NCBI RefSeq assembly: GCF_014217785.1
Contig: NZ_CP048814.1
Coordinates: forward strand, 2,108,001 to 2,172,000
Length of the DNA: 64,000 bases
Source of the DNA: Rhodococcus triatomae
GTDB taxonomy: Bacteria > Actinomycetota > Actinomycetes > Mycobacteriales > Mycobacteriaceae
Reading direction: 5' to 3'
The translations under genes and the position numbers were made by a program. Positions 1 to 64,000 of the stretch are shown here, in pieces (the stretch's first letter is position 1; every line of letters starts with the position of its first letter). The notes below the pieces were generated by a model. It searched no databases, was not told where the DNA came from, and saw nothing but the letters and a program-made list of their open reading frames with translations.

Positions 1-330
1 GAGCTGTTCGCGATGTCCGCGGCCTGCGTGCGCGCCGAGATGCAGCGCAGCGACGGCGATCCCGACGCGCCCGCGGCCTTCGAGCTCGCCGACGTGTTCT
101 GCCGTCAGGCACGGCTGCGGGTCGATGCCCTGTTCGACGAACTCTGGACCAACACCGACGATGCCGACAAGCACCTCGTGTCCGGCATCCTCGACGGCCG
201 GTTCACCTGGCTGGAGCGGGGCATCTTCGACGCCAGCGAGGGCACGGGGCCGTGGATCTCGGAGTGGACTCCGGGCCCGTCCACCGAGGAGAACCTGGCC
301 CGCCGGTTCCTGGGCGTTCATTCGGTGTGA
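1..330 (+). CDS. Acyl-CoA dehydrogenase family protein, C-terminal fragment
   Basis: The reading frame is open from the first base of the window and ends at a TGA at 328-330, so only the last 109 residues are present. The segment is predicted helical, with a run of alternating acidic and hydrophobic residues like the C-terminal four-helix domain of acyl-CoA dehydrogenases (start ELFAMSAACVRAE, end RRFLGVHSV). In mycobacteria fadE genes lie a few genes upstream of nuo next to the same receiver-like gene that follows here, which supports the call. The FAD and substrate-binding parts lie outside the window, so the fatty-acyl specificity cannot be judged. The assignment is by resemblance and context. 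Confidence 0.55.
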   Translation, partial: ELFAMSAACVRAEMQRSDGDPDAPAAFELADVFCRQARLRVDALFDELWTNTDDADKHLVSGILDGRFTWLERGIFDASEGTGPWISEWTPGPSTEENLARRFLGVHSV

Positions 331-360
331 CCGAGGCGGAGTTCGTTCGGTGTGACCGAG
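321..360. repeat. 15-bp direct repeat spanning the stop codon of the first gene
   Basis: TTCGGTGTGACCGAG occurs at 321-335 and again at 346-360, a 25-bp period. Each copy contains the dyad TCGGT-gtg-ACCGA. The first copy includes the TGA stop of the upstream gene, so the duplication sits exactly at its 3' end. It could be a slippage duplication or a pair of operators in front of the eis-like gene. Confidence 0.8.
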
Positions 361-423
361 AGCTTCGTCGGCGGCTCGTAATTCGGGTGCGCTCGCGGTG
401 GCGTCCTGCCAGGATCGGTGTAC

Positions 424-1650
424 ATGAGCACTCCCGCCCCGACCGTCCGTACCGCCGTCGATGTCCGCACGGCCACCGATTCCGACTGGCCCGCCGTCGA
501 ACTCATCGATTCGGTGGGCTTCGGCTATCACCCGGTCGAGGCGGATCTCACGCTCGCCCGGACGTTGACCCGCACCGAGGACGTGGTGCTCGCGACCGCC
601 GAGGACGTCCCCGTGGGTGTCGCGATGGACCTCGGCTTCGATCTCACGGTGCCCGGCGGTGCGCAGTTGCCGACGCGCGGCGTGACGTGGGTGTCGGTGG
701 TGCCGACGCATCGACGGCGCGGCGCGTTGCGCGCCCTCCTCACCGAGCTGCACACGAAGATCGCCGCGACGGGGGCACCGCTCGCGGCACTCACGGCCAG
801 TGAGGCGGGGATCTACGGCAGGTTCGGCTACGGCCCGGCGACGGTGCTCGACACCGTCCGCTTCGATCGCCGCTTCGCCCGGTTCCGGGACAGCACACCC
901 GATCCCGGCGGCGTGTTCATCGCCGACGCGAAGTCCGCCGCGGAACGTCTGCCCGGCATCTACGACCGGTGGCGGCGGCTCGTGCCCGGTGCGCAATCGC
1001 GGCCCCAGGCGCACTGGGACCACACCTTCGCCGACCCCGAGGCCCATCGCGAGGGCGCTTCGGCGCTGTTCTTCCTCGTCCACCCGGACGGCTACGCCAC
1101 CTTCCGGCGGGCCGGGGGAAGCGGCGGAAAGGAGGCGGCCACCGTCGTGGACGAGCTGGTGGCGGTCACCCCGGACGCGCACATCGCCCTGTGGCGGGCG
1201 CTGTGCGGGCTCGATCTCACCGTGACGATCGAGGCACACCTACACGCCGACGATCCGTTGCGTCTGCAGCTGACCGACTACCGCCTGGTGCGCACCACCG
1301 GACGCGCGGACGATCTGTGGCTGCGCATCATGGACGTGCCCGCCGCCCTCGAGGCCCGCACGTACGCGGCCGACCTGGAGACGGTCATCGAGATCCGGGA
1401 CCCGTTCCTGGATGCCGGCGGGACGTACGCCCTCACCGTCCGGGACGGCCGCGCGCAGTGCCGACGGACCGACGCCACGGCCCGGGTGTCGACGGATATC
1501 GACGTTCTCGGCAGCCTCTACCTGGGCGGGCACCGGGCACGCACGTTCGCCGCGGCGAACCGGCTGTCCGCGGCCGATCCGGCCGAGGTCGCGGCGCTCG
1601 ACATCGCGTTCGGCGCCGAGCGTCCGGCCGTCCTCGGCTGGGGTTTCTGA
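424..1650 (+). CDS. eis: Eis-type GNAT N-acetyltransferase
   Basis: Predicted cytosolic acetyl-CoA-dependent acetyltransferase of the Eis (enhanced intracellular survival) family, which acetylates amines on aminoglycosides and proteins. It has 408 residues, the family's usual size. The N-terminal GNAT domain has the acetyl-CoA loop VSVVPTHRRRGALRALL (about residues 90-106). The segment EAGIYGRFGYGPAT carries Tyr131, matching the catalytic Tyr of Eis, and the protein ends in Phe, whose free carboxylate acts as base in Eis. The middle and C-terminal parts fit the second GNAT-like and sterol-carrier-like domains. ATG at 424 is chosen over the GTG at 418 because AGGAT lies 8 bases upstream. The physiological substrate is unknown. 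Confidence 0.85.
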   Translation: MSTPAPTVRTAVDVRTATDSDWPAVELIDSVGFGYHPVEADLTLARTLTRTEDVVLATAEDVPVGVAMDLGFDLTVPGGAQLPTRGVTWVSVVPTHRRRGALRALLTELHTKIAATGAPLAALTASEAGIYGRFGYGPATVLDTVRFDRRFARFRDSTPDPGGVFIADAKSAAERLPGIYDRWRRLVPGAQSRPQAHWDHTFADPEAHREGASALFFLVHPDGYATFRRAGGSGGKEAATVVDELVAVTPDAHIALWRALCGLDLTVTIEAHLHADDPLRLQLTDYRLVRTTGRADDLWLRIMDVPAALEARTYAADLETVIEIRDPFLDAGGTYALTVRDGRAQCRRTDATARVSTDIDVLGSLYLGGHRARTFAAANRLSAADPAEVAALDIAFGAERPAVLGWGF

Positions 1651-1729
1651 CGCCGTCGACTCCGACGATCGGCACGTTCATCGCATGAGCGGCCGGGCGT
1701 TCGCCCGGCGACCCGATACCCTGGGCGAC

Positions 1730-2125
1730 GTGACCCACGACACACCACTGCGCGTTCTGGTTTACAGCGACAACCCGCACACCCGCCGCCAGGTGATGCA
1801 GGCGCTCGGGCGACGCCCACACCCGGATCTCGCGGAGTTCGCGTACGTCGAGGTCGCCACCGGCCCGATGGTGATCGAGTACATGGACGCCGGCGGGATC
1901 GATCTGGCCATCCTCGACGGCGAGGCCACTCCCACCGGCGGAATGGGGATCGCGAAACAGCTCGACGACGAGATCCCCGCTCGCCCACCGCTACTGGTGC
2001 TCACCGGCCGCCCGGACGATGCCTGGCTCGCCAAGTGGTCGCGCGCGGACGCGGCCGTGTCGCAGCCGATCGACCCGATGGACCTCACCTCCGCTGTGAT
2101 CGGACTCCTCGAGCCCCACCCATGA
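1730..2125 (+). CDS. Receiver-domain (response-regulator-like) protein upstream of nuo
   Basis: A stand-alone receiver-like protein of 131 residues without an output domain. Asp14 (SDN) and Asp63 (LAILDGEATP) match the acidic pocket and phosphoacceptor, and LTGRPDD matches the conserved Thr region. The usual invariant Lys before Pro is Gln here (SQPIDP), so phosphorylation may be altered. Its size and place just upstream of nuoA match the Rv3143 type of mycobacterial protein, which suggests an adaptor or single-domain regulator linked to respiration. GTG at 1730 gives the expected length; an in-frame ATG at 1685 would add 15 residues of low-complexity sequence. The link to complex I is contextual. 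Confidence 0.75.
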   Translation: MTHDTPLRVLVYSDNPHTRRQVMQALGRRPHPDLAEFAYVEVATGPMVIEYMDAGGIDLAILDGEATPTGGMGIAKQLDDEIPARPPLLVLTGRPDDAWLAKWSRADAAVSQPIDPMDLTSAVIGLLEPHP

Positions 2126-2126
2126 C

Positions 2127-2145
2127 CTGGAAGTATTCCAGTTTT
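2127..2145 (+). terminator. Small hairpin plus T tract after the receiver gene
   Basis: CTGGAA-gta-TTCCAG at 2127-2141 is followed by TTTT and starts two bases after the stop codon. It resembles a short intrinsic terminator separating the receiver gene from nuo. The dyad could instead be an operator for the nuo promoter, which must lie between here and 2235. Confidence 0.4.
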
Positions 2146-2235
2146 GCGAGACATGCATCACATCGGTTGTAGTCTCGGGGCGTAGCTCACATTCGGCACC
2201 CGGTGGCACAGGTCCAGTGGAGAGGAGCGAGGCCG

Positions 2236-2592
2236 ATGAACCTCTACGCGCCGATCCTCGTCCTGGGCACCATCGCCGCCGTCTTCGCCGTCGTCTCGGT
2301 GGTCGCGGCGTCGGTGATCGGCCCGAAACGCTACAACCGCGCCAAGCTCGAGGCCTACGAGTGCGGCATCGAGCCGGCGCCCCATCCCGCGGGCGGACGA
2401 TTCCCGGTCAAGTACTACCTGACCGCGATGTTGTTCATCATCTTCGACATCGAGATCGTCTTCCTCTATCCGTGGGCCGTGCACTTCGACGCGCTCGGAG
2501 TCTTCGGCCTGATGGCGATGGCCCTGTTCGTCTTCAACGTAGCCGTCGCCTACGCGTACGAGTGGCGCCGAGGGGGCCTCAGTTGGGAATAG
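2236..2592 (+). CDS. nuoA: NADH-quinone oxidoreductase subunit A
   Basis: Membrane-arm subunit of the proton-pumping NADH dehydrogenase, 118 residues with three predicted membrane helices (about residues 6-28, 61-83, 88-110). The conserved loop KLEAYECGIEP (about residues 37-47) includes the Cys that lies near the quinone channel in complex I. ATG at 2236 follows GAGGAG with good spacing; an upstream in-frame GTG at 2203 is less likely. It is the first gene of a co-directional nuo operon, and the promoter is expected between 2142 and 2235. NuoA with NuoH and NuoJ forms the junction between the peripheral and membrane arms. Confidence 0.95.
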   Translation: MNLYAPILVLGTIAAVFAVVSVVAASVIGPKRYNRAKLEAYECGIEPAPHPAGGRFPVKYYLTAMLFIIFDIEIVFLYPWAVHFDALGVFGLMAMALFVFNVAVAYAYEWRRGGLSWE

Positions 2593-2627
2593 GCACCGTC
2601 CTTGACACAGGCACCGTCCTTGACACA
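2592..2627. repeat. Two perfect tandem 18-bp repeats between nuoA and nuoB
   Basis: GGCACCGTCCTTGACACA occurs at 2592-2609 and 2610-2627, followed by a partial third unit GGCACTGTCC. The first copy begins at the last base of the nuoA stop codon. Being a multiple of three and noncoding, the duplication lengthens the nuoA-nuoB spacer without harming genes. All other nuo junctions overlap or lie within a few bases, so this gap is unusual for the operon. Confidence 0.85.
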
Positions 2628-2666
2628 GGCACTGTCCGAACAGAGCCGGAAGCGAGCTGAGACGTC

Positions 2667-3236
2667 ATGGGTCTCGAGGAGAAGTTGCCGAGCGGGTTCC
2701 TGCTGAGCACCGTGGAATCCCTCGCCGGCTACCTACGCAAGGGGTCGCTGTGGCCCGCGACGTTCGGTCTCGCCTGCTGCGCGATCGAGATGATGGCGAC
2801 GACGTCGGGCCGCTTCGACATCGCCCGGTTCGGGATGGAGCCGTTCCGCGCCTCGCCCCGTCAGGCCGACCTGATGATCGTCGCCGGGCGGGTGAGCCAG
2901 AAGATGGCCCCGGTCCTGCGCCAGGTGTACGACCAGATGGCGGAACCGAAGTGGGTTCTGGCGATGGGCGTCTGCGCATCCTCCGGCGGGATGTTCAACA
3001 ACTACGCGATCGTGCAGGGCGTCGATCACGTCGTCCCGGTGGACATCTATCTGCCCGGTTGTCCGCCGCGGCCGGAGATGCTGCTGAACGCCATCGTGAT
3101 GTTGCACGAGCAGATCCAGCAGATGCCGCTCGGCATCAATCGGACGAACGCGATCCGGGCGGCGGAGGCGGCCGCACTCGCCTCGACGCCGACGATCGAC
3201 CTGCCGCTGACCACCCGGGGCGGAGGCGTGCGATGA
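2667..3236 (+). CDS. nuoB: NADH-quinone oxidoreductase subunit B
   Basis: Peripheral-arm subunit holding the terminal [4Fe-4S] cluster N2, which passes electrons to menaquinone. It has 189 residues. The four Cys ligands are visible as the tandem pair Cys37-Cys38 (GLACCAIEM), Cys103 (MGVCASSGG) and Cys132 (LPGCPPRPE). The ribosome-binding site in front of the ATG is weak, and the spacer to nuoA contains the tandem 18-bp repeats, so translation may be less coupled here. It overlaps nuoC by ATGA at 3233-3236. Confidence 0.97.
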
Positions 3237-3922
3237 CCGAACAGGAGGATCGGAATGCGCGCAGCGGCCGAGAAGTGATCGACGTCCGGCACGGCATGTT
3301 CGGCGTCCGCGGCACGGGTGACACCTCCGGCTACGGCGGACTGGTCCGGCCGATCACGTTGCCCGGCAGCACCCCCCGCCCCTACGGCGGGTACTTCGAC
3401 GAGGTCGCCGACGTCCTCGAGCCAGTCCTCGTCGAGGCCGGCGCCGCGTCGGCGATCGAATCGGTGGTGATCTTCCGCGGCGAACTCACCTTCCACATCC
3501 GGCGGGAGCACCTGCCGGTGGTGGTGCGGGTGTTGCGCGACCATCCCGACCTGCGGTTCGAGCTGTGTCTCGGGGTGAGCGGGGTGCACTATCCGCAGGA
3601 CACGGGACGTGAACTGCACGCGATCTATCCGCTGATGTCGGTCACCCACAATCGGCGGATCCGGCTCGAGGTGTCGGTGCCGGACGACGACCCGCACGTC
3701 CCGTCCGTGTGCGCGGTGTACCCGGCCAACGACTGGCACGAACGCGAGACCTACGACTTCTTCGGAATCCTCTTCGACGGGCACCCGTCGCTGACCCGCA
3801 TCCAGATGCCCGACGACTGGGAGGGGCATCCGCAGCGCAAGGACTACCCGCTCGGTGGTGTCCCCGTCGAGTACCACGGTGCCCGGATCCCTCCACCGGA
3901 CGAGCGGAGGGCCTACCACTGA
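3233..3922 (+). CDS. nuoC: NADH-quinone oxidoreductase subunit C
   Basis: Peripheral-arm subunit (30 kDa subunit family) that packs against NuoD and NuoB near the quinone site. It has 229 residues. The family signature is visible in [18 protein letters not shown] (about residues 170-187), followed by [15 protein letters not shown] near the end. About 50 residues precede the core and are polar and Gly-rich. The ATG overlaps the nuoB stop, and its own TGA at 3920-3922 overlaps the nuoD ATG, implying translational coupling. C and D are separate genes here, unlike the fused NuoCD of Escherichia coli. Confidence 0.97.
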
Positions 3923-5232
3923 TGAGCGACCGGCAGTTCGAGGGTGGCGGTGTCGTCTACACCGTCGGAGGCAACGACTGGGACGAGATCGTCGACGCCG
4001 CTGCGCGTGAACGGAACGAACGCATCGTCGTGAACATGGGTCCGCAGCATCCGTCGACGCACGGGGTCCTGCGGCTGATCCTCGAGATCGAGGGCGAGAC
4101 CGTCACCGAGGCGCGCTGCGGAATAGGCTATCTGCACACCGGAATCGAGAAGAACCTCGAGTACCGCAACTGGACTCAGGGCGTCACGTTCGTCACCCGG
4201 ATGGACTATCTCGCACCGTTCTTCAACGAGGCCGCGTACTGCCTGGCGGTGGAGAGCCTGCTCGGTGTCACCGACGAGGTGCCCGAGCGGGCCACCGTGG
4301 TGCGGGTGCTGCTCATGGAGCTCAACCGGATCTCCTCGCATCTGGTGGCTCTGGCCACCGGAGGGATGGAACTGGGTGCGGTCACCGCGATGCTGTTCGG
4401 TTTCCGTGAACGCGAACTCATCCTCGACGTCTTCGAGGCGATCACCGGTCTCCGGATGAACCACGCGTACATCCGGCCCGGGGGGCTCGCCCAGGATCTG
4501 CCCGACGACGCGGTGCCCCGCATCCGCGAGTTGCTGCGGATCCTGCCGGGCCGCTTCCGCGACCTGGAACTGATGCTCGACGACAACCCCATCTGGAAGG
4601 CGCGCACCCGAGGCATCGGCTACCTCGACCTCACCGGGTGCATGGCCCTGGGCGTCACCGGCCCCGTCCTGCGCGCCACCGGCCTGCCGCACGATCTGCG
4701 CCGGGCCCAACCGTACTGCGGGTACGAGACGTACGAGTTCGATGTCGTGACGGACCCGGGCAACGACTGCTACGGCCGCTACCGAGTCCGTGTGGACGAG
4801 ATGAAGCAGTCCCTGAAGATCGTCGAACAGTGCCTCGACAGGTTGCGTCCCGGCCCGATCATGCTGGACGACAGAAAGATCGCGTGGCCGGCGGACCTGA
4901 AGCTCGGGCCGGACGGACTCGGCAACTCGCCCGAGCACATCGCCCACATCATGGGGTCGTCGATGGAAGGCCTCATCCACCATTTCAAGCTCGTCACCGA
5001 GGGTTTCCGGGTACCGCCCGGGCAGGTGTACGTCGCGGTGGAGTCGCCCCGCGGGGAACTCGGCGTGCACGTGGTCAGTGACGGAGGGACGCGCCCGTAC
5101 CGGGTGCACTACCGGGACCCGTCCTTCACCAACCTCCAGGCGGTCGCCGCGATGTGCGAGGGCGGCATGGTCGCCGACGTCATCGCGTCGGTGGCCAGCA
5201 TCGACCCGGTGATGGGAGGAGTCGACCGATGA
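3922..5232 (+). CDS. nuoD: NADH-quinone oxidoreductase subunit D
   Basis: The 49 kDa-type subunit, which forms the quinone-binding pocket together with NuoB. It has 436 residues. Characteristic segments are [14 protein letters not shown] (about residues 37-50, with the two His facing the quinone head group in the family), [11 protein letters not shown], and the C-terminal segment ending DPVMGGVDR. The start ATG shares its first base with the nuoC stop codon. The stop overlaps the start of the nuoE-nuoF fusion at 5229. Length and motifs are normal for actinobacteria. Confidence 0.97.
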
Positions 5233-7271
5233 GCGATCCGGTGTTCGTCGCCCTCGGGCCGCGTCCCGAGGAGCCGGCGCAGGTGTTCCGGCCCGGGGCC
5301 CGCCGCAGCTATCCGCCGGAGGTCCGCGACCGGCTCGGGGTGGACGCGAAGGAGATCCTGGGCCGGTATCCGCAGCCGCGGTCCGCGCTGCTGCCGCTGC
5401 TGCACCTCGTCCAGTCCGAGGACGGCTACATCACCCCCGCCGGTATCGAGTTCTGCGCCGACCTGCTCGCACTGTCCGGAGCCGAGGTCCTCGCGGTGGC
5501 GAGCTTCTACTCGATGTACCGGCGCGAGGAGACCGGCCGGTACCTGGTCGGGGTCTGCACGAACACGCTGTGCGCGGTGATGGGTGGGGACGCCATCCTG
5601 GACTCGCTGTCGCACCATCTCGGGGTCGAGCCCGGAGAGACCACCGCGGACGGCGCCGTCACCCTCGAACATCTCGAATGCAACGCGGCCTGCGACTACG
5701 CACCCGTCGTCATGGTCAACTGGGAGTTCTTCGACGACCAGACCGTCGACTCGGCGCTGGCTCTCGTCGACGAACTCCGAGAGGGTGCCCCCGTCACCCC
5801 GTCCCGCGGTGCACCGCTGTGCTCGTTCCGCGAGACGTCCCGGGTGCTGGCCGGCTTCCCGGACCCGCGGCCCGGGGCCGTCGACGCGGCGCCGCCCGGC
5901 GCGGCCACCCTCGCCGGGCTCGAGGTCGCCCGCGAACGGGAGACGGCGCTCACGCCGGTGCTCAGCGAGTACTGGGACGAGGAGCGCTCCTGGACCCTGG
6001 ACGCGTATCGCGGGCACGACGGCTATCGAGGCCTGCAGATCGCGTTGGACATGCATCCCGATCAGGTCATCGCACAGGTCAAGGACGCCGGGCTGCGCGG
6101 CCGCGGTGGCGCCGGGTTCCCGACCGGGGTGAAGTGGGGCTTCATTCCCCAGTCCGGCACGGACCCGACGCGGCCGGGGGACGGTGTCCCGCACTACCTG
6201 GTGGTCAACGCGGACGAGTCGGAGCCGGGCACCTGCAAGGACATGCCGCTCATGCTCGCCAACCCGCACGCCCTGGTGGAGGGCGCGATCATCGCCGCGT
6301 ACGCCATCCGCGCGAACCACGCCTTCATCTATCTGCGCGGCGAGGTGGTGCCGGTGCTGCGGCGCCTGCACGAGGCGGTCGCGCAGGCGTACGACGCCGG
6401 GTACCTGGGCCGCAACATCCTGGACTCCGGATACGACCTGGAACTGGTGGTGCACGCCGGGGCCGGGGCCTACATCTGCGGCGAGGAGACGGCACTGCTC
6501 GACTCGCTCGAGGGGCGGCGCGGCCAGCCGCGGCTTCGGCCGCCGTTTCCCGCCGTCGCCGGCCTGTACGCCTCACCGACGGTGGTCAACAACGTCGAGT
6601 CCATCGCGAGCGTGCCGTCGATCCTCGTTCGCGGCGGCGAATGGTTCCGGTCCCTGGGCACCGAGAAGTCCCCCGGTTTCACCCTGTACTCCCTGTCCGG
6701 GCACGTCACGCGGCCGGGCCAGTACGAGGCGCCGCTCGGGATCACGTTGCGCGAGCTGCTCGACTACGCCGGGGGCGTGCGCGGCGGGCACCGGCTCAAG
6801 TTCTGGACGCCGGGCGGCTCGTCGACTCCGCTCTTCACGGACGAGCATCTGGACGTGCCACTCGACTACGAGGGTGTCGCGGCGGCCGGGTCGATGCTGG
6901 GGACCAAGGCCCTGCAGATCTTCGACGAGACCACCTGCGTGGTGCGGGCGGTGTTGCGCTGGACGGAGTTCTACGCCCACGAGTCGTGCGGCAAGTGCAC
7001 CCCCTGCCGGGAGGGCACGTACTGGCTGGTGCAGATTCTGCGGAGGCTCGAGGCGGGCGAGGGCGACGCCGAGGACCTCACGAAGCTCCTCGACATCTCC
7101 GACGCCGTCCTCGGCAAGTCGTTCTGTGCCCTCGGCGACGGCGCGGCCAGCCCGATCATGTCGTCGCTGCAGTACTTCCGCGACGAGTACGTCGCGCACT
7201 TCGAGGGTCGGGGATGCCCGTTCGACCCGGACGCATCGCGCCTGGCCCCGCAACCCCTCAGGGAGGTGTGA
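5229..7271 (+). CDS. nuoEF: Fused NADH-quinone oxidoreductase subunits E and F
   Basis: One uninterrupted frame of 680 residues encodes both NADH-oxidising subunits, normally two genes. Residues 1-205 are NuoE: the [2Fe-2S] cluster N1a ligands are Cys110, Cys115, Cys151 and Cys155. Residues from about 238 are NuoF: the FMN/NADH-binding segment [13 protein letters not shown] (288-300), and cluster N3 ligands Cys587, Cys590, Cys593 and Cys633. About 30 Ala/Pro/Gly-rich residues (206-237) join them. No stop separates the halves, and no internal ATG or well-placed ribosome-binding site exists; the nearest in-frame GTG (5958) lacks good spacing. The product should accept electrons from NADH via FMN. 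A sequencing error that removed a stop cannot be excluded. Confidence 0.9.
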
Positions 7272-7273
7272 CG

Positions 7274-9730
7274 ATGACGGTGGCCGAAGGCACGAGCGAG
7301 AGCGGCACGACACCCGCCGAGACGGTGACCGTGACGATCGACGGTCACGAGATGTCGGTGCCCGCAGGGACTCTGGTCATCCGGGCCGCGGAACTGATCG
7401 GCATCCAGATCCCGCGATTCTGTGATCACCCCCTGCTCGACCCGGTCGGGGCCTGCCGGCAGTGTCTGGTGGAGCTCGAGGGCGGCCGCAAACCGGTGGC
7501 CTCGTGCACGACGCCGGTCGCGGACGGCATGGTGGTGCACACCCAGCTCACCTCGGAGACCGCGGAGAAGGCGCAGCGCGGCGTGATGGAACTGCTGCTC
7601 ATCAACCATCCCCTGGACTGCCCGGTGTGCGACAAGGGCGGTGAATGCCCGCTGCAGAACCAGGCCATGTCCACCGGGCGGCCCGAGTCCCGGTTCGACG
7701 GCGCCAAACGCACGTTCCCGAAACCGATTCCACTGTCCACCGAGATCCTGCTGGACCGGGAGCGCTGCGTGCTCTGCGCGCGGTGCACCCGGTTCTCCGG
7801 CCAGATCGCGGGTGACCCGTTCATCGACCTGCTCGAGCGGGGCGCGAACCAGCAGGTGGGGATCTACGGGGGCGGAACCGGGACGGCCGACGGCGAACCG
7901 GACGCCGCGGAAGGGCAGCCGCTGGATTCGTACTTCTCCGGGAACACCGTCCAGATCTGTCCCGTCGGGGCGCTCACCAGCGCCACCTACCGCTTCCGTG
8001 CCCGCCCCTTCGATCTGATCTCGAGCCCCAGCGCCTGCGAGCACTGCGCCTCCGGCTGCGCGCAACGCACCGATCATCGACGCGGGAAGGTGCTGCGCCG
8101 CCTCGCCGGGGACGATCCCGAGGTCAACGAGGAGTGGAACTGCGACAAGGGGAGATTCGCGTTCGCCTATGCGCGAGAACGTGACCGGCTCGACTCCCCG
8201 CTGGTGCGGGGCGAGTCCGGCGAACTGGAACCGGCCTCCTGGTCGGAGGCGCTGGCGATCGCCGCTCGCGGACTGTCCGCCGCCCGCGGTTCCACCGGAG
8301 TACTGGTCGGCGGGCGCTGCACCTGGGAGGACGCCTACGGGTACGCGAAATTCGCGCGTATCGCGCTGGGCACCAACGACGTCGACTTCCGCGCCAGGGC
8401 CCACTCCGCCGAGGAGGAGCAGTTCCTCGCCTCCCGGGTCGCCGGGCGGCGCGGCGAGGTCACGTACGCGGACCTGGACCGGGCCCCGGTCGTGCTGTGC
8501 GCCGGTTTCGAGCCGGAGGAGGAATCGCCGATCGTCTTCCTCCGGCTGCGCAAGGCCGTGCGGCGGGGGACCACCCGCGTCCACACGATCGCGCCGTTCG
8601 TCTCGGCGGGCACGGCGAAGCTGTCCGGCAGCCTGATCCGCACGGTGCCCGGCGACGAGGCCACCGCACTCGAGGCATTGCGCGGACACGACCTGCTGCG
8701 CCGTCCCGGTTCCGTCCTCCTCGTCGGTGAACGCCTCGCGTCGGTGCCCGGCGCTCTCTCCGCGGCGACCCGGCTGGCCGCGGACACCGGGGCACACCTC
8801 GCGTGGATCCCGCGCCGGGCCGGCGAGCGCGGCGCCCTCGAGGCCGGTGCACTGCCGTCGCTTCTTCCCGGCGGGCGGCCCGTCGACGATCCGGCGGCCC
8901 GGCGCGAGGTGGCCGACGGATGGCGGGTGGCCGATCTTCCCTCGACGCCCGGGCGGGACACCCACACCACGCTCGAGGCCGCGCGCCGCGGTGAACTCGC
9001 CGCCCTGCTCGTCGGTGGCGTGGAGGCAGCGGACCTGCCCGACCCGGACCCCGTCCGCGCTGCCGCCGAATCGGCCGGGTTCGTCGTGAGCCTCGAGCTG
9101 CGCCGCAGCGCTGTCACCGACCTCGCCGACGTCGTGTTCCCGGTCGCCCCGGTCGCCGAGAAGGCGGGCACGTTCCTCGACTGGGAGGGCCGCGCCCGCA
9201 CCTTCGACGTCGCCCTGGACACCGGCGCCATGCCGGACCTCCGCGTGCTGGCGGCACTCGCCGACGAGATGGGTGTCGCCCTCGGCGTCCGCGACGCCAC
9301 CGCGGCCCGCGCCGAACTGGCCCGGCTCGGCGCCTGGGACGGACCGGTGGCCGCACCACCGGTGGCCGATGCCGGTCCAGCGCAGACGGCGGGGCCGGGC
9401 GAGGCGGTCCTCGCGACCTGGCGGATGCTCCTCGACGACGGACGCCTCCAGGACGGCGAACCGCATCTCGCCGGAACGGCCCGGCCACCGGTGGTGCGGA
9501 TCGCCCCTGCCCTCGCGGCCGAACTCGACGTCCGCGACGGCGACCCCGTCACCGTCTCCACCGACCGCGGTGCGATCACCCTTCCCGCCGCCGTCACCGA
9601 CCTGCCCGACCGAGTGGTGTGGGTGCCGCTCAATTCCCCCGGCAGCGCGCCCTACCGCCGGCTCGGCGTCGGCGCGGGCGACCTCGTGCGCGTCGCGGCC
9701 GGCGCCCGACGATCCGGGGAGGCCGAGTGA
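7274..9730 (+). CDS. nuoG: NADH-quinone oxidoreductase subunit G
   Basis: The largest peripheral subunit, 818 residues, carrying several iron-sulfur clusters between NuoF and NuoB. The N-terminal ferredoxin domain has [15 protein letters not shown] and a later Cys in VASCTTP. Next come the His/Cys cluster [18 protein letters not shown] and the two [4Fe-4S] motifs [11 protein letters not shown] and [16 protein letters not shown] with a later CDKGRF supplies the extra cluster seen in bacterial NuoG. The C-terminal molybdopterin-oxidoreductase-like half is Ala/Arg-rich and probably lost catalysis. The ATG lies two bases after the nuoEF stop. Confidence 0.96.
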
Positions 9731-11016
9731 CCTACGGCGACCTCTCCCCCTTCGGCATCGATCCGTGGTGGCTCGTCCTCGCCAAGGCGCTGGCGATCTT
9801 CGCGTTCCTCGTCGTCACCACGCTCGTGATGATCCTCGGCGAACGCAAGGTCCTGGCCTGGATGCAGATGCGGATCGGACCGAATCGCGTCGGCCCGGGA
9901 GGGCTGCTGCAATCGCTCGCCGACGGCGTGAAACTCGCTCTCAAGGAGGGCATCACACCGAAGGGAGTGGACCGGCCGGTCTACATGCTGGCACCGATCA
10001 TCGCCGTCGTCGCCGCCATCATGGCGTTCGCCGTCATCCCGTTCGGGCCGGTCGTGTCCGTGTTCGGGCACCACACTCCGCTGCAACTGACCGACCTGCC
10101 CGTCGCCGTGCTCTACATCCTCGCCGTCACCTCCGTCGGGGTGTACGGCATCGTCCTGGCGGGCTGGGCGTCCGGTTCCACCTACCCGCTGCTCGGTGGT
10201 CTACGCTCGACCGCCCAGGTCATCTCCTACGAGATCGCGATGGCCCTGTCCTTCGCGACGGTGTTCCTGCTCGCCGGGACGATGTCGACGTCGGGCATCG
10301 TCGCCGAGCAGGCCGGCACCTGGTTCCTCTTCCTGCTGCTCCCGTCGTTCCTCATCTACGCCGTGTCCATGGTCGGCGAGACCAACCGGGCGCCCTTCGA
10401 TCTGCCGGAGGCCGAGGGCGAACTCGTCGGCGGATTCCACACCGAGTACTCGTCACTGCGCTTCGCGATGTTCTTCCTCGCCGAGTACATCAACATGGTG
10501 ACGGTGTCCGCGCTGGCCACGACGCTCTTCCTCGGCGGCTGGCACGCACCGTGGCCGTTGAGCCTGTGGGACGGCGCCAATTCCGGCTGGTGGCCGGTGC
10601 TCTGGTTCACGATCAAGGTGTGGGGCTTCCTGTTCCTGTTCATCTGGCTGCGCGCCACGCTCCCCCGGCTGCGCTACGACCAGTTCATGAACCTGGGCTG
10701 GAAGATCCTCATCCCCGCCGCGCTGCTGTGGGTGATGACGGTCGGGACGGCACGGGCCTTCCTCGGCGAGGGGTCCGACGCGCGTTCGGCGGCGCTCGCA
10801 GTGGCCGGCGTCGTCGTCGGCATCGGCTTCCTCGTCCTGGTCCGGAACACCGTGCGTACCGCCGGCTCCCAGGATCTCGGCGACGGCAGGTCCGACACCG
10901 AGTCGTCCCCACTCGCCTTCGACGCCTCCGCCGGCGGGTACCCGGTGCCCCCGCTGCCCCCGATCACGGACCCGGCCCCCACCAACCCCAACGACAGGGA
11001 GGGCAGTGATGCCTGA
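9727..11016 (+). CDS. nuoH: NADH-quinone oxidoreductase subunit H
   Basis: Membrane subunit that closes the quinone tunnel, 429 residues with eight or nine predicted membrane helices. Family signatures are [19 protein letters not shown] (about residues 38-56) and [19 protein letters not shown] (about residues 219-237), the latter lining the quinone channel. The C-terminal tail of about 55 residues is polar, acidic and Pro-rich, longer than in Escherichia coli but common in actinobacteria. The GTG start overlaps the nuoG stop at 9727-9730. The 3' end overlaps nuoI by eight bases. Confidence 0.96.
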
Positions 11017-11578
11017 ATTCCTTCGCTCCATCGCGGGTTTCGGCGTGACCTTCGGGACGATGTTCAAGAAACCGAACACCGAGTCGTACCCGGAGGAGAA
11101 GGTCCCCACCGCGCCGCGCTACCACGGCCGGCACCAGCTCAACCGGTACCCGGACGGGCTCGAGAAGTGCATCGGCTGCGAGCTGTGCGCCTGGGCGTGC
11201 CCGGCGGACGCCATCTACGTCGAGGGTGCCGACAACACCGAGACCGAACGCTTCTCTCCCGGTGAGCGTTACGGCAGCGTCTACCAGATCAACTACCTCC
11301 GCTGCATCGGCTGCGGACTGTGCATCGAGGCCTGCCCCACCCGTGCGCTGACCATGACCAACGAGTACGAGATGGCCGACGACAACCGCGGCGACCTCAT
11401 CTACGACAAGTCGCGGCTGCTCGCGCCACTCGAGCCCGGAATGGATCCGCCACCGCACGAGAGGGTTCCCGGCAGCACCGACGAGGACTACTACCGCGGC
11501 ACCCTGCTGCCCCTCACGGTCGCCACGACCGCCCGCACCGACCCCGAACGGGACCATCCCGAAGGCGGGGCGCCGTGA
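11009..11578 (+). CDS. nuoI: NADH-quinone oxidoreductase subunit I
   Basis: Ferredoxin-like subunit carrying clusters N6a and N6b between NuoG and NuoB, 189 residues. Two classic 8Fe motifs are visible: [18 protein letters not shown] (about residues 52-69) and [18 protein letters not shown] (about residues 97-114). ATG at 11009 is preferred over the GTG three bases earlier because GGGAGGG lies at the proper distance. The C-terminal 60 residues are polar and family-variable. It overlaps nuoH at its start and nuoJ (GTGA) at its stop. Confidence 0.96.
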
Positions 11579-12423
11579 CCCCTGCGTCGTACCTCGCTGC
11601 CACGCCAATTCCCTCCACCACGACCCTGCTGACCGAACCGACCCTGCTCGCCGAACCGTTCACCCGCACCACCAGCGGTGAGGCCGTGCAGTTCTGGGTA
11701 CTCGCGACCCTGGCCGTCCTCGGCGCCCTCGGCGTCGTGTGCGCGACGAAGGCCGTGTACTCGGCGCTGTTCCTCGCGATGACCATGATCATCCTCGCGG
11801 TGTTCTACATCGCCCAGGACGCACTGTTCCTCGGTGTCGTCCAGATCGTGGTCTACACGGGCGCGGTGATGATGCTGTTCCTGTTCGTCCTCATGCTCGT
11901 CGGCGTCGACTCGTCCGACTCGCTGGTGGAGACCCTGCGCGGGCAGCGGTGGGCCGCAGTGGTCGCGGGAATCGGCTTCGGTGCCCTGCTGATCGGCGGG
12001 CTGGGCCACGCCGGGGCCCGGGTGTTCACCGGCTTCGACGACGCCGAACGCGCGGCGAACGTCCAGGGTCTCGCCGAACTCATCTTCCTCCGCTACGTGT
12101 GGGCGTTCGAGCTCACCGGAGCACTGCTCATCACCGCGACGATCGGTGCGATGGTACTCGCGCACCGGGAACGGTTCGAGCGCCGCCAGACCCAGAAAGA
12201 GCTGTCCCAGGAACGTTTCCGTAAGGGGGATCGTGTCACGCCCTTGCCCAGCCCCGGTGTCTACGCCCGCCACAATGCCGTCGACCGCCCCGCACTGCTC
12301 CCGGACGGCTCCTTCTCGCACGAGTCGGTCAGCCGGGTGCTGCCGCGCCGTGAGCCACCGCTGGACCGCACCGTCGACCCCCGACCGGGCGACACGGCCC
12401 CGGACGAGGAGGGCCCCCGGTGA
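11575..12423 (+). CDS. nuoJ: NADH-quinone oxidoreductase subunit J
   Basis: Membrane-arm subunit, 282 residues. The core has five predicted helices from about residue 40 to 205, with the conserved pi-bulge helix region [20 protein letters not shown] (about residues 93-112) that rotates during coupling in complex I. It is longer than enterobacterial NuoJ because of a polar N-terminal stretch of about 35 residues and a hydrophilic C-terminal tail of about 80 residues. The GTG start overlaps the nuoI stop. A later in-frame start within the polar leader is possible but would lose the coupling. Confidence 0.93.
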
Positions 12424-12719
12424 ACCCCGCGAACTACCTGTTCCTGTCCGCCCTGCTCTTCACGATCGGGGCCGTCGGGGTCCTGGTGCGCCGCAACGCG
12501 ATCGTGGTGTTCATGTGCATCGAGTTGATGCTCAACGCGACGAACCTGGCGTTCGTCACGTTCGCACGGATGCACGGCAACCTGCACGGACAGGTGTTCG
12601 CGTTCTTCACGATGGTGGTCGCCGCCGCCGAGGTCGTCGTCGGCCTGGCCATCATCATGACCATCTTCCGCGCCCGACGTTCGGCCTCGGTCGACGACGC
12701 GAACCTGCTCGAGTACTGA
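12420..12719 (+). CDS. nuoK: NADH-quinone oxidoreductase subunit K
   Basis: Small membrane subunit of 99 residues with three helices and the buried acidic residues of the family: Glu in [10 protein letters not shown] (about residue 36) and in [11 protein letters not shown] (about residue 72). Both are part of the hydrophilic axis of proton transfer. The start GTG at 12420 overlaps the nuoJ stop by four bases, and the stop TGA ends one base before the nuoL ATG. Length and sequence are typical. Confidence 0.97.
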
Positions 12720-12720
12720 C

Positions 12721-14610
12721 ATGAGCGGGGGGATCTGGCTGCTGCCGGCGCTGCCACTGCTCGCTGCCGCCGTGCTGCTCCTCGGCGGCCGCCGCACCGA
12801 CCGCTGGGGTCACCTGTTCGCCTCCGGTGCCGCCCTCGCGTCCTTCGCCGTCGGCATCGCGCTGTTCGTGGGCATGCTCGGTCGTCCCACCGGCGAGCGG
12901 GCGCTGCACGAGCGCCTGTTCAGTTGGGTTCCGGTCGAGAGCCTGCAGGTGGACTTCGGCCTGCAACTGGACCAGCTGTCGATGTGTTTCGTCCTGCTGA
13001 TCACCGGGGTCGGCTCGCTCATCCACATCTACTCGATCGGGTACATGCGCGAGGACCCCGACCGGCGGCGGTTCTTCGCCTACCTCGAACTGTTCCTCGC
13101 GGCGATGCTGCTGCTCGTCCTCGCCGACAACTTCCTCGGCCTCTACGTCGGCTGGGAGGGCGTCGGACTCGCGTCCTACCTGCTCATCGGGTTCTGGCAG
13201 TACAAGCCGTCGGCGGCCGCGGCGGCGAAGAAGGCGTTCGTGGTCAACCGGGTCGGCGACATCGGTCTCGCCGTCGCGATGATGATCATGTTCGCGACGT
13301 TCGGGTCGGTGTCCTACGTGGACGTGTTCGCCGGTACCGGGGCCGCGGGGGAAGGTGTACTCACCGCACTGGGCCTGTTGCTGCTGCTCGCCGCCTGCGG
13401 CAAGTCGGCGCAGGTCCCGCTGCAGTCCTGGCTCGGGGACGCGATGGAGGGCCCCACCCCGGTGTCGGCGCTCATCCACGCCGCCACGATGGTCACCGCG
13501 GGCGTCTACCTGATCACCCGGGCGAACGCGATCTTCGACGCCGCGCCCGCCGCCCGCACGGCCGTCGTGATCGTGGGTGCCGTGACCCTGCTGTTCGGCG
13601 CGATCATCGGTTGCGCCAAGGACGACATCAAGAAGGCGCTGGCCGCCTCGACGATGAGCCAGATCGGCTACATGGTGCTGGCGGCGGGACTCGGCCCGCC
13701 CGGGTACGCGTTCGCCATCATGCACCTGCTCACGCACGGCTTCTTCAAGGCCGGCCTGTTCCTCGGTGCCGGTTCGGTGATGCACGCGATGGACGACGAG
13801 ACGGACATGCGGCGGTACGGCGGGCTGCGTGCCCTCATGCCGATCACCTTCGTCACGTTCGGGCTCGGCTATCTCGCGATCATCGGGATCCCGCCGTTCG
13901 CCGGGTTCTTCTCGAAGGACAAGATCATCGAGGTCGCCTTCGGTGCCGGCGGCGTCCAGGGCGTCGTCCTCGGCGGTGCCGCGCTGCTCGGTGCCGGTGT
14001 CACCGCGTTCTACATGACCCGGGTGATGCTGCTGACGTTCTTCGGTTCCCGCCGGTGGCACACCGATCCGGCACCGCACCCACACGAGTCTCCCGGCGTC
14101 ATGGTGTGGCCGATGATCCTGCTCGCCCTCGGCTCCGTCGCATCGGGAGCACTGCTGGCCTACGGTGGTGCGCTCGAGCACTGGCTCGCCCCCGTGGTCG
14201 GCGCCGAGCATCCCCACCTGCCGGTACCGATCTGGGTGATCACGGTGTCCACGCTCGCCGTCGTCCTGGTCGGCGTCGGTATCGCCTACCGGCAGTACGC
14301 CGGACGCGAGATCCCCCGCACCCCACCGGAGGACGTGTCCGCGCTCACCGTCGCCGCCCGCGCCGACCTCTACGGCGACGCCGTCAACGAGACGGTGTTC
14401 ATGCGTCCCGGCCGGCAGCTGACCGAGTCGCTGGTCACGGTGGACGACCGGGGCATCGACGGCGGCGTCCGAGGCATCGGGGCCGCGGTGGCCTGGGCAT
14501 CGACGCATCTGCGCCGGTTGCAGACCGGGTACGTCCGGACCTACGCGATGTACATGCTGGCGGGCACGGTGCTCGTGGTCGCCGCGGCAATGCTCGGGAG
14601 GGTGTGGTGA
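12721..14610 (+). CDS. nuoL: NADH-quinone oxidoreductase subunit L
   Basis: Distal antiporter-like proton-pumping subunit, 629 residues with 14 or more predicted helices. The conserved core contains [18 protein letters not shown] (Glu of transmembrane helix 5, about residue 142), [38 protein letters not shown] and [21 protein letters not shown], which carry the key Lys and His residues. The C-terminal region contains the lateral amphipathic helix followed by a final membrane segment. The ATG follows the nuoK stop by one base, and the stop overlaps the nuoM GTG. Confidence 0.97.
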
Positions 14611-16202
14611 CGAACTTTCCGTGGCTGACCGTCGCCTGGCTGCTGCCGCTCGTCGGCGCCGTCGTCGTCCTGCTGATCCCGGGCCGGGCGCCCGGGGCCG
14701 CCCGCGCGGTGGCGCTCGGCACCTCGCTGGCGGTCCTCGGAGTGTCCGTCGTCCTGGCCGTCCGGTTCGACCCGGCCGGTGCGCAATACCAGTACGTCGA
14801 ATCCCACTCGTGGATACCGGCGTTCGGTGCCCGCTACGCCCTCGGACTCGACGGCATCGCGCTGGCCCTGATCCTGTTGACCACGGTGCTCGTGCCGTTG
14901 CTACTCATCGCCGCCTGGAACGACGTCGCCCCCACCGGCTCGCGCTCTGCCGACGCCGATGCACCGTCCCGGCGCGTGCACACGTACCTCGCGCTGTTCC
15001 TCCTCGTCGAGGCGATGGTCATCGTCTCGTTCACCGCCCTCGACATCCTGCTGTTCTACATCCTGTTCGAGGCCATGCTCGTCCCGATGTACTTCCTCAT
15101 CGGCGGGTTCGGCGGCCCGGGTAGATCGGCGGCCGCCACCAAGTTCCTGCTGTACAACCTCGTCGGCGGGCTGGTCATGCTCGCCGCCGTGATCGGCCTG
15201 TACGTGGTGACCGCGGCCGGAGACGGCCCGTTCACGGCCGGCACCTTCGATCTCCGCGAGATCGTCGCCGCCGTCTCGTCCGGCGCCCTCGAGATCGACC
15301 CGGCCGTGGGCAAGGCCCTGTTCCTCGGCTTCATGTTCGCGTTCGCGGTGAAGGCACCGCTGTGGCCACTGCACACGTGGCTGCCGGGCGCGGCCACGTC
15401 GGCGACACCGGCGAGTGCCGTCCTGATGATGGCCGTGGTGGACAAGGTCGGCACGTTCGCGATGCTGCGGTACGCGCTGCAACTGTTCCCCGACGCCGCC
15501 GCGTACTTCACCCCGCTGATCCTCACCCTCGCCGTGATCAGCATCGTCTACGGCGCACTCGTCGCCATCGCGCAGACGGACGTCATGCGGCTCATCGCGT
15601 ACACCTCGATCTCGCATTTCGGGTTCATCGTCCTCGGCATCTTCGCCATGACGTCGCAGGCCCAGGCCGGAGCCACGTTGTACATGGTCAACCACGGGAT
15701 CTCCACGGCGGCACTGTTCCTCGTTGCCGGATTCCTCGTCTCCCGGCGCGGCACCCGGGCCATCGCCGACTACGGCGGGGTGCAGCGGGTGGCCCCGGTC
15801 CTCGCGGGCTCGTTCCTCGTCGCCGGTCTCGCGACGCTGTCACTGCCCGGCCTGGCCCCGTTCGTCAGCGAGTTCCTGGTGTTGATCGGGACGTTCACCC
15901 GCTACCCGGTGGCCGCCGTGCTCGCGAGCAGTGCGCTGGTGCTCGCCGCCGTCTACATCCTCTGGACGTATCAGCGGATGATGACCGGACCGGTCCGTGA
16001 CGCGAACGCGCGGATACCCGATCTGGGGCGCCGGGAGCTGGTGGTCGTCGCCCCGCTGCTGGTGCTGTTGGTGGTGCTCGGCGTGTATCCGAAGCCCGCG
16101 CTCGACACCATCACCCCCGCGGTGACGCACACTCTCACCACGATCGATCGCCCCGACCCGGTCCCGGCCGTGGCGGAGCAGGACGGAGGCACGCACCGGT
16201 GA
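14607..16202 (+). CDS. nuoM: NADH-quinone oxidoreductase subunit M
   Basis: Antiporter-like proton-pumping subunit, 531 residues and about 14 helices. Key segments are [18 protein letters not shown] (Glu of helix 5), [31 protein letters not shown] region (about residues 240-265, with Lys and two Trp), and [16 protein letters not shown]. The GTG start overlaps the nuoL stop (GTGA), as does the nuoN start at its own end. The sequence is normal for the family, with a short polar insert near residue 115 ([12 protein letters not shown]). Confidence 0.97.
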
Positions 16203-17740
16203 ACACCCTGGATGCCCCGTCCATCGAATACGGCCAGCTGTCGCCGATGCTCATCGTGTTCGGTGTGGCCGTGGCCGGTGTGCTCGTGGAGGCCTTCGTG
16301 CCCCGGGGCGGCCGGTTCCCGACCCAGCTCGTCCTGACGATCGGCGGGCTGGTCGCCGCGTTCGGCGCGGTCCTGGCCCTGTCCGGAACCCGCGACACGG
16401 CTGTCGCCGGGTCCGTCGTCGTCGACGGGCCCACCCTGTTCCTCCAGGGCGCCATCCTGCTGTTGTCACTGCTGTCGGTGCTGCTCGTCGCGGGACGCAC
16501 CTCCGGGCGGGTCAGCACCGCGGGAGCGTTCACGCCGCAGGCGGCCGCCATTCCCGGCACGGTCGCGGAGAAGGAGGCCACCCGCGCCGGGGTAGTGCAG
16601 ACCGAGGTCTTCCCCCTGCTCATGTTCGCGGTGGGCGGGATGCTGCTGTTCCCGGCCTCGGGTGATCTGCTCACGATGTTCGTCGCCCTCGAGGTGCTGT
16701 CGCTGCCGCTGTACCTGCTGTGCGGATTGGCCCGCCGACGGCGACTGCTCTCCCAGGAGGCCGCACTCAAGTACTTCCTCCTCGGCGCCTTCTCGTCGGC
16801 GCTGTTCCTCTACGGCGTCGCCCTGCTGTACGGCTACGCGGGGACGGTGTCGCTCACCGGGATCGCCGACGCGATCGCGGCGGACGCCGGTGACGAGACG
16901 ATGGTGCTCATCGGCATCGCACTGGTCACGGTGGGGCTGCTGTTCAAGGTCGGCGCCGTCCCGTTCCACTCCTGGGTCCCGGACGTCTACCAGGGTGCGC
17001 CCACCCCGATCACCGCGTTCATGGCGGCGACGACGAAGGTCGCCGCCTTCGGCGCCACCCTGCGCCTGTTCTATGTGGCCCTGCCCGAACTGGATTGGGA
17101 CTGGCAGCCGGTGCTGTGGGCCGTCGCGATCGCCAGCATGCTGCTCGGCGCGATCCTCGCCGTCACCCAGACCGACGTCAAACGCATGCTCGCGTACTCG
17201 TCCGTGTCGCACGCCGGATTCATCCTCACCGGCCTGGTGGCCGCGGACGGCCCGGGCCTGTCGTCGACGCTGTTCTATCTCGCGACCTACGGTTTCACCG
17301 CACTCGGCGCGTTCGCCGTCGTCGGCCTCGTGCGCGGGCGGGACGGCGAATCGAACCACCTGGCCCGGTGGGCCGGGCTGGCTCGGCAATCACCCCTTGC
17401 CGCGGGCGTGTTCTCCCTGTTCCTGCTGTCGATGGCCGGGATCCCCCTCACGAGCGGATTCGTCGCGAAATTCGCAGTGTTCCAGGCAGCGGCGGGCGCG
17501 GGCGCGGGCCTGCTCGTCGTGGTCGGTGTCCTCGCCAGCGCGATCGCGGCGGTGTTCTACGTGCGGGTGATCGTGCTCATGTACTTCTCGCCGCCGCCGG
17601 ACTCGCCGCCGGACGTCGTCCCCCCCGGCCCGTTCACCACGACCGTGCTCGCGACCTGCGCCGCGGTGACCGTGGTGTTCGGGATCGTGCCGCAACCGCT
17701 GCTGGACCTGGCGAACCAGGCGGCCGTCTTCCTGCACTGA
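16199..17740 (+). CDS. nuoN: NADH-quinone oxidoreductase subunit N
   Basis: Third antiporter-like subunit, 513 residues, last gene of the operon. Visible motifs are FVALEVLSLPLYLLCGLAR (helix 5 Glu), KVGAVPFHSWVPDVYQGAPTPITAFMAA (Lys and Trp of the pumping channel) and DVKRMLAYSSVSHAGFIL. The GTG start overlaps the nuoM stop. A hydrophilic insertion of about 35 residues between helices 3 and 4 (from VSTAGAFTP) is longer than in enterobacteria. No strong terminator hairpin is seen between its stop and the next gene. Confidence 0.97.
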   Translation: MNTLDAPSIEYGQLSPMLIVFGVAVAGVLVEAFVPRGGRFPTQLVLTIGGLVAAFGAVLALSGTRDTAVAGSVVVDGPTLFLQGAILLLSLLSVLLVAGRTSGRVSTAGAFTPQAAAIPGTVAEKEATRAGVVQTEVFPLLMFAVGGMLLFPASGDLLTMFVALEVLSLPLYLLCGLARRRRLLSQEAALKYFLLGAFSSALFLYGVALLYGYAGTVSLTGIADAIAADAGDETMVLIGIALVTVGLLFKVGAVPFHSWVPDVYQGAPTPITAFMAATTKVAAFGATLRLFYVALPELDWDWQPVLWAVAIASMLLGAILAVTQTDVKRMLAYSSVSHAGFILTGLVAADGPGLSSTLFYLATYGFTALGAFAVVGLVRGRDGESNHLARWAGLARQSPLAAGVFSLFLLSMAGIPLTSGFVAKFAVFQAAAGAGAGLLVVVGVLASAIAAVFYVRVIVLMYFSPPPDSPPDVVPPGPFTTTVLATCAAVTVVFGIVPQPLLDLANQAAVFLH

Positions 17741-17750
17741 GATTTCGCAC

Positions 17751-17781
17751 TTGAACCTCACGTAGCGTCAGGTCTTAGCGT
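17751..17781 (+). promoter_or_regulatory. MerR-type promoter with dyad in a 19-bp spacer
   Basis: A -35 hexamer TTGAAC (17751-17756) and a -10 TAGCGT (17776-17781) are separated by 19 bp, the long spacing typical of MerR-activated promoters. A near-perfect dyad ACCTCACG-tag-CGTCAGGT (17755-17773, 7 of 8 pairs) fills the spacer. It lies directly upstream of the merR-like gene, so autoregulation by DNA untwisting is likely. Inferred from sequence only. Confidence 0.6.
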
Positions 17782-17834
17782 CGGCCGTGCCGGTCTCGAC
17801 CGAGGTCGGCGAAGGTTACGTGATCGGGAGATTC

Positions 17835-17870
17835 GGACGGTTTGGACGGTTTGGACGGCATGGACGGCAT
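17835..17870. repeat. Four 9-bp tandem repeats across the merR start region
   Basis: Two copies of GGACGGTTT (17835-17852) are followed by two copies of GGACGGCAT (17853-17870). They contain the TTG candidates at 17842 and 17851 and the ATG at 17860. Because the unit is nine bases, copy-number change keeps the frame but alters the distance from the GGGAG at 17826-17830. Confidence 0.85.
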
Positions 17871-18597
17871 AAAGGTGGGTGCGCTCGCGGAGCAGTCCGG
17901 TCTCACCGTGCGCACCCTGCACCACTACGACCAGGTGGGTCTGGTCAGCCCGTCCGCACGCACGTCGGCCGGCCACCGGCTGTACGTCGATGCGGATGTG
18001 GACCGGCTGTATCGGGTGGTGGTGCTGCGGCAGTTGGGACTGTCGATCCCCGTCGTCAAGGATCTGCTCGCCGGTTCGCTGACGCTGCGGGAAGTTCTGC
18101 ACCGGCAGCGGGCCTACCTGACCCACCGGATCGGCGAACTGACCCGGCTCGAGACACGGGTCGCCGGTCTCCTCGCCGAGTCCGACGGACCCCGATCGAC
18201 GGACCTTCTCGAGGTAGTGAGAAAGGTGACGACCATGGACGCCATGATGTCGAAGTACTTCGACGACAACCAGATGTCCCAACTCGACCGACGTCGGGCC
18301 GCGATCGGCGACGACGCGATCCGCAAGGTCGAGCAGGCCTGGCCGGGCCTGATCGCGCGAGTCGACGCCGCGGTGGCAGAAGGGCTCGATCCCGCGTCCG
18401 CACAGGCACGACAGCTGGCGGACGAGTGGGCCGGACTGCTCGAAGGGTTCCACGGCGGGGACGAGGGCCTGCGGGACTCACTGTTCCGGATGTACGAGGA
18501 GAACTCCGCGCAGATCGAGGAGCAGAGCGGCGGACCCTCGGCCGCGGCGCTACAGTTCATCACCGCCGTGGAGGAAGCGCGCGGCGACGAGAGCTGA
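17842..18597 (+). CDS. MerR family regulator with TipA-like ligand domain
   Basis: Transcription regulator of 251 residues. The winged-helix MerR DNA-binding domain is at about residues 10-80 (VGALAEQSGLTVRTLHHYDQVGL). A dimerisation coiled coil follows (VLHRQRAYLTHRIGELTRLETRV), then a C-terminal helical domain (about residues 125-245, MSKYFDDNQMSQL onwards) like the TipAS antibiotic-binding fold. The family activates promoters with long spacers, often in response to drugs. TTG at 17842 has GGGAG 11 bases upstream; ATG at 17860 is the alternative start. A matching dyad promoter lies upstream. The downstream methyltransferase, 43 bases away, is a likely co-target. The effector molecule is unknown. 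Confidence 0.85.
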   Translation: MDGLDGMDGIKVGALAEQSGLTVRTLHHYDQVGLVSPSARTSAGHRLYVDADVDRLYRVVVLRQLGLSIPVVKDLLAGSLTLREVLHRQRAYLTHRIGELTRLETRVAGLLAESDGPRSTDLLEVVRKVTTMDAMMSKYFDDNQMSQLDRRRAAIGDDAIRKVEQAWPGLIARVDAAVAEGLDPASAQARQLADEWAGLLEGFHGGDEGLRDSLFRMYEENSAQIEEQSGGPSAAALQFITAVEEARGDES

Positions 18598-18640
18598 GGG
18601 GCGCGCGGCGAGAACCGCGTGACGAGAACGAGGAGGGGCG

Positions 18641-19309
18641 ATGTCGACGTTCGACGACGGGGTACGAGCCGCTGCGGCACCGTACTCGGAGTGGTTCCTG
18701 AAGGTGTACGACCTGTGGGTGGTGCACCTGTCGAACTCGTGGGCATGGCGGTGCCATCGCCGGAACTTCCTCGACCTCTACGCGGCGCACCTGGGCGCAC
18801 GTCACCTCGAGGTCGGCCCGGGGTCGGGGTGGGCACTCGCCCACTCCGATCTCCCGGCCGGCACCGAGGTGACGTTGCTCGATCTCAACCCGAACTCCCT
18901 GGCGCACACCCGGCGCCGGATCGACGAGCGGGCAGCCGTGGCGACGATTCGCCACGACGTCTTCGCGGCACTGCCGGACGGCACCGGCCCGTTCGACTCT
19001 GTCGCGATCCACTACGTCCTGCACTGCCTCCCCGGCGCCTGGCCCACGAAGTCCGGGGCCTTGGCGAATCTCGCTGCGGCGCTGGACGAGAACGGAACGC
19101 TGTTCGGTTCCACCGTGCTGGGCGTGGGTCCGCGGCGTAATCCCTTCGCCTGGGCTCTCACCGAGGCCTACAACCGCGTCGGTGCGTTCCACAACCGGAC
19201 CGACGACCTCCCCGGCCTCGAGGCGGCGCTGTCCGCGTCGTTCCACTCGGTGCAGGTGTGGGTCGTCGGCAACGTCGCCCTGTTCGTGGCGCGCGAACCC
19301 CGTCGGTGA
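18641..19309 (+). CDS. Class I SAM-dependent methyltransferase
   Basis: A 222-residue protein with a Rossmann-type methyltransferase fold. Motif I is LEVGPGSGWAL (about residues 57-67), followed by the acidic residue of motif II in VTLLDLNPNSL, and motif IV around FDSVAIHYVLHCLPG. A strong ribosome-binding site (GAGGAGGGG) precedes the ATG. It follows the MerR gene by 43 bases on the same strand, so the two probably form a unit, perhaps a drug- or metabolite-responsive modification system. The substrate cannot be read from the sequence. Low similarity to the UbiE/Coq5 group is plausible. Confidence 0.75.
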   Translation: MSTFDDGVRAAAAPYSEWFLKVYDLWVVHLSNSWAWRCHRRNFLDLYAAHLGARHLEVGPGSGWALAHSDLPAGTEVTLLDLNPNSLAHTRRRIDERAAVATIRHDVFAALPDGTGPFDSVAIHYVLHCLPGAWPTKSGALANLAAALDENGTLFGSTVLGVGPRRNPFAWALTEAYNRVGAFHNRTDDLPGLEAALSASFHSVQVWVVGNVALFVAREPRR

Positions 19310-19335
19310 ACGACGCCTCGCACACAGGAATTGTC

Positions 19336-19392
19336 GTCGTCACAGAGGTTTCGGCTGTCTGAAGCCTCTGTGACGACGCCGAAACCTCTGTG
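19336..19392. terminator. Bidirectional terminator region with two alternative hairpins
   Basis: A perfect 15-bp inverted repeat, CACAGAGGTTTCGGC (19341-19355) with GCCGAAACCTCTGTG (19378-19392), overlaps a second 13-bp stem, GTCGTCACAGAGG (19336-19348) with CCTCTGTGACGAC (19365-19377). The two stems share the left arm and exclude each other. The region lies between the convergent methyltransferase and transporter genes, where a two-way terminator is expected. Confidence 0.7.
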
Positions 19393-19412
19393 ATCACGCT
19401 GCGAGCAGACGC

Positions 19413-21311
19413 TCAGCTGCTCGGGCGCTCGTCCTCGCTCGGTGTCTCCGTCTGGGTGGATCCGTTGCCACTGCCCTCGGCCGACTGCTCGAACTCGGGA
19501 GTGTCGAAGACCTCCCCGCCCAGCGGGTCCTTCGGGTGGGCAGCATCGTCGACCGAGACCGACCCGGTGTCCGGATCGACACTGACCGAACGCTGCGGTA
19601 GATCGTGCACGGTGAGGACGACCGGTGCGTTGGCATTGTCGGTGACCGGTTCCTCGGGGACCGTCGTCGGCAGACCTGCCAGGGTCGCGGACATACCGCG
19701 GCCCACCGGCCTGCGGCGTGGCTGCGTACCCGCGACGACGGTGGCGGACTGTCCGGTCTCCCCGCCGCCGGTGCTGACGCGCACGTACCGCGGGGTGACC
19801 GCGAGGTCGTAGTGGAACGCCTTGAGCATCGAGAAACACGCCAGCACCATGATTACCGAGAACGGCACCGCCGTGGCTATCGACATCGTCTGGAGCGCCG
19901 TCAGCGATCCGCTGCCGCCGATGATCAGCAGGATCGCGGCGGCCACACCCTCGAGCACCGACCAGTACACCCTGGTCACCTTCGCGGTCTCGATCTTGCC
20001 GCCGGTGGCGAGCATGTCGATGACCAGCGAGCCCGAGTCCGACGAGGTGACGAAGAAGAAGATGATCACGATGATCGCCAGCACGCTCGTGGCCGTCGCG
20101 AGGGGGAATCCGTCGAGGAGTTGGAACAGCGACGTGTTCGTGTCCACGGCACCGGTCTCGTCGAGCATGTTCCCCTCCTCCCGCTGCCGCAGGATCGCCG
20201 AGTCACCGAACACCGTGAACCAGACGGTGCCCACGATGGTCGGGGCGAGGAGCACGCCGAACACGAACTGACGGATGGTGCGCCCGCGGGAGATTCGCGC
20301 GATGAACATGCCCACGAAGGGCGCCCAGCTCATCCACCAGCCCCAGTAGAAGATCGTCCACGCACCGGCCCAGCCGTCGTCGGAGAAGGGCGAGGTGCGG
20401 AGCATGAGCTCGGGAAGCGCCTGGACGTAGTTGCCGAGGTTCTGCACCCAGGACTGCACCAGGAACAGGGTGGATCCGAGGACCAGCACGAATCCCGCGA
20501 GAATGGCGGCCAGGGTCATGTTGATGTTCGACAGCCAGCGGAGGCCACGGCTGACGCCGGAGACCACGGAGTAGATCGCGAGCGCGGTGATCCCGGTGAT
20601 GAGGAGGATGGTGATCCAGTTGTTCGTCTCGACCCAGCCCAGGAAGCTCAGGCCCGCGGAGATCTGCTGGATCCCGAAGCCGAGGGAGGTGGCGACACCG
20701 AACAGGGTGCCGACGATGGCGACGATGTCGATCGCGTTGCCGATCCAGCCCTCGATGCGCTGCCGACCCAGCAGCGGCTCGAGCAGCCACCGGACGGACA
20801 GCGGACGACCCTTACGGAACGTCATGTACGCGAGGCCGAGGCCCACCACGACGTAGATCGCCCAGGCGTGCAGGCCCCAGTGGTAGAGCGTGAGCTCCAT
20901 CGACTGGTTCGCGGCCGCGTCGGTCGATCCGGCGACGCCGCCGGCCTCCGGCGGGGTGACGTAGTGCGAGAGCGGTTCGGCGACGCCGTAGAACACCAGG
21001 CCGATGCCCATCCCGGCGGAGAACAGCATCGCGAACCACGAGAGGACGCCGAACTCGGGTTCCTCGTCGTCACGGCCGAGCCGGATGGTGCCGACGCGGC
21101 TCAGCCCGCAGTACAGGGAGAACACCACGAATCCGGTGGCGGCGAAGATGTACCACCAGCCGACTCCGTCGGTGATGAGCTGGTTCAGCTCGTCGAAGGC
21201 GTCGGCCGCGGTGCCCGCGTACACAACCGAGAACGCGATGAGCCCGAAGATGATGGCCGATGACCACAGGAACACCGGTTTGTGCAGTTCGCGCCATGCG
21301 TTGCGGATCAA
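19413..21311 (-). CDS. BCCT family betaine/choline/carnitine transporter
   Basis: Sodium- or proton-coupled osmolyte importer of the inner membrane, about 632 residues with 12 predicted helices. The segment SAGMGIGLVFYGVAEP carries a GMGIG motif as in sodium-coupled betaine carriers rather than GMGID as in proton-coupled choline carriers. The family's Trp-rich signature is in WGWWMSWAPFVGMFIARISRGR. A hydrophilic C-terminal tail of about 130 residues could sense osmotic stress. The longest frame starts at a TTG at 21362; TTG at 21311 is preferred because GAGGAG lies ten bases upstream. The gene stands alone between hairpins, and compatible solute uptake is the likely role. Confidence 0.88.
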   Translation of the reverse strand: MIRNAWRELHKPVFLWSSAIIFGLIAFSVVYAGTAADAFDELNQLITDGVGWWYIFAATGFVVFSLYCGLSRVGTIRLGRDDEEPEFGVLSWFAMLFSAGMGIGLVFYGVAEPLSHYVTPPEAGGVAGSTDAAANQSMELTLYHWGLHAWAIYVVVGLGLAYMTFRKGRPLSVRWLLEPLLGRQRIEGWIGNAIDIVAIVGTLFGVATSLGFGIQQISAGLSFLGWVETNNWITILLITGITALAIYSVVSGVSRGLRWLSNINMTLAAILAGFVLVLGSTLFLVQSWVQNLGNYVQALPELMLRTSPFSDDGWAGAWTIFYWGWWMSWAPFVGMFIARISRGRTIRQFVFGVLLAPTIVGTVWFTVFGDSAILRQREEGNMLDETGAVDTNTSLFQLLDGFPLATATSVLAIIVIIFFFVTSSDSGSLVIDMLATGGKIETAKVTRVYWSVLEGVAAAILLIIGGSGSLTALQTMSIATAVPFSVIMVLACFSMLKAFHYDLAVTPRYVRVSTGGGETGQSATVVAGTQPRRRPVGRGMSATLAGLPTTVPEEPVTDNANAPVVLTVHDLPQRSVSVDPDTGSVSVDDAAHPKDPLGGEVFDTPEFEQSAEGSGNGSTQTETPSEDERPSS

Positions 21312-21490
21312 GTCGTCGTCACTCCTCGGTTGGCAGGTCGTTTGCCCGAGCGGTGTGATCAACAGTCCCAGTCGTTCGCGTGCAGGGACGTGTCACCACT
21401 CCGGCACGATCTCCGACCGTAGTGCAGTGCCGACGAATCGGGGCAACTGACCCGATTTCGTGACCATCTCGTCAGGTGGAGAGGTGGCCG

Positions 21491-21856
21491 TCACCTGTCG
21501 GCGCATGCGGCGAGACGCGGCGGAACTGCCGGGGCAGCCTGCGCTTCCGGTGCGGCGTCCGGCTCCGGCGTCTCGGCGTCCTCGACCGGTGGGCGTGCTC
21601 GCCGGGACTCGCGGACCGCCTGCACGATGGCCGTGATCCCGACGAGGAGGACCGCGCCGGCCACGATCGGGACGACGGCGCCGATCGGCTTGTCGGTGGT
21701 GAAGACGTGGGCGCCGAGGAGGACGGCCGCGGCAACGGAAGCGAGGCCGGCCACCTCCACGGCCACCTCGCGAGCGGCCGGCCACACGAACGAGGTGGCC
21801 GTCGCCAGTACCGCGACGACCGCCGCGACGACCGCGTACGTCAGCTGGGTGGACAT
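21491..21856 (-). CDS. Small four-helix membrane protein
   Basis: A 121-residue protein with four hydrophobic segments (about residues 5-25, 31-51, 57-70 and 62-80 merging) and a polar, Pro- and Ala-rich C-terminal tail (residues 85-121). I do not recognise a family. It overlaps the upstream 88-residue gene by 16 bases on the same strand, suggesting coupled translation. The codon use is like the neighbours, with strong third-position GC. The function is unknown; a small envelope protein is all that can be inferred. Confidence 0.6.
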   Translation of the reverse strand: MSTQLTYAVVAAVVAVLATATSFVWPAAREVAVEVAGLASVAAAVLLGAHVFTTDKPIGAVVPIVAGAVLLVGITAIVQAVRESRRARPPVEDAETPEPDAAPEAQAAPAVPPRLAACADR

Positions 21857-22107
21857 GATTCGACGGTGTCCGCGAACACCAGGCGCCCGTCGTCGAGGGC
21901 GACGGCGAATCGCTTCGGTCGGGCCCAGCTACGCCCCAGCTCGGCATCGGCTTCGGTCATGTCGTTCTGGTAGTCGGCGACGAGTTCTCCCTTCTCCGTC
22001 GCCGTCTCGTCCGTGTTGTCGGAACTCTTCACGGCCACGAGGACCCGGTCGCCCGGCGCGACCCCACTGTCCTCACGGACCACCGATTCGTCCTTCATGC
22101 GCGCCAT
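21841..22107 (-). CDS. Conserved-looking small soluble protein
   Basis: An 88-residue acidic protein without membrane segments. A beta-rich stretch (GDRVLVAVKSSDNT) and a second (KRFAVALDDGRLVFADTV) suggest a small barrel or OB-like fold, but I recognise no family. ATG at 22107 is taken; an internal ATG at 22098 would drop three residues. It overlaps the following membrane-protein gene by 16 bases, so the two probably work or are made together. Upstream lies a short dyad GACAG-ctaa-CTGTC (about 22118-22131) that could be an operator. Confidence 0.5.
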   Translation of the reverse strand: MARMKDESVVREDSGVAPGDRVLVAVKSSDNTDETATEKGELVADYQNDMTEADAELGRSWARPKRFAVALDDGRLVFADTVESCPPS

Positions 22108-22208
22108 CCTGACACGACAGCTAACTGTCAGCATCCGGCATCTCGTCAAAAGTGACAGGAAGCACTCGTTCGCGGGACTTATTACCCTAGGCACGGGCCC
22201 ATGCGGCG

Positions 22209-22622
22209 TCACCGGAAGATGCGGCTGGTGACCTGCCCGGTGGCGACGAGCCGCCCTGCGGCATCCTCGACCCGCACCTCGGTGAGCGTGGACGAGCGGG
22301 TCCGGTGCACGACGGTGCCCACCGCGGCGAGGTCGGTGCCGGCGGGGGCCAGGTAGTTCACCGTGAGATTGACGGTGGCGCCGCCGGACGCGCCGTCCTC
22401 GGGTGACACTCCGGACGCCGACGCCGCGGCACCGGCGGTGTCGACGAGTGTCGCGACGACACCGCCGTGGAGCACACCGGGAGTGGTCGTCTGCTCGTCC
22501 GAGAAGGGCATCCCGAGAGTGACCCGATCGAGGGCCGACGACCGCACGGTGATCCCGAGGGCCCGCGCGGCGGGGGCCTGCAGAACCACGTTCTCGATCC
22601 AGTGCTGTGCGAGAGAGTGCAT
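22209..22622 (-). CDS. PaaI-type hotdog-fold thioesterase
   Basis: Predicted acyl-CoA thioesterase of 137 residues, cytosolic. The hotdog fold's central helix and catalytic loop are seen in GVLHGGVVATLVDTAGAAAS (about residues 49-68), with the HGG motif of the PaaI/YbgC group. The strand VNLTVNYLAPAG follows. Such proteins hydrolyse phenylacetyl-CoA or other aryl- and acyl-CoA thioesters, but the neighbours give no pathway here. The gene is alone, with about 100 bases before the next small gene and the tRNA terminator region upstream. Confidence 0.8.
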   Translation of the reverse strand: MHSLAQHWIENVVLQAPAARALGITVRSSALDRVTLGMPFSDEQTTTPGVLHGGVVATLVDTAGAAASASGVSPEDGASGGATVNLTVNYLAPAGTDLAAVGTVVHRTRSSTLTEVRVEDAAGRLVATGQVTSRIFR

Positions 22623-22754
22623 GGAGACTCCTGATGCTCGGAAGGCGGCGCCGGTCGCCGTCTCCCTCGAGCGTTGTCCCCTTCCTCCGCGACGTCGATG
22701 ACGTCACAGGTCAAGCACCTGGCTTCAGCGCGTGCACCGACGTCCTCACTGCCC

Positions 22755-22788
22755 CGGACACAGAACTGCCTCGGACGCAGAACTGCCC
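22755..22788. repeat. Two 17-bp direct repeats next to the tRNA terminator
   Basis: CGGACACAGAACTGCCT (22755-22771) is followed directly by CGGACGCAGAACTGCCC (22772-22788), 15 of 17 identical. The second copy supplies part of the left arm of the adjacent hairpin. A local duplication is the simplest explanation. Confidence 0.75.
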
Positions 22789-22806
22789 CACCATCGGGTG
22801 GGGCAG
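22783..22806 (-). terminator. Terminator hairpin downstream of tRNA-Ala
   Basis: CTGCCCCACC (22783-22792) and GGTGGGGCAG (22797-22806) form a perfect 10-bp stem with an ATCG loop, 17 bases past the tRNA-Ala 3' end on the minus strand. It lacks a clear T tract but suits an actinobacterial terminator. Confidence 0.6.
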
Positions 22807-22823
22807 TCGAGGATCTGAACTTG

Positions 22824-22896
22824 TGGAGCCTAGGAGATTCGAACTCCTGACATCTGCCTTGCAAAGGCAGCGCTCTACCAACTGAGCTAAGGCCCC
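22824..22896 (-). tRNA. tRNA-Ala (TGC anticodon)
   Basis: On the minus strand the 73-base sequence folds as a standard tRNA. The acceptor stem is GGGGCCT with AGGCTCC, the D arm is TAGCTCAGTTGGTAGAGC, and the anticodon stem is CTGCC/GGCAG around the loop TTTGCAA. The T arm contains GTTCGAATC. Anticodon TGC reads Ala codons. The CCA end is not encoded. It pairs with the tRNA-Ile gene 117 bases upstream, the usual Ile-Ala arrangement downstream of gyrA in this group. Confidence 0.97.
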
Positions 22897-22988
22897 GTCA
22901 CCTCGTGCCATTGCGGATCCCGGCGCAGCACCCTCGCTACACCGAAGGCCACCAGAACTCCCACCGCGGTGATCAGCAGGAACTTCAT
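22887..22988 (-). CDS. DLW-39-like 33-residue membrane peptide between tRNA-Ile and tRNA-Ala
   Basis: A short frame starting at ATG 22988 encodes MKFLLITAVGVLVAFG and ends RRDPQWHEVTGP (33 residues). It has one hydrophobic helix (residues 2-20), a basic boundary and a polar tail. GGAGAGAGG lies at proper distance before the ATG. The tail pattern QWHEVTGP is like the DLWAEATDP pattern of the actinobacterial DLW-39 small proteins, which are recalled as lying near tRNA genes. The TAG stop (22887-22889) lies inside the tRNA-Ala gene, ten bases into it, so mRNA and tRNA sequences overlap. The family match is from memory; the frame and ribosome-binding site are seen directly. Confidence 0.6.
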   Translation of the reverse strand: MKFLLITAVGVLVAFGVARVLRRDPQWHEVTGP

Positions 22989-23013
22989 CGTGACCTCTCT
23001 CCGGCACCAGGAG

Positions 23014-23087
23014 TGGGCCTAGGAGGACTTGAACCTCCGACCTCTTCGTTATCAGCGAAGCGCTCTAACCGCCTGAGCTATAGGCCC
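23014..23087 (-). tRNA. tRNA-Ile (GAT anticodon)
   Basis: The 74-base minus-strand gene has the acceptor stem GGGCCTA/TAGGCCC with discriminator A, the D arm TAGCTCAGGCGGTTAGAGC, and the anticodon stem CTTCG/CGAAG around loop CTGATAA. Its T arm has GTTCAAGTC. Anticodon GAT reads ATC and ATT. CCA is not encoded. Confidence 0.97.
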
Positions 23088-23143
23088 CTGAGTACTGGAA
23101 ACGGGCAGAAAAATGATTGCCCGAACCGAGTGGGAAGATTACC

Positions 23144-23179
23144 GCACCGGGCCCGCGGATACCAAAACGGGCCCGGTGC
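23144..23179 (-). terminator. Terminator hairpin after the DUF3566 gene
   Basis: GCACCGGGCCCG (23144-23155) and CGGGCCCGGTGC (23168-23179) form a perfect 12-bp stem with a 12-base loop, 17 bases after the stop codon of the membrane-protein gene. A second, weaker hairpin with CGGGCA/TGCCCG arms lies at 23102-23123, before tRNA-Ile. Confidence 0.75.
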
Positions 23180-23196
23180 AGCGTGATCTTCGCAGG

Positions 23197-24492
23197 TCAG
23201 TCGCGATCGGCGAGAGTGATCTCGAGACCGCCGACCAGGTCTGCGCACAGGTTGTAGATGAACGAGCCGATGGTCGCGAGGGCCGTGAACAGCACCATGT
23301 TGATCAGGCCGATCACCGCCGAGTAGCCGAACACCTGACCGGCCGTGACCAACCCCTCGGTGCCGCCGTCCGCGACGATGTCGGTGAACGCGTTGTTCAA
23401 GCGTTCCCACACACCCATGCCGTCGAGGACGACGTACAGGAGCCCGACCGCCACCATCCACACGAAGAACAGCGACACCGAGATGACCGACGAGATCTTG
23501 AGCATCGACCACGGATCGATCCGGCGCAGCTGCACCGCTGCCCGCAGCGACTCACCCTCGGCGATCCGCTGCGGCGCCACCGCGACGGCCGCCTTCGCCG
23601 GGGCCGGAGCCGCCGCCGGAGTGGGATGCTTGGCCTCGGACAGATCCGGCATATCCGTCGGCAGGGACTTGCGGCTGATGTGCCGTGTCGGCCCGTCGAT
23701 GGCTTCGGTCTTCGCCTTGGCCGCCTCCCGCGCCCCGGGAGCGGCGGTGCCGGTCACCACAGGCTTCGCCTGCTGCGGAGCCTGACCCTTGGCGCCCTGC
23801 GGCGCCGCGGGCCCCTTCGGCTGCTGCCCCTGCTGACCGTTGGCCGGCTGACCCGGGCGCTTGAGGTTGGTCTGCGGCTCACGCTGCACCCCGCGCTGCC
23901 ACGGCGGCTGCGGTGTGCCACGATCCGCCGCCGGCTTGCCCGGTGCCCCCTGGACTCCCCGGGCAGACGCGGCGGGTGCCGCCTCCGTGGGAGCGTCCGG
24001 CTTCGGTGTGCTCGCCTCGGCCGGGGCCGACGCCGCGGGACGCGGCGGCGGGCTCTGCTGCGCGGGCTTGTCCGCAGCCGAGGGCTTGGGACCCGGAGCC
24101 GGGGCCTGCTTACCCGGGGCCCCCGGGGCGGCGGGCTTCTGCCCTGGAGCCGGGGTCTGGGCGGGCCGCGTCGCCGACGGATCGGCACTCTCCGGAGCGC
24201 CTCCCTGAGGCCGCGCGGCGGGCGGGCGACCACGGTCGGGCGCCGTCGTGGGCGGCTTGGGCGGCCCCGCCGGACCCGGTCGCCCGCCCTGCGGAGGTTG
24301 CCCCTTGGGGTTCGCGTTCCCGGCGGATCCCTGCTGCGCCGGCCCCTGCTGAGGTTTCGGCGGCGGCCCGGGCCGGCTCCCCTGCTGGGGAGCCGGAGCC
24401 CCGTTCCCCTGGGCCGGAGCCTTCTGGGGCGGCGTCGAACTCGCAGAACCGTTGGTCTGCTTGTCACTGCCGGGCTGGTGGGGAGTGCTCAC
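23197..24492 (-). CDS. Pro/Ala/Gln-rich DUF3566 transmembrane protein
   Basis: A 431-residue membrane protein found next to gyrA in mycolic-acid actinobacteria (Rv0007 type). Residues 1-300 are low-complexity, rich in Pro, Ala, Gln and Gly, and predicted disordered. The C-terminal DUF3566 domain (about residues 318-430, RRIDPWSMLKISSVISVSLFFVWMV onwards) has two membrane helices with an amphipathic loop and a second hydrophobic stretch GYSAVIGLINMVLFTALATIG. The GTG start directly follows the gyrA TAA without a gap (TAAGTG), so co-transcription and coupled translation are likely. The biochemical role is unknown; a link to cell division or the envelope has been suggested only by context. Confidence 0.85.
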   Translation of the reverse strand: MSTPHQPGSDKQTNGSASSTPPQKAPAQGNGAPAPQQGSRPGPPPKPQQGPAQQGSAGNANPKGQPPQGGRPGPAGPPKPPTTAPDRGRPPAARPQGGAPESADPSATRPAQTPAPGQKPAAPGAPGKQAPAPGPKPSAADKPAQQSPPPRPAASAPAEASTPKPDAPTEAAPAASARGVQGAPGKPAADRGTPQPPWQRGVQREPQTNLKRPGQPANGQQGQQPKGPAAPQGAKGQAPQQAKPVVTGTAAPGAREAAKAKTEAIDGPTRHISRKSLPTDMPDLSEAKHPTPAAAPAPAKAAVAVAPQRIAEGESLRAAVQLRRIDPWSMLKISSVISVSLFFVWMVAVGLLYVVLDGMGVWERLNNAFTDIVADGGTEGLVTAGQVFGYSAVIGLINMVLFTALATIGSFIYNLCADLVGGLEITLADRD

Positions 24493-27006
24493 TTAGGACT
24501 CCTTAGCTCCTGGTGCGGCGCCGTCGGCGGGCTCTTCGGGTTCGTCGGCATTGCGCGCGATCGCAAGCAGCGTTGCACCCTCGCCCAGGTTCATCAAGCG
24601 AACGCCCTTCGTCTGCCGCCCGGCCCGACGCACCTGCTTGGCACCGGTCCGGATCACTCCACCACCCGAGGTGATCGCGTACAACTCGTCGTCGTCGTCG
24701 ACGATGAGAGCTCCGACCAGGGTGCCACGTTTCGGGTCGTACTGGATGGTGAGCACGCCCTTTCCGCCACGTCCCTGGGCGGCGTAATCCTCGATCGGTG
24801 TGCGCTTGGCATACCCGCCCGACGTCGCGACCAGCAGGTACGTGCCTTCCCGGACGACGTTGAGGGACAGCAGCAGATCGTCCTCGTTGAACCGCATGCC
24901 CTGCACCCCGGACGTGGCGCGCCCCATCGGCCGCAGCACGTCGTCGGTGGCCGAGAACCGGATCGACTGGCCCTTCGCCGAGACCAACAGCAGATCGTCG
25001 TCCGACGAGCACAGGACGGCGCCGACCAGCTCGTCCTCGCCGCGCAGGTTGATCGCGACGATGCCGCCGGAGCGGTTCGAGTCGAAGTCGGTGAGCTTGG
25101 ACTTCTTCACCAGGCCGTTGCGGGTGGCGAGCACCAGGTACGGCGCGTCCTCGTACGTCTTGATCCGGATGACGCTCTGGATCCGCTCGTCCGGCTGGAA
25201 GGCGAGCAGGTTCGCCACGTGCTGGCCGCGCGCGGTACGGCTGGCCTCGGGCAGCTCGTAGGCCTTGGCCCGGTAGACGCGGCCCTTGGTGGTGAAGAAC
25301 AGCAGCCAGTCGTGCGTCGAGGTGACGAAGAAGTGCTTGACGATGTCGTCCTGCTTGAGGTCGGCACCCTTGACGCCCTTGCCGCCACGCTTCTGCGACC
25401 GGTACAGATCGGTCTTGGTGCGCTTGGCGTACCCGGTCTCGGTGATCGTGACGACCACGTCCTCGCGGGCGATGAGGTCCTCGTCGCTGACGTCGCCGTC
25501 CGCGGCGATGATGCGGGTGCGGCGGTCGTCGCCGTACTTCTCCACGATTTCGGCGAGCTCGTCCCGGACGATCTGCCGCTGCCGCTCTGGCTTGGCGAGA
25601 ATGTCCTGGTAGTCCGCGATCTGACGTTCGATCTCGGCCAGGTCGTCGACGATCTTCTGCCGCTCCAGTGCCGCGAGCCGGCGCAGCTGCATGTCGAGAA
25701 TGGCCTGCGCCTGGATCTCGTCGACCTCGAGCAGCTCCATCAGGCCGGTGCGGGCCACGTCCACCGTTGCCGACGCCCGGATCAGGGCGATGACCTCGTC
25801 GAGCGCATCGAGCGCCTTGACCAGTCCGCGCAGGATGTGGGCGCGCTCCTCCGCCTTGCGGAGCAGGTACTCGGTGCGCCTGCGGATGACCTCGATCTGA
25901 TGGTTGACGTACAACCGGATCATCTGGTCGAGGCGCAGCGTGCGCGGAACGCCGTCGACGATCGACAGCATGTTGGCACCGAAGCTGGTCTGCAGCTGCG
26001 TGTGCTTGTAGAGGTTGTTGAGCACCACCTTCGCGATCGCGTCACGCTTGACGGTGACGACGATCCGCATACCCGCGCGGTCCGAGGACTCGTCGTGGAT
26101 GTCGGAGATGCCGCCGATCTTGCCGTCGCGCACCTGCTCCGCGATCGAGGTGATGAGGTTGTCCGGGTTCACCTGGTACGGCAGCTCGGTGACGACGATC
26201 GTGGTGCGCCCCTTGGCGTCTTCCTCGATCTCCACGACGCCACGCATCCGGACGGAACCGCGCCCGGTGGTGTACGCGTCCTGGATGCCCTGGCCGCCGA
26301 CGATCAACCCGTGCGTCGGGAAGTCGGGGCCCTTCACCCGCTCCATGACGGCGGCGAGGGTGCTCTCCTCGTCGGCCTCATAGTTCTCCAGCGCCCAGTA
26401 GGTGGCCTCGGCGACCTCACGGAGATTGTGCGGCGGAATGTTCGTCGCCATACCGACCGCGATACCGCCGGAACCATTGATCAACAGGTTGGGGATACGG
26501 CTGGGGAGAACTGTCGGCTCGAGGGTACGGCCGTCGTAGTTCGGCTGGAAATCGACTGTCTCGTGGTCGATGTCGCGCAGCATCTCCATCGCGAGCGGCG
26601 TGAGGCGGCACTCGGTATACCGCATCGCGGCCGCGCCGTCGTTGCCCCGTGACCCGAAGTTGCCCTGCCCGTCCACGAGTGGGTACCGCATCGACCACGG
26701 CTGGGCCAGACGCACCAGGGTGTCGTAGATGGAGGAGTCGCCGTGCGGGTGGTAATTACCCATCGTCTCGGCGACGGCGCGAGCGGACTTGACGTAGCCG
26801 CGATCCGGCCGGAACCCGTTGTCGTACATCGCGTACAGCACCCGGCGGTGCACCGGCTTGAGGCCGTCCCGCACGTCGGGGAGCGCGCGGCCCACGATCA
26901 CGCTCATCGCGTAATCGATGTAGCTGCTCTGCATCTCCTGCTGAATGTCCACGGGCTCGACGCGATCGTGCCCCGGCCCCTCCGGCGGCAACGTGGTGTC
27001 AGTCAT
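24493..27006 (-). CDS. gyrA: DNA gyrase subunit A
   Basis: Breakage-rejoining subunit of gyrase, 837 residues. The catalytic Tyr130 lies in [11 protein letters not shown]. The quinolone region reads [15 protein letters not shown]: Ser91 and Asp95 match Ser83 and Asp87 of the Escherichia coli enzyme, while Mycobacterium tuberculosis has Ala at the first of these, so this is the unmutated, sensitive-type sequence. The C-terminal half contains the six-bladed DNA-wrapping repeats with the GyrA box [10 protein letters not shown] (about residues 540-549). GyrA and the DUF3566 gene form a unit. The gyrB gene is separated from gyrA by five genes instead of being adjacent. Confidence 0.98.
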
Positions 27007-27160
27007 GAGCTCCTTCTTCTCCTCGGCTTGACGGCCTCGCGCGGACTACTCGTCCGGGAGGACATCGCGCAACCACCCGAGTCTATAGGTGCAGGTCAGC
27101 AGAGAGCGCAAAGGACGCGGGGATACCCGTCACGGACCCGCCACGATCCACGAACCCGGC

Positions 27161-28012
27161 CTACGCGCCGGCCTTCTCGAGCTGACGCGACTCGGCCGCG
27201 AGCTGGTCCGCCTCGGACTCGAGCTCGGCGGACACCCGGTCCGGCGCCATCAGCAGAGCGGTGATCGGGATGGTCATGACCAGCACCGACAGCACGAACA
27301 CCGGCAGCGCGATCCCGAACATCTCGACACCTTCGGGCACGGCCACTGCCGGATCCACCTCGGCGTCTATACCGAAGATCCCGAAGTAGTACACGCCGGC
27401 CAGGCCCACCGCGATACCCACCGAGGCGTACAAGCGGCGGCCCCGGGTGTCGAGGAAGCTGGCCGCGGTCACCGTGCCCACCGCGACCACGGCGGCCAGC
27501 ACTGCCGCCACCACGGTCATCGGTACGAGGAAGACGATCTCGCCCTGGATCCGGATCGAGCTCACCACGGCGACATGCATCGCGCCCAGCGTCACGAACA
27601 ACAGCAACGCCGACGGAATCAACCGGCCCCACTGCGGAGACGTCGACGGCTTCTGGTGACGGGTACGGGTCGGTGCGATCACCACGAACGCCAGACCGGA
27701 GCCGATCACCGCGATCGCCGCGGCCGCCAGCAGCCAGACCAGGTCGAAGCGGATGCGGCTGCCGTCCACCTCCAGCCCGACCAGCGCCACACAGTAGGGC
27801 AGCCAGGCGGCGACGCCACCGAACGAGACCGCCGACCAGGCCAGCCACGTGACCCGGGTCCGCCCGGACAGCGTGTTCGCCGCCTTGTTCACGCCCGCGA
27901 CCGCCACGGCGGCGCCGAGAAGAGACGTCCCCGCGGCGAGCGCGACGACCCAGACGCCCATCGTGAAGTAGTCGATGTGCGCGGAGAAGAACGTGAACTG
28001 GTCGGAGAACAT
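27161..28012 (-). CDS. Seven-helix MHYT-like membrane protein beside the conservon
   Basis: A 283-residue integral membrane protein with about seven predicted helices and a C-terminal coiled-coil-like tail (DRVSAELESEADQLAAESRQLE). The helix order and the N-terminal pattern HIDYFTMGVW match MHYT sensor domains, which bind copper or gas ligands. The usual MHY motifs are degenerate (AWLPYCVALVG and GAMHVAVVSS), so ligand binding may be lost or changed. It ends 154 bases before gyrA and starts eight bases after the stop of the conservon GTPase gene, so it is probably the fifth gene of that operon. The signalling role is inferred. Confidence 0.65.
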   Translation of the reverse strand: MFSDQFTFFSAHIDYFTMGVWVVALAAGTSLLGAAVAVAGVNKAANTLSGRTRVTWLAWSAVSFGGVAAWLPYCVALVGLEVDGSRIRFDLVWLLAAAAIAVIGSGLAFVVIAPTRTRHQKPSTSPQWGRLIPSALLLFVTLGAMHVAVVSSIRIQGEIVFLVPMTVVAAVLAAVVAVGTVTAASFLDTRGRRLYASVGIAVGLAGVYYFGIFGIDAEVDPAVAVPEGVEMFGIALPVFVLSVLVMTIPITALLMAPDRVSAELESEADQLAAESRQLEKAGA

Positions 28013-28020
28013 GCTGATCC

Positions 28021-28605
28021 TCAGTAGACGGTCGACTGCAGCTTGGACAACGCGTACTCGGTGACGGTGACCAACGCACCCTTCGCCGACTCACGGTCCC
28101 GGGCATCGATGGGGATGATCGGGACATCCGGCGAGATGGCCAGCGCGGCCCGGATGTCCTCGGACGGGTAGCGGGGCGCACCGTCGAACTCGTTGATCGC
28201 CACGATGAACGGCAACCTGCGGGCCTCGAAGAAGTCGACGGCCGCGAAACACTCGTCGAGTCGCCGGGTGTCGATGAGCACGACGGCGCCGATGGCACCG
28301 CGGATCAGGTCGTCCCACATGAACCAGAACCGGTGCTGCCCCGGGGTGCCGAAGAGGTACAGGACCAGGTCCTCCGCCAGCGAGATGCGACCGAAGTCCA
28401 TCGCGACGGTGGTGGTCTCCTTGTCCGGCGTCGCCGACAGGTTGTCGACGCCGTCGCTGGCGTTGGTGACCAGTGCCTCGGTGCGCAACGGGACGATTTC
28501 GGACACGGCGCCGACCATCGTGGTCTTTCCCACTCCGAATCCGCCGGCGATGACGATCTTCGCCGACGTGACGCGCTTCCCGGGATCAGATTTGACGAAG
28601 TCCAC
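28021..28605 (-). CDS. Conservon small GTPase (CvnD-type)
   Basis: Ras-like GTP-binding protein of 194 residues, fourth component of conservon signalling systems. Motifs are the P-loop GGFGVGKTTMV (about residues 20-31), G3-like FGTPGQHRFWFMW (about residues 85-97), and the G4-like segment VAINEFDG (about residues 132-139), in which NKxD is replaced by NEFD as in this family. It starts with GTG 28605 and overlaps the DUF742 gene by 20 bases. In Streptomyces conservons the GTPase acts downstream of a membrane-bound complex with the kinase and roadblock protein, controlling development or antibiotic production. Confidence 0.92.
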   Translation of the reverse strand: MDFVKSDPGKRVTSAKIVIAGGFGVGKTTMVGAVSEIVPLRTEALVTNASDGVDNLSATPDKETTTVAMDFGRISLAEDLVLYLFGTPGQHRFWFMWDDLIRGAIGAVVLIDTRRLDECFAAVDFFEARRLPFIVAINEFDGAPRYPSEDIRAALAISPDVPIIPIDARDRESAKGALVTVTEYALSKLQSTVY

Positions 28606-28966
28606 TGAGGACCCTTTCGATCAGTTCACGACGCTCGGAATCCGTGGAGTCTTCCTTGAGCGTCGCGAGAATCTGCAGGTGACCTGCCTCGACGAGATCG
28701 GCGACCAACACGCGTGCGACGCCGAGCGGCATCGAGATACGGGCTGCGATCTCGGCCACCGAGGGCGAGTGCTGACACAGCGCGACGATCGCGGCGTTCA
28801 CGTCGTCGAGCTCCCACTGCCGGTCCTCGGACTGGGGCAGCGCCTGGATCAGTGCCTCGAGCGCGAGCTCGACGGCAGGCCGGGTACGCCCCGACGTCAG
28901 GGAGTAGGGCCGCACGATGCTCGGGCCCGAGTCCCCCGGACCCGCGTAGTCGTCGTCTGCGCTCAT
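28586..28966 (-). CDS. Conservon DUF742 protein (CvnC-type)
   Basis: A 126-residue DUF742 protein with a predicted winged-helix core. The conserved start SIVRPYSLTSGRTRP (about residues 16-30) is followed by the helix-turn-helix-like EIAARISMPLGVARVLVADLVEAGHL (about residues 72-97). It forms the third gene of the conservon and overlaps the GTPase gene. The real ATG is at 28966; the frame extends 105 bases further but would overlap the roadblock gene more. The role is as a scaffold or regulator in the complex. Confidence 0.92.
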   Translation of the reverse strand: MSADDDYAGPGDSGPSIVRPYSLTSGRTRPAVELALEALIQALPQSEDRQWELDDVNAAIVALCQHSPSVAEIAARISMPLGVARVLVADLVEAGHLQILATLKEDSTDSERRELIERVLSGLRQI

Positions 28967-28974
28967 GACGGTCG

Positions 28975-29388
28975 TCAGGATCCTTGCGGAGCGCGGGCCG
29001 TGGCCTGCACGGACGCACCGACACGATCGACGAGAATGGCCATCTCGTAGCCGACCTGGCCGATGTCGCATTCGGCGTCGGTCAGTGTCGCGAGGTAGGA
29101 GCCGTCACCGACGCTCATCAGAAGCAGGTAGCCGTACTGCATCTCGACGACCGACTGCAGCACCCCGCCGCCCTCGAAGAGCCGGGAGACGCCGGCGGAC
29201 AGGCTCGCCAGACCCGAGGTCACGGCCGCGAGCTGCTCGGCACGGTCCAGCGGCAGGTGCGCGCTGGCGGCCATGAGCAGGCCGTCCGCGGACACCAGGA
29301 CCGCATGGGACACCCCCGCCACGTCGGTGACGAAGTTGGAGACCAGCCAGTCGAGCGGGCGCGTCTCGGAACCGGGCGCTGGATTCAT
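28975..29388 (-). CDS. Roadblock/LC7 domain protein of the conservon (CvnB-type)
   Basis: A 137-residue roadblock/LC7 protein, the family's usual length. The N-terminal segment [31 protein letters not shown] (about residues 12-42) is the signature first helix-strand, followed by the central long helix and strands [19 protein letters not shown]. Such proteins act as partners for Ras-like GTPases. The stop codon lies eight bases before the DUF742 ATG, and its ATG overlaps the kinase stop (ATGA at 29385-29388), so the operon is translationally linked. Confidence 0.94.
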
Positions 29389-32186
29389 CGTTCTCCTTCG
29401 GTACTGGGGGTGTCGGTGTGCGTGCGGGCGCGGCCGCTGCGGACACCCCGCTGGTGGCTGCTCAGCTTCGCCCGGATTGTTTCAGGGTCGCGCACCCGAC
29501 GCAGCGTCCCGGTCTGTGCTCCTTCGACGGTCCCCGGGAGCAGTCGTTCTCCCGGCCGGCGTTTCGGCAGGCCCAGATCGGGATCGATCTCTGCGGGCGT
29601 GGACCGCACCCGTTCGACGGCGGACCAGCCGGCGTCGGCGGGCGATTCCCAGGTGGTCGGCGGCGGGCCGTCGTTCTTGGTGGGATCGCGCAGCCACTCG
29701 GAGACCATCTGGTCGAAGATCGGCGTCCCCGTGTCCTCGAGGGGATCGGGCCGACGCGGAGGCTGCTGCTGAGCCGGTTGCTCGGTGCGGGCCCGGAAGA
29801 ACGACGCCGTCTTGGCCGGATCCCGGTACCGGTGCCGTTGCACGGTCGGCACCTGGTCCTGCTCGAGCGCTCCGGCCTCGTCACCGAGGGACAGGCTGCT
29901 GCCGTCGACGACCGGATCCAGCCCGGCGGGCTCCGGACGCGGCTCACCGGCACGCGGCGGACGGGGCGGGGTGACCGCACCACGGGCGGGCGGAGTTTCC
30001 GGTTCCCGCGCCGGTGTGGGTGCCGACGGCACACCGGTGTCCCCGGTGATCCCGCTCGCTCCCGGCGTGCGGCGTGGCAACGCCGAACCCGGCGGCGAGG
30101 CCGTGGGTGCCGAGTCGTGGCCGTTGCGTTCCGGCAGCGGAGGCTGCGCGGCCGGTGCGGTCGCGCTCTCCCGACGCGAGGGCAGCGCGGGGCGCTCCTC
30201 GCTGCGGGTGGTGTCCCGCGGCGGCAGTGCCGGCCGCTCGGGGGCGGCCACGACGGCCTGCTGACCGGTGTCGAACCGGTTGCTGTGGGCGACGATCAGG
30301 GACGTCGGCAGGTGGATGCTCACGGTGACGCCGGGGTTGCGGGCGGTGTCGAAGGTCGGGCGCATCCGCACCGTCAGACCGTGCCGCTGAGCCAGCCGGC
30401 TGACCACGAACAGGCCCATGTGACGTGCCGTCTCGGGGCCGACCTCACCACCGGAAGCCAGGCGCTCGTTGATCTCGGTGAGCTCGTCGGTCGGGACACC
30501 GATGCCGCGGTCGGCGATCTCGAGCAGCACGCCGCCGTCGACGGCGCGGGCGAAGCCGAAGGTCACCGGCGAGCCGGGCGGCGAGGCACGCAGCGCGTTG
30601 TCGACGAGTTCGGCGAGCAGGTGGACCACGTCCGTGGCGACCGAGCCACTGAGCGCGCCCTCCGGAGTGGCACCGACCTGCACACGCTGGTAGTCCTCCA
30701 CCTCGGAGATCGCGGCGCGCAGGACGTCGCCGAGGGGAACGGCGGCGGACTGGTTGCGGCGCACCCGGGTACCGGCGAGGACGAGGAGGTTCTCGCCGTT
30801 CCGGCGCATACGCGCCGCCAGGTGGTCGAGGCGGAAGAGGCTCTCGAGCCGCTTCGGGTCCTTCTCCTCGAACTCGAGCTTCTCGATGAGACCGAGCTGC
30901 TGGTCCACCAGCGACTTGCTGCGCCGGGCCAGGGTCTCGAACATGTCGCTGATCTGCAGGCGCAGCTGCGCCTGCTCGCCGGCGAGCTTGAGGGCCTGTC
31001 CGTGCATGTCGTCCACCGCCCGGGCCAGCTGCCCGATCTCTTCGGTGGAGTCGACGGGCACCGGATCGAACGACAGGTCGCGGGGATCGTCACTGGACTT
31101 GATCTTCTCGATCGCCTGCGGCAGATCGCGGCGGGCCGCCTTGAGCGCCCCGTAGCGGAGCTTGCGGATGGGCCCGACGAGGGACCGCGACACCAGCAGC
31201 GCCAGGATCAACGCCGCGAGCAGGGTTCCCATGACGACCGCGGTGTCACGGAGTGCGGCGGAGCGGGCGTCCGCCGCCTTCGTCGTGACGGTGTCGGCGA
31301 TGTCGGCCGCCGCCGCGGAGGTGAGGTCCTGGTAGATGTCCTTGCTCGAGATGAGCGACCCGCGGATCTGCAGCACCGGCAGCAGTCCGCCCTGCGCCGC
31401 GTCCGCGACGCCGTCGTCGATGAGCCGGTTACGGGTGGTGATCTGCTCGTGTAGTGACGCGAGCTGTGTGTCGTCCTCGGGATAGAAGCGGCCGAGGAGA
31501 TCGAGCAGGCCGGACTCGGAACCCGCGGAGAACACGATGTCGTTCATCGGGATGTTTCCGGCGCGAGCCAGTGCGCGACCCTCGGCGGTGGAGTAGAGGT
31601 TCATCAGGTCGACCATCGCCATCGCCTGGTCGAACAGGCGGCGCTGCGCCTGCCAGGACGTCATGAGCTGGAAGCTCTTGTCGATGACCTCGGGGTCCTC
31701 GACCGGGGCCAGGATCAGCTCGGCGGAATCGATGAAGTCCTCGGCGAGAGCGCGCTGCCGGTCGCCGATCACGCTCGGCGGGACTCCCCCGGAATCCATC
31801 AGGTCGAGCAGCGAACGGGTGTCGGCGACGGACTTGTTGATCGAGGCGGCGACGTCCCGGTCGAGTTCCGGGTTGCGGGCGCCCTCGGACACCTGCTCGA
31901 GAAGTTCCTCGACGGTCTGGCGGTCCTCGGCGAGGGCCGTGCCGGAGGCGACACCACCGGAGAGCGTACCCATCGCGGCTTCGAGCGCCACCATGTCGGG
32001 AATACCGCTGACCTGGTTGGCCGCCGAGGTGTACTGAACCGCACCGCTGAGTTCGGCCTCGACGCGCAGTCCACCGAGGATCATGGCGACCGTCACCGGG
32101 ACGGCAAGCACCGCGGTGACCTTCCACCGCAGGCCCCAGCCTTCGATATCCCAGAACTTCGCCCGGGGTGGCGAATGCTCGTCCAT
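29385..32186 (-). CDS. Conservon sensor histidine kinase with nitrate-sensor-like ectodomain (CvnA-type)
   Basis: Membrane sensor of 933 residues. Helix 1 (about 21-41) and helix 2 (about 315-333) bracket a helical extracytoplasmic domain like NIT nitrate/nitrite-sensing domains. A HAMP linker (about 334-400) and dimerisation helices follow ([17 protein letters not shown], His455 in the phosphoacceptor position). The ATPase domain has the N box [13 protein letters not shown] (526-538) and EIADRGIGV. The last 300 residues are Pro/Arg-rich and disordered. ATG 32186 is chosen because GGGGAG precedes it; the frame extends upstream to 32384 in unlikely sequence. It is the first gene of the operon and reports to the roadblock and GTPase partners. 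Confidence 0.93.
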
Positions 32187-32339
32187 CCCACGCTCCCCTT
32201 CCACACGTCGTTGTCCACCAGCCGATGCGCGCCGCGTACTGCTACGCGACCCACACCGGGAGTTGCACCCCCCGACGGAGCCGATCCCGGTGTTCTCGAT
32301 GGTGCGCCACGAAACTACCCGCACCAACGACGCTGCCGA

Positions 32340-32368
32340 ATACTGTGATCGGTCCACATCCTCGTCAA
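32340..32368 (-). promoter_or_regulatory. Candidate promoter of the conservon operon
   Basis: On the minus strand TTGACG (32368-32363) and CAGTAT (32345-32340) are separated by 17 bases, a good sigma-A match, about 150 bases upstream of the kinase ATG. A dyad GTTAC-ttacgg-GTAAC lies upstream at 32401-32416. The rest of the 32187-32583 gap shows no gene. Confidence 0.4.
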
Positions 32369-32583
32369 ACGAGAGTTGTAGCACACCTCGAGACCAAACC
32401 GTTACTTACGGGTAACTACCGCCTCACCAGCCGCAAAACTGTTCAGCCGACACAATGCACTCCCCTGCAGTCGGAAAACAACCTCCGAACCTGTCGCCGG
32501 ACGTTCTCGGCGGCTACTCACCGATCCGCCCTCGACATCCCTCCGCCGATGTCACCGGTGTATGCGCCGTACCCGGCGAGCAC

Positions 32584-32618
32584 GAGTGCGGCGCACCCGT
32601 TCCGGGTGCACCGCACTC
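32584..32618 (-). terminator. Terminator hairpin downstream of gyrB
   Basis: GAGTGCGGCGCACCC (32584-32598) and GGGTGCACCGCACTC (32604-32618) pair in 14 of 15 positions around a GTTCC loop. It begins 17 bases after the gyrB stop codon and is GC-rich without a T tract. Confidence 0.75.
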
Positions 32619-32634
32619 TCGTCGGCGAACCGCA

Positions 32635-34805
<2,171 letters not shown>

Positions 34806-34830
34806 ACTTCGCAGGCGTCTACGACACCCC

Positions 34831-35805
34831 TCATTGGCCCGCAGACGGCTTTTCTCGGACGTCTGCGGGTGGGACCTCGCCCGCAGACCCCTTCGTGGAG
34901 CGCCGTGCGATCACCTCGTCGACGAATGCGCCGGTCGCCCGCGCCACCTCTCCGGGGTGGGAGAACGGCGACCAGTGTCCGGAGTCGATCGTGGTTCGCC
35001 GCAGGTCGGAGACCCACCGCTCGGAATCCTCGTACCCGACCGGACGCACCGCCTTGTCCCTCCGGTTCAGCAGCAACTGCACCGGCACCTGCGTGTACCG
35101 CTCCCTCGGCCGGAACAGGTGTCTGCGGATGTTCGCGCGGTACAGCTTCAGCCCGTGCACCATGTCGTCCGCGAGGGTGGGCGCAGTGTGCACGGTCCCG
35201 GGGTCGAGCCCGTCGAAGAACTTCAGGAACGCGGGCCAGTGCTTCGAGAACCACAACCGCAGCGGGAGCGTCGCGAGTCCGGGCACCTGGAAGACCACGG
35301 TGTATGCGGACGCCACGGCCTGCGCCAGGGGACCACCGGGGCTGCGGTCACGCAGTCGCCGGCGAACCCAGCTCCCCAGATGGTCCAGATTGGGCCCGGA
35401 CACGGAGGTGAACGAGGCGATCCGATCCCGCGCCCCCGGCTCGCACACCGCCTCCCACGTCTCCACCGAGCCCCAGTCGTGCGCGAGCACGTGCACCGGT
35501 TCGTCCGGGCTGACGCCGTCGATCACCGCGAACAGGTCCGCCGCCATCTCGGCCAGCCGGTAGCTCGCCACATCCGCGGGGACCGTGCTCTGCCCGGCGC
35601 CGCGACTGTCGTAACTGATCACTCGGAAGCGATCGGCGAGGTGCGGGATCACGTGCTGCCAGAGTTCGTGCGTGTCCGGCCACCCGTGCACCAACAGCAG
35701 CGGGGGGCCGTCGGCTCGACCGTGCTCGAACACCGCGAGTTCCACCGGACCCCGCTGCACCCGGCGTACGGCACCGATATTGGTCGCGCCCATCGTCATC
35801 CTCAC
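34831..35805 (-). CDS. Alpha/beta hydrolase (epoxide hydrolase-like)
   Basis: A 324-residue alpha/beta-hydrolase fold protein. The oxyanion motif LLVHGWPDTHELW (about residues 36-48) and the nucleophile elbow LAHDWGSVETWE (Asp about residue 110) match epoxide hydrolases and dehalogenases, as does the late His in DSGHWSPFSHP (about residue 292). It lies 45 bases downstream of the reductase and on the same strand, so it may process the product of that oxygenase-like pair, for example an epoxide or ester. It also resembles the N-terminal half of mycobacterial EphD. The substrate is unknown. Confidence 0.8.
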   Translation of the reverse strand: MRMTMGATNIGAVRRVQRGPVELAVFEHGRADGPPLLLVHGWPDTHELWQHVIPHLADRFRVISYDSRGAGQSTVPADVASYRLAEMAADLFAVIDGVSPDEPVHVLAHDWGSVETWEAVCEPGARDRIASFTSVSGPNLDHLGSWVRRRLRDRSPGGPLAQAVASAYTVVFQVPGLATLPLRLWFSKHWPAFLKFFDGLDPGTVHTAPTLADDMVHGLKLYRANIRRHLFRPRERYTQVPVQLLLNRRDKAVRPVGYEDSERWVSDLRRTTIDSGHWSPFSHPGEVARATGAFVDEVIARRSTKGSAGEVPPADVREKPSAGQ

Positions 35806-35850
35806 GTTCTGTAGAAAGATCTGTCCTGCAGTGGATTACCCGCCGAGCAC

Positions 35851-36972
35851 CTACACGTCGAGGACGAGACGCCCTCCGGTGCTGCGCGACACGCACAGGA
35901 GCATCTCGCTCTCCTGTTCCTCGGTGGTGAGGCGTCGCTCCCGGTGCTCCGGTTCCCCGGCGAGTACCCGGACCCGGCAGGTCCCGCAGAAACCCTGCTG
36001 ACAGGAATAGGCGATCTCGGGTTTGCGCTCGCGGACGACGGACAGCGCGGACTCGTCGGCAGGAACGGTCAGCACCTCTCCGGTGCTGACCAGTTGCACC
36101 TCGAACTCGGAGCCGTCGACGACCGGCGGCGCCCCGAATCGTTCGAAATGCAATGACCGGGAGCCGGTTCCGGCGAACCCGCCACGTACCGCGTCGAGCA
36201 TGGGAGTGGGACCACAACAATAGATGGCACCGCCGACCGGGGCGCGGTCGAGGAGCTCGGCTGCGGTGGGCAACCCGTACTCGTCGTCGGGACGAACGAA
36301 AACCCTGTCGGCTTCGAAGGTCTCGATCTCCTCGAGAAACGGCATGGATTCCCGGGAACGTCCCGAGTAGACGAACTGCCAGTCCATCCCGCGCGCCCGC
36401 GCCGCACGCACCATCGCGAGGATCGGCGTGATGCCGATCCCCCCGGCGACGAAGAGTGCACTCCCACGTCCGACGAACGGAAATCCGTTGCGCGGTCCCC
36501 GGACCGTCACCGTCGTCCCGATCTCGAGCGCGTGCATCTCCAGGGATCCACCGCCACCGCCTCGAACCGCCCGCACCGCGACGCTGTAGGCAGTGGTGTC
36601 CCGCGGATCACCGCACAGCGAGTACTGGCGCCGGCGACCCGACGGGAGGTGGAAGTCCAGGTGTTCGCCCGCCTGCCAGTCCGGCAGGTCCCCGCCGCCC
36701 GCCGCGGTGAACCGCAACCGCACCACGTTCTCGTCGGCCGCGACGACCTCGCGACCGGTGAGCGTGAGGGTCAGTGCGCTGTCCGGGTTGTGACCGGCGA
36801 CCACCGGGTCGTACTCGTAGGCTCCGAGCACCTTGAAGTACGCCTGCGCCACACTCTGGGTGACCCGCATGGCGCGATCGGCGCGGGATCGGCCGCGCAG
36901 ATCGCGCGGCGCCTCGTACCGGCCGATCTCCGCCCCGGTGAGACTGGCCCGGATGTCGCGCAGCTTGCTCAT
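35851..36972 (-). CDS. Ferredoxin-type flavin reductase with C-terminal [2Fe-2S] domain
   Basis: NAD(P)H-dependent electron-transfer protein of 373 residues. The order is an FAD-binding barrel (RQYSLCGDP, about residues 140-148), an NAD-binding domain (FVAGGIGITPILAMV, about residues 192-206; CCGPTPMLDAV), then a plant-type ferredoxin with CQQGFCGTCRVRVL and a last Cys in MLLCVS. It overlaps the upstream di-iron gene by ATGA, so the two are a likely electron donor and acceptor pair, as in multicomponent monooxygenases. ATG 36972 is the start. The substrate oxidised by the pair is not evident. Confidence 0.88.
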   Translation of the reverse strand: MSKLRDIRASLTGAEIGRYEAPRDLRGRSRADRAMRVTQSVAQAYFKVLGAYEYDPVVAGHNPDSALTLTLTGREVVAADENVVRLRFTAAGGGDLPDWQAGEHLDFHLPSGRRRQYSLCGDPRDTTAYSVAVRAVRGGGGGSLEMHALEIGTTVTVRGPRNGFPFVGRGSALFVAGGIGITPILAMVRAARARGMDWQFVYSGRSRESMPFLEEIETFEADRVFVRPDDEYGLPTAAELLDRAPVGGAIYCCGPTPMLDAVRGGFAGTGSRSLHFERFGAPPVVDGSEFEVQLVSTGEVLTVPADESALSVVRERKPEIAYSCQQGFCGTCRVRVLAGEPEHRERRLTTEEQESEMLLCVSRSTGGRLVLDV

Positions 36973-37868
36973 CGGGCCGCCGCCCGGGCCGCAGGGGACG
37001 AGGCCAGGTATTCCACCGCCTGCGCCGTCGATCCCTCGTTGCGCGGGTCGTAGGAACGGGTGAAGTAGGCCGACATCCGCTTGACCAGGTCCGGCGCCGT
37101 GGGAAGCGTGCCTCTCCTGCCCGCGGCGAAGAAGTCGGACCAGTGCGGCTTGCGGCGGTGGGGAGACCAGGCCGCCAGTTCCGGATCGTTGCGCATGAGG
37201 AACCGGGTGCCACGCACCCACAGCCAGACAATGGCCGGGGTGACGACGAGCTGGGTGCGAATGCGTCGCGACTCCCGCTTGTCGAAGTAGCGCATCACGT
37301 CGTAGGCGACGGCCCGGTGCTCGACTTCCTCGGCGCCGTGCCAGCGCAGCAGATCGAGCATCGTCGGATGCATCTCGGCGCGGTCGAGGCCGTCCGCGTT
37401 GAGGACCCAGTCCCCGAGGAACGCCGTGATGTGCTCGATCGCGGCGATGAGGGCGAGCCGCTCGACGAGGTGGTTGCGCGCCCGCATCCCGGTCAGTGGC
37501 CTGGGTCCGAGGAGCTTGCCGAACGCCCAGTGCATCTGGTCGGTGAACGGGGTCGGGTCGAGTCCGTTCGCCTTCAAGTGCTCGAGTACGCCCGAATGCG
37601 CGTTCGCGTGCATGGCCTCCTGGCCGATGAAGCCGATGACGTCCTCGCGCAGCTTCTCGTCCTCGATGAGGGGAAGTGCTTCCTTGAACGTCTCGACGAA
37701 CCACTCTTCACCGGCCGGAAGCAGCATGTGCAGGACGTTGAAGACATGGGTACCGAACGGATCACCGGGCATCCAGTGCATCGGCAACGTCGACCAGTCG
37801 AACTCGACGTCACGTGCCTGCAGCACGATGTGATCCGGCTCCGTGTGCTCTGTGACGGCTGACGACAT
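36969..37868 (-). CDS. Ferritin-like di-iron protein of the PF10118 'metal-dependent hydrolase' family
   Basis: A 299-residue helical protein. Di-iron-type ligand patterns are seen in AGEEWFVETFKEALP, GFIGQEAMHANAHSG (ExxH), LIAAIEHITAFLGDW and GAEEVEHRAVAYDVM (ExxH), spaced as in four-helix carboxylate di-iron enzymes. The family is annotated as metal-dependent hydrolase, but the ligand set and the coupled reductase suggest an oxygenase. It is the first gene of a three-gene cluster with the reductase and alpha/beta hydrolase, placed between DUF721 and gyrB, where mycobacteria have nothing. A hydrophobic stretch LVVTPAIVWLWVRGT could anchor it to the membrane. Confidence 0.8.
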   Translation of the reverse strand: MSSAVTEHTEPDHIVLQARDVEFDWSTLPMHWMPGDPFGTHVFNVLHMLLPAGEEWFVETFKEALPLIEDEKLREDVIGFIGQEAMHANAHSGVLEHLKANGLDPTPFTDQMHWAFGKLLGPRPLTGMRARNHLVERLALIAAIEHITAFLGDWVLNADGLDRAEMHPTMLDLLRWHGAEEVEHRAVAYDVMRYFDKRESRRIRTQLVVTPAIVWLWVRGTRFLMRNDPELAAWSPHRRKPHWSDFFAAGRRGTLPTAPDLVKRMSAYFTRSYDPRNEGSTAQAVEYLASSPAARAAAR

Positions 37869-37985
37869 CGGACTACTCCCTCACCGTGCGGTTTCCTCGC
37901 GGCGAACACCACCGGGACCGGTGATGTAGTTCACTCGCGCAATAGTTACCGTAACACTCGGTTATAGGTACTCGCCAGGGCTCGG

Positions 37986-38567
37986 TCAGCCGTAGGTGTC
38001 CCGGGGCCCCCGGCCACGCACGTGCCGCTCACCCTTCCGCCAGCTCGGCGCGGACGGACCGGTGATCTTCAGGGTGCGGACGACGTCATGACCGACGGCG
38101 GTGGCGATCCGCGCCAGGATCTGGGACTGCATCATCCGCAGCTGGGTGGCCCAGGCGGTCGATTCCGCCGAGACGTGCAGCACCCCCTCGCGCAGTGTCG
38201 TCGGGGTGGCGTGCGCGGCGATGTCCTCGCCGACCACCTGCACCCAACGCCCCAGCACCGTGCCCTCGGACACGTGGGGAGACCAGCCACGCTGTTTCGC
38301 GATCTGACCGGTGAGTGATCCGAGTGGCTGCGGATCACGGTCGTCCGGCCCCGGCCCGGACCAGCCGCGACGACGACGGGCACGCAGAGCACGCACACCA
38401 CCGGAACGGCGCCCCTGTCCGACCGCCTTGCCCCGCGCCTTCGCCGCCGCCCGGGCCTCCTCGAGGGCACGGCGGGCGAGATCGACACCCCGCACCTCCG
38501 GCTCCGCGGCCACGCCGTCCGTGATCTCAGGCTTCGCCGGTTCCGACGTCGATTCCGACTCCGTCAT
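37986..38567 (-). CDS. dciA: DUF721 (DciA-like) protein
   Basis: A 193-residue protein of the DUF721 family, which replaces DnaC as the loader of the replicative helicase DnaB in many bacteria (DciA) and lies between recF and gyrB in actinobacteria (Rv0004). The conserved core is about residues 95-170 ([28 protein letters not shown], then [21 protein letters not shown]), with a basic, disordered N-terminal part. ATG 38567 follows an excellent GAGGAGGTGG. The gene overlaps the 3' end of recF by 41 bases, so translation is coupled. The helicase-loader role is from family knowledge. Confidence 0.9.
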
Positions 38568-39780
38568 CGTCCACCTCCTCGTGCGGCGAGTCCGTGATCC
38601 CGGAGACCCTGCCGCCGTCAGTATCGCGCGCCAGGACCCCGATCCTTCTCGCACGCAGCTCCGCCGGTATGTCGCCGGCCACCGCGGCGGTCACGAGGAC
38701 CTGCTCGGCATCGGCAGCGACGTCGGCGAGGGCCCGCCGACGACGTCGGTCCAGTTCGGCGAACACGTCGTCGAGCATGAGCACCGGGTCGGTGCCGTCC
38801 GTCCGAAGCAGCGCGAAGGAACCCAGACGAAGTGACAGCGCGAACGACCAGGATTCTCCGTGGCTGGCGAATCCCTTGGCCGGGGTGTCGCCGAGGACCA
38901 GTTCCAGATCGTCGCGGTGTGGGCCGACCAACGAGACCCCACGGTCGATCTCCTTGCTCCGGGCCTCCGCCAGTGCGCGAAGGAACTGCTCCTCGACGAA
39001 CGCCGAGTCCTCAGGTTCCGGCACTCGGGCGGGATCGAGGAACTCCGGAGGCAACATCTCACCGAGGCTCGAGCGGTAGCGCACCGATGCCGGCCGGGAC
39101 TCGGGTGCGATGGAGCGGTACGAGTCGGCGATGTGCGGTGCCAGTACGTGGACGAGCGCCAGCCGGGCGCAGAGCAACTCGGCGCCGTGGGCGGCCAGAT
39201 GTCCGTCCCACACGTCCAGCGTGGTGAGGGCGGACGCGCCCTCGGCGGAGTTGCCACCACGGCGCAACGCCGCTCCCGCGGTCTTGAGCAGTGCGGACCG
39301 CTGCCGCAGCACCCGGTCGTAGTCCGAGCGCACGGCGGCCATCCGCGGCAGCCGGGTGGTGACGAGTTCGTCCAGGTAGCGGCGCCGGTCCCCCGGGTCT
39401 CCCCGCACCAGGGACAGATCCTCGGGCGCGAACATCACCGTCTGCAGGATTCCCAGGATCTCGCGGGGACGACGCGTCGGGGACGTGTTGATCCGAGCCC
39501 GGTTCGCCTTGCCGTCGTTGAGTTCCACGTCGACGGTCAGCTCCCGGCCCGCGTTGACCACGGTCGCGGACACCGTGGCCTGCGCGAGGCCGCTACGCAC
39601 GAGCGGGCCGTCTCCTGCGACACGATGCGAGGACAACGTGGACACGTACGCCAGTGCCTCGAGAATGTTCGTCTTGCCGTGCCCGTTCGGGCCGACGAAC
39701 ACGGTGCACCCCGGATCGAGGGTGATCTCCATCCGGTCCCAGGAACGGAAGTCCCGCAACGTGATCGCTCGGACGAACAT
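38527..39780 (-). CDS. recF: DNA repair and gap-filling ATPase RecF
   Basis: SMC-like ATPase that loads RecA at DNA gaps, 417 residues. The Walker A motif [16 protein letters not shown] is at about residues 28-43, the signature [13 protein letters not shown] at about 312-324, and Walker [13 protein letters not shown] at about 335-346. The C-terminal tail of about 50 residues is acidic and actinobacteria-like. Its ATG follows the gnd stop without a gap, and its end overlaps DUF721. The order dnaN-gnd-recF-DUF721 is that of many mycolic-acid actinobacteria. Confidence 0.97.
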
Positions 39781-40698
39781 CTACGAACCGGACGGCGGCG
39801 CCGAGTTACCCTCGGTGCCGGAGGTTTTCGTGGCATGCCCACCGAACTGGGCGCGCAACGCGGACACCGCCTTCATCGTCGGGGAGTCGGGCTGCCGGGA
39901 CGCGAACCTGGCGAACAGCGCGGCAGAGATCACCGGAGCCGGAACCGACTGCTCGATCGCCTCCTGCACGGTCCATCGACCCTCACCGGAATCCTCTGTG
40001 TAACCGGATATCTCGGCCAGGTCCGGATCCTCGTCGAGCGCCTTCACGAGAAGCTCCAGCAGCCACGAACGGACGACCGTACCCGTCGTCCACGCCCGCA
40101 GCACTCCCGGAACGTCGGCGATCAGGTCCTGCGCCTCGAGGAGTTCGTACCCCTCCGCGTAGGCCTGCATCAACCCGTACTCGATGCCGTTGTGCACCAT
40201 CTTCGCGTAGTGGCCCGCGCCGACCGGACCGGCGTGAACGAATCCGTCGGCTCGCTCGCCTTCCGGGCGCAGCGCGTCGAAGACGGGCATGGCGCGTTCG
40301 ACGTCCCGCTCGGAACCGCCGACCATCAGTCCGTACCCGTTGTCTCTGCCCCAGATGCCACCGGAGACACCACAATCGAGAAATCCGATACCTCGTTCGG
40401 CGAGTACCTCCGCGTGCGGAGCATCGTCGGAGAATCTCGAGTTGCCGCCGTCGATGACGAGGTCACCCGGCTGCAACAGCTCGGACAACTCGCGCACGGT
40501 CACCCTGGTGACCTCGCCGGCGGGCACCATGAGCCAGACGATACGGGGCGACGGAAGGGTATCGACAAGTCCGGCAAGGGTTTCGACGTCGCTGACCTCG
40601 GGCCGCGGATCGTATCCGACCACCTCGTGGCCTCGTGACCGCAGCCGGTCCCGCATGTTGAAGCCCATCTTCCCGAGCCCCACCAAGCCGATCCGCAC
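39781..40698 (-). CDS. gnd: 6-phosphogluconate dehydrogenase, decarboxylating, short form
   Basis: Oxidative pentose phosphate enzyme (6-phosphogluconate to ribulose 5-phosphate and CO2), short tetrameric type of 305 residues, probably NAD-using as other short forms. The dinucleotide motif GLVGLGKMGFNM is at residues 4-15, the substrate loop DGGNSRFSD (about 84-92), and the catalytic Lys and His-Asn in GHYAKMVHNGIEYG (about 165-178). It lies between dnaN and recF, directly abutting recF. This odd position in the replication cluster is shared with Corynebacterium, Mycobacterium and Rhodococcus relatives. Confidence 0.94.
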   Translation of the reverse strand: MRIGLVGLGKMGFNMRDRLRSRGHEVVGYDPRPEVSDVETLAGLVDTLPSPRIVWLMVPAGEVTRVTVRELSELLQPGDLVIDGGNSRFSDDAPHAEVLAERGIGFLDCGVSGGIWGRDNGYGLMVGGSERDVERAMPVFDALRPEGERADGFVHAGPVGAGHYAKMVHNGIEYGLMQAYAEGYELLEAQDLIADVPGVLRAWTTGTVVRSWLLELLVKALDEDPDLAEISGYTEDSGEGRWTVQEAIEQSVPAPVISAALFARFASRQPDSPTMKAVSALRAQFGGHATKTSGTEGNSAPPSGS

Positions 40699-40748
40699 CG
40701 CGACCTCCTCTTCCGAACCGTTCGTGTCCGCTGGCGTTCCTGCCGGTG

Positions 40749-41933
40749 TCAGCCGGGCAGGCGCACCGGCATCAGCAGGTACGTGTACTCGCTGGCCGGT
40801 GCGGCGAAGGATCCGGAGTCGTCCGGCTCGATCGTCTCCTCGCCGGCCGGCCGGAGCACGGCGGGCCGGCTCGGCGTGGTGAATCCGAACAGGACCTTCT
40901 CGCTGTGCAGCGACGACAGGCCGTCGATGAGGTATCCGGGGTTGAACGCAATGGTCAACGCCTCCCCGTTGAACTCGGCCTCGAGCCGTTCCTCCGCGCG
41001 CCCGGCATCGTCACCACCGGCCGCGAGCAGCAACCCCTCGTCCGAGAACTGCAGACGCACCTGTGCGCCGCGTTCCGCGACGAGGGCCACGCGCTTGATC
41101 GCATCGACCAGAGGCGCGATCTCGACGCTCGCCATCGCGGTGTGCTCGGCGGGCAGGAGCTGACGGAACTTCGGGAACTCCGCGTCCAACAGGCGCGTCG
41201 TGGTGCGGCGGCCGTCGGCGACGATGCCGAGCAGTCCGTCACCACCGACGGCACCACCGGCACCGAGCGCCAGCTCCACGGGGGAAGTGGCGTCTCCGGG
41301 AAGGGTTTTCGCGGCCTCGGACAACGTCTTGGCAGGGATCAGGACTGCGGCACCGGTATCCGCGGACGCGGGGATCCACTGCAGTTCCCGCACGGCCAGA
41401 CGGAACCGGTCGGTGGCGGCGAGGACGATGGTGTCGCCCTCGATCTCGAGCCGGATACCGGTCAGCATGGGGAGGGTGTCGTCCTTGCCCGCGGCCACGG
41501 CGACCTGGCTGATCGCCTGGGCGAAGACCTCCGCCGGGATCGTCCCGGTCTGCTGCGGGAGCGTCGGCAACTGCGGGTAGTCCTCGACCGGCATCGTGGG
41601 CAGGGAGAACTTGGCGCTACCGCAGGCGATGAGAACCCGGGTGCCGTCGAGCGTGACGTCGACGGGCTTGTTCGGTAGTGACCGAGTGATGTCGGCGAGG
41701 AGCTTGCCGGACACGAGTACCTGACCGACGCCACCGACCTCGGCCGCGACCCGCACCTGGGCGGACACCTCGTAGTCGAAACCGGACACCGTGAGGCCCT
41801 GCTCGGACGCGTCGAGGAGGACTCCACCGAGAACCGGGACGGGCGGCCGGGAGGGCAGACTTCGGGCCACCCAGGCAACCGAATCAGCGAATTCTTCTCG
41901 GGAGACTCGAAACTTCAGGCTTCCAAGCTCCAT
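40749..41933 (-). CDS. dnaN: DNA polymerase III sliding clamp, beta subunit
   Basis: Ring-shaped processivity clamp of 394 residues with three tandem clamp domains. The N terminus [21 protein letters not shown] and the C-terminal [12 protein letters not shown] are typical. ATG 41933 is chosen over upstream frame extension to 42038 because the family starts here ([10 protein letters not shown]). The strong actinobacterial order is dnaA, origin, dnaN. Its promoter should lie in the 41934-42150 part of the origin gap, on the minus strand. Confidence 0.97.
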
Positions 41934-42149
41934 CGCCCGGTCGTTCCTCTCGGTAGGCACCAAAAAATTCTCTGCGCGGCCGTCCGCTGCACGGTCCGGA
42001 CCTGACGTCTCGTCGACGATCGGGTGCCGGGACCACACAGTCTTGCACAGCTGACGCTCGACAACGGTATGCCCTCGAGGCCCGGCTCGGTAGTCGAATC
42101 GTGAGGGGCACGATCGACTCGAGGACGGCTGTGCACCGGCGTGATCCCC

Positions 42150-42380
42150 AACCCCTGTTTTGAAAGAAGTTCTTGGAAGGGAAGAACAGCAGTACTATTA
42201 GGCCCTGTGGAATCTGTGGACCGAGGCCGGTAACCGCAGGTCTCCGCCCACTGCCGGATGGGGAGAACTCGAGGACCAACTCGAGGACAAATTCGTGGTG
42301 CGTGTGGACTACTCGAGGTTGTTCACTTTCGTCCACCGTCGGTCCACAGTCTATCCACCTCATCCCCACAGTTATCCACA
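42150..42380. other. oriC: oriC core: AT-richer stretch and DnaA-box cluster
   Basis: This part of the dnaA-dnaN gap holds a cluster of DnaA-box-like 9-mers: TTATCCACA (42372-42380), CGGTCCACA (42340-42348), CTATCCACC (42351-42359), TCGTCCACC (42329-42337), TGTGGACTA (42303-42311, reverse), TGTGGACCG (42215-42223, reverse) and TGTGGAATC (42206-42214, reverse). Next to them 42155-42200 is about 64 percent AT against a genome near 30-35 percent, a plausible unwinding element. Position between dnaA and dnaN and the boxes make an origin very likely. Between 41934 and 42150 no gene is seen. Confidence 0.88.
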
Positions 42381-42467
42381 GGTGTGAGTGCGTCGCTGCA
42401 GGCAGAAGTCACGGCGTGTCGGTGCGGCGTGTCGCGATCCGGCCTCCCGCGGCGCCACCCCGAATCC

Positions 42468-42588
42468 CTCGAGGCCACCCCTCGAGCTCGCCTCGAGCCG
42501 ACCTCGAGCGGGCACCTCGAGCGCTTCCGGCACGCCACCTCGAGCGCACCTCGAGCCCGGCTCGAGCGGACCTCGAGGTGCGCTCGAG
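42468..42588. repeat. Ten CTCGAG palindromes phased at about 11 bp in the origin gap
   Basis: CTCGAG starts at 42468, 42481, 42492, 42503, 42516, 42539, 42550, 42561, 42572 and 42583. Six of the nine steps are exactly 11 bp, two are 13 and one is 23. The common unit is about CCTCGAGC plus three variable bases. Since 11 is not a multiple of three the array is not coding, although it leaves several frames open. Six further CTCGAG sites lie nearby (42074, 42118, 42268, 42280, 42312, 42750). The spacing near one helical turn places the palindromes on one face of the DNA. Confidence 0.92.
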
Positions 42589-42676
42589 CCGCTGATTCCC
42601 CTCGACTCCGACGTAGGCCCCGTGAGCAGCCCCGGTGGAGCCGCTCCTGACCGCTCCTCAGTGGGTGAAGGGATAG

Positions 42677-42727
42677 GGGTGAAGGGCACCTTCAGCAGGT
42701 CAGACCGGTCGAAGGTGCCCTTCACCC
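42677..42727 (-). terminator. Perfect 17-bp inverted repeat downstream of dnaA
   Basis: GGGTGAAGGGCACCTTC (42677-42693) and GAAGGTGCCCTTCACCC (42711-42727) are perfect complements with a 17-base loop that itself contains GACCGGTC. It lies 80 bases after the dnaA stop and separates it from the CTCGAG array. A terminator is the likely role. Confidence 0.75.
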
Positions 42728-42806
42728 AGGAGGGGCCGAGGAGAGCGGACTCGAGGAGACGGGGGCGCGGGAGACGGAGATCGGGCGTGGGAGGGAGAGC
42801 TGGAGG

Positions 42807-44477
42807 TCAGCGCTTGGACCGCTGCTTGATCCTCGCCGTGAGCTCCTGGACCTGGTCGTACACCTTGCGCCGCTCGGTCATTTCCTTGCGGATCTTCTTG
42901 TCGGCATACATGACGGTGGTGTGGTCCCTGCCGAACGTCTGCCCGATCTTCGGCAGGGACAGGTCGGTCAGCTCCCGGCACAGGTACATGGCGATCTGGC
43001 GGGCCTGAGCGACCGCGCGGGCCTTGCCGGGGCCACACAGGTCGTCGATGGACATCGTGAAGTACTCGGCCGTGACCGCCATGATTGTCGCCGCGTTGAT
43101 CTCGAGTGCCGTCGAATCCGGCATCAGATCCCGCAGAACCACCTCGGCGAGAGTGAGGTCCAGTGGCTGCCGGTTGAGGGAGGCGAACGCCGTGACCCGG
43201 ATCAGGGCACCCTCGAGCTCGCGAATGTTGCGTTCGATGCGGCTGGCGATCAACTCGAGGACGTCGTACGGCACCTCGAGGCGATCCATCCGGGCCTTCT
43301 TGCTCAGGATGGCGATACGGGTCTCGAGTTCGGGCGGCTGGACATCGGTGATGAGGCCCCACTCGAACCGGGTCCGCAGCCGTTCCTCGAGTGTGGCCAA
43401 TTGTTTCGGTGGGCGATCGGAGGAGACGACGATCTGCTTGTTCGCGTTGTGGAGCGTGTTGAAGGTGTGGAAGAACTCTTCCTGGATACCTTCCTTGCCC
43501 TCGATGAACTGGATGTCGTCGACGAGCAGGATGTCGGTCTCGCGGTAGCGACGCTTGAACGCCACCTTGCGGTCGTCGCGGAGGCTGTTGATGAAGTCGT
43601 TGGTGAACTCCTCGGTGGACACGTACTTCACGCGCATACCGGGGAACAGTCGCTGCGCGTAGTGGCCGACCGCGTGCAGCAGGTGGGTCTTTCCGAGACC
43701 TGAGGCGCCCCACACGAACAGCGGGTTGTAGGCGCGTGCCGGGGCCTCGGCGATCGCGACGGCTGCCGCGTGGGCGAAACGATTGGACGAGCCGATCACG
43801 AAGGTGTCGAAGGTGTACTTGGCGTTGAGGCTGTTTCCGCCGGTCGCCGCAGGAATCGGTCCCGCCGGCGGTTTCGTGAAGTACGACGGCCAGGAGGCGT
43901 GGACGCTGGCGATCGCCTCGCTGTCGTCGTCGACTTCCTCGGCGTCGGTGTGCGGGTCCGAGCCGTCGGCATACCCGTTGTGGCCGTATCCGTCCGTCGA
44001 GTAACCGGTCCCACGGTCGCGATAGTTCTCGCGGGGATAGTCCTCCCGCGAATACGAGTCCGAGGTTTCGGAGTCGGAGGGATCGTGGTCGCTGCGATCG
44101 GTGAACAGCCGACGACGATAGCTGCCGCCCGTCCCGACCGCTGCCTCGGCCGGTTCGGCGACTGCGTCGGCGGATTCCGGTACGTCGTCGGCGGGTGCGG
44201 CGATGCGCACGCCCAAGCCCTCCACCTGCTCACCGAGCCGGCGGCCCAGGGCATTGAGGATGGGCTCGCGCAGGTCTCGCTCGATCGCCTCCTGGGCAAT
44301 CGGTGAAGGCACCGACAACAATGCGAAGCCCTGGGCGAGGGTCAGGGGCCGGACCAGGGCCAGCCAGGCCTTCTGCGCCCGGGTGAGAGGCGGAAGGTCG
44401 CCTGCCGGCTGCGGCGACGTGAGATCCGCGACCACGTCCACCCAGATGCGTGCGAGAACGTTGGGATCTTCGTCCAC
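42807..44477 (-). CDS. dnaA: Chromosomal replication initiator protein DnaA
   Basis: AAA+ initiator of 556 residues. Domain I is residues 1-90. Domain II (about 91-210) is unusually rich in Asp, Ser, Tyr and Gly ([21 protein letters not shown]). Domain III has Walker [13 protein letters not shown] (257-264) and Walker [10 protein letters not shown] (about 316-324). Domain IV ends with the DnaA-box reading helix [20 protein letters not shown]. The GTG at 44477 has GGGGAGG upstream. The gene points toward the origin and dnaN, the usual orientation. DnaA boxes upstream suggest autoregulation. Confidence 0.98.
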
Positions 44478-44575
44478 GTGGTGCCTCCCCTATCGTGCTG
44501 CGTCGGGCGGCACTGCTGCCGTACCAATCAACTACCGGCTTACGAATATGCCATCTGATCAGTGTTTCCACACAA

Positions 44576-44595
44576 TTATCCACAGATGTGGACAA
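44576..44595. promoter_or_regulatory. Two DnaA boxes in inverted order upstream of dnaA
   Basis: TTATCCACA (44576-44584) and TGTGGACAA (44587-44595, the reverse of TTGTCCACA) face each other two bases apart, about 100 bases before the dnaA GTG. Both are perfect boxes. They probably give DnaA control over its own transcription or form part of a bipartite origin. Confidence 0.75.
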
Positions 44596-44605
44596 CGTGC
44601 GTTGA

Positions 44606-44631
44606 TGTCACGAACCGGCATGTTCGTGACA
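44606..44631. repeat. 10-bp inverted repeat between dnaA and rpmH
   Basis: TGTCACGAAC (44606-44615) and GTTCGTGACA (44622-44631) form a perfect dyad with a CGGCAT centre. With arms 16 bp centre to centre it looks like an operator rather than a terminator. The rest of the 44478-45280 gap, apart from the DnaA boxes and rpmH promoter, shows nothing I can name. Confidence 0.55.
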
Positions 44632-45101
44632 GTGACCTAGGTCGATGAATTCCCCCCGACCTGCGGATATGCAGTGTTGTGGCAGCTCGCCGGACTACGT
44701 CGTCATTCGGGTCCGGTGCCGGCGAGCCCCGGTACACGGCCGTCCACGTGGGGATCTGCGGTGCCCTGTGGATGAATCGGACAGGGGCCGACGGGAATCC
44801 GGCAGCGGGCCGCGAGACGGGGTCGCGAGCGGATGGAGAAGGGACGACATCGAGACGGGACGACCCTCGTGCGGAGTCCGCACTCCATCCATGGGCGTCG
44901 TCGTGTCCATGCATCCGACGCTAGCAGCGGTGTCGGCAGCCTCACAGCGGTTTGGCACATTCGGTCGAGAGGTGCAACCATCACGGTGAACTCGGCGTGT
45001 CCTCTCCGTTCCCGAAGCGCTGGAAAGCGCCGAAGGATCGGACGGGCGCCGCACTGTGACCGGGTCGCTGCTGCGACCGGATCGAGGTGGCGTGAGCGAG
45101 T

Positions 45102-45130
45102 TTGACCTGGCAGGCGCGGATCAGTACCCT
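45102..45130 (+). promoter_or_regulatory. Candidate rpmH operon promoter
   Basis: TTGACC (45102-45107) and TACCCT (45125-45130) have a 17-bp spacer, a strong sigma-A match, about 150 bases upstream of rpmH. The long leader to 45281 has no clear gene. Confidence 0.6.
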
Positions 45131-45280
45131 CAAACAGTCGCCCTGTGGTGGGTGACGATTTCGTGCTGGCCCCGGAGGCCAGGTCGCATCGTCGCACCGG
45201 CCGGGTGGAGACACCAGATTTTCCAGCAGTACGTACCAGCGGCGCCGGGAGGCGCCACCGAACTTCGAGGAGTGTTGACC

Positions 45281-45424
45281 GTGGCCAAGGGCAAGCGGAC
45301 GTTCCAGCCGAACAACCGACGCCGCGCGCGGGTTCACGGCTTCCGTCTTCGTATGCGTACCCGTGCAGGTCGGGCAATCGTGTCGTCGCGTCGCCGTAAG
45401 GGCCGCGCTGCGCTGACCGCCTGA
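45281..45424 (+). CDS. rpmH: 50S ribosomal protein L34
   Basis: Small basic ribosomal protein of 47 residues ([19 protein letters not shown], then [20 protein letters not shown]), matching L34 of actinobacteria at full length. The GTG start at 45281 has GAGGAG about ten bases upstream. It is the first gene of the rpmH-rnpA-yidD-yidC-jag unit, pointing away from dnaA. A frame extends upstream to 45056 but encodes only low-complexity sequence. Confidence 0.97.
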
Positions 45425-45445
45425 TCTTCGGTTCAGGAGCTCGGG

Positions 45446-45859
45446 GTGTTGCCTGAGCCGAACCGTTTGCGCCGTCACTCCGACTTCTCGCTCACCGTGC
45501 GCCAAGGGCGCCGGATCGGGCGGCGGGATCTCGTGGTCCATGCCAGATCGGTGTCCGGAGCGAACGAGGCGGTTCGATTCGGCGGCCCGAGGTTCGGGCT
45601 CGTCGTGAGTAAAGCTGTCGGGCCGGCGGTGATTCGACATCGAGTCGCACGCCGGCTTCGTCATATCTGTATGCCGTTGACCTCCCGTGTCCCGGCCCAG
45701 ACGGACATCGTGATCCGTGCGCTCCCGGGTGCGGCCACGGCCAGTAGTCCCGAATTGGAACAGCAGTTGCGCGCCGGCCTACGGCGTCTCGGAATACTCG
45801 CGTCCACGAGCTCTCCCGAGCTCGCCACCGAGTCCCCGTCCTCGAGTTCACCATCATGA
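45446..45859 (+). CDS. rnpA: Ribonuclease P protein component
   Basis: Protein subunit of RNase P, 137 residues, which helps the RNA subunit mature tRNA 5' ends. The core segments are [19 protein letters not shown] near the start, [24 protein letters not shown] (about residues 50-73) in the RNR region, and [11 protein letters not shown]. The RNR motif reads RHR as in mycobacterial proteins. The GTG-TTG start has CAGGAG upstream. The stop overlaps the yidD ATG. The tail is Ser/Pro/Glu-rich. Confidence 0.95.
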
Positions 45860-46245
45860 TCGATACCCCGACAGAGCCCGCAGTCCGCGACGCTCCGCTG
45901 ACGCGGCGGCTCCGTGAGTTGCCCGCTCGTGGGGCGATCTTCTGCATCGAGCTGTACCGGACGTATGTGTCGCCCCTGCGGATGCCGACCTGCCGGTTCA
46001 CTCCGACGTGCAGCGAATACGCTGTCGAGTCATTGCGCACCCACGGTTTGTGGAAGGGATCGGCACTTGCCGCGGTTCGGCTGGCGAAGTGCGGTCCCTG
46101 GCACTCCGGAGGGTGGGATCCGGTCCCCGAACGTCGTCGAACGTCATCTCGGCGAACAGCGTCTCGTCACACGCCGTCGGGCCGCCGTCCTGCGCACGTG
46201 AACGACCACAGTCCGCTGAACTTGGACGAACAGAGGAGTACATAG
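45856..46245 (+). CDS. yidD: Membrane protein insertion efficiency factor YidD
   Basis: Small membrane-associated protein of 129 residues that assists YidC. The signature [21 protein letters not shown] and the second Cys-containing segment [17 protein letters not shown] are conserved (about residues 44-92). An amphipathic N-terminal helix precedes ([16 protein letters not shown]). The C-terminal 35 residues are Arg- and Ser-rich. The ATG overlaps the rnpA stop (ATGA), and four bases separate its stop from the yidC GTG. Confidence 0.95.
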
Positions 46246-46249
46246 AGCC

Positions 46250-47386
46250 GTGCTCGACTTCATTTACTATCCCGTGTCCTGGATCCTCTGGGTCTGGCAC
46301 AAGGTATTCGGGGCCGTCCTCGGCCCGGACAACGGCGTGGCCTGGGCACTGTCCGTGGTCTTCCTCGTCTTCACTCTGCGTGCGGTTCTCTACAAGCCGT
46401 TCGTCAAGCAGGTGCGCACTACCCGCCAGATGCAGGAGTTGCAGCCGCAGATCAAGGCGCTGCAGAAGAAGTACTCCGGCGATCGCCAGCGGCAGGCGCA
46501 GGAGATGCAGAAGCTGCAGAAGGAACACGGCTTCAATCCGCTCATGGGGTGTCTGCCTGTCCTCGCGCAGGCTCCGGTGTTCATCGGCCTGTTCCACGTG
46601 CTGCGCTCCTTCAACCGCACCGGTACCGGGTTCGGCCAGCTGGGCCTCACCCCGGAAGAGAACGCGTCGATCGGCAACTACGCGTTCAGCCCTGACGATG
46701 TCCAGTCCTTCCTCAGTGCCCGCCTGTTCGGCGCCCCCATCTCTGCGGCCATCACCAGCCCACAGAGCGTTCTCGAAGCGTTCGCCCCGTTCGGTGGAGT
46801 CCCGTCGGCGATCAACATCGCCGCGGTTGCCATTCCGCTGATGCTCGTGGCCAGCGTCGCGACGCACTTCAACTCACGCGCTTCCGTGGCGCGCCAGAGC
46901 CCTGAGGCCGCTGCCAACCCGCAGTCGGCGATCATGAACAAGCTGGCGCTGTACGTCTTCCCCCTCGGCGTGCTCGTCGGTGGTCCGTTCCTGATGATCG
47001 CGATCCTGATCTACTGGGTCAGTAACAACATCTGGACCTACGCACAGCAGCACATCGTCTTCCGCCGGATCGACAAGGAAGAGGAAGAGAAGAAGGCGGC
47101 CGCCATCGAGCGGCGCGCCGCCAATGCTCCGAAGCCTGGCGCGAAGCCCGGAACGAAGAAGAAGAAGAGTGCTGCCACGTCGACCGCGGCGGACGACGCC
47201 GACGTTCCGGACGAGGCCGAAACCCCCTCCGCGGAGGAACCCGAGTCGAAGACCGGGACCGAGAGCACATCCGGTGGCGCCACGAAGGCGACCGGACGCG
47301 GCGCTGCGCAGAAGAGCCCCAAGCCCAAACCGCAGAACAGGCCGAACACGAACCGGGGCAAGTCCCAGAAGCGCAAGCGACGCTGA
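46250..47386 (+). CDS. yidC: Membrane protein insertase YidC
   Basis: Oxa1/YidC-family insertase of 378 residues. Membrane helices lie at about residues 6-26, 34-56, then 106-125 and 185-270. The cytoplasmic hairpin is [21 protein letters not shown]. The hydrophilic groove Arg is in [20 protein letters not shown]. The C-terminal 100 residues are highly basic and Ala/Lys/Pro-rich, ending KSQKRKRR, which fits ribosome binding. No signal peptide beyond the first helix is seen. GTG at 46250 is the start. It is followed by jag. Confidence 0.97.
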
Positions 47387-47406
47387 TTCGAGAGAAGAGA
47401 ACGACG

Positions 47407-47946
47407 ATGACCAATGAGTCGGATATCGCAGTGGAAGAAGAGGTAACGGACGTGGCCGTCGAGACCAACGAAGACGTCGAGTCCGACGACCTTCTGGTCG
47501 AAGAGGGCGAGATCGCCGGCGACTACCTCGAACAGCTCCTCGACATCCTCGACTTCGATGGCGACATCGATCTGGACGTCGAGGGCGACCGGGCGGTCGT
47601 GAGCATCGATGGAGGATCCGATCTCGAGAAGCTGGTGGGCCGCAAGGGCGAAGTCCTCGATGCTCTGCAGGAACTGACGCGTCTGGCGGTGCAGCAGTCG
47701 ACCGGCGAGCGCAGCCGGCTGATGCTGGATGTCGCCGGGTGGCGTGCGGGTCTGCGAAACGAGTTGACCGAGCTCGGAACCGAGACCGCACGCCGCGTTC
47801 TCGAGACCGGTGAGCGTGAGTCTCTGCGTCCGATGACTCCGTTCGAGCGCAAGATCGTGCACGATGCCGTCGCTGCGGTCGACGGGGTGTCCAGCGAGAG
47901 TGAAGGCGTGGAGCCGCAGCGACGAGTGGTCGTCCTCAAGGATTGA
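47407..47946 (+). CDS. jag: KH/R3H RNA-binding protein Jag (KhpB-type)
   Basis: RNA-binding protein of 179 residues. An acidic N-terminal tail (residues 1-38) replaces the Jag-N domain. A type II KH domain follows (AGDYLEQLLDILDFDGDID, VVSIDGGSDLEKLVGRKGEVLDALQELTRLAV), then an R3H domain with RPMTPFERKIVHDAVAAVDGVSSESEG (about residues 138-165). The gene lies 20 bases after yidC, the usual order. A very strong hairpin terminator ends the unit 35 bases downstream, so rsmG is no longer in the same operon, unlike in relatives. Confidence 0.94.
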   Translation: MTNESDIAVEEEVTDVAVETNEDVESDDLLVEEGEIAGDYLEQLLDILDFDGDIDLDVEGDRAVVSIDGGSDLEKLVGRKGEVLDALQELTRLAVQQSTGERSRLMLDVAGWRAGLRNELTELGTETARRVLETGERESLRPMTPFERKIVHDAVAAVDGVSSESEGVEPQRRVVVLKD

Positions 47947-47980
47947 TCGACGATGACCGACCGTTGTCGAGTCGGTGCGC

Positions 47981-48013
47981 ACGGGCCCGCAGGATGTGTT
48001 CCTGCGGGCCCGT
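47981..48013 (+). terminator. Strong terminator after jag
   Basis: ACGGGCCCGCAGGA (47981-47994) and TCCTGCGGGCCCGT (48000-48013) form a perfect 14-bp stem with a TGTGT loop, 34 bases after the jag stop. A moderately T-rich stretch follows. It ends the rpmH-jag unit. Confidence 0.85.
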
Positions 48014-48054
48014 CGTCGTTTGTGACACCAAACGGAAGCAGGCACTCCGTGGCG

Positions 48055-48068
48055 GTTTCACGTGAAAC
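48055..48068. promoter_or_regulatory. parS: parS site 1 (perfect)
   Basis: GTTTCACGTGAAAC, the 14-bp palindrome bound by ParB, with G and C flanks extending it to 16 bp. It lies in the gap after jag. Confidence 0.95.
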
Positions 48069-48097
48069 CGGCTCCCCTCCCCCGCGTCGATGTGGGT

Positions 48098-48111
48098 GTT
48101 TCACGTGAAAC
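48098..48111. promoter_or_regulatory. parS: parS site 2 (perfect)
   Basis: A second GTTTCACGTGAAAC, 43 bp after site 1 in the same gap. Confidence 0.95.
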
Positions 48112-48281
48112 GGCGTACTCCGCGACTCCCCGTCACGGAATCGCGGCCGAGCCGATGGTGGAGTGGAGTCGGCAGGGGTGGTTCGTCGCGGAGTGACGCC
48201 GAGTGCAGCGCAGGTATGAGGCCGGCGGGCTCTGTTGTCGGTCAGGGGCTCGAGGCTCCGCGGATCGCCGCCGAATCCGGG

Positions 48282-48749
48282 GCGCGGTTGGGTATCAAAA
48301 GCGCCGGGTTCCCGGCGATCAAGACAGTCACCGACTTTCGATTTCGGCGTCCAACCCGGGAGAGCACATCTGGGGACTGTATCGGCGGGCGCGGGCGCGC
48401 GCGCCGGTCACCGGGTGGCGTTCGCGCCGGTCACTGGGTGGATCACCCGGCTGGCGCATGCACATCGGTTGGAGCGGTTGGACATCGAACCACGCAAGAT
48501 CGCTCGGATCGGGCTGGTCGCGATCGTCGGGGTCGGCTACATCCCGTGCGACACCGAAGCCGCGAACCTGTTCTTCCAGTTGGTGTCGAGCCGCTACGAG
48601 AAGTCCTCGATCATCCCGACCTCGAAATCTGCTGTTCGCGAGGTGGAGTGAAGTGTTCGGTGAGGCCATCATCGCCCCGGCGATGATCGATCGGATTGTC
48701 CCACCACGCCGATCTGATCGCGTTGAAGGGTACGAGCTATCGCATCAAG
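48282..48749 (+). pseudogene. Decayed IS21-type IstB helper ATPase
   Basis: Fragments of an IstB-like protein read in three frames: ARLGIKSAGFPAIKTVTDF (from 48282), AGHRVAFAPVTGWITRLAHAH and VGYIPCDTEAANLFFQLVSSRYEKSS (frame 1, about 48405-48620), RWSEVFGEAIIAPAMIDRIV (frame 2), and HHADLIALKGTSYRIK (frame 3, to 48749). The Walker A region between the first two pieces is missing, so the gene carries a deletion and at least two frameshifts. It is a dead remnant of an IS21-family element inserted between jag and rsmG. No terminal inverted repeats were identified. Confidence 0.8.
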
Positions 48750-49235
48750 CACCCTGGGATCGTCATCCACATCGATGTCACCACGTTCGACAACATCTCG
48801 GACGGCGGAGGCTGGCGCCCTGTCGATTGACAGCAGGCCTTCGAAGCAAGGAGGTCACGGCCAACCGCAACGGTCTGGTCGGCACCGCATTCGTGCACAC
48901 CGTGATCGGCGACCGCTCCCGCGTCGCTTACTCCGAGATCTGTGCTGACGACGAGGCCACCACGATTGGTGTGCGGCAACGAGCAGTCGTCTGCTTCGCT
49001 GGCCGAGGCGTGACCGTCGAGCGACTTCTGTCCGACAATGGCTCGGCCTACCGGACCCACGCTCGGCGCGAGAGCCACACGGCTGTAGCGATCATCCACT
49101 CGGACCCAGACCCCAGACAAACGGGAAGATCGAGCGCTTCCACCGCACCCTGTCCGACGGCTGGGCCCACACACGCATGTACGAATCAGTGAACCACCGA
49201 CCGCAACAAACGCATCGTCGGACTGGCTCCGTGAT
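48750..49235 (+). pseudogene. Decayed IS481-type transposase
   Basis: Directly after the IstB remnant, HPGIVIHIDVTTFDNISDGGGWR (frame 3) begins an IS481-like DDE transposase. It continues in frame 2 as NGLVGTAFVHTVIGDRSRV and ERLLSDNGSAYR, then in frame 1 as GKIERFHRTLSDGWAH. The three catalytic acids (Asp in HIDV, Asp in SDNG, Glu in KIERF) can be recognised, but stops and at least two frameshifts make it inactive. The N-terminal part of the transposase is lost at the junction. From 49236 to 49709 I see no convincing gene, only the approach to rsmG. Confidence 0.8.
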
Positions 49236-49709
49236 AGCGATCTTGGTCCGGTCGGGTGGACGACTACGGCAGAGGCCGGGGCGGAGTTCGAGTCAATGGT
49301 CCCCATCATCCATCCCCGATGTCGCACTCTCCCGAAAGGTGACACCGTGGAATGGCAGAGCGGTCGGAACGACACCGCTGTCTTCGGCATCCTTCTCGCT
49401 ACGGCTGGCGTGATCGCCGGGTGGCCGCCCGGACGCGGTTCGTTCGGGTCACGGCCCACGACCCCTCCCCTGGCGGGTGGCCGGTGCGTGGCGCGGTCGC
49501 GGAGGAGCGGTGTCGCCGGCCGATTTCCCTCGAATTCTCTGCGATGATTCACCCACGGGAGTTTCGTCACGGTGATGATTCATTTCTCGGCGGTTGCGGA
49601 CGAATAGTGATGAACGACCACTCGCTGTGCCGTGGGTCAGCGGACATCTGTCGCCGTAAGGGTCGATAATGTGAGGGCCTACATTTTGCACAGCGCCGCG
49701 CGCGGGAGG

Positions 49710-50396
49710 ATGTTTCACGTGGAACAAGTTGGTGCTCGACCCGACGACTGGGACGAGCTGAAAGTAGCTCACCAGATCTTCGGGGATCGGTTCCACATTG
49801 CCCAGCACTACCACGACTCCCTCGCCGGCGACGGTGTGGAACGAGGACTCATCGGGCCGCGCGAAGTGCCCCGGCTGTGGGAGCGTCATCTCCTCAACTG
49901 TGCGGTGGTCGCCGAACTCATCGGTGAGGGTGAGTCGGTGGTGGATGTGGGTAGCGGTGCCGGACTCCCTGGAATCCCGCTCGCGATCGCGCGACCCGAT
50001 CTCAGGGTGACGCTCGTCGAGCCGCTGCTCCGGCGGTCGGTCTATCTGGCTGAGTTCGTGGAGGCCCACGGATTGGATGTGCTCGTGGTCCGCGGTCGGG
50101 CCGAGGAGTCGGGCGTGATCAAGGAAGCGGGCGGGGCCGACGTCGTCACCTCCCGCGCGGTGGCGCCGCTCGAGAAGCTCACCAAGTGGTCGATGCCCCT
50201 CGTGCACGAGCATGGGAGAATGCTCGCACTGAAGGGATCGAGTGCCGCGGAGGAGATCGAGCGGGCGCGTCCGGCGTTGGCGAAGTTGGGCGCCGGGAAG
50301 ATCGATATCGTCGAATGTGGCAAGGGGTTGGTTCCTGTGCCGACCGTGGTGGTTCGCGCGGAGCGACTCTCTCGTCGCCAGCGGCACGGGCGCTGA
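49710..50396 (+). CDS. rsmG: 16S rRNA (guanine-N7) methyltransferase RsmG
   Basis: Methylates G527 of 16S rRNA (Escherichia coli numbering); loss gives low-level streptomycin resistance. The protein has 228 residues with the SAM motif [22 protein letters not shown] (about residues 72-93) and [12 protein letters not shown] following. The N terminus MFHVEQ is encoded by a parS-like site. ATG 49710 touches the GGGAGG sequence; in-frame GTG 49719 would have better spacing, and the frame is open further upstream. A weak promoter (GATAAT at 49665) lies 40 bases before. In relatives it directly follows jag; here 1.7 kb of IS remnants intervene. Confidence 0.94.
49712..49725. promoter_or_regulatory. 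parS: parS-like site 3, over the rsmG start codon
   Basis: GTTTCACGTGGAAC differs from the parS palindrome at one base. It begins inside the ATG of rsmG and encodes its residues FHVE. Confidence 0.85.
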
Positions 50397-50446
50397 GGGG
50401 GAACCATGTGCAGTAGTGATCGATTTCCAAATCGAAGGAGTGTTTC

Positions 50447-51451
50447 ATGACGGGTGGGCCTGAATCCGCCGTTTCACGTGAAACGAGCGTTTCACGTGAA
50501 ACCGAACCGACCACGGATCCGTCGGCTGGTTCCTTCACCGAACGAGATCATTTCGCCACGCCCTACTCGGCGCCATCGGAAGACACACCCATCGGGGTCG
50601 CCGCGCATCGAGCGAGTCAGGTGCTGCACCCGAAGTCGCTCACCATCCCGAAGCCCACCGAGCGTCGAGTGCTCACCATCGCCAATCAGAAGGGCGGTGT
50701 CGGCAAGACGACGACCGCCGTGAACATGGCGTCCGCGCTTGCCCTCCAGGGGCTCACAGTCCTCGTCGTCGACCTCGACCCACAGGGCAACGCCAGTACC
50801 GCACTCGGCGTCGCGCACCATTCCGGCGTGCCCTCGAGCTACGAGGTCCTCATCGGTGAGGTTCAGGCCCGGGAGGCGGTCCAGCAGAGCCCGCACAGTG
50901 ATCGCCTGTTCTGCATCCCGGCCACCATCGATCTGGCGGGTGCCGAGATCGAGCTGGTGTCGATGGTCGCGCGGGAAGGCCGACTGAAGAATGCGCTCAC
51001 GGCGCAGGCACTCGGCGACATCGATGCGGACTTCATCCTGATCGACTGCCCCCCGTCACTCGGGCTCCTCACGGTCAATGCGCTGGTGGCCGCGAAAGAG
51101 GTCCTCATTCCGATCCAATGTGAGTACTACGCGCTCGAAGGCGTCGGCCAGCTGCTCCGCAATATCGAACTCGTACAGGCGCATCTGAACCCCGAGCTTC
51201 ACGTGTCCACCGTGCTGCTGACCATGTACGACGGGCGTACCAAGCTCGCCGATCAGGTTGCGGAGGAGGTTCGCGCACACTTCGGCGACGCTGTTCTCCG
51301 GTCGGTGATCCCCCGCAGCGTCAAGGTCTCGGAGGCACCGGGATACGGAATGACCGTGCTCGACTACGACCCCGGATCCCGGGGGGCAATGAGTTATCTG
51401 GATGCCGGGCGCGAGTTGGCTGCGCGGGCCGTGAAGACGCAGGAGCAGTAG
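50447..51451 (+). CDS. parA: Chromosome partitioning ATPase ParA
   Basis: Walker-type ATPase that moves ParB-parS complexes, 334 residues. The deviant Walker [15 protein letters not shown] is at about residues 85-98, A' [10 protein letters not shown] at about 112-121, and [15 protein letters not shown] at about 197-210. The first 75 residues form an extra polar N-terminal region that begins with two VSRET repeats, each encoded by a parS site. ATG at 50447 has AAGGAG upstream. It lies 50 bases after rsmG and two bases before parB. The operon order rsmG-parA-parB is standard near the origin. Confidence 0.97.
50471..50484. promoter_or_regulatory. parS: parS site 4 (perfect, inside parA)
   Basis: GTTTCACGTGAAAC within the 5' end of parA, where it is translated as VSRET with its next base. 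Confidence 0.95.
50489..50502. promoter_or_regulatory. parS: parS site 5 (perfect, inside parA)
   Basis: A second GTTTCACGTGAAAC four bases after site 4, giving an 18-bp period and the second VSRET. Confidence 0.95.
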
Positions 51452-51453
51452 AG

Positions 51454-52572
51454 ATGAGCCAGACACGCAGGGGTGGATTGGGACGCGGGCTCGCCGCACT
51501 GATTCCGACGGGGCCGGCCAACGGACCGGGTTTGGGGTCGGCAGCGGCGGACGTGGTCATCGGGGCGGAACGCCCCGGCGGCACACAGACCGAGGAGCGT
51601 GGTTTCACGGGAAACATTGCTCCGGAAGACGCGGAACTCTCGACGTCCGAGGACGCGCCGGAGACCTCCGCCGCGGCGCCGACCGACGAATCCACGTCGA
51701 CGGCGACTCCTGCCGCCGATTCCGCGGAGCCCCTCCCCTCCCCCACCGGCGCTGTCTACCGGGAGATCCCACCGGATCGGATCGAGCGCAATCCGAAGCA
51801 GCCCCGGCAGGTCTTCGACGAGGAAGCGCTCGCGGAGCTCGTCCACTCGATCCGTGAGTTCGGGCTCATGCAGCCGATCGTGGTTCGGCCACTCGGCGAC
51901 GACCGCTACCAGATCGTCATGGGTGAGCGCCGCTGGCGAGCCAGCCAGGAAGCCGAGCTCGACGCCATCCCGGCGATTGTCCGCGAGACGCAGGACGATG
52001 CCCTGCTGCGGGATGCTCTGCTCGAGAACATCCACCGGGTGCAGCTGAACCCGCTGGAAGAGGCTGCCGCGTACCAGCAGCTGCTCGAGGAGTTCGAGGT
52101 CACCCACGAGGAACTCGCCACCCGTCTGGGCCGATCCCGCCCCGTCATCACCAACATGATCCGCTTGCTGAAGCTGCCGATTCCGGTGCAGCGGCGGGTC
52201 GCGGCAGGAGTGCTCTCCGCGGGTCACGCCAGAGCCCTGCTGTCCCTGGAGGCCGGTGCCGACGCCCAGGAGGTCATGGCGGCCCGGATCGTGGCAGAGG
52301 GTATGTCGGTGCGTGCCACCGAGGAAGCGGTGACTCTGGCGAACCGGAACGACGACGGCCCCGCGGCGCCTGCTGCCCGGCGCAAGCCCATCCAGATGCC
52401 GGGCCTCCAGGATGTCGCCGAGCGGCTGTCCGACTCCTTCGATACCCGGGTCACCGTCAGTCTGGGCAAGCGCAAGGGCAAGATCGTGGTCGAGTTCGGT
52501 TCGGTCGAGGACCTGCAGAGGATCGTGGGGATGATGGAGACCCAGAACCCAGGCGCAACGGTCGAAGGCTGA
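51454..52572 (+). CDS. parB: Chromosome partitioning CTPase/DNA-binding protein ParB
   Basis: Sliding clamp that loads on parS and spreads, 372 residues. The N-terminal segment [14 protein letters not shown] binds ParA. After a variable acidic linker of about 80 residues come the CTP-binding motifs ([41 protein letters not shown]; about residues 107-205) and the helix-turn-helix [25 protein letters not shown]. The C-terminal dimerisation domain ends [19 protein letters not shown]. It starts two bases after the parA stop. A degenerate parS lies in its own coding sequence. Confidence 0.97.
51602..51615. promoter_or_regulatory. parS: Degenerate parS-like site 6, inside parB
   Basis: GTTTCACGGGAAAC differs from parS by one base (T to G in the centre). 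It lies in the linker-encoding part of parB. Binding is likely to be weaker. Confidence 0.5.
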
Positions 52573-52682
52573 GTGTGGTGAGCACACGGCAGCCGATCTC
52601 TGCATCGCCGACCCCCGCTCCCCCGCGAGCGACGCCGGCAGGCGGGCGCGGCAGAATGTGGCACTCGGGACGGATTCGGTAG

Positions 52683-53465
52683 GTGTCCGTATCGTCTCGA
52701 GTCGTCCCGCTCGTCCTCGACGGGCTGGATGCACTGTCGCTCCACGTCCGGCGCTGCGTGTTCTGGGAGATGGAGCCCGCCGCGGTGATTTCCTCCCGGG
52801 AGTTCTACGATCCCGAGTTCGAGAAGGAAGCGTGGCTCTCCATGGTCATGCTGGAGTGGGGCACGTGCGGTCAGGTCGTGAGTGTGGACGGTCGGCCCGC
52901 CGGGAGCGCCCTCTATGCCCCGCCCCGAATGGTTCCGCGGGCGCAGCTGTTCCCGACCTCACCGGTGAGTGCGGACGCTGTGCTGTTGACGAGTCTTCAC
53001 GTGGATCCGGCCGGCGACGCGCAGGACCTCGGAAGTGCGCTGGTGCACGCCGTCGTCGGAGATCTGATTCGACGAGGTGTGCGTGCACTCGAGGCATTCG
53101 GGTACCGGCGCACGGCATCGGAACCCGAGGTCGGTGAGATCGAGGAGGGTGGGCCGGTCGCATCGGCAACAGCGGCACTGGCCTGCTCGGACCGGGACTG
53201 CATGATCGACGCGAACTTCCTCGAAGAGTTCGGTTTCGAGGAGATCGCGCCGCATCATCGGTATCCCCGATTTCGCCTGGAGCTCCACCGGGACCACGAG
53301 TGGAAGGAAGATGTCGAGGCGGCACTGTTCCAGCTGTTGGAAGCGGCAGCGCTGACGATCGAGACGAGTCAGCCGAGGACGCCGGTCGGGGTGAGCGCGA
53401 CGTCCGCCGGGCGGACGGTCAGTCGGCGGTCGACAGCTCGGACGCGAGCAGCCCGGCGAAGGTGA
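52683..53465 (+). CDS. GNAT family acetyltransferase downstream of parB
   Basis: A 260-residue protein of the GNAT fold, like Rv3916c, which holds the same place beside cwlM in mycobacteria. The acetyl-CoA region is LTSLHVDPAGDAQDLGSALVHAVVGDLIRRGVRALEA (about residues 102-138). The last 25 residues are basic and low-complexity. GTG 52683 is the start. It is transcribed away from parB and its 3' end overlaps the convergent cwlM gene by 47 bases. The target is unknown. Confidence 0.8.
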   Translation: MSVSSRVVPLVLDGLDALSLHVRRCVFWEMEPAAVISSREFYDPEFEKEAWLSMVMLEWGTCGQVVSVDGRPAGSALYAPPRMVPRAQLFPTSPVSADAVLLTSLHVDPAGDAQDLGSALVHAVVGDLIRRGVRALEAFGYRRTASEPEVGEIEEGGPVASATAALACSDRDCMIDANFLEEFGFEEIAPHHRYPRFRLELHRDHEWKEDVEAALFQLLEAAALTIETSQPRTPVGVSATSAGRTVSRRSTARTRAARRR

Positions 53466-54603
53466 AGGTGCCGGTCGGCTGATCGTCCTGGCCGAGCAGA
53501 TACAGGCGCTTCACCGAGACGAGGATTCCCTCGGCGATCGCATCGCGCGCCCGCGGGTCGGTGAGGACGGCGACGTCACCGACATTGGTGAGGTAGCCGA
53601 GATCGACCTGCACGGTCGGCATGTTGGTGAGGCGGAGCAGATCCCAGGTGCGGCCGTGGGTGCGGCAATCCAGCAGCGCGGTCCGGGCGACGATCTCCCG
53701 CTGGATGAACCCGCTGAGAATCTGGCCGATGGTCGACGTGGACCCGTGGGAGTTACCGAAGTGGAAGCTCGCGATTCCGTTGGCGGCCTCGCTCGCGTTC
53801 GAGTCGCAGCGCAACGAGATGGTCAGATCGGCGTCGAAGGTGTTGGCCCGCGCCGCTCGCTCGGCATCGCTCGGGTTGTCGTGATGCGGCCGAGACAGGA
53901 AGGTCTCCATCCCGGTGGCGGCCATCCGGCCCTCGAGCCGCCGGGCCAGATCCCACAGGATGTCCGCCTCGTACAGGGTCTCCCCCCGCGCGCTGCGGAC
54001 GGCGAGCCCACGGTCGGCGCCGCCGAGACCGGGGTCGAGCACGATCCGCTTGCCGCTCAGCTGCGGGCCGGAACGCCGGACGACTTCCTCCTCGCTGATC
54101 GCGTGAGGCGAGCCGCCGGTGACCCGGGTGCCGAGCAATTCGAGGGATCGCAGTGTGGCCGGTCCGCAGATGCCGTCCGCGGCCAGTCCGATCTCGCGTT
54201 GGAAGCCGGACAGGGACTCGTGGGTCTGAGGACCGAAGAAGCCGTCCACCCGCCCGAAGTAGAAGCCGAGATCCTGCAGCCGGGTCTGCAGCGTCGCCAC
54301 GTCGTCGCCGAACAGCGGCGCGGACAGCTGGTAGATCAACGTGCGGGCACCGAGCCGGTAGGACGCTTCCTTGAGCGTGCGGTACGTCGCCGGACCTACC
54401 ACGCCGTCGACGAGAAGGCCGCGTTGCTGCTGGAAGGCGCGCACCGCGCTGTCGAGATGGTGGTCGAACTCTGCATCCGACGCCAGCCACCGGGCACCGT
54501 GGGAACTGCTGCCGTTGCCGTTCTGCAGGAAGCCGAGATCGGTGAGAGTGCTCCGTATCTCCGCGACCGCCGGACCGCGGTCACCGTGACGGAGTCGGTG
54601 CAT
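53419..54603 (-). CDS. cwlM: CwlM, peptidoglycan-synthesis regulator (amidase-like)
   Basis: Homologue of CwlM, which activates MurA when phosphorylated by PknB and does not need amidase activity. It has 394 residues. Two peptidoglycan-binding repeats (VRAFQQQRGLLVDGVVG; LQDLGFYFGRVDGFFGPQTH) are followed by an amidase_3-like domain (KRIVLDPGLGG to the C terminus), in which the usual zinc-binding His of DPGHGG is Leu (DPGLGG). The C-terminal PTGTFTFAGLL contains the Thr that matches the PknB site region. No signal peptide is seen, agreeing with a cytoplasmic role. ATG 54603 gives the normal start. Confidence 0.93.
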   Translation of the reverse strand: MHRLRHGDRGPAVAEIRSTLTDLGFLQNGNGSSSHGARWLASDAEFDHHLDSAVRAFQQQRGLLVDGVVGPATYRTLKEASYRLGARTLIYQLSAPLFGDDVATLQTRLQDLGFYFGRVDGFFGPQTHESLSGFQREIGLAADGICGPATLRSLELLGTRVTGGSPHAISEEEVVRRSGPQLSGKRIVLDPGLGGADRGLAVRSARGETLYEADILWDLARRLEGRMAATGMETFLSRPHHDNPSDAERAARANTFDADLTISLRCDSNASEAANGIASFHFGNSHGSTSTIGQILSGFIQREIVARTALLDCRTHGRTWDLLRLTNMPTVQVDLGYLTNVGDVAVLTDPRARDAIAEGILVSVKRLYLLGQDDQPTGTFTFAGLLASELSTAD

Positions 54604-54653
54604 TCTTCGGACCTTCCTGATGTTCGGACGGGGTCGTTTCGGGGCACGAACCA

Positions 54654-54699
54654 CAACGATCGATGTGCCCGACCACGTCGAGCACATCGATCGATTGTG
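54654..54699 (-). terminator. Inverted repeat between trxA and cwlM
   Basis: CACAACGATCGATGTGC (54652-54668 region) pairs with GCACATCGATCGATTGTG (54682-54699) apart from a one-base bulge, with a 13-base loop. It lies downstream of trxA and upstream of cwlM on the same strand. It may end the trxBA transcript or act as a control hairpin for cwlM. Confidence 0.5.
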
Positions 54700-54737
54700 T
54701 CAGAGACCGATGTCGTTCGGGAATTCTGGGCGTCAGA

Positions 54738-55061
54738 TCACAGTACTTCGGCCAGCTCCTTCAGGAGGGCCGCTTTGCCCTTCGTGCCCACCACCTTGTT
54801 GATCGGCTTGCCGTCCTTGAACAGGATCAACGTCGGAATCGACATGACCTGGAAGTCGCGCGCAGCGGACGGATTCTCGTCGACGTCGAGCTTCGCGATC
54901 GTCAGCTTGTCCGCGTACTCGCCCGCGATCTCCTCGAGGACCGGGGCGATCAGCTTGCAGGGAGCGCACCAGGTGGCCCAGAAGTCGACGAGGACGGGCT
55001 TGTCGCTGTCGAGGACGTCCTTCTGGAAGGAGTCGTCGGTGATGGTGACGGTGTTGGTCAC
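54738..55061 (-). CDS. trxA: Thioredoxin
   Basis: Thiol-disulfide carrier of 107 residues, reduced by the neighbouring TrxB. The active site is WATWCAPCKLIAPVL, with Ala instead of the usual Gly between the cysteines (WCAPC). The cis-Pro loop SIPTLILFKDG follows. GTG 55061 is the start, 32 bases after the trxB stop. The trxB-trxA-cwlM order matches mycobacteria. Cytosolic, with no signal peptide. Confidence 0.97.
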   Translation of the reverse strand: MTNTVTITDDSFQKDVLDSDKPVLVDFWATWCAPCKLIAPVLEEIAGEYADKLTIAKLDVDENPSAARDFQVMSIPTLILFKDGKPINKVVGTKGKAALLKELAEVL

Positions 55062-55093
55062 GGGTGTTCCTCTCGGCGGAGTGAGAATCGGGG

Positions 55094-56089
55094 TCAGGCC
55101 TGGACCGGGACGTCGACCGAATGGCCGGCCGCGGCGAGCGTGTTCCGCGTGATCTCGCCGTGCTCGGCGAGCCAGCGCTCGGCATCGATCGCGGCGGAGC
55201 AGCCGGTGCCGGCGGCGGTGATCGCCTGCCGGTAGCGATGGTCGACGAGATCGCCGGCGGCGAAGACACCGTCGATCGAGGTGGCCGTGGTGGGCGTGGC
55301 GACCACGACGTAGCCTTCGTCGTCGATCTGGACCTGGCCCTTGACGAGTTCGCTCCGCGGGTCGTGACCGATGGCCACGAACATCCCGGTGACGTCGAGG
55401 GTGCTCTCCTCCCCCGTCCGGGTGTCCTGGACGACGATCCCGCTCACGGAGTTCTCGCCGAGGACCCGGACGGGCACGGCGTTGGTCACGAAGCGGATCT
55501 TCTCGTTGGCCTTGGCGCGCTCGAGCATGATCCGGGACGCCCGGAACTCGTCACGCCGGTGCACGACGGTGACGCTGCGGGCGAAGCGCGTGAGGAAGGT
55601 GGCCTCCTCCATCGCGGAGTCGCCTCCGCCGATGACGGCGATGTCCTGGTCCTTGAAGAAGAAGCCGTCACAGGTGGCGCAGGCGCTGACCCCACGGCCG
55701 AGGAGGGTGTCTTCCCCGGGGATGTCGAGGTAGCGGGCTGCTGCGCCCATCGCGAGGATGACCGAGTAGGCGTGGTGCTCCTCGCCGTTCACGACGACCT
55801 TCTTGACCGGGCCGGTGAGGTCGAGGGCTTCGACGTCCTCGGTGCGGATGTCCGCCCCGAAACGCTTCGCCTGCTCCCGCATCTCGTCCATCAGATCCGG
55901 TCCCATGATGCCCTCGCGGAATCCGGGGAAGTTCTCGACCTCGGTGGTGGTCATCAGTGCCCCACCGAACTGAGTGCCCTCGAACAGCAGCGGGGAGAGT
56001 TCGGCGCGCGCCGCGTACACGGCGGCCGTGTACCCGGCAGGTCCCGAACCAACGATGATGACGTCGTGAATCGTTGATGGAGTGGTCAT
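55094..56089 (-). CDS. trxB: Thioredoxin reductase (NADPH)
   Basis: FAD enzyme of 331 residues that transfers electrons from NADPH to thioredoxin. FAD motif [15 protein letters not shown] (about residues 10-24), redox-active CATCDGFFF (about residues 140-148), NADPH motif [14 protein letters not shown] (about 157-170), and the C-terminal FAD segment [19 protein letters not shown] 56089 is the start; upstream frame extension has no family match. It lies downstream of the SDR gene by 123 bases and probably has its own promoter, often under SigM or SigH-type control in relatives. Confidence 0.97.
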
Positions 56090-56212
56090 GCGGGCCTTCC
56101 GGTCGTGGGGGCAGTCGTGACCCCGGCGGGTCGAGCACATACGAAATGGTCAACACCAGGGTAAAGGGTGTTGTTCCCCGGCTCGCGTGCCACACGCTCG
56201 GTCGCGGTGCGG

Positions 56213-57187
56213 TCAGGTGGCGAAGCTCCTGGCGATCGCTGCGCGAGGTGACCGCCACTGCAGCCCCAGCTCGTCGCGGGTCCGGGAATCGTCGGTAGGG
56301 GTCGCCGAGGTCAGCAACCACGCCGCCTCGTAGCTGAGCCCGGCACTGATCGGAGTGAAGCGTCCGACGACGTCGGCGAGACGTCCCATCGAACGGAAGA
56401 TCGCGCCCGGGAGCGGGATCCTGCGGATCGGTCGTCCGGACGCCGCCTCGAGCACGTCGACGAGTTCGTCGAAGGGAATGAGCTCGCCGCCGCACACGTA
56501 GCGCCGCGGGCCACGTCCTGGCGTCATCACCGCGGCGTGCACGGCAGCGACGTCGAGGACGTCGATCATCTGCATCCCCCCGTTCAGGCGCGGAGCGACG
56601 CGATTCGCGACCATGAGGCCCCAGCCCTGTTCGGTGATGCCGGGTGTGCCGCCGACACCCGGCCCGACGACACTGGACGGATAGGTGACGACGACCGGCG
56701 CGCCGGCCTGCTGGAGTGCGCGCGCCACCCGGTCTGCGGCAGCCTTGCTGCGTCCGTAGGCGCTGCGGGCGCGGGCGGTGGGACTGTCGGGGCCGATGAC
56801 CGGATCCGGGGAGGGGAACAGGGCGCTGAAGCTGGCGACGTGGACGATCGGATCGAGGCCGGCGAGCGCGGAGCGGGTGAGGAGCGTCGTCGTGGCCTCG
56901 GTGTTGACCTCCCACATCAACTGTTCGCGGGTGTCGTCCGTGCCCACGACGCCGGCCGCGTGCAGCAGTGCGTCGGCGCCGTCGAGCAGTGCGTCGACGG
57001 TGGCGGGGTCTCGGATGTCGCCCGCGACGATCTCGACGTCCGACCACGGGGCGCCGACGTGCGTGGCGAGCGTGTGCGTGGATTCGCCGGGGAGGACGAG
57101 CAGGCGGACCCGGTGCCCGGCTTCGAGGAGTGCCGCGGTGCAGTGGGCTCCCACATAGCCGGTGGCGCCCGTCACAGTGATGTCCAT
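56213..57187 (-). CDS. Extended SDR / NAD-dependent epimerase-like protein
   Basis: A 324-residue extended short-chain dehydrogenase. The dinucleotide motif is TGATGYVGAHCTAALL (about residues 6-21), and the YxxxK catalytic pair is in AYGRSKAAADRV (about residues 144-155). The substrate-binding half (residues 200-324) is variable. It lies between the anti-sigma factor gene (33 bases away) and trxB, a position empty in mycobacteria. Candidates are sugar nucleotide, sterol or dihydroflavonol-like substrates, but nothing here decides it. ATG 57187 is the start. Confidence 0.8.
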   Translation of the reverse strand: MDITVTGATGYVGAHCTAALLEAGHRVRLLVLPGESTHTLATHVGAPWSDVEIVAGDIRDPATVDALLDGADALLHAAGVVGTDDTREQLMWEVNTEATTTLLTRSALAGLDPIVHVASFSALFPSPDPVIGPDSPTARARSAYGRSKAAADRVARALQQAGAPVVVTYPSSVVGPGVGGTPGITEQGWGLMVANRVAPRLNGGMQMIDVLDVAAVHAAVMTPGRGPRRYVCGGELIPFDELVDVLEAASGRPIRRIPLPGAIFRSMGRLADVVGRFTPISAGLSYEAAWLLTSATPTDDSRTRDELGLQWRSPRAAIARSFAT

Positions 57188-57220
57188 CGGAACACCGTAG
57201 CGGGTCGAACTAGAACACGT

Positions 57221-58006
57221 TCACCCGATGTCGCGGGTCGCGATCGTGTCGGCGTTTCCTGCCGCACATCCCTCGCCGACGACGAGTGCGGTGAGTTGCG
57301 GCGGCTGCGGTCCGGCGAGGATCAGCAGCACGCCGGTCCGGCCGTCGATACGAACTTCCTTCGAGCCCAGCAGCGGACGGCCCGGCTCGATGCCGTTGGC
57401 CTCCAGGCAGCCGGCCAGGGTGTCCGGAGCCACGAGTGGTCCGAGTTCGCGCGATCCGATCAGGGTCATGATCTGGCCCGGTTGCAGGCCGGCCCCGAGA
57501 TCGACGGGTGTTCCCGTCGGTGTGGTGGCGGTCGGCGCCGCCATGGTAGGCGCGTCCGACTGTTCCCCGAAGGGAAGCACCAGCACCACCGCCACCAGCG
57601 CGGCTGCCGCCGCGGCGACCACGCCCCCGCCGAGAACGAGTCGACGGCGACGGTTGCGGTCCAGCGGCACCACCTCGGACGTACGGCCCGGTGGCGCTGC
57701 CGGCATGCCGGCGGTCTCCCGGGCCAGTGCCCGCCCGATGCGGTCGGCGATCTCCGGTGGGATCGGCGTCGCGGCGGACAGGTCGGCACCCACGGCACCG
57801 AGGTCTGCCGACACCCGGTCCAGTGCGGCGAGGATGTCGGCGGCAGCCGGGTCCTCGTCGAGCCGAGCGTGGACGCGGGCCGCGACATCGTCCGGCAGAG
57901 CACCGGCGTGGAGCTCCGCCAGGACGTCGGGCGAGAACGGAGGCTCGTAGCGGGTGTCGGCGGCGCCGCTGTCGTCGCGTGGTGGTTCAGGATGCTCGGT
58001 CGGCAC
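57221..58006 (-). CDS. rsmA: Anti-sigma factor for SigM (RsmA-type)
   Basis: Membrane-anchored anti-sigma factor of 261 residues, equivalent to Rv3912. The N-terminal cytoplasmic part (residues 20-85, FSPDVLAELHAGALPDDVAARVHARLDED) should bind SigM. One membrane helix (about residues 122-144, RRLVLGGGVVAAAAAALVAVVLVL) is followed by an extracytoplasmic domain (APTMAAPTATT onwards). There is no His-x3-Cys-x2-Cys ZAS motif, so it is not a redox-zinc type. GTG 58006 is chosen because GGGAGGAGG lies nine bases upstream; the frame opens at 58051. Confidence 0.85.
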   Translation of the reverse strand: MPTEHPEPPRDDSGAADTRYEPPFSPDVLAELHAGALPDDVAARVHARLDEDPAAADILAALDRVSADLGAVGADLSAATPIPPEIADRIGRALARETAGMPAAPPGRTSEVVPLDRNRRRRLVLGGGVVAAAAAALVAVVLVLPFGEQSDAPTMAAPTATTPTGTPVDLGAGLQPGQIMTLIGSRELGPLVAPDTLAGCLEANGIEPGRPLLGSKEVRIDGRTGVLLILAGPQPPQLTALVVGEGCAAGNADTIATRDIG

Positions 58007-58081
58007 GGCACCACCACCTCCTCCCCCACGTTGCCGGCTCGTGTGGAACACGAACCCCTAACTGGATAGGACGTCGTAGGG

Positions 58082-58684
58082 TCACTGTCGGTTCCCCTCC
58101 TCGCGAAAGTATTCGAGAGTGAGGGCGAGCTTCTTGCGTGCCCGGGCGCATCTGCTCTTGACCGTGCCTTCCGGGATACCGAGGAGGGCGGATGCCTCCG
58201 CGGTGGAGCGGCCCTCGAGGTCGACGGCGACGATCGCCAGCCGCTGGTCGTCGGGCAGCGTGGTGAGTGCGCGTTCGACGACGACGGCGAGTTCCCGTTC
58301 GGCGATGTGATCGCGCCGTACCGGAGGATCCTGGGCGTCGTCGGTGGACAGCGACACGGTGGGACGGTTTCGGTTGCGCCGGATCCGGTCCAGGCACGCG
58401 TTCACGACGATGGTGTGCAGCCAGCTGCGCACCGCCGCGTCACGGCGGAATCGGGCGGCCGCGCGATGTGCCGACAGCAGTGCGTCCTGCAGTGCGTCGG
58501 CCGCGTCCTCGGGGGTGTAGCTGGTGCGGAGAGCCACGTGCCACAGGTGGTCGTAATGACGGGACAGCAGGGTCTCGAAGGCGTGTGGGTCTCCCGCCAC
58601 ATGCGCTTGGAGCAGGTCGACGTCCGGGATCTCGGCACGACCGGGCGGATCGCCGACCTTCGTTGCCCCCCTGAATATCCGCAC
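58082..58684 (-). CDS. sigM: ECF sigma factor SigM
   Basis: ECF sigma factor of 200 residues. Region 2 (HAFETLLSRHYDHLWHVALRTSYTPEDAADALQDALLSAHRA, about residues 34-74) contacts the -10, and region 4 (LTTLPDDQRLAIVAVDLEGRSTAEASALLGIPEGTVKSRCARARKKL, about residues 140-186) the -35. Placement between murJ and the anti-sigma gene with downstream trxB, trxA and cwlM matches the mycobacterial sigM locus. The start is GTG 58684, 25 bases after murJ; its promoter would lie inside murJ. Confidence 0.93.
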   Translation of the reverse strand: MRIFRGATKVGDPPGRAEIPDVDLLQAHVAGDPHAFETLLSRHYDHLWHVALRTSYTPEDAADALQDALLSAHRAAARFRRDAAVRSWLHTIVVNACLDRIRRNRNRPTVSLSTDDAQDPPVRRDHIAERELAVVVERALTTLPDDQRLAIVAVDLEGRSTAEASALLGIPEGTVKSRCARARKKLALTLEYFREEGNRQ

Positions 58685-58708
58685 CCGCGGATGGTAGCGC
58701 AGCGGGCC

Positions 58709-61700
58709 TCAGCGGACGGCGTTGAATCCGAGGTCGGCGATGGTGGACTGGTTGCGGCCGTCGGCCGTGCTCAGGCCGGTGATCCAGACCAGGACGTTGC
58801 GGGTCGGTGTGTCGGTGGTGACCGGGATCTCGGTGACCCCGCCTCCGAGGGTGGCGGTTCCGACGACCTGAGTCTGATCGAGGGTCTGGTCCGGCGCGGC
58901 CGCCGACCGGATCTCCACCTCGGTACCCGGAGTGGGCGAGTTGATCCAGACGTTCGCGAGGCGGGTCGGTTCGGGCAGCGTCACCATCAGCCCGACACCG
59001 TTCTTCAGTGCCGGGAAGGGCTGGAAGTAGGCGTCGGTGCTCCAGACGGTGGCGGGGTCTCCGTCGAGGACGAAGCGGGCGGCGGCCGCGCTGTCCGGCG
59101 TGCCCTGCGGGGAGAACACTGCCACTCGTTCCGCCTGTACCGGGGCGGTGGCCGCGGCAGGCGGGGGCGGCGCATCTCCGCCCGCGGGCTCCTCGGCAGG
59201 TGCCTCCGCCTCGGTGGTGAGACCGAACTCCTGTTGGCTGAGTGGGGCGTTCGAGCTCGATCCGGTGAGGAAGTTGGCGAGCCAGAAGCCCAGCAACGCG
59301 AGCACCACGATCGTGATGACGGCCAGCCCCGCGAGTGCGACGAGCATGCGGTTCGACTTCCGCTTCTCCTCGGCGACCGCCTCCGGGTCGGCCAACGAGT
59401 GACCTGCCGCGCCGTCGGCCCGCTGGCCCAGACGTAGCGCCGGGATCAGTTCCGTCTTGTCGTTGACTACCGTGGCCTGATCGAGGATGTGCTGAACCGT
59501 TGCGGCGGTGCGGATTCCGCCGTTGGGCTCGAGTGACCGCAGGGCCACCGCGGAGATCTCGAACGGGACCTCCGGGCGGATGACCCGGGGCCCGATCGGC
59601 TGGCCGCTGGAATCCCGGTCGGCCAGGCGCATTCCGCCGACCGTGCCGGAACGTGGTGTTCCGGACGCGCCGGGCGCCCCGAGCGGCCACCGAGAGGTGA
59701 TGAGCGCGTAGAGCATCGCGCCGAGGCCCTGGACGTCGGAGGCGGAGTCGGCATCGGCGAGGGTGCCGGGAAACGCGAGTACCGCGTCGCCGGTGATGCT
59801 GATCCGAATCCGATCCGGGTGGTCGATCGAGAGGGCGCCACCTGCCCGATGCGCGGTTTCCGCGGCGGCGGCGAGAGCACGGATGGCCCGGGCGGCGCCG
59901 ATCGGCGACGGCTTCGTGTCGGCCATCTCCCGCAGCGATCGACCGGGCGTCCACTCGGCGACGACGATGCCACCGGAGCTGCCGCGCACGACGTCGAGAA
60001 CGCGCGCGAGGCCCGGGGAGTTGATCCGGCCGAGTCGCAGGGTGCGCGACAGGATCGCCTGGGGGCCTTCCGGTCCCGTCGACGTGACTCGCTGGTCGGC
60101 GTCCACGAAGGTGAGCGCCACCTCGCGGTCGAGCTTGACGTCGAGCGCCTGCCAGAACTGCAGACCGCGGGCTCCGCCGTGGGGTGTGAGCAGGCGGTAT
60201 CGCCCGCCGGCGACGGACGCACCCGGGATCAGCTTGGGGCCACGGGGCCCTCGTGGCGGCGGGGTGGCACCGCGTGCCGGGCCGGGCGGAACCCCGCCAC
60301 CGGCCTGCGGGGTACGGGCCTCGCTCGGTGCCGCATCCGGGGCCGGGGCGTCGGCGGACGAGCCGGATGCGGCAGGAGTGTCGGACGCGTCAGGGCGGTC
60401 GGACGCGGCGGGAGCGTCGTCGTCGGCGTCCGGTTCGGGCAGATCGGCCGGAGCCGGGGCCGGGGCCGGTGCGCCCGCCGCGGGAGTGCCGGACTCGTCG
60501 GTGCCGGTGGGGGAATCGGTGGCGTCGGGCTCGGCCGCGGCGTCGTCGGAGCGAGCGTCGCTCGCAGGTGCCGAGGGACCGGAGCCGGGAGCGGGAGCGC
60601 CCTGGGACGGCGAGCGACCCGAATCGTGTTCGGTCGCTTGCACCCTGGTGGAACGGCCGGCCTCCTTGACGCCCGCCAGGTCGTCGTCGCTCACCCTCAC
60701 TCCTTCACCCTCGAATGGACTCTCGAATGCGCCGCGCCGGCTGATGCCGGGCAGCGCTCCGTCCCGTCCGCGTCCAGGGTACGGGAGTGCGGTCGGGGCT
60801 TCGCCCCAATGCTCACGTCCGATTGCCGGGAAGACGTCGGTGGGCGCCTCCGCGGCGGGGTCGACCTTCTGCATCTCCGGCACGGCGTGGCGACCCCGGA
60901 TCTTACGATTGACGGCCACGGTGACGGAGACGACCTCGGGGATCTTCGCGAACCACAGCAGCACGAAGGTGACGACGAGCATGAGCAGGCCCGTGATCAT
61001 GATCCGGATCATCGAGCCAGGACCGCCGAACTCACTGGTCAGGCGCTCGAGTCCGATCAGGCGGTCGAGCCCGAGGACCACGCCCGCACCGACCAGCGAG
61101 GCCGCGAGCACTCGCCACACGGTGCGGCCGACGTTGGCCATCTGCAGGTTTCCGAGGCTGCGATGCAGCAGGTAGCCGCCGATGACGGCACCGACGGTGT
61201 AACCGATCCCGTTCGCGGTGCCGAGCAGGATCACCACGTGGTCGTCGCTCGCGACGAGGGGCACCAGCAGCGACAGCACGATCTTCACGGCGGTGATGCC
61301 CAGGACGATCCACGTCGGAGTCCAGGCCTGTTCGCGCGCATAGAACACCCGGAGATGGATGAGAACCAGCGAGTACGGGATCAGCGTGAACGCGGACCAG
61401 CTCACCGCCTCGCCCAGACGGGTGGCGTCGCCGGCGCCGAAATTGCCGTAGCCGTAGAGCGCCTGGCCGACCTGCGGCCCGGCGAACGTGAGGAAGGTGA
61501 TGATCGGAACCAGCGCGATCATCGTCAGCCGGGTCGCGACGGACAGGTCGTCCACGACGGCGGGGGTGTCCTCCGCGGCGGCGTTGCGGCTCAGCCGCGG
61601 CATGATCACAGTGAGCACGGTGACGCCGAGGACGCCGTACGGCAGCTGGAGCAGCAGCCACGCGTTGTTGTAGATCGCGGGGCCCGCGGCGTCCGCGCCC

Positions 61701-62788
61701 GCCGACACCCGGGTGGCGACGATCATGCCGACCTGGCTGATCGCGACGTACAGCATGATCGCGAGCGCCATGCCGCCGAACTGCCGGAGCCGATCGTCCA
61801 GCCCCCACAACGGCCGCAGCGAGATCTTCTCCCGGCGCAGCGCGGGGATCAGGCACAGTGCCTGGGTGACGACGCCGGAGGTCACGCCCAGGCCGAGGAG
61901 CAGCAGTTTCGGGTCACTCATCCGGACCGGGTCGAGCGAGATCTCGCCCGGGGTGATCCAGAACAGCGCGAGCACGGTGAGGACGACGACGTTGTTGAGT
62001 ACGGGTGCCCACGCGCCCGGTTTGAAGACCTGGCGGGTGTTCAGGATGGCCGTGAACAGCGCGGACATGCCGTAGAAGAGGATCGCCGGCAGCAGCAGAT
62101 AGGTGAGCGCGGTGGTCAGCGCGTTGTCGACCTTGCCGTCGGACGGGAGGAACACGTAGTGGGTGAGAACCGGGGCGGCGGCGGTCGCGAGCAGTGCCGC
62201 CGCACCGAGCAGGCACACGCTCATCGTGAACAGGCGGCGGACGAACGCCTCGCCCTTGTCCGGGTCTTCGCGCTCGGCACGGACCAGGACCGGCACCACG
62301 ATCGCGGTGAGGACGGCACCGAGCACGAACTCGGAGATCATGTTCGGAATCTGGATCGAGATCGTGAACGCGCTGGCGACGGCCGCGCCCAGCGTCGTCA
62401 GCAGCAGAAGTTGTTTGGCGAACCCGGTGATGCGGCTGACCAGGGTGGCGATCGCGATCGACCCGGTCGACGCGAGCAGCCGGGAGTTGCTCAGTGAGCG
62501 TCCCTGTCCCGACTCGTCGCTGCCCGGCTCCGTGTCGGTGGGTGCGGGCGCCTCGTCGTCACGGACGGGCGGGGGTGGTTCCCGGTCGATCCGGATGGCG
62601 GGGAACTGCACCGTCGGGGCCTCGTCCCAGCGCAGTTCCGGGGAGTCGTAGGGCCGTCCCCAGCCGCTCACCCGTTCGGGTGGTCGCCGGTTCGGGGCCG
62701 GTGGGCGACGGGGGGCCTGGCGTGGTGGTGGCGGAGGTACGCGTCGCTCGGGGGCGCGAGGGCCCTGTTCGGGCGGCTTCCCGGTCAT
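58709..62788 (-). CDS. murJ: MurJ lipid II flippase fused to a pseudokinase and C-terminal domain
   Basis: A 1359-residue membrane protein like mycobacterial MviN (Rv3910), but longer. A Pro-rich cytoplasmic N-terminal region (1-100) leads to the MurJ flippase core of about 14 helices (100-640, SRITGFAKQLLLL to LLWFAKIPEVV). A long disordered Ala/Pro/Asp linker follows (650-860). A pseudokinase (about 870-1110, RYRLLTPHGG to ALITSRWPL) lacks the usual catalytic Lys and HRD; in mycobacteria this domain, once phosphorylated by PknB, recruits FhaA. One more helix (about 1160-1180) precedes an exposed beta-rich domain, possibly carbohydrate binding. It overlaps the DUF6049 gene by ATGA. Confidence 0.94.
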   Translation of the reverse strand: MTGKPPEQGPRAPERRVPPPPPRQAPRRPPAPNRRPPERVSGWGRPYDSPELRWDEAPTVQFPAIRIDREPPPPVRDDEAPAPTDTEPGSDESGQGRSLSNSRLLASTGSIAIATLVSRITGFAKQLLLLTTLGAAVASAFTISIQIPNMISEFVLGAVLTAIVVPVLVRAEREDPDKGEAFVRRLFTMSVCLLGAAALLATAAAPVLTHYVFLPSDGKVDNALTTALTYLLLPAILFYGMSALFTAILNTRQVFKPGAWAPVLNNVVVLTVLALFWITPGEISLDPVRMSDPKLLLLGLGVTSGVVTQALCLIPALRREKISLRPLWGLDDRLRQFGGMALAIMLYVAISQVGMIVATRVSAGADAAGPAIYNNAWLLLQLPYGVLGVTVLTVIMPRLSRNAAAEDTPAVVDDLSVATRLTMIALVPIITFLTFAGPQVGQALYGYGNFGAGDATRLGEAVSWSAFTLIPYSLVLIHLRVFYAREQAWTPTWIVLGITAVKIVLSLLVPLVASDDHVVILLGTANGIGYTVGAVIGGYLLHRSLGNLQMANVGRTVWRVLAASLVGAGVVLGLDRLIGLERLTSEFGGPGSMIRIMITGLLMLVVTFVLLWFAKIPEVVSVTVAVNRKIRGRHAVPEMQKVDPAAEAPTDVFPAIGREHWGEAPTALPYPGRGRDGALPGISRRGAFESPFEGEGVRVSDDDLAGVKEAGRSTRVQATEHDSGRSPSQGAPAPGSGPSAPASDARSDDAAAEPDATDSPTGTDESGTPAAGAPAPAPAPADLPEPDADDDAPAASDRPDASDTPAASGSSADAPAPDAAPSEARTPQAGGGVPPGPARGATPPPRGPRGPKLIPGASVAGGRYRLLTPHGGARGLQFWQALDVKLDREVALTFVDADQRVTSTGPEGPQAILSRTLRLGRINSPGLARVLDVVRGSSGGIVVAEWTPGRSLREMADTKPSPIGAARAIRALAAAAETAHRAGGALSIDHPDRIRISITGDAVLAFPGTLADADSASDVQGLGAMLYALITSRWPLGAPGASGTPRSGTVGGMRLADRDSSGQPIGPRVIRPEVPFEISAVALRSLEPNGGIRTAATVQHILDQATVVNDKTELIPALRLGQRADGAAGHSLADPEAVAEEKRKSNRMLVALAGLAVITIVVLALLGFWLANFLTGSSSNAPLSQQEFGLTTEAEAPAEEPAGGDAPPPPAAATAPVQAERVAVFSPQGTPDSAAAARFVLDGDPATVWSTDAYFQPFPALKNGVGLMVTLPEPTRLANVWINSPTPGTEVEIRSAAAPDQTLDQTQVVGTATLGGGVTEIPVTTDTPTRNVLVWITGLSTADGRNQSTIADLGFNAVR

Positions 62789-63999
62789 GAACGTTCGTAC
62801 CCTTCGTCAGCGCGGTCCGGCTGGCCCCGGAAACGATGCCACAGCCGACGCCCGGCGAGGAAAAGCAGGAGGGCGCCCGCGCCTGCCGTGAGGATCGCCA
62901 GAACCTGGCCGTAGGCGTTCGAACGCACCGTCACGCTGGTGGGTTCGCCGAATTGCCTGCCGTCCTCCGAGGCGAGTGAGAATTGCACCACGAGTTTGCG
63001 CGAGTCGGCGATTTCCGTCGGAACGGTGAGGGTTCGGCTGCCGCGCGGCGGCAGCTGGGTGGGCCCGATGTCGTCGATGATCACCTCGGCGGGCGCCTGG
63101 ACGTGCAGGCGGACCCGCACACCGATGGGCAGGTCGTTGCGCGCCACCAGCGGGAGCGGACCCTGTTCGGAGGCGAGTGTGTAGACGCCGCCCGGAGACA
63201 CCACCGTCACCGCGCCGAACAGGTCGTCCAGGGAGGTGGCGACCTCGTCGACCCGCGTGTTGGCGGCCCGTTCGGCCTCCCCGCGCAGGCCGTCGCGCCG
63301 GTGGGCGAGGCTCATGGCCCGCAGGAGGTCCTCACGCAGTGGGCTGGTGAACAGCGCCGGCGTCAGCACCGCCTGGGGTTCGTCGACCAGCGCTGCGGTG
63401 AGCGAGTCGATCCGGGGAAGCTGATCGGCCGCCGCGGCGCGGACGTGCTCGGGGACACCGTCGGCGACGGCTTGTTGCGGCGCGGCGAGGGTGGTCGGTC
63501 GCGGGGAGCCGGGCTGGCGGCCGAGGATCTCGGTGAACGGCCGTGCGGTGGCGAGTCCGGACCGCAGCAGGGTGGTGGTGGTGGCGAGCAGTGCCTCCGC
63601 CTCGTCGGCGTCCGCGGTCCACAGCTGGGGTGGTACGACGAGGAGCGAATCCGGTGCGGTGTCCCGGTCCGGCTCGACGGCGGCCCAGGTCATCGCGCCG
63701 AGCGCGTCCTGCAACCGGGCGGTGCGCGAGTCCTCGGTGAGGTCGTAGCGCGCGTCCTGTGGGGTGTACGAGGGCGTCTGGGGGGTGGCGCCGACCGCGG
63801 CGAACGCGGCGCCCACCGCGGGATCGAACAGCAGCGCGTCGAGTTGCCCTCCGGTGGGCTCGGGCGGCGCGAGCCGGGCGAACTCCCCGGAGACCGGGTC
63901 GTCGACGGTGTTGTGGGCCACGAGCGCGGTGGCCGGACCCTGGGCGCGCACCATCTCGGCGGCAGCGGGCGAGAGGATGCCGGAGTCGGTCCAGACGAA
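62785..63999 (-). CDS. DUF6049 family secreted/membrane protein, C-terminal part
   Basis: The frame is open to the end of the window, so the N terminus is missing; 404 residues are present. The visible part is an extracytoplasmic region (including DDLFGAVTVVSPGGVYTLASEQGPLPLVARNDLPIGVRV and an Ig-like beta region) followed by one C-terminal membrane helix (VLAILTAGAGALLLFLAG) and a short basic tail. The position, just upstream of murJ with ATGA overlap, matches Rv3909 in mycobacteria. A role in envelope assembly with MurJ is inferred from the operon; no enzyme motif is seen. Confidence 0.85.
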   Translation of the reverse strand, partial: FVWTDSGILSPAAAEMVRAQGPATALVAHNTVDDPVSGEFARLAPPEPTGGQLDALLFDPAVGAAFAAVGATPQTPSYTPQDARYDLTEDSRTARLQDALGAMTWAAVEPDRDTAPDSLLVVPPQLWTADADEAEALLATTTTLLRSGLATARPFTEILGRQPGSPRPTTLAAPQQAVADGVPEHVRAAAADQLPRIDSLTAALVDEPQAVLTPALFTSPLREDLLRAMSLAHRRDGLRGEAERAANTRVDEVATSLDDLFGAVTVVSPGGVYTLASEQGPLPLVARNDLPIGVRVRLHVQAPAEVIIDDIGPTQLPPRGSRTLTVPTEIADSRKLVVQFSLASEDGRQFGEPTSVTVRSNAYGQVLAILTAGAGALLLFLAGRRLWHRFRGQPDRADEGYERS

Positions 64000-64000
64000 T

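Follow-up and report, generated by a model that had tools for sequence, protein, structure and literature searches.

A CTCGAG array in the dnaA-dnaN gap of Rhodococcus triatomae as a candidate origin methylation mark

Introduction

To our knowledge, how high-GC Gram-positive bacteria keep their origin from firing twice is poorly known. In the stretch of 64,000 nucleotides of the Rhodococcus triatomae genome analysed here (the window), ten CTCGAG palindromes lie within 121 bp in the gap between dnaA and dnaN, and the locus raises the question of what such an array does at an origin. Our main reading, to which we give a probability of about 0.7, is that the array consists of densely packed recognition sites for a conserved, probably cytosine-5, methyltransferase encoded about 276 kb away together with vsr, and that it would serve as an origin mark working like Dam/SeqA.

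Such clusters have been described. According to the passages of Blow et al. (2016; PMC4752239) that concern them, a search of methylomes for non-coding regions in which the motifs of orphan methyltransferases cluster turned up four conserved cases. Each lies at a putative origin, the motif being GATC in Gammaproteobacteria, TTAA in Arthrobacter, CTAG in Haloarchaea (so the figure legend) and CTCGAG in Nocardia. The Nocardia cluster lies between dnaA and a DNA polymerase III gene and correlates with an orphan methyltransferase, which recognises CTCGAG (PMC4752239, same passages). The preliminary description of the R. triatomae array knew of no origin element of this form; that view has to be given up, as the clusters of 2016 lie at the same place. 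Judged by sequence, the array belongs to this kind, and resembles the Nocardiaceae clusters (Fig 6B of Blow et al., in the part concerned) in motif, place, bacterial group and kind of correlation with a methyltransferase. What is added here to the 2016 description is the near-11-bp spacing, a core doublet, Vsr, a gene that we call X and clades with the enzyme but without the array: the words 'Vsr', 'spacing' and 'helical' are absent from the main text of that paper (PMC4752239), and its passages on the clusters mention neither gene X nor enzyme-positive, array-negative clades.

Results and Discussion

The origin gap and its CTCGAG sites

The gap measures 873 bp (41934-42806) and lies downstream of dnaA and upstream of dnaN. 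Its features and the flanking genes are as follows.

40749..41933, minus strand: dnaN, start taken at 41933
42074..42123, no strand: two more CTCGAG sites, starts 42074 and 42118 (44 bp from start to start), towards the dnaN end of the gap
42268..42317, no strand: core CTCGAG triplet, starts 42268, 42280 and 42312 (spacings of 12 and 32 bp), between the DnaA box and dnaN
42372..42380, plus strand: DnaA box TTATCCACA, exact match, between the core and the array
42468..42588, no strand: ten-site CTCGAG array, adjacent steps of 11, 13 or 23 bp, the fast-evolving outer part of the origin cluster
42677..42727, no strand: strong hairpin, stem of 18 bp, −39.4 kcal/mol, z −6.7, located between the array and the end of dnaA
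42750..42755, no strand: single CTCGAG site, adjoining the 3' end of dnaA
42807..44477, minus strand: dnaA, its C-terminus used as the gap boundary in relatives

The array sites start at 42468, 42481, 42492, 42503, 42516, 42539, 42550, 42561, 42572 and 42583, with steps of 13, 11, 11, 13, 23, 11, 11, 11 and 11 bp, and our recount of the exact positions agrees with the number and steps first given for them. Together with the six sites outside the array, the gap holds sixteen. The array had also been described as a noncoding origin element, and this was borne out. Within one mismatch of TTATCCACA, which we take to be the DnaA-box consensus, the gap contains a single DnaA box, outside the array; the array sites do not match TTATCCACA, and the array is not a DnaA-box cluster. 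The hairpin, which has no T run, may terminate dnaA transcription or act as a barrier between it and the origin. In an alignment covering 42180-42460 of the window, sequences such as TCCACAGATTCCACAG and CACCTGTGGATA, in addition to CTCGAG, hardly vary among the origins of Rhodococcus and Prescottella.

The cluster is far beyond chance

Dinucleotide shuffles of the gap contained on average 0.90 CTCGAG and at most 6; none of 5000 reached sixteen sites, and none reached ten in 121 bp, in line with the original assertion that chance cannot produce such a cluster. Chance or base composition was thus rejected as the cause. Eighteen 20-kb stretches of the same genome held at most 3 sites per 121 bp and 5 per 870 bp. 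The cluster is real and lies far beyond chance. The expectation of one site per approximately 3 kb in the preliminary description was, on the other hand, two- to threefold too low against the frequency in the window (97 CTCGAG vs. 39 in window shuffles) and in the genome sample formed by the eighteen stretches (10.7 per 10 kb). A maximum-order Markov model accounts for the latter frequency (384 observed, 397 expected), and a genome-wide over-representation of CTCGAG was rejected as the cause since there is no excess over the model. The genome has 17 places with three successive sites separated by 1-30 bp each, 9 of them in the dnaA-dnaN gap and 8 elsewhere; the control search with the reversed pattern gave 3 places. 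A search for a deamination footprint at CTTGAG and CTCAAG gave nothing clear. Flank counts were taken around exact CTCGAG matches and are uninformative on the constancy of the six bases themselves.

A candidate methyltransferase is encoded with Vsr

The genome of R. triatomae (4.77 Mb, one contig) has two matches to PF00145, one of which is our candidate for the array enzyme.

G000:C1:1873617-1874777: candidate C5 methyltransferase, PF00145, about 276 kb from the array

The protein has 387 residues from the chosen start, the open frame extending further upstream, and carries the motifs FxGxG, PCQ, ENV, QxRxR and GNxV, the complete C5 set under what we take to be the names of these motifs. A vsr gene, encoding a Vsr mismatch endonuclease, starts 10 bases past its stop. 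At this locus no restriction gene was found beside the candidate, so that the arrangement of a type II restriction-modification system, with a restriction gene adjoining the methyltransferase, is not seen there; the enzyme would be an orphan by its gene neighbourhood, an unlinked restriction enzyme of an unrecognised family being possible. Vsr was present in the neighbourhood examined for each of the 30 best methyltransferase matches, R. triatomae itself among them, and in 9 of 11 further methyltransferase loci; in some loci the two genes lie about 870-1000 bases apart.

Vsr repairs the T:G mismatches that arise by deamination of 5-methylcytosine, as is established for the Dcm-Vsr pair. We know of no origin cluster of Dcm sites. 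Like that pair, the R. triatomae locus combines a C5 methyltransferase with a Vsr mismatch endonuclease; the target is a different one. The pairing suggests an m5C mark, and a modification at CTCGAG would probably be 5-methylcytosine. CTCGAG has been reported, in the relevant part of a methylome study, as a probable m5C motif in Micrococcus luteus (PMC6346199).

Other methyltransferases of the genome were considered as well, within the families PF00145, PF01555 and PF02384. The second PF00145 enzyme was dropped because it goes with genes matching the NaeI and NgoMIV families, which it adjoins (L007:9420-12795; G000:C1, about 646919-650294). Two restriction genes thus lie beside one methyltransferase at L007. 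A search of the genome for PF01555 methyltransferases gave no match. PF02384 had three; two of these are HsdM-like, each followed by a specificity-subunit gene, and were dropped as type I enzymes. The targets of type I enzymes are bipartite. The third PF02384 methyltransferase, which is unclassified, is also a possible array enzyme.

Array and methyltransferase across the family

We drew 161 genomes of the GTDB family, R. triatomae included, and had a listed dnaN place for 150; left out were one genome with no DnaN match (G043) and 10 others without a listed dnaN place. A further genome, G096, was set aside as its dnaA was not on the same contig, which left 149 complete dnaA-dnaN gaps (the main set). 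With at least 73% identity to the candidate methyltransferase as the threshold for an orthologue, and G010 (48% identity) and G119 (65%) counted as enzyme-negative, an orthologue was found in 60 of the 149 genomes. The non-coding gap held four or more CTCGAG in 44 of these 60 but in none of the 89 genomes lacking the orthologue, where no gap had more than one site. Gap lengths overlap between the two groups. The density of CTCGAG in the gap was 10.9 per kb with the enzyme vs. 0.29 per kb without; among the 64 six-base palindromes, CGATCG ranked second in the gaps of enzyme carriers, at 1.21 per kb (0.53 without the enzyme). In the genus coded g22, G081 alone has the gene, and its gap has 10 sites; its five sisters, without the gene, have 0-1. 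In 6 genomes with a distant homologue (49-56% identity), the gap has 0-1 sites. The three-site pattern, searched over 301 genomes, matches many other places too and was left out of the statistics.

A named set of 80 dnaN loci, 78 of them with enough upstream sequence, overlaps with the above, since 32 of the 150 genomes match a named locus by sequence. At least four sites were present in 47 of the 78. The carriers, by name, belong to Rhodococcus, Prescottella/R. hoagii, the R. phenolicus group, Aldersonia and Nocardia, so that the comparison with Rhodococcus and Nocardia gaps proposed at the outset found the array in both. All 24 named Nocardia loci carry it, with 6-10 sites each. The genus coded g23 is taken to be Nocardia from the spacing patterns it has in common with those loci, though it has no sequence match to them. 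The array is absent from Williamsia, Tsukamurella and the R. oryzae/spelaei group.

Two of the records appear out of place: L314 (titled Kitasatospora arboriphila) and L323 (Acidobacteriaceae bacterium) have dnaN regions like those of Mycobacteriaceae. L314 matches a genome of g11, a code shared with Williamsia, and L323 is placed only by 77% DnaN identity; both are likely to be mislabelled or contaminated.

How many evolutionary events stand behind the association was read from a quick DnaA tree with long branches (148 rows; G082 was left out as too short). The methyltransferase gene requires 4 changes on this tree and the array 5. Supported branches yield only 2 independent pairs, a number that does not suffice for a sign test; they agree in direction in 1.8 of 2 cases on average, and opposite directions never occur. 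Because the events are few, Fisher p values overstate the association, which relatedness inflates. The association of gene and array is thus strong in its pattern and weak in the number of events.

The enzyme also occurs without the array, namely in the 16 of 60 main-set carriers with fewer than four sites. In the Rhodococcoides group (g6), 9 of 10 main-set enzyme carriers fall below four and the tenth has 4 scattered sites, and 12 of 12 further carriers of this group have 0-1. The same holds, with fewer than four sites, for all 4 enzyme carriers of the Antrihabitans group (g16) and for the single one in each of g26, g28 and g31. The enzyme is therefore not sufficient for the array.

These enzyme carriers without the array, and the small number of independent events, are what would be expected if the array were bound by an ordinary sequence-specific protein, such as a nucleoid protein, a repressor or a segregation factor, and the methyltransferase co-varied with it merely by descent. 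We regard this as unlikely. Descent would not readily explain why no gene-free genome exceeds one site in spite of overlapping gap lengths, or why the sole gene carrier of g22 is also its sole array carrier, and CTCGAG is, in the passages cited above, a methyltransferase target (PMC4752239).

Neighbouring sites are in helical phase

From 24 distinct patterns we took the adjacent spacings of up to 80 bp, 153 in all, some of them interdependent. The peak period was 11.0 bp, with a mean cosine of 0.515; jittered nulls averaged 0.07, and none of 2000 was as high. The signal at 11.0 bp persisted when tandem runs were collapsed (0.504), and the mean cosine at 10.5 bp was lower (0.387). Neighbouring sites across the genomes thus sit about 11 bp, or multiples of it, apart. 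Adjacent steps in the R. triatomae array are likewise in phase: their mean cosine is 0.69, a value reached by 4 of 5000 random arrays. Taken as a whole at 10.5 bp, in contrast, the ten sites gave an R of 0.26, which 2408 of 5000 nulls equalled or exceeded, and the two runs of 11-bp steps are offset from each other by about 200 degrees on the helix. The idea that the palindromes occupy one face of the helix hence holds from neighbour to neighbour and fails for the array as a whole. Phase between neighbours is what pairwise cooperative binding needs, and a spacing suited to a multimeric protein, also put forward in the preliminary description, would fit cooperative binding at close to 11 bp. It would equally fit any multimeric binder, including one indifferent to methylation. 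SeqA in vitro requires a pair of GATC sites separated by two to three turns of the helix, and the GATC sites of E. coli oriC are themselves not phased, according to the relevant passages of PMC5145175.

The core and the outer array differ in constancy. Across seven aligned Rhodococcus/Prescottella species the 12-bp core doublet is invariant and its flanks vary; the third core site is absent in R. qingshengii. The doublet TCCTCGAG-N4-TCCTCGAG was found in all 32 enzyme-bearing genomes of g1, g10, g22 and g27, and in none of the 28 other enzyme carriers or the 89 enzyme-free genomes; the g23 genomes have arrays without this doublet. Steps in the outer array are uniformly 12 bp in the R. jostii/opacus group, 15 bp in G075 (g10) and 11 bp in R. 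triatomae. As far as the alignments tell, the outer array turns over while the core doublet stays constant in Rhodococcus/Prescottella.

Uniform steps of 12 or 15 bp that differ between species are also what a neutral tandem expansion of a GC-rich unit of 11-15 bp, without function, would leave behind. We consider such an origin of the array hardly credible: the spacers of the R. triatomae array differ from unit to unit, as those of a plain tandem repeat would not, the core doublet stays invariant amid variable flanks, the spacings keep near multiples of 11 bp with the tandem runs collapsed, and none of the 89 gene-free genomes has a cluster.

How a methylated array could act

Returning to the array as the target of the conserved methyltransferase, the reading best supported is that of an origin-local methylation mark that would work like Dam/SeqA but outside that system, with another motif and another class of enzyme. 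The job of such a mark would probably be replication timing. Passage of the fork would leave the origin hemimethylated at CTCGAG; a multimeric protein, possibly the methyltransferase itself, would bind neighbouring in-phase sites cooperatively and hold back the re-loading of DnaA for as long as re-methylation is pending, in the manner of SeqA and Dam at E. coli oriC. The vsr product would meanwhile repair T:G mismatches at deaminated 5-methylcytosines. What the sequences show is the cluster, the enzyme gene with its Vsr neighbour, their co-distribution and the spacing; the CTCGAG specificity is that published for Nocardia, and in this scheme we infer the m5C, the dependence of binding on hemimethylation and the effect on initiation.

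The two systems share a cluster of palindromic methylation motifs by DnaA boxes, with a neighbour spacing suited to a cooperative reader. They differ in that the motif here is CTCGAG and not GATC, the enzyme is of the PF00145 C5 type and comes with Vsr instead of being an adenine methyltransferase, and SeqA is a reader there, whereas here only the sites and the enzyme gene are known. A search for SRA domains, as a possible reader, matched 0 of 161 genomes and also 0 of 14 controls, and is therefore uninformative. The Arthrobacter TTAA and Haloarchaea CTAG clusters are likewise clusters of orphan-methyltransferase motifs at origins, according to the passages concerned (PMC4752239), but with other motifs, modification types and lineages. 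Among the matches listed in searches of the open-access literature, judged by title and the start of the abstract, we recognised no paper on such a system beyond Blow et al. and the M. luteus methylome, and no functional test of CTCGAG origin clusters.

A methyl-marked origin in an easily grown Rhodococcus would bring the question of double firing within reach of a single gene deletion and a methylome. Relatives with and without the array carry orthologous enzymes and form a natural comparison, and the array itself provides a bait for the reader.

Gene X adjoins the methyltransferase in some relatives

In three loci that we read (L040, L243 and L244), a gene for a protein of about 280 residues, X, lies between the methyltransferase gene and vsr; in L241, X adjoins the methyltransferase gene and vsr was not found there.

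L040:641-1501: example of gene X, adjoining the C5 methyltransferase gene

X was found in 40 of 301 genomes of the family at E below 1e-120, a 41st match being weak. Of the 60 main-set genomes with the enzyme, 22 carry X; it was not found in the R. triatomae genome. No matches were obtained in Pfam (4 proteins), in NCBIfam and PADLOC (2) or among PDB sequences (1). An alignment of 8 sequences showed invariant E/D residues and an SIK motif. These residues would suit a nuclease, and on this reading X is a candidate restriction enzyme. In a quick tree of the methyltransferase with 64 rows labelled by the presence of X in the genome, 32 rows came from genomes with X, several of them early-branching, and supported branches force at least three changes in the presence of X. 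Repeated loss of X from an ancestor resembling a restriction-modification system is therefore plausible from the tree.

A restriction-modification system with X as the restriction enzyme would make the array a by-product. The nuclease-like residues, the position of X beside the methyltransferase in four loci, its presence in 40 of 301 genomes and the share of X genomes in the tree, early branches included, all speak for such a system, but X has no library match, was not found in R. triatomae, and goes with fewer arrays: among main-set enzyme carriers, 37 of 38 without X have the array vs. 7 of 22 with X. This contrast is tempered by 9 further X-less genomes of the Rhodococcoides group, all 9 without the array, and by G140, likewise X-less and array-less; clade membership thus explains much of it. 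For the same reason, loss of X as the event that makes the array was rejected as anything beyond a partial cause. Overall, we hold the array to be a restriction by-product with very little probability.

A fuller version of the methylation-mark reading, which we offer only tentatively, is that the mark is a Vsr-guarded m5C set by a methyltransferase derived from a restriction-modification system, with X lost repeatedly, and that a multimeric reader at in-phase CTCGAG pairs would sequester oriC in Rhodococcus and Nocardia. If true, this would be a SeqA-like control built from unrelated parts.

Methyltransferase and X also occur together in G178 and G207, of the Tsukamurella group (g30), ten main-set members of which are without the methyltransferase. 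One of the two genomes has 2 CTCGAG in the gap, and the other has 1, counted over a gap sequence that stops short of dnaA. The two genes were possibly gained here by horizontal transfer.
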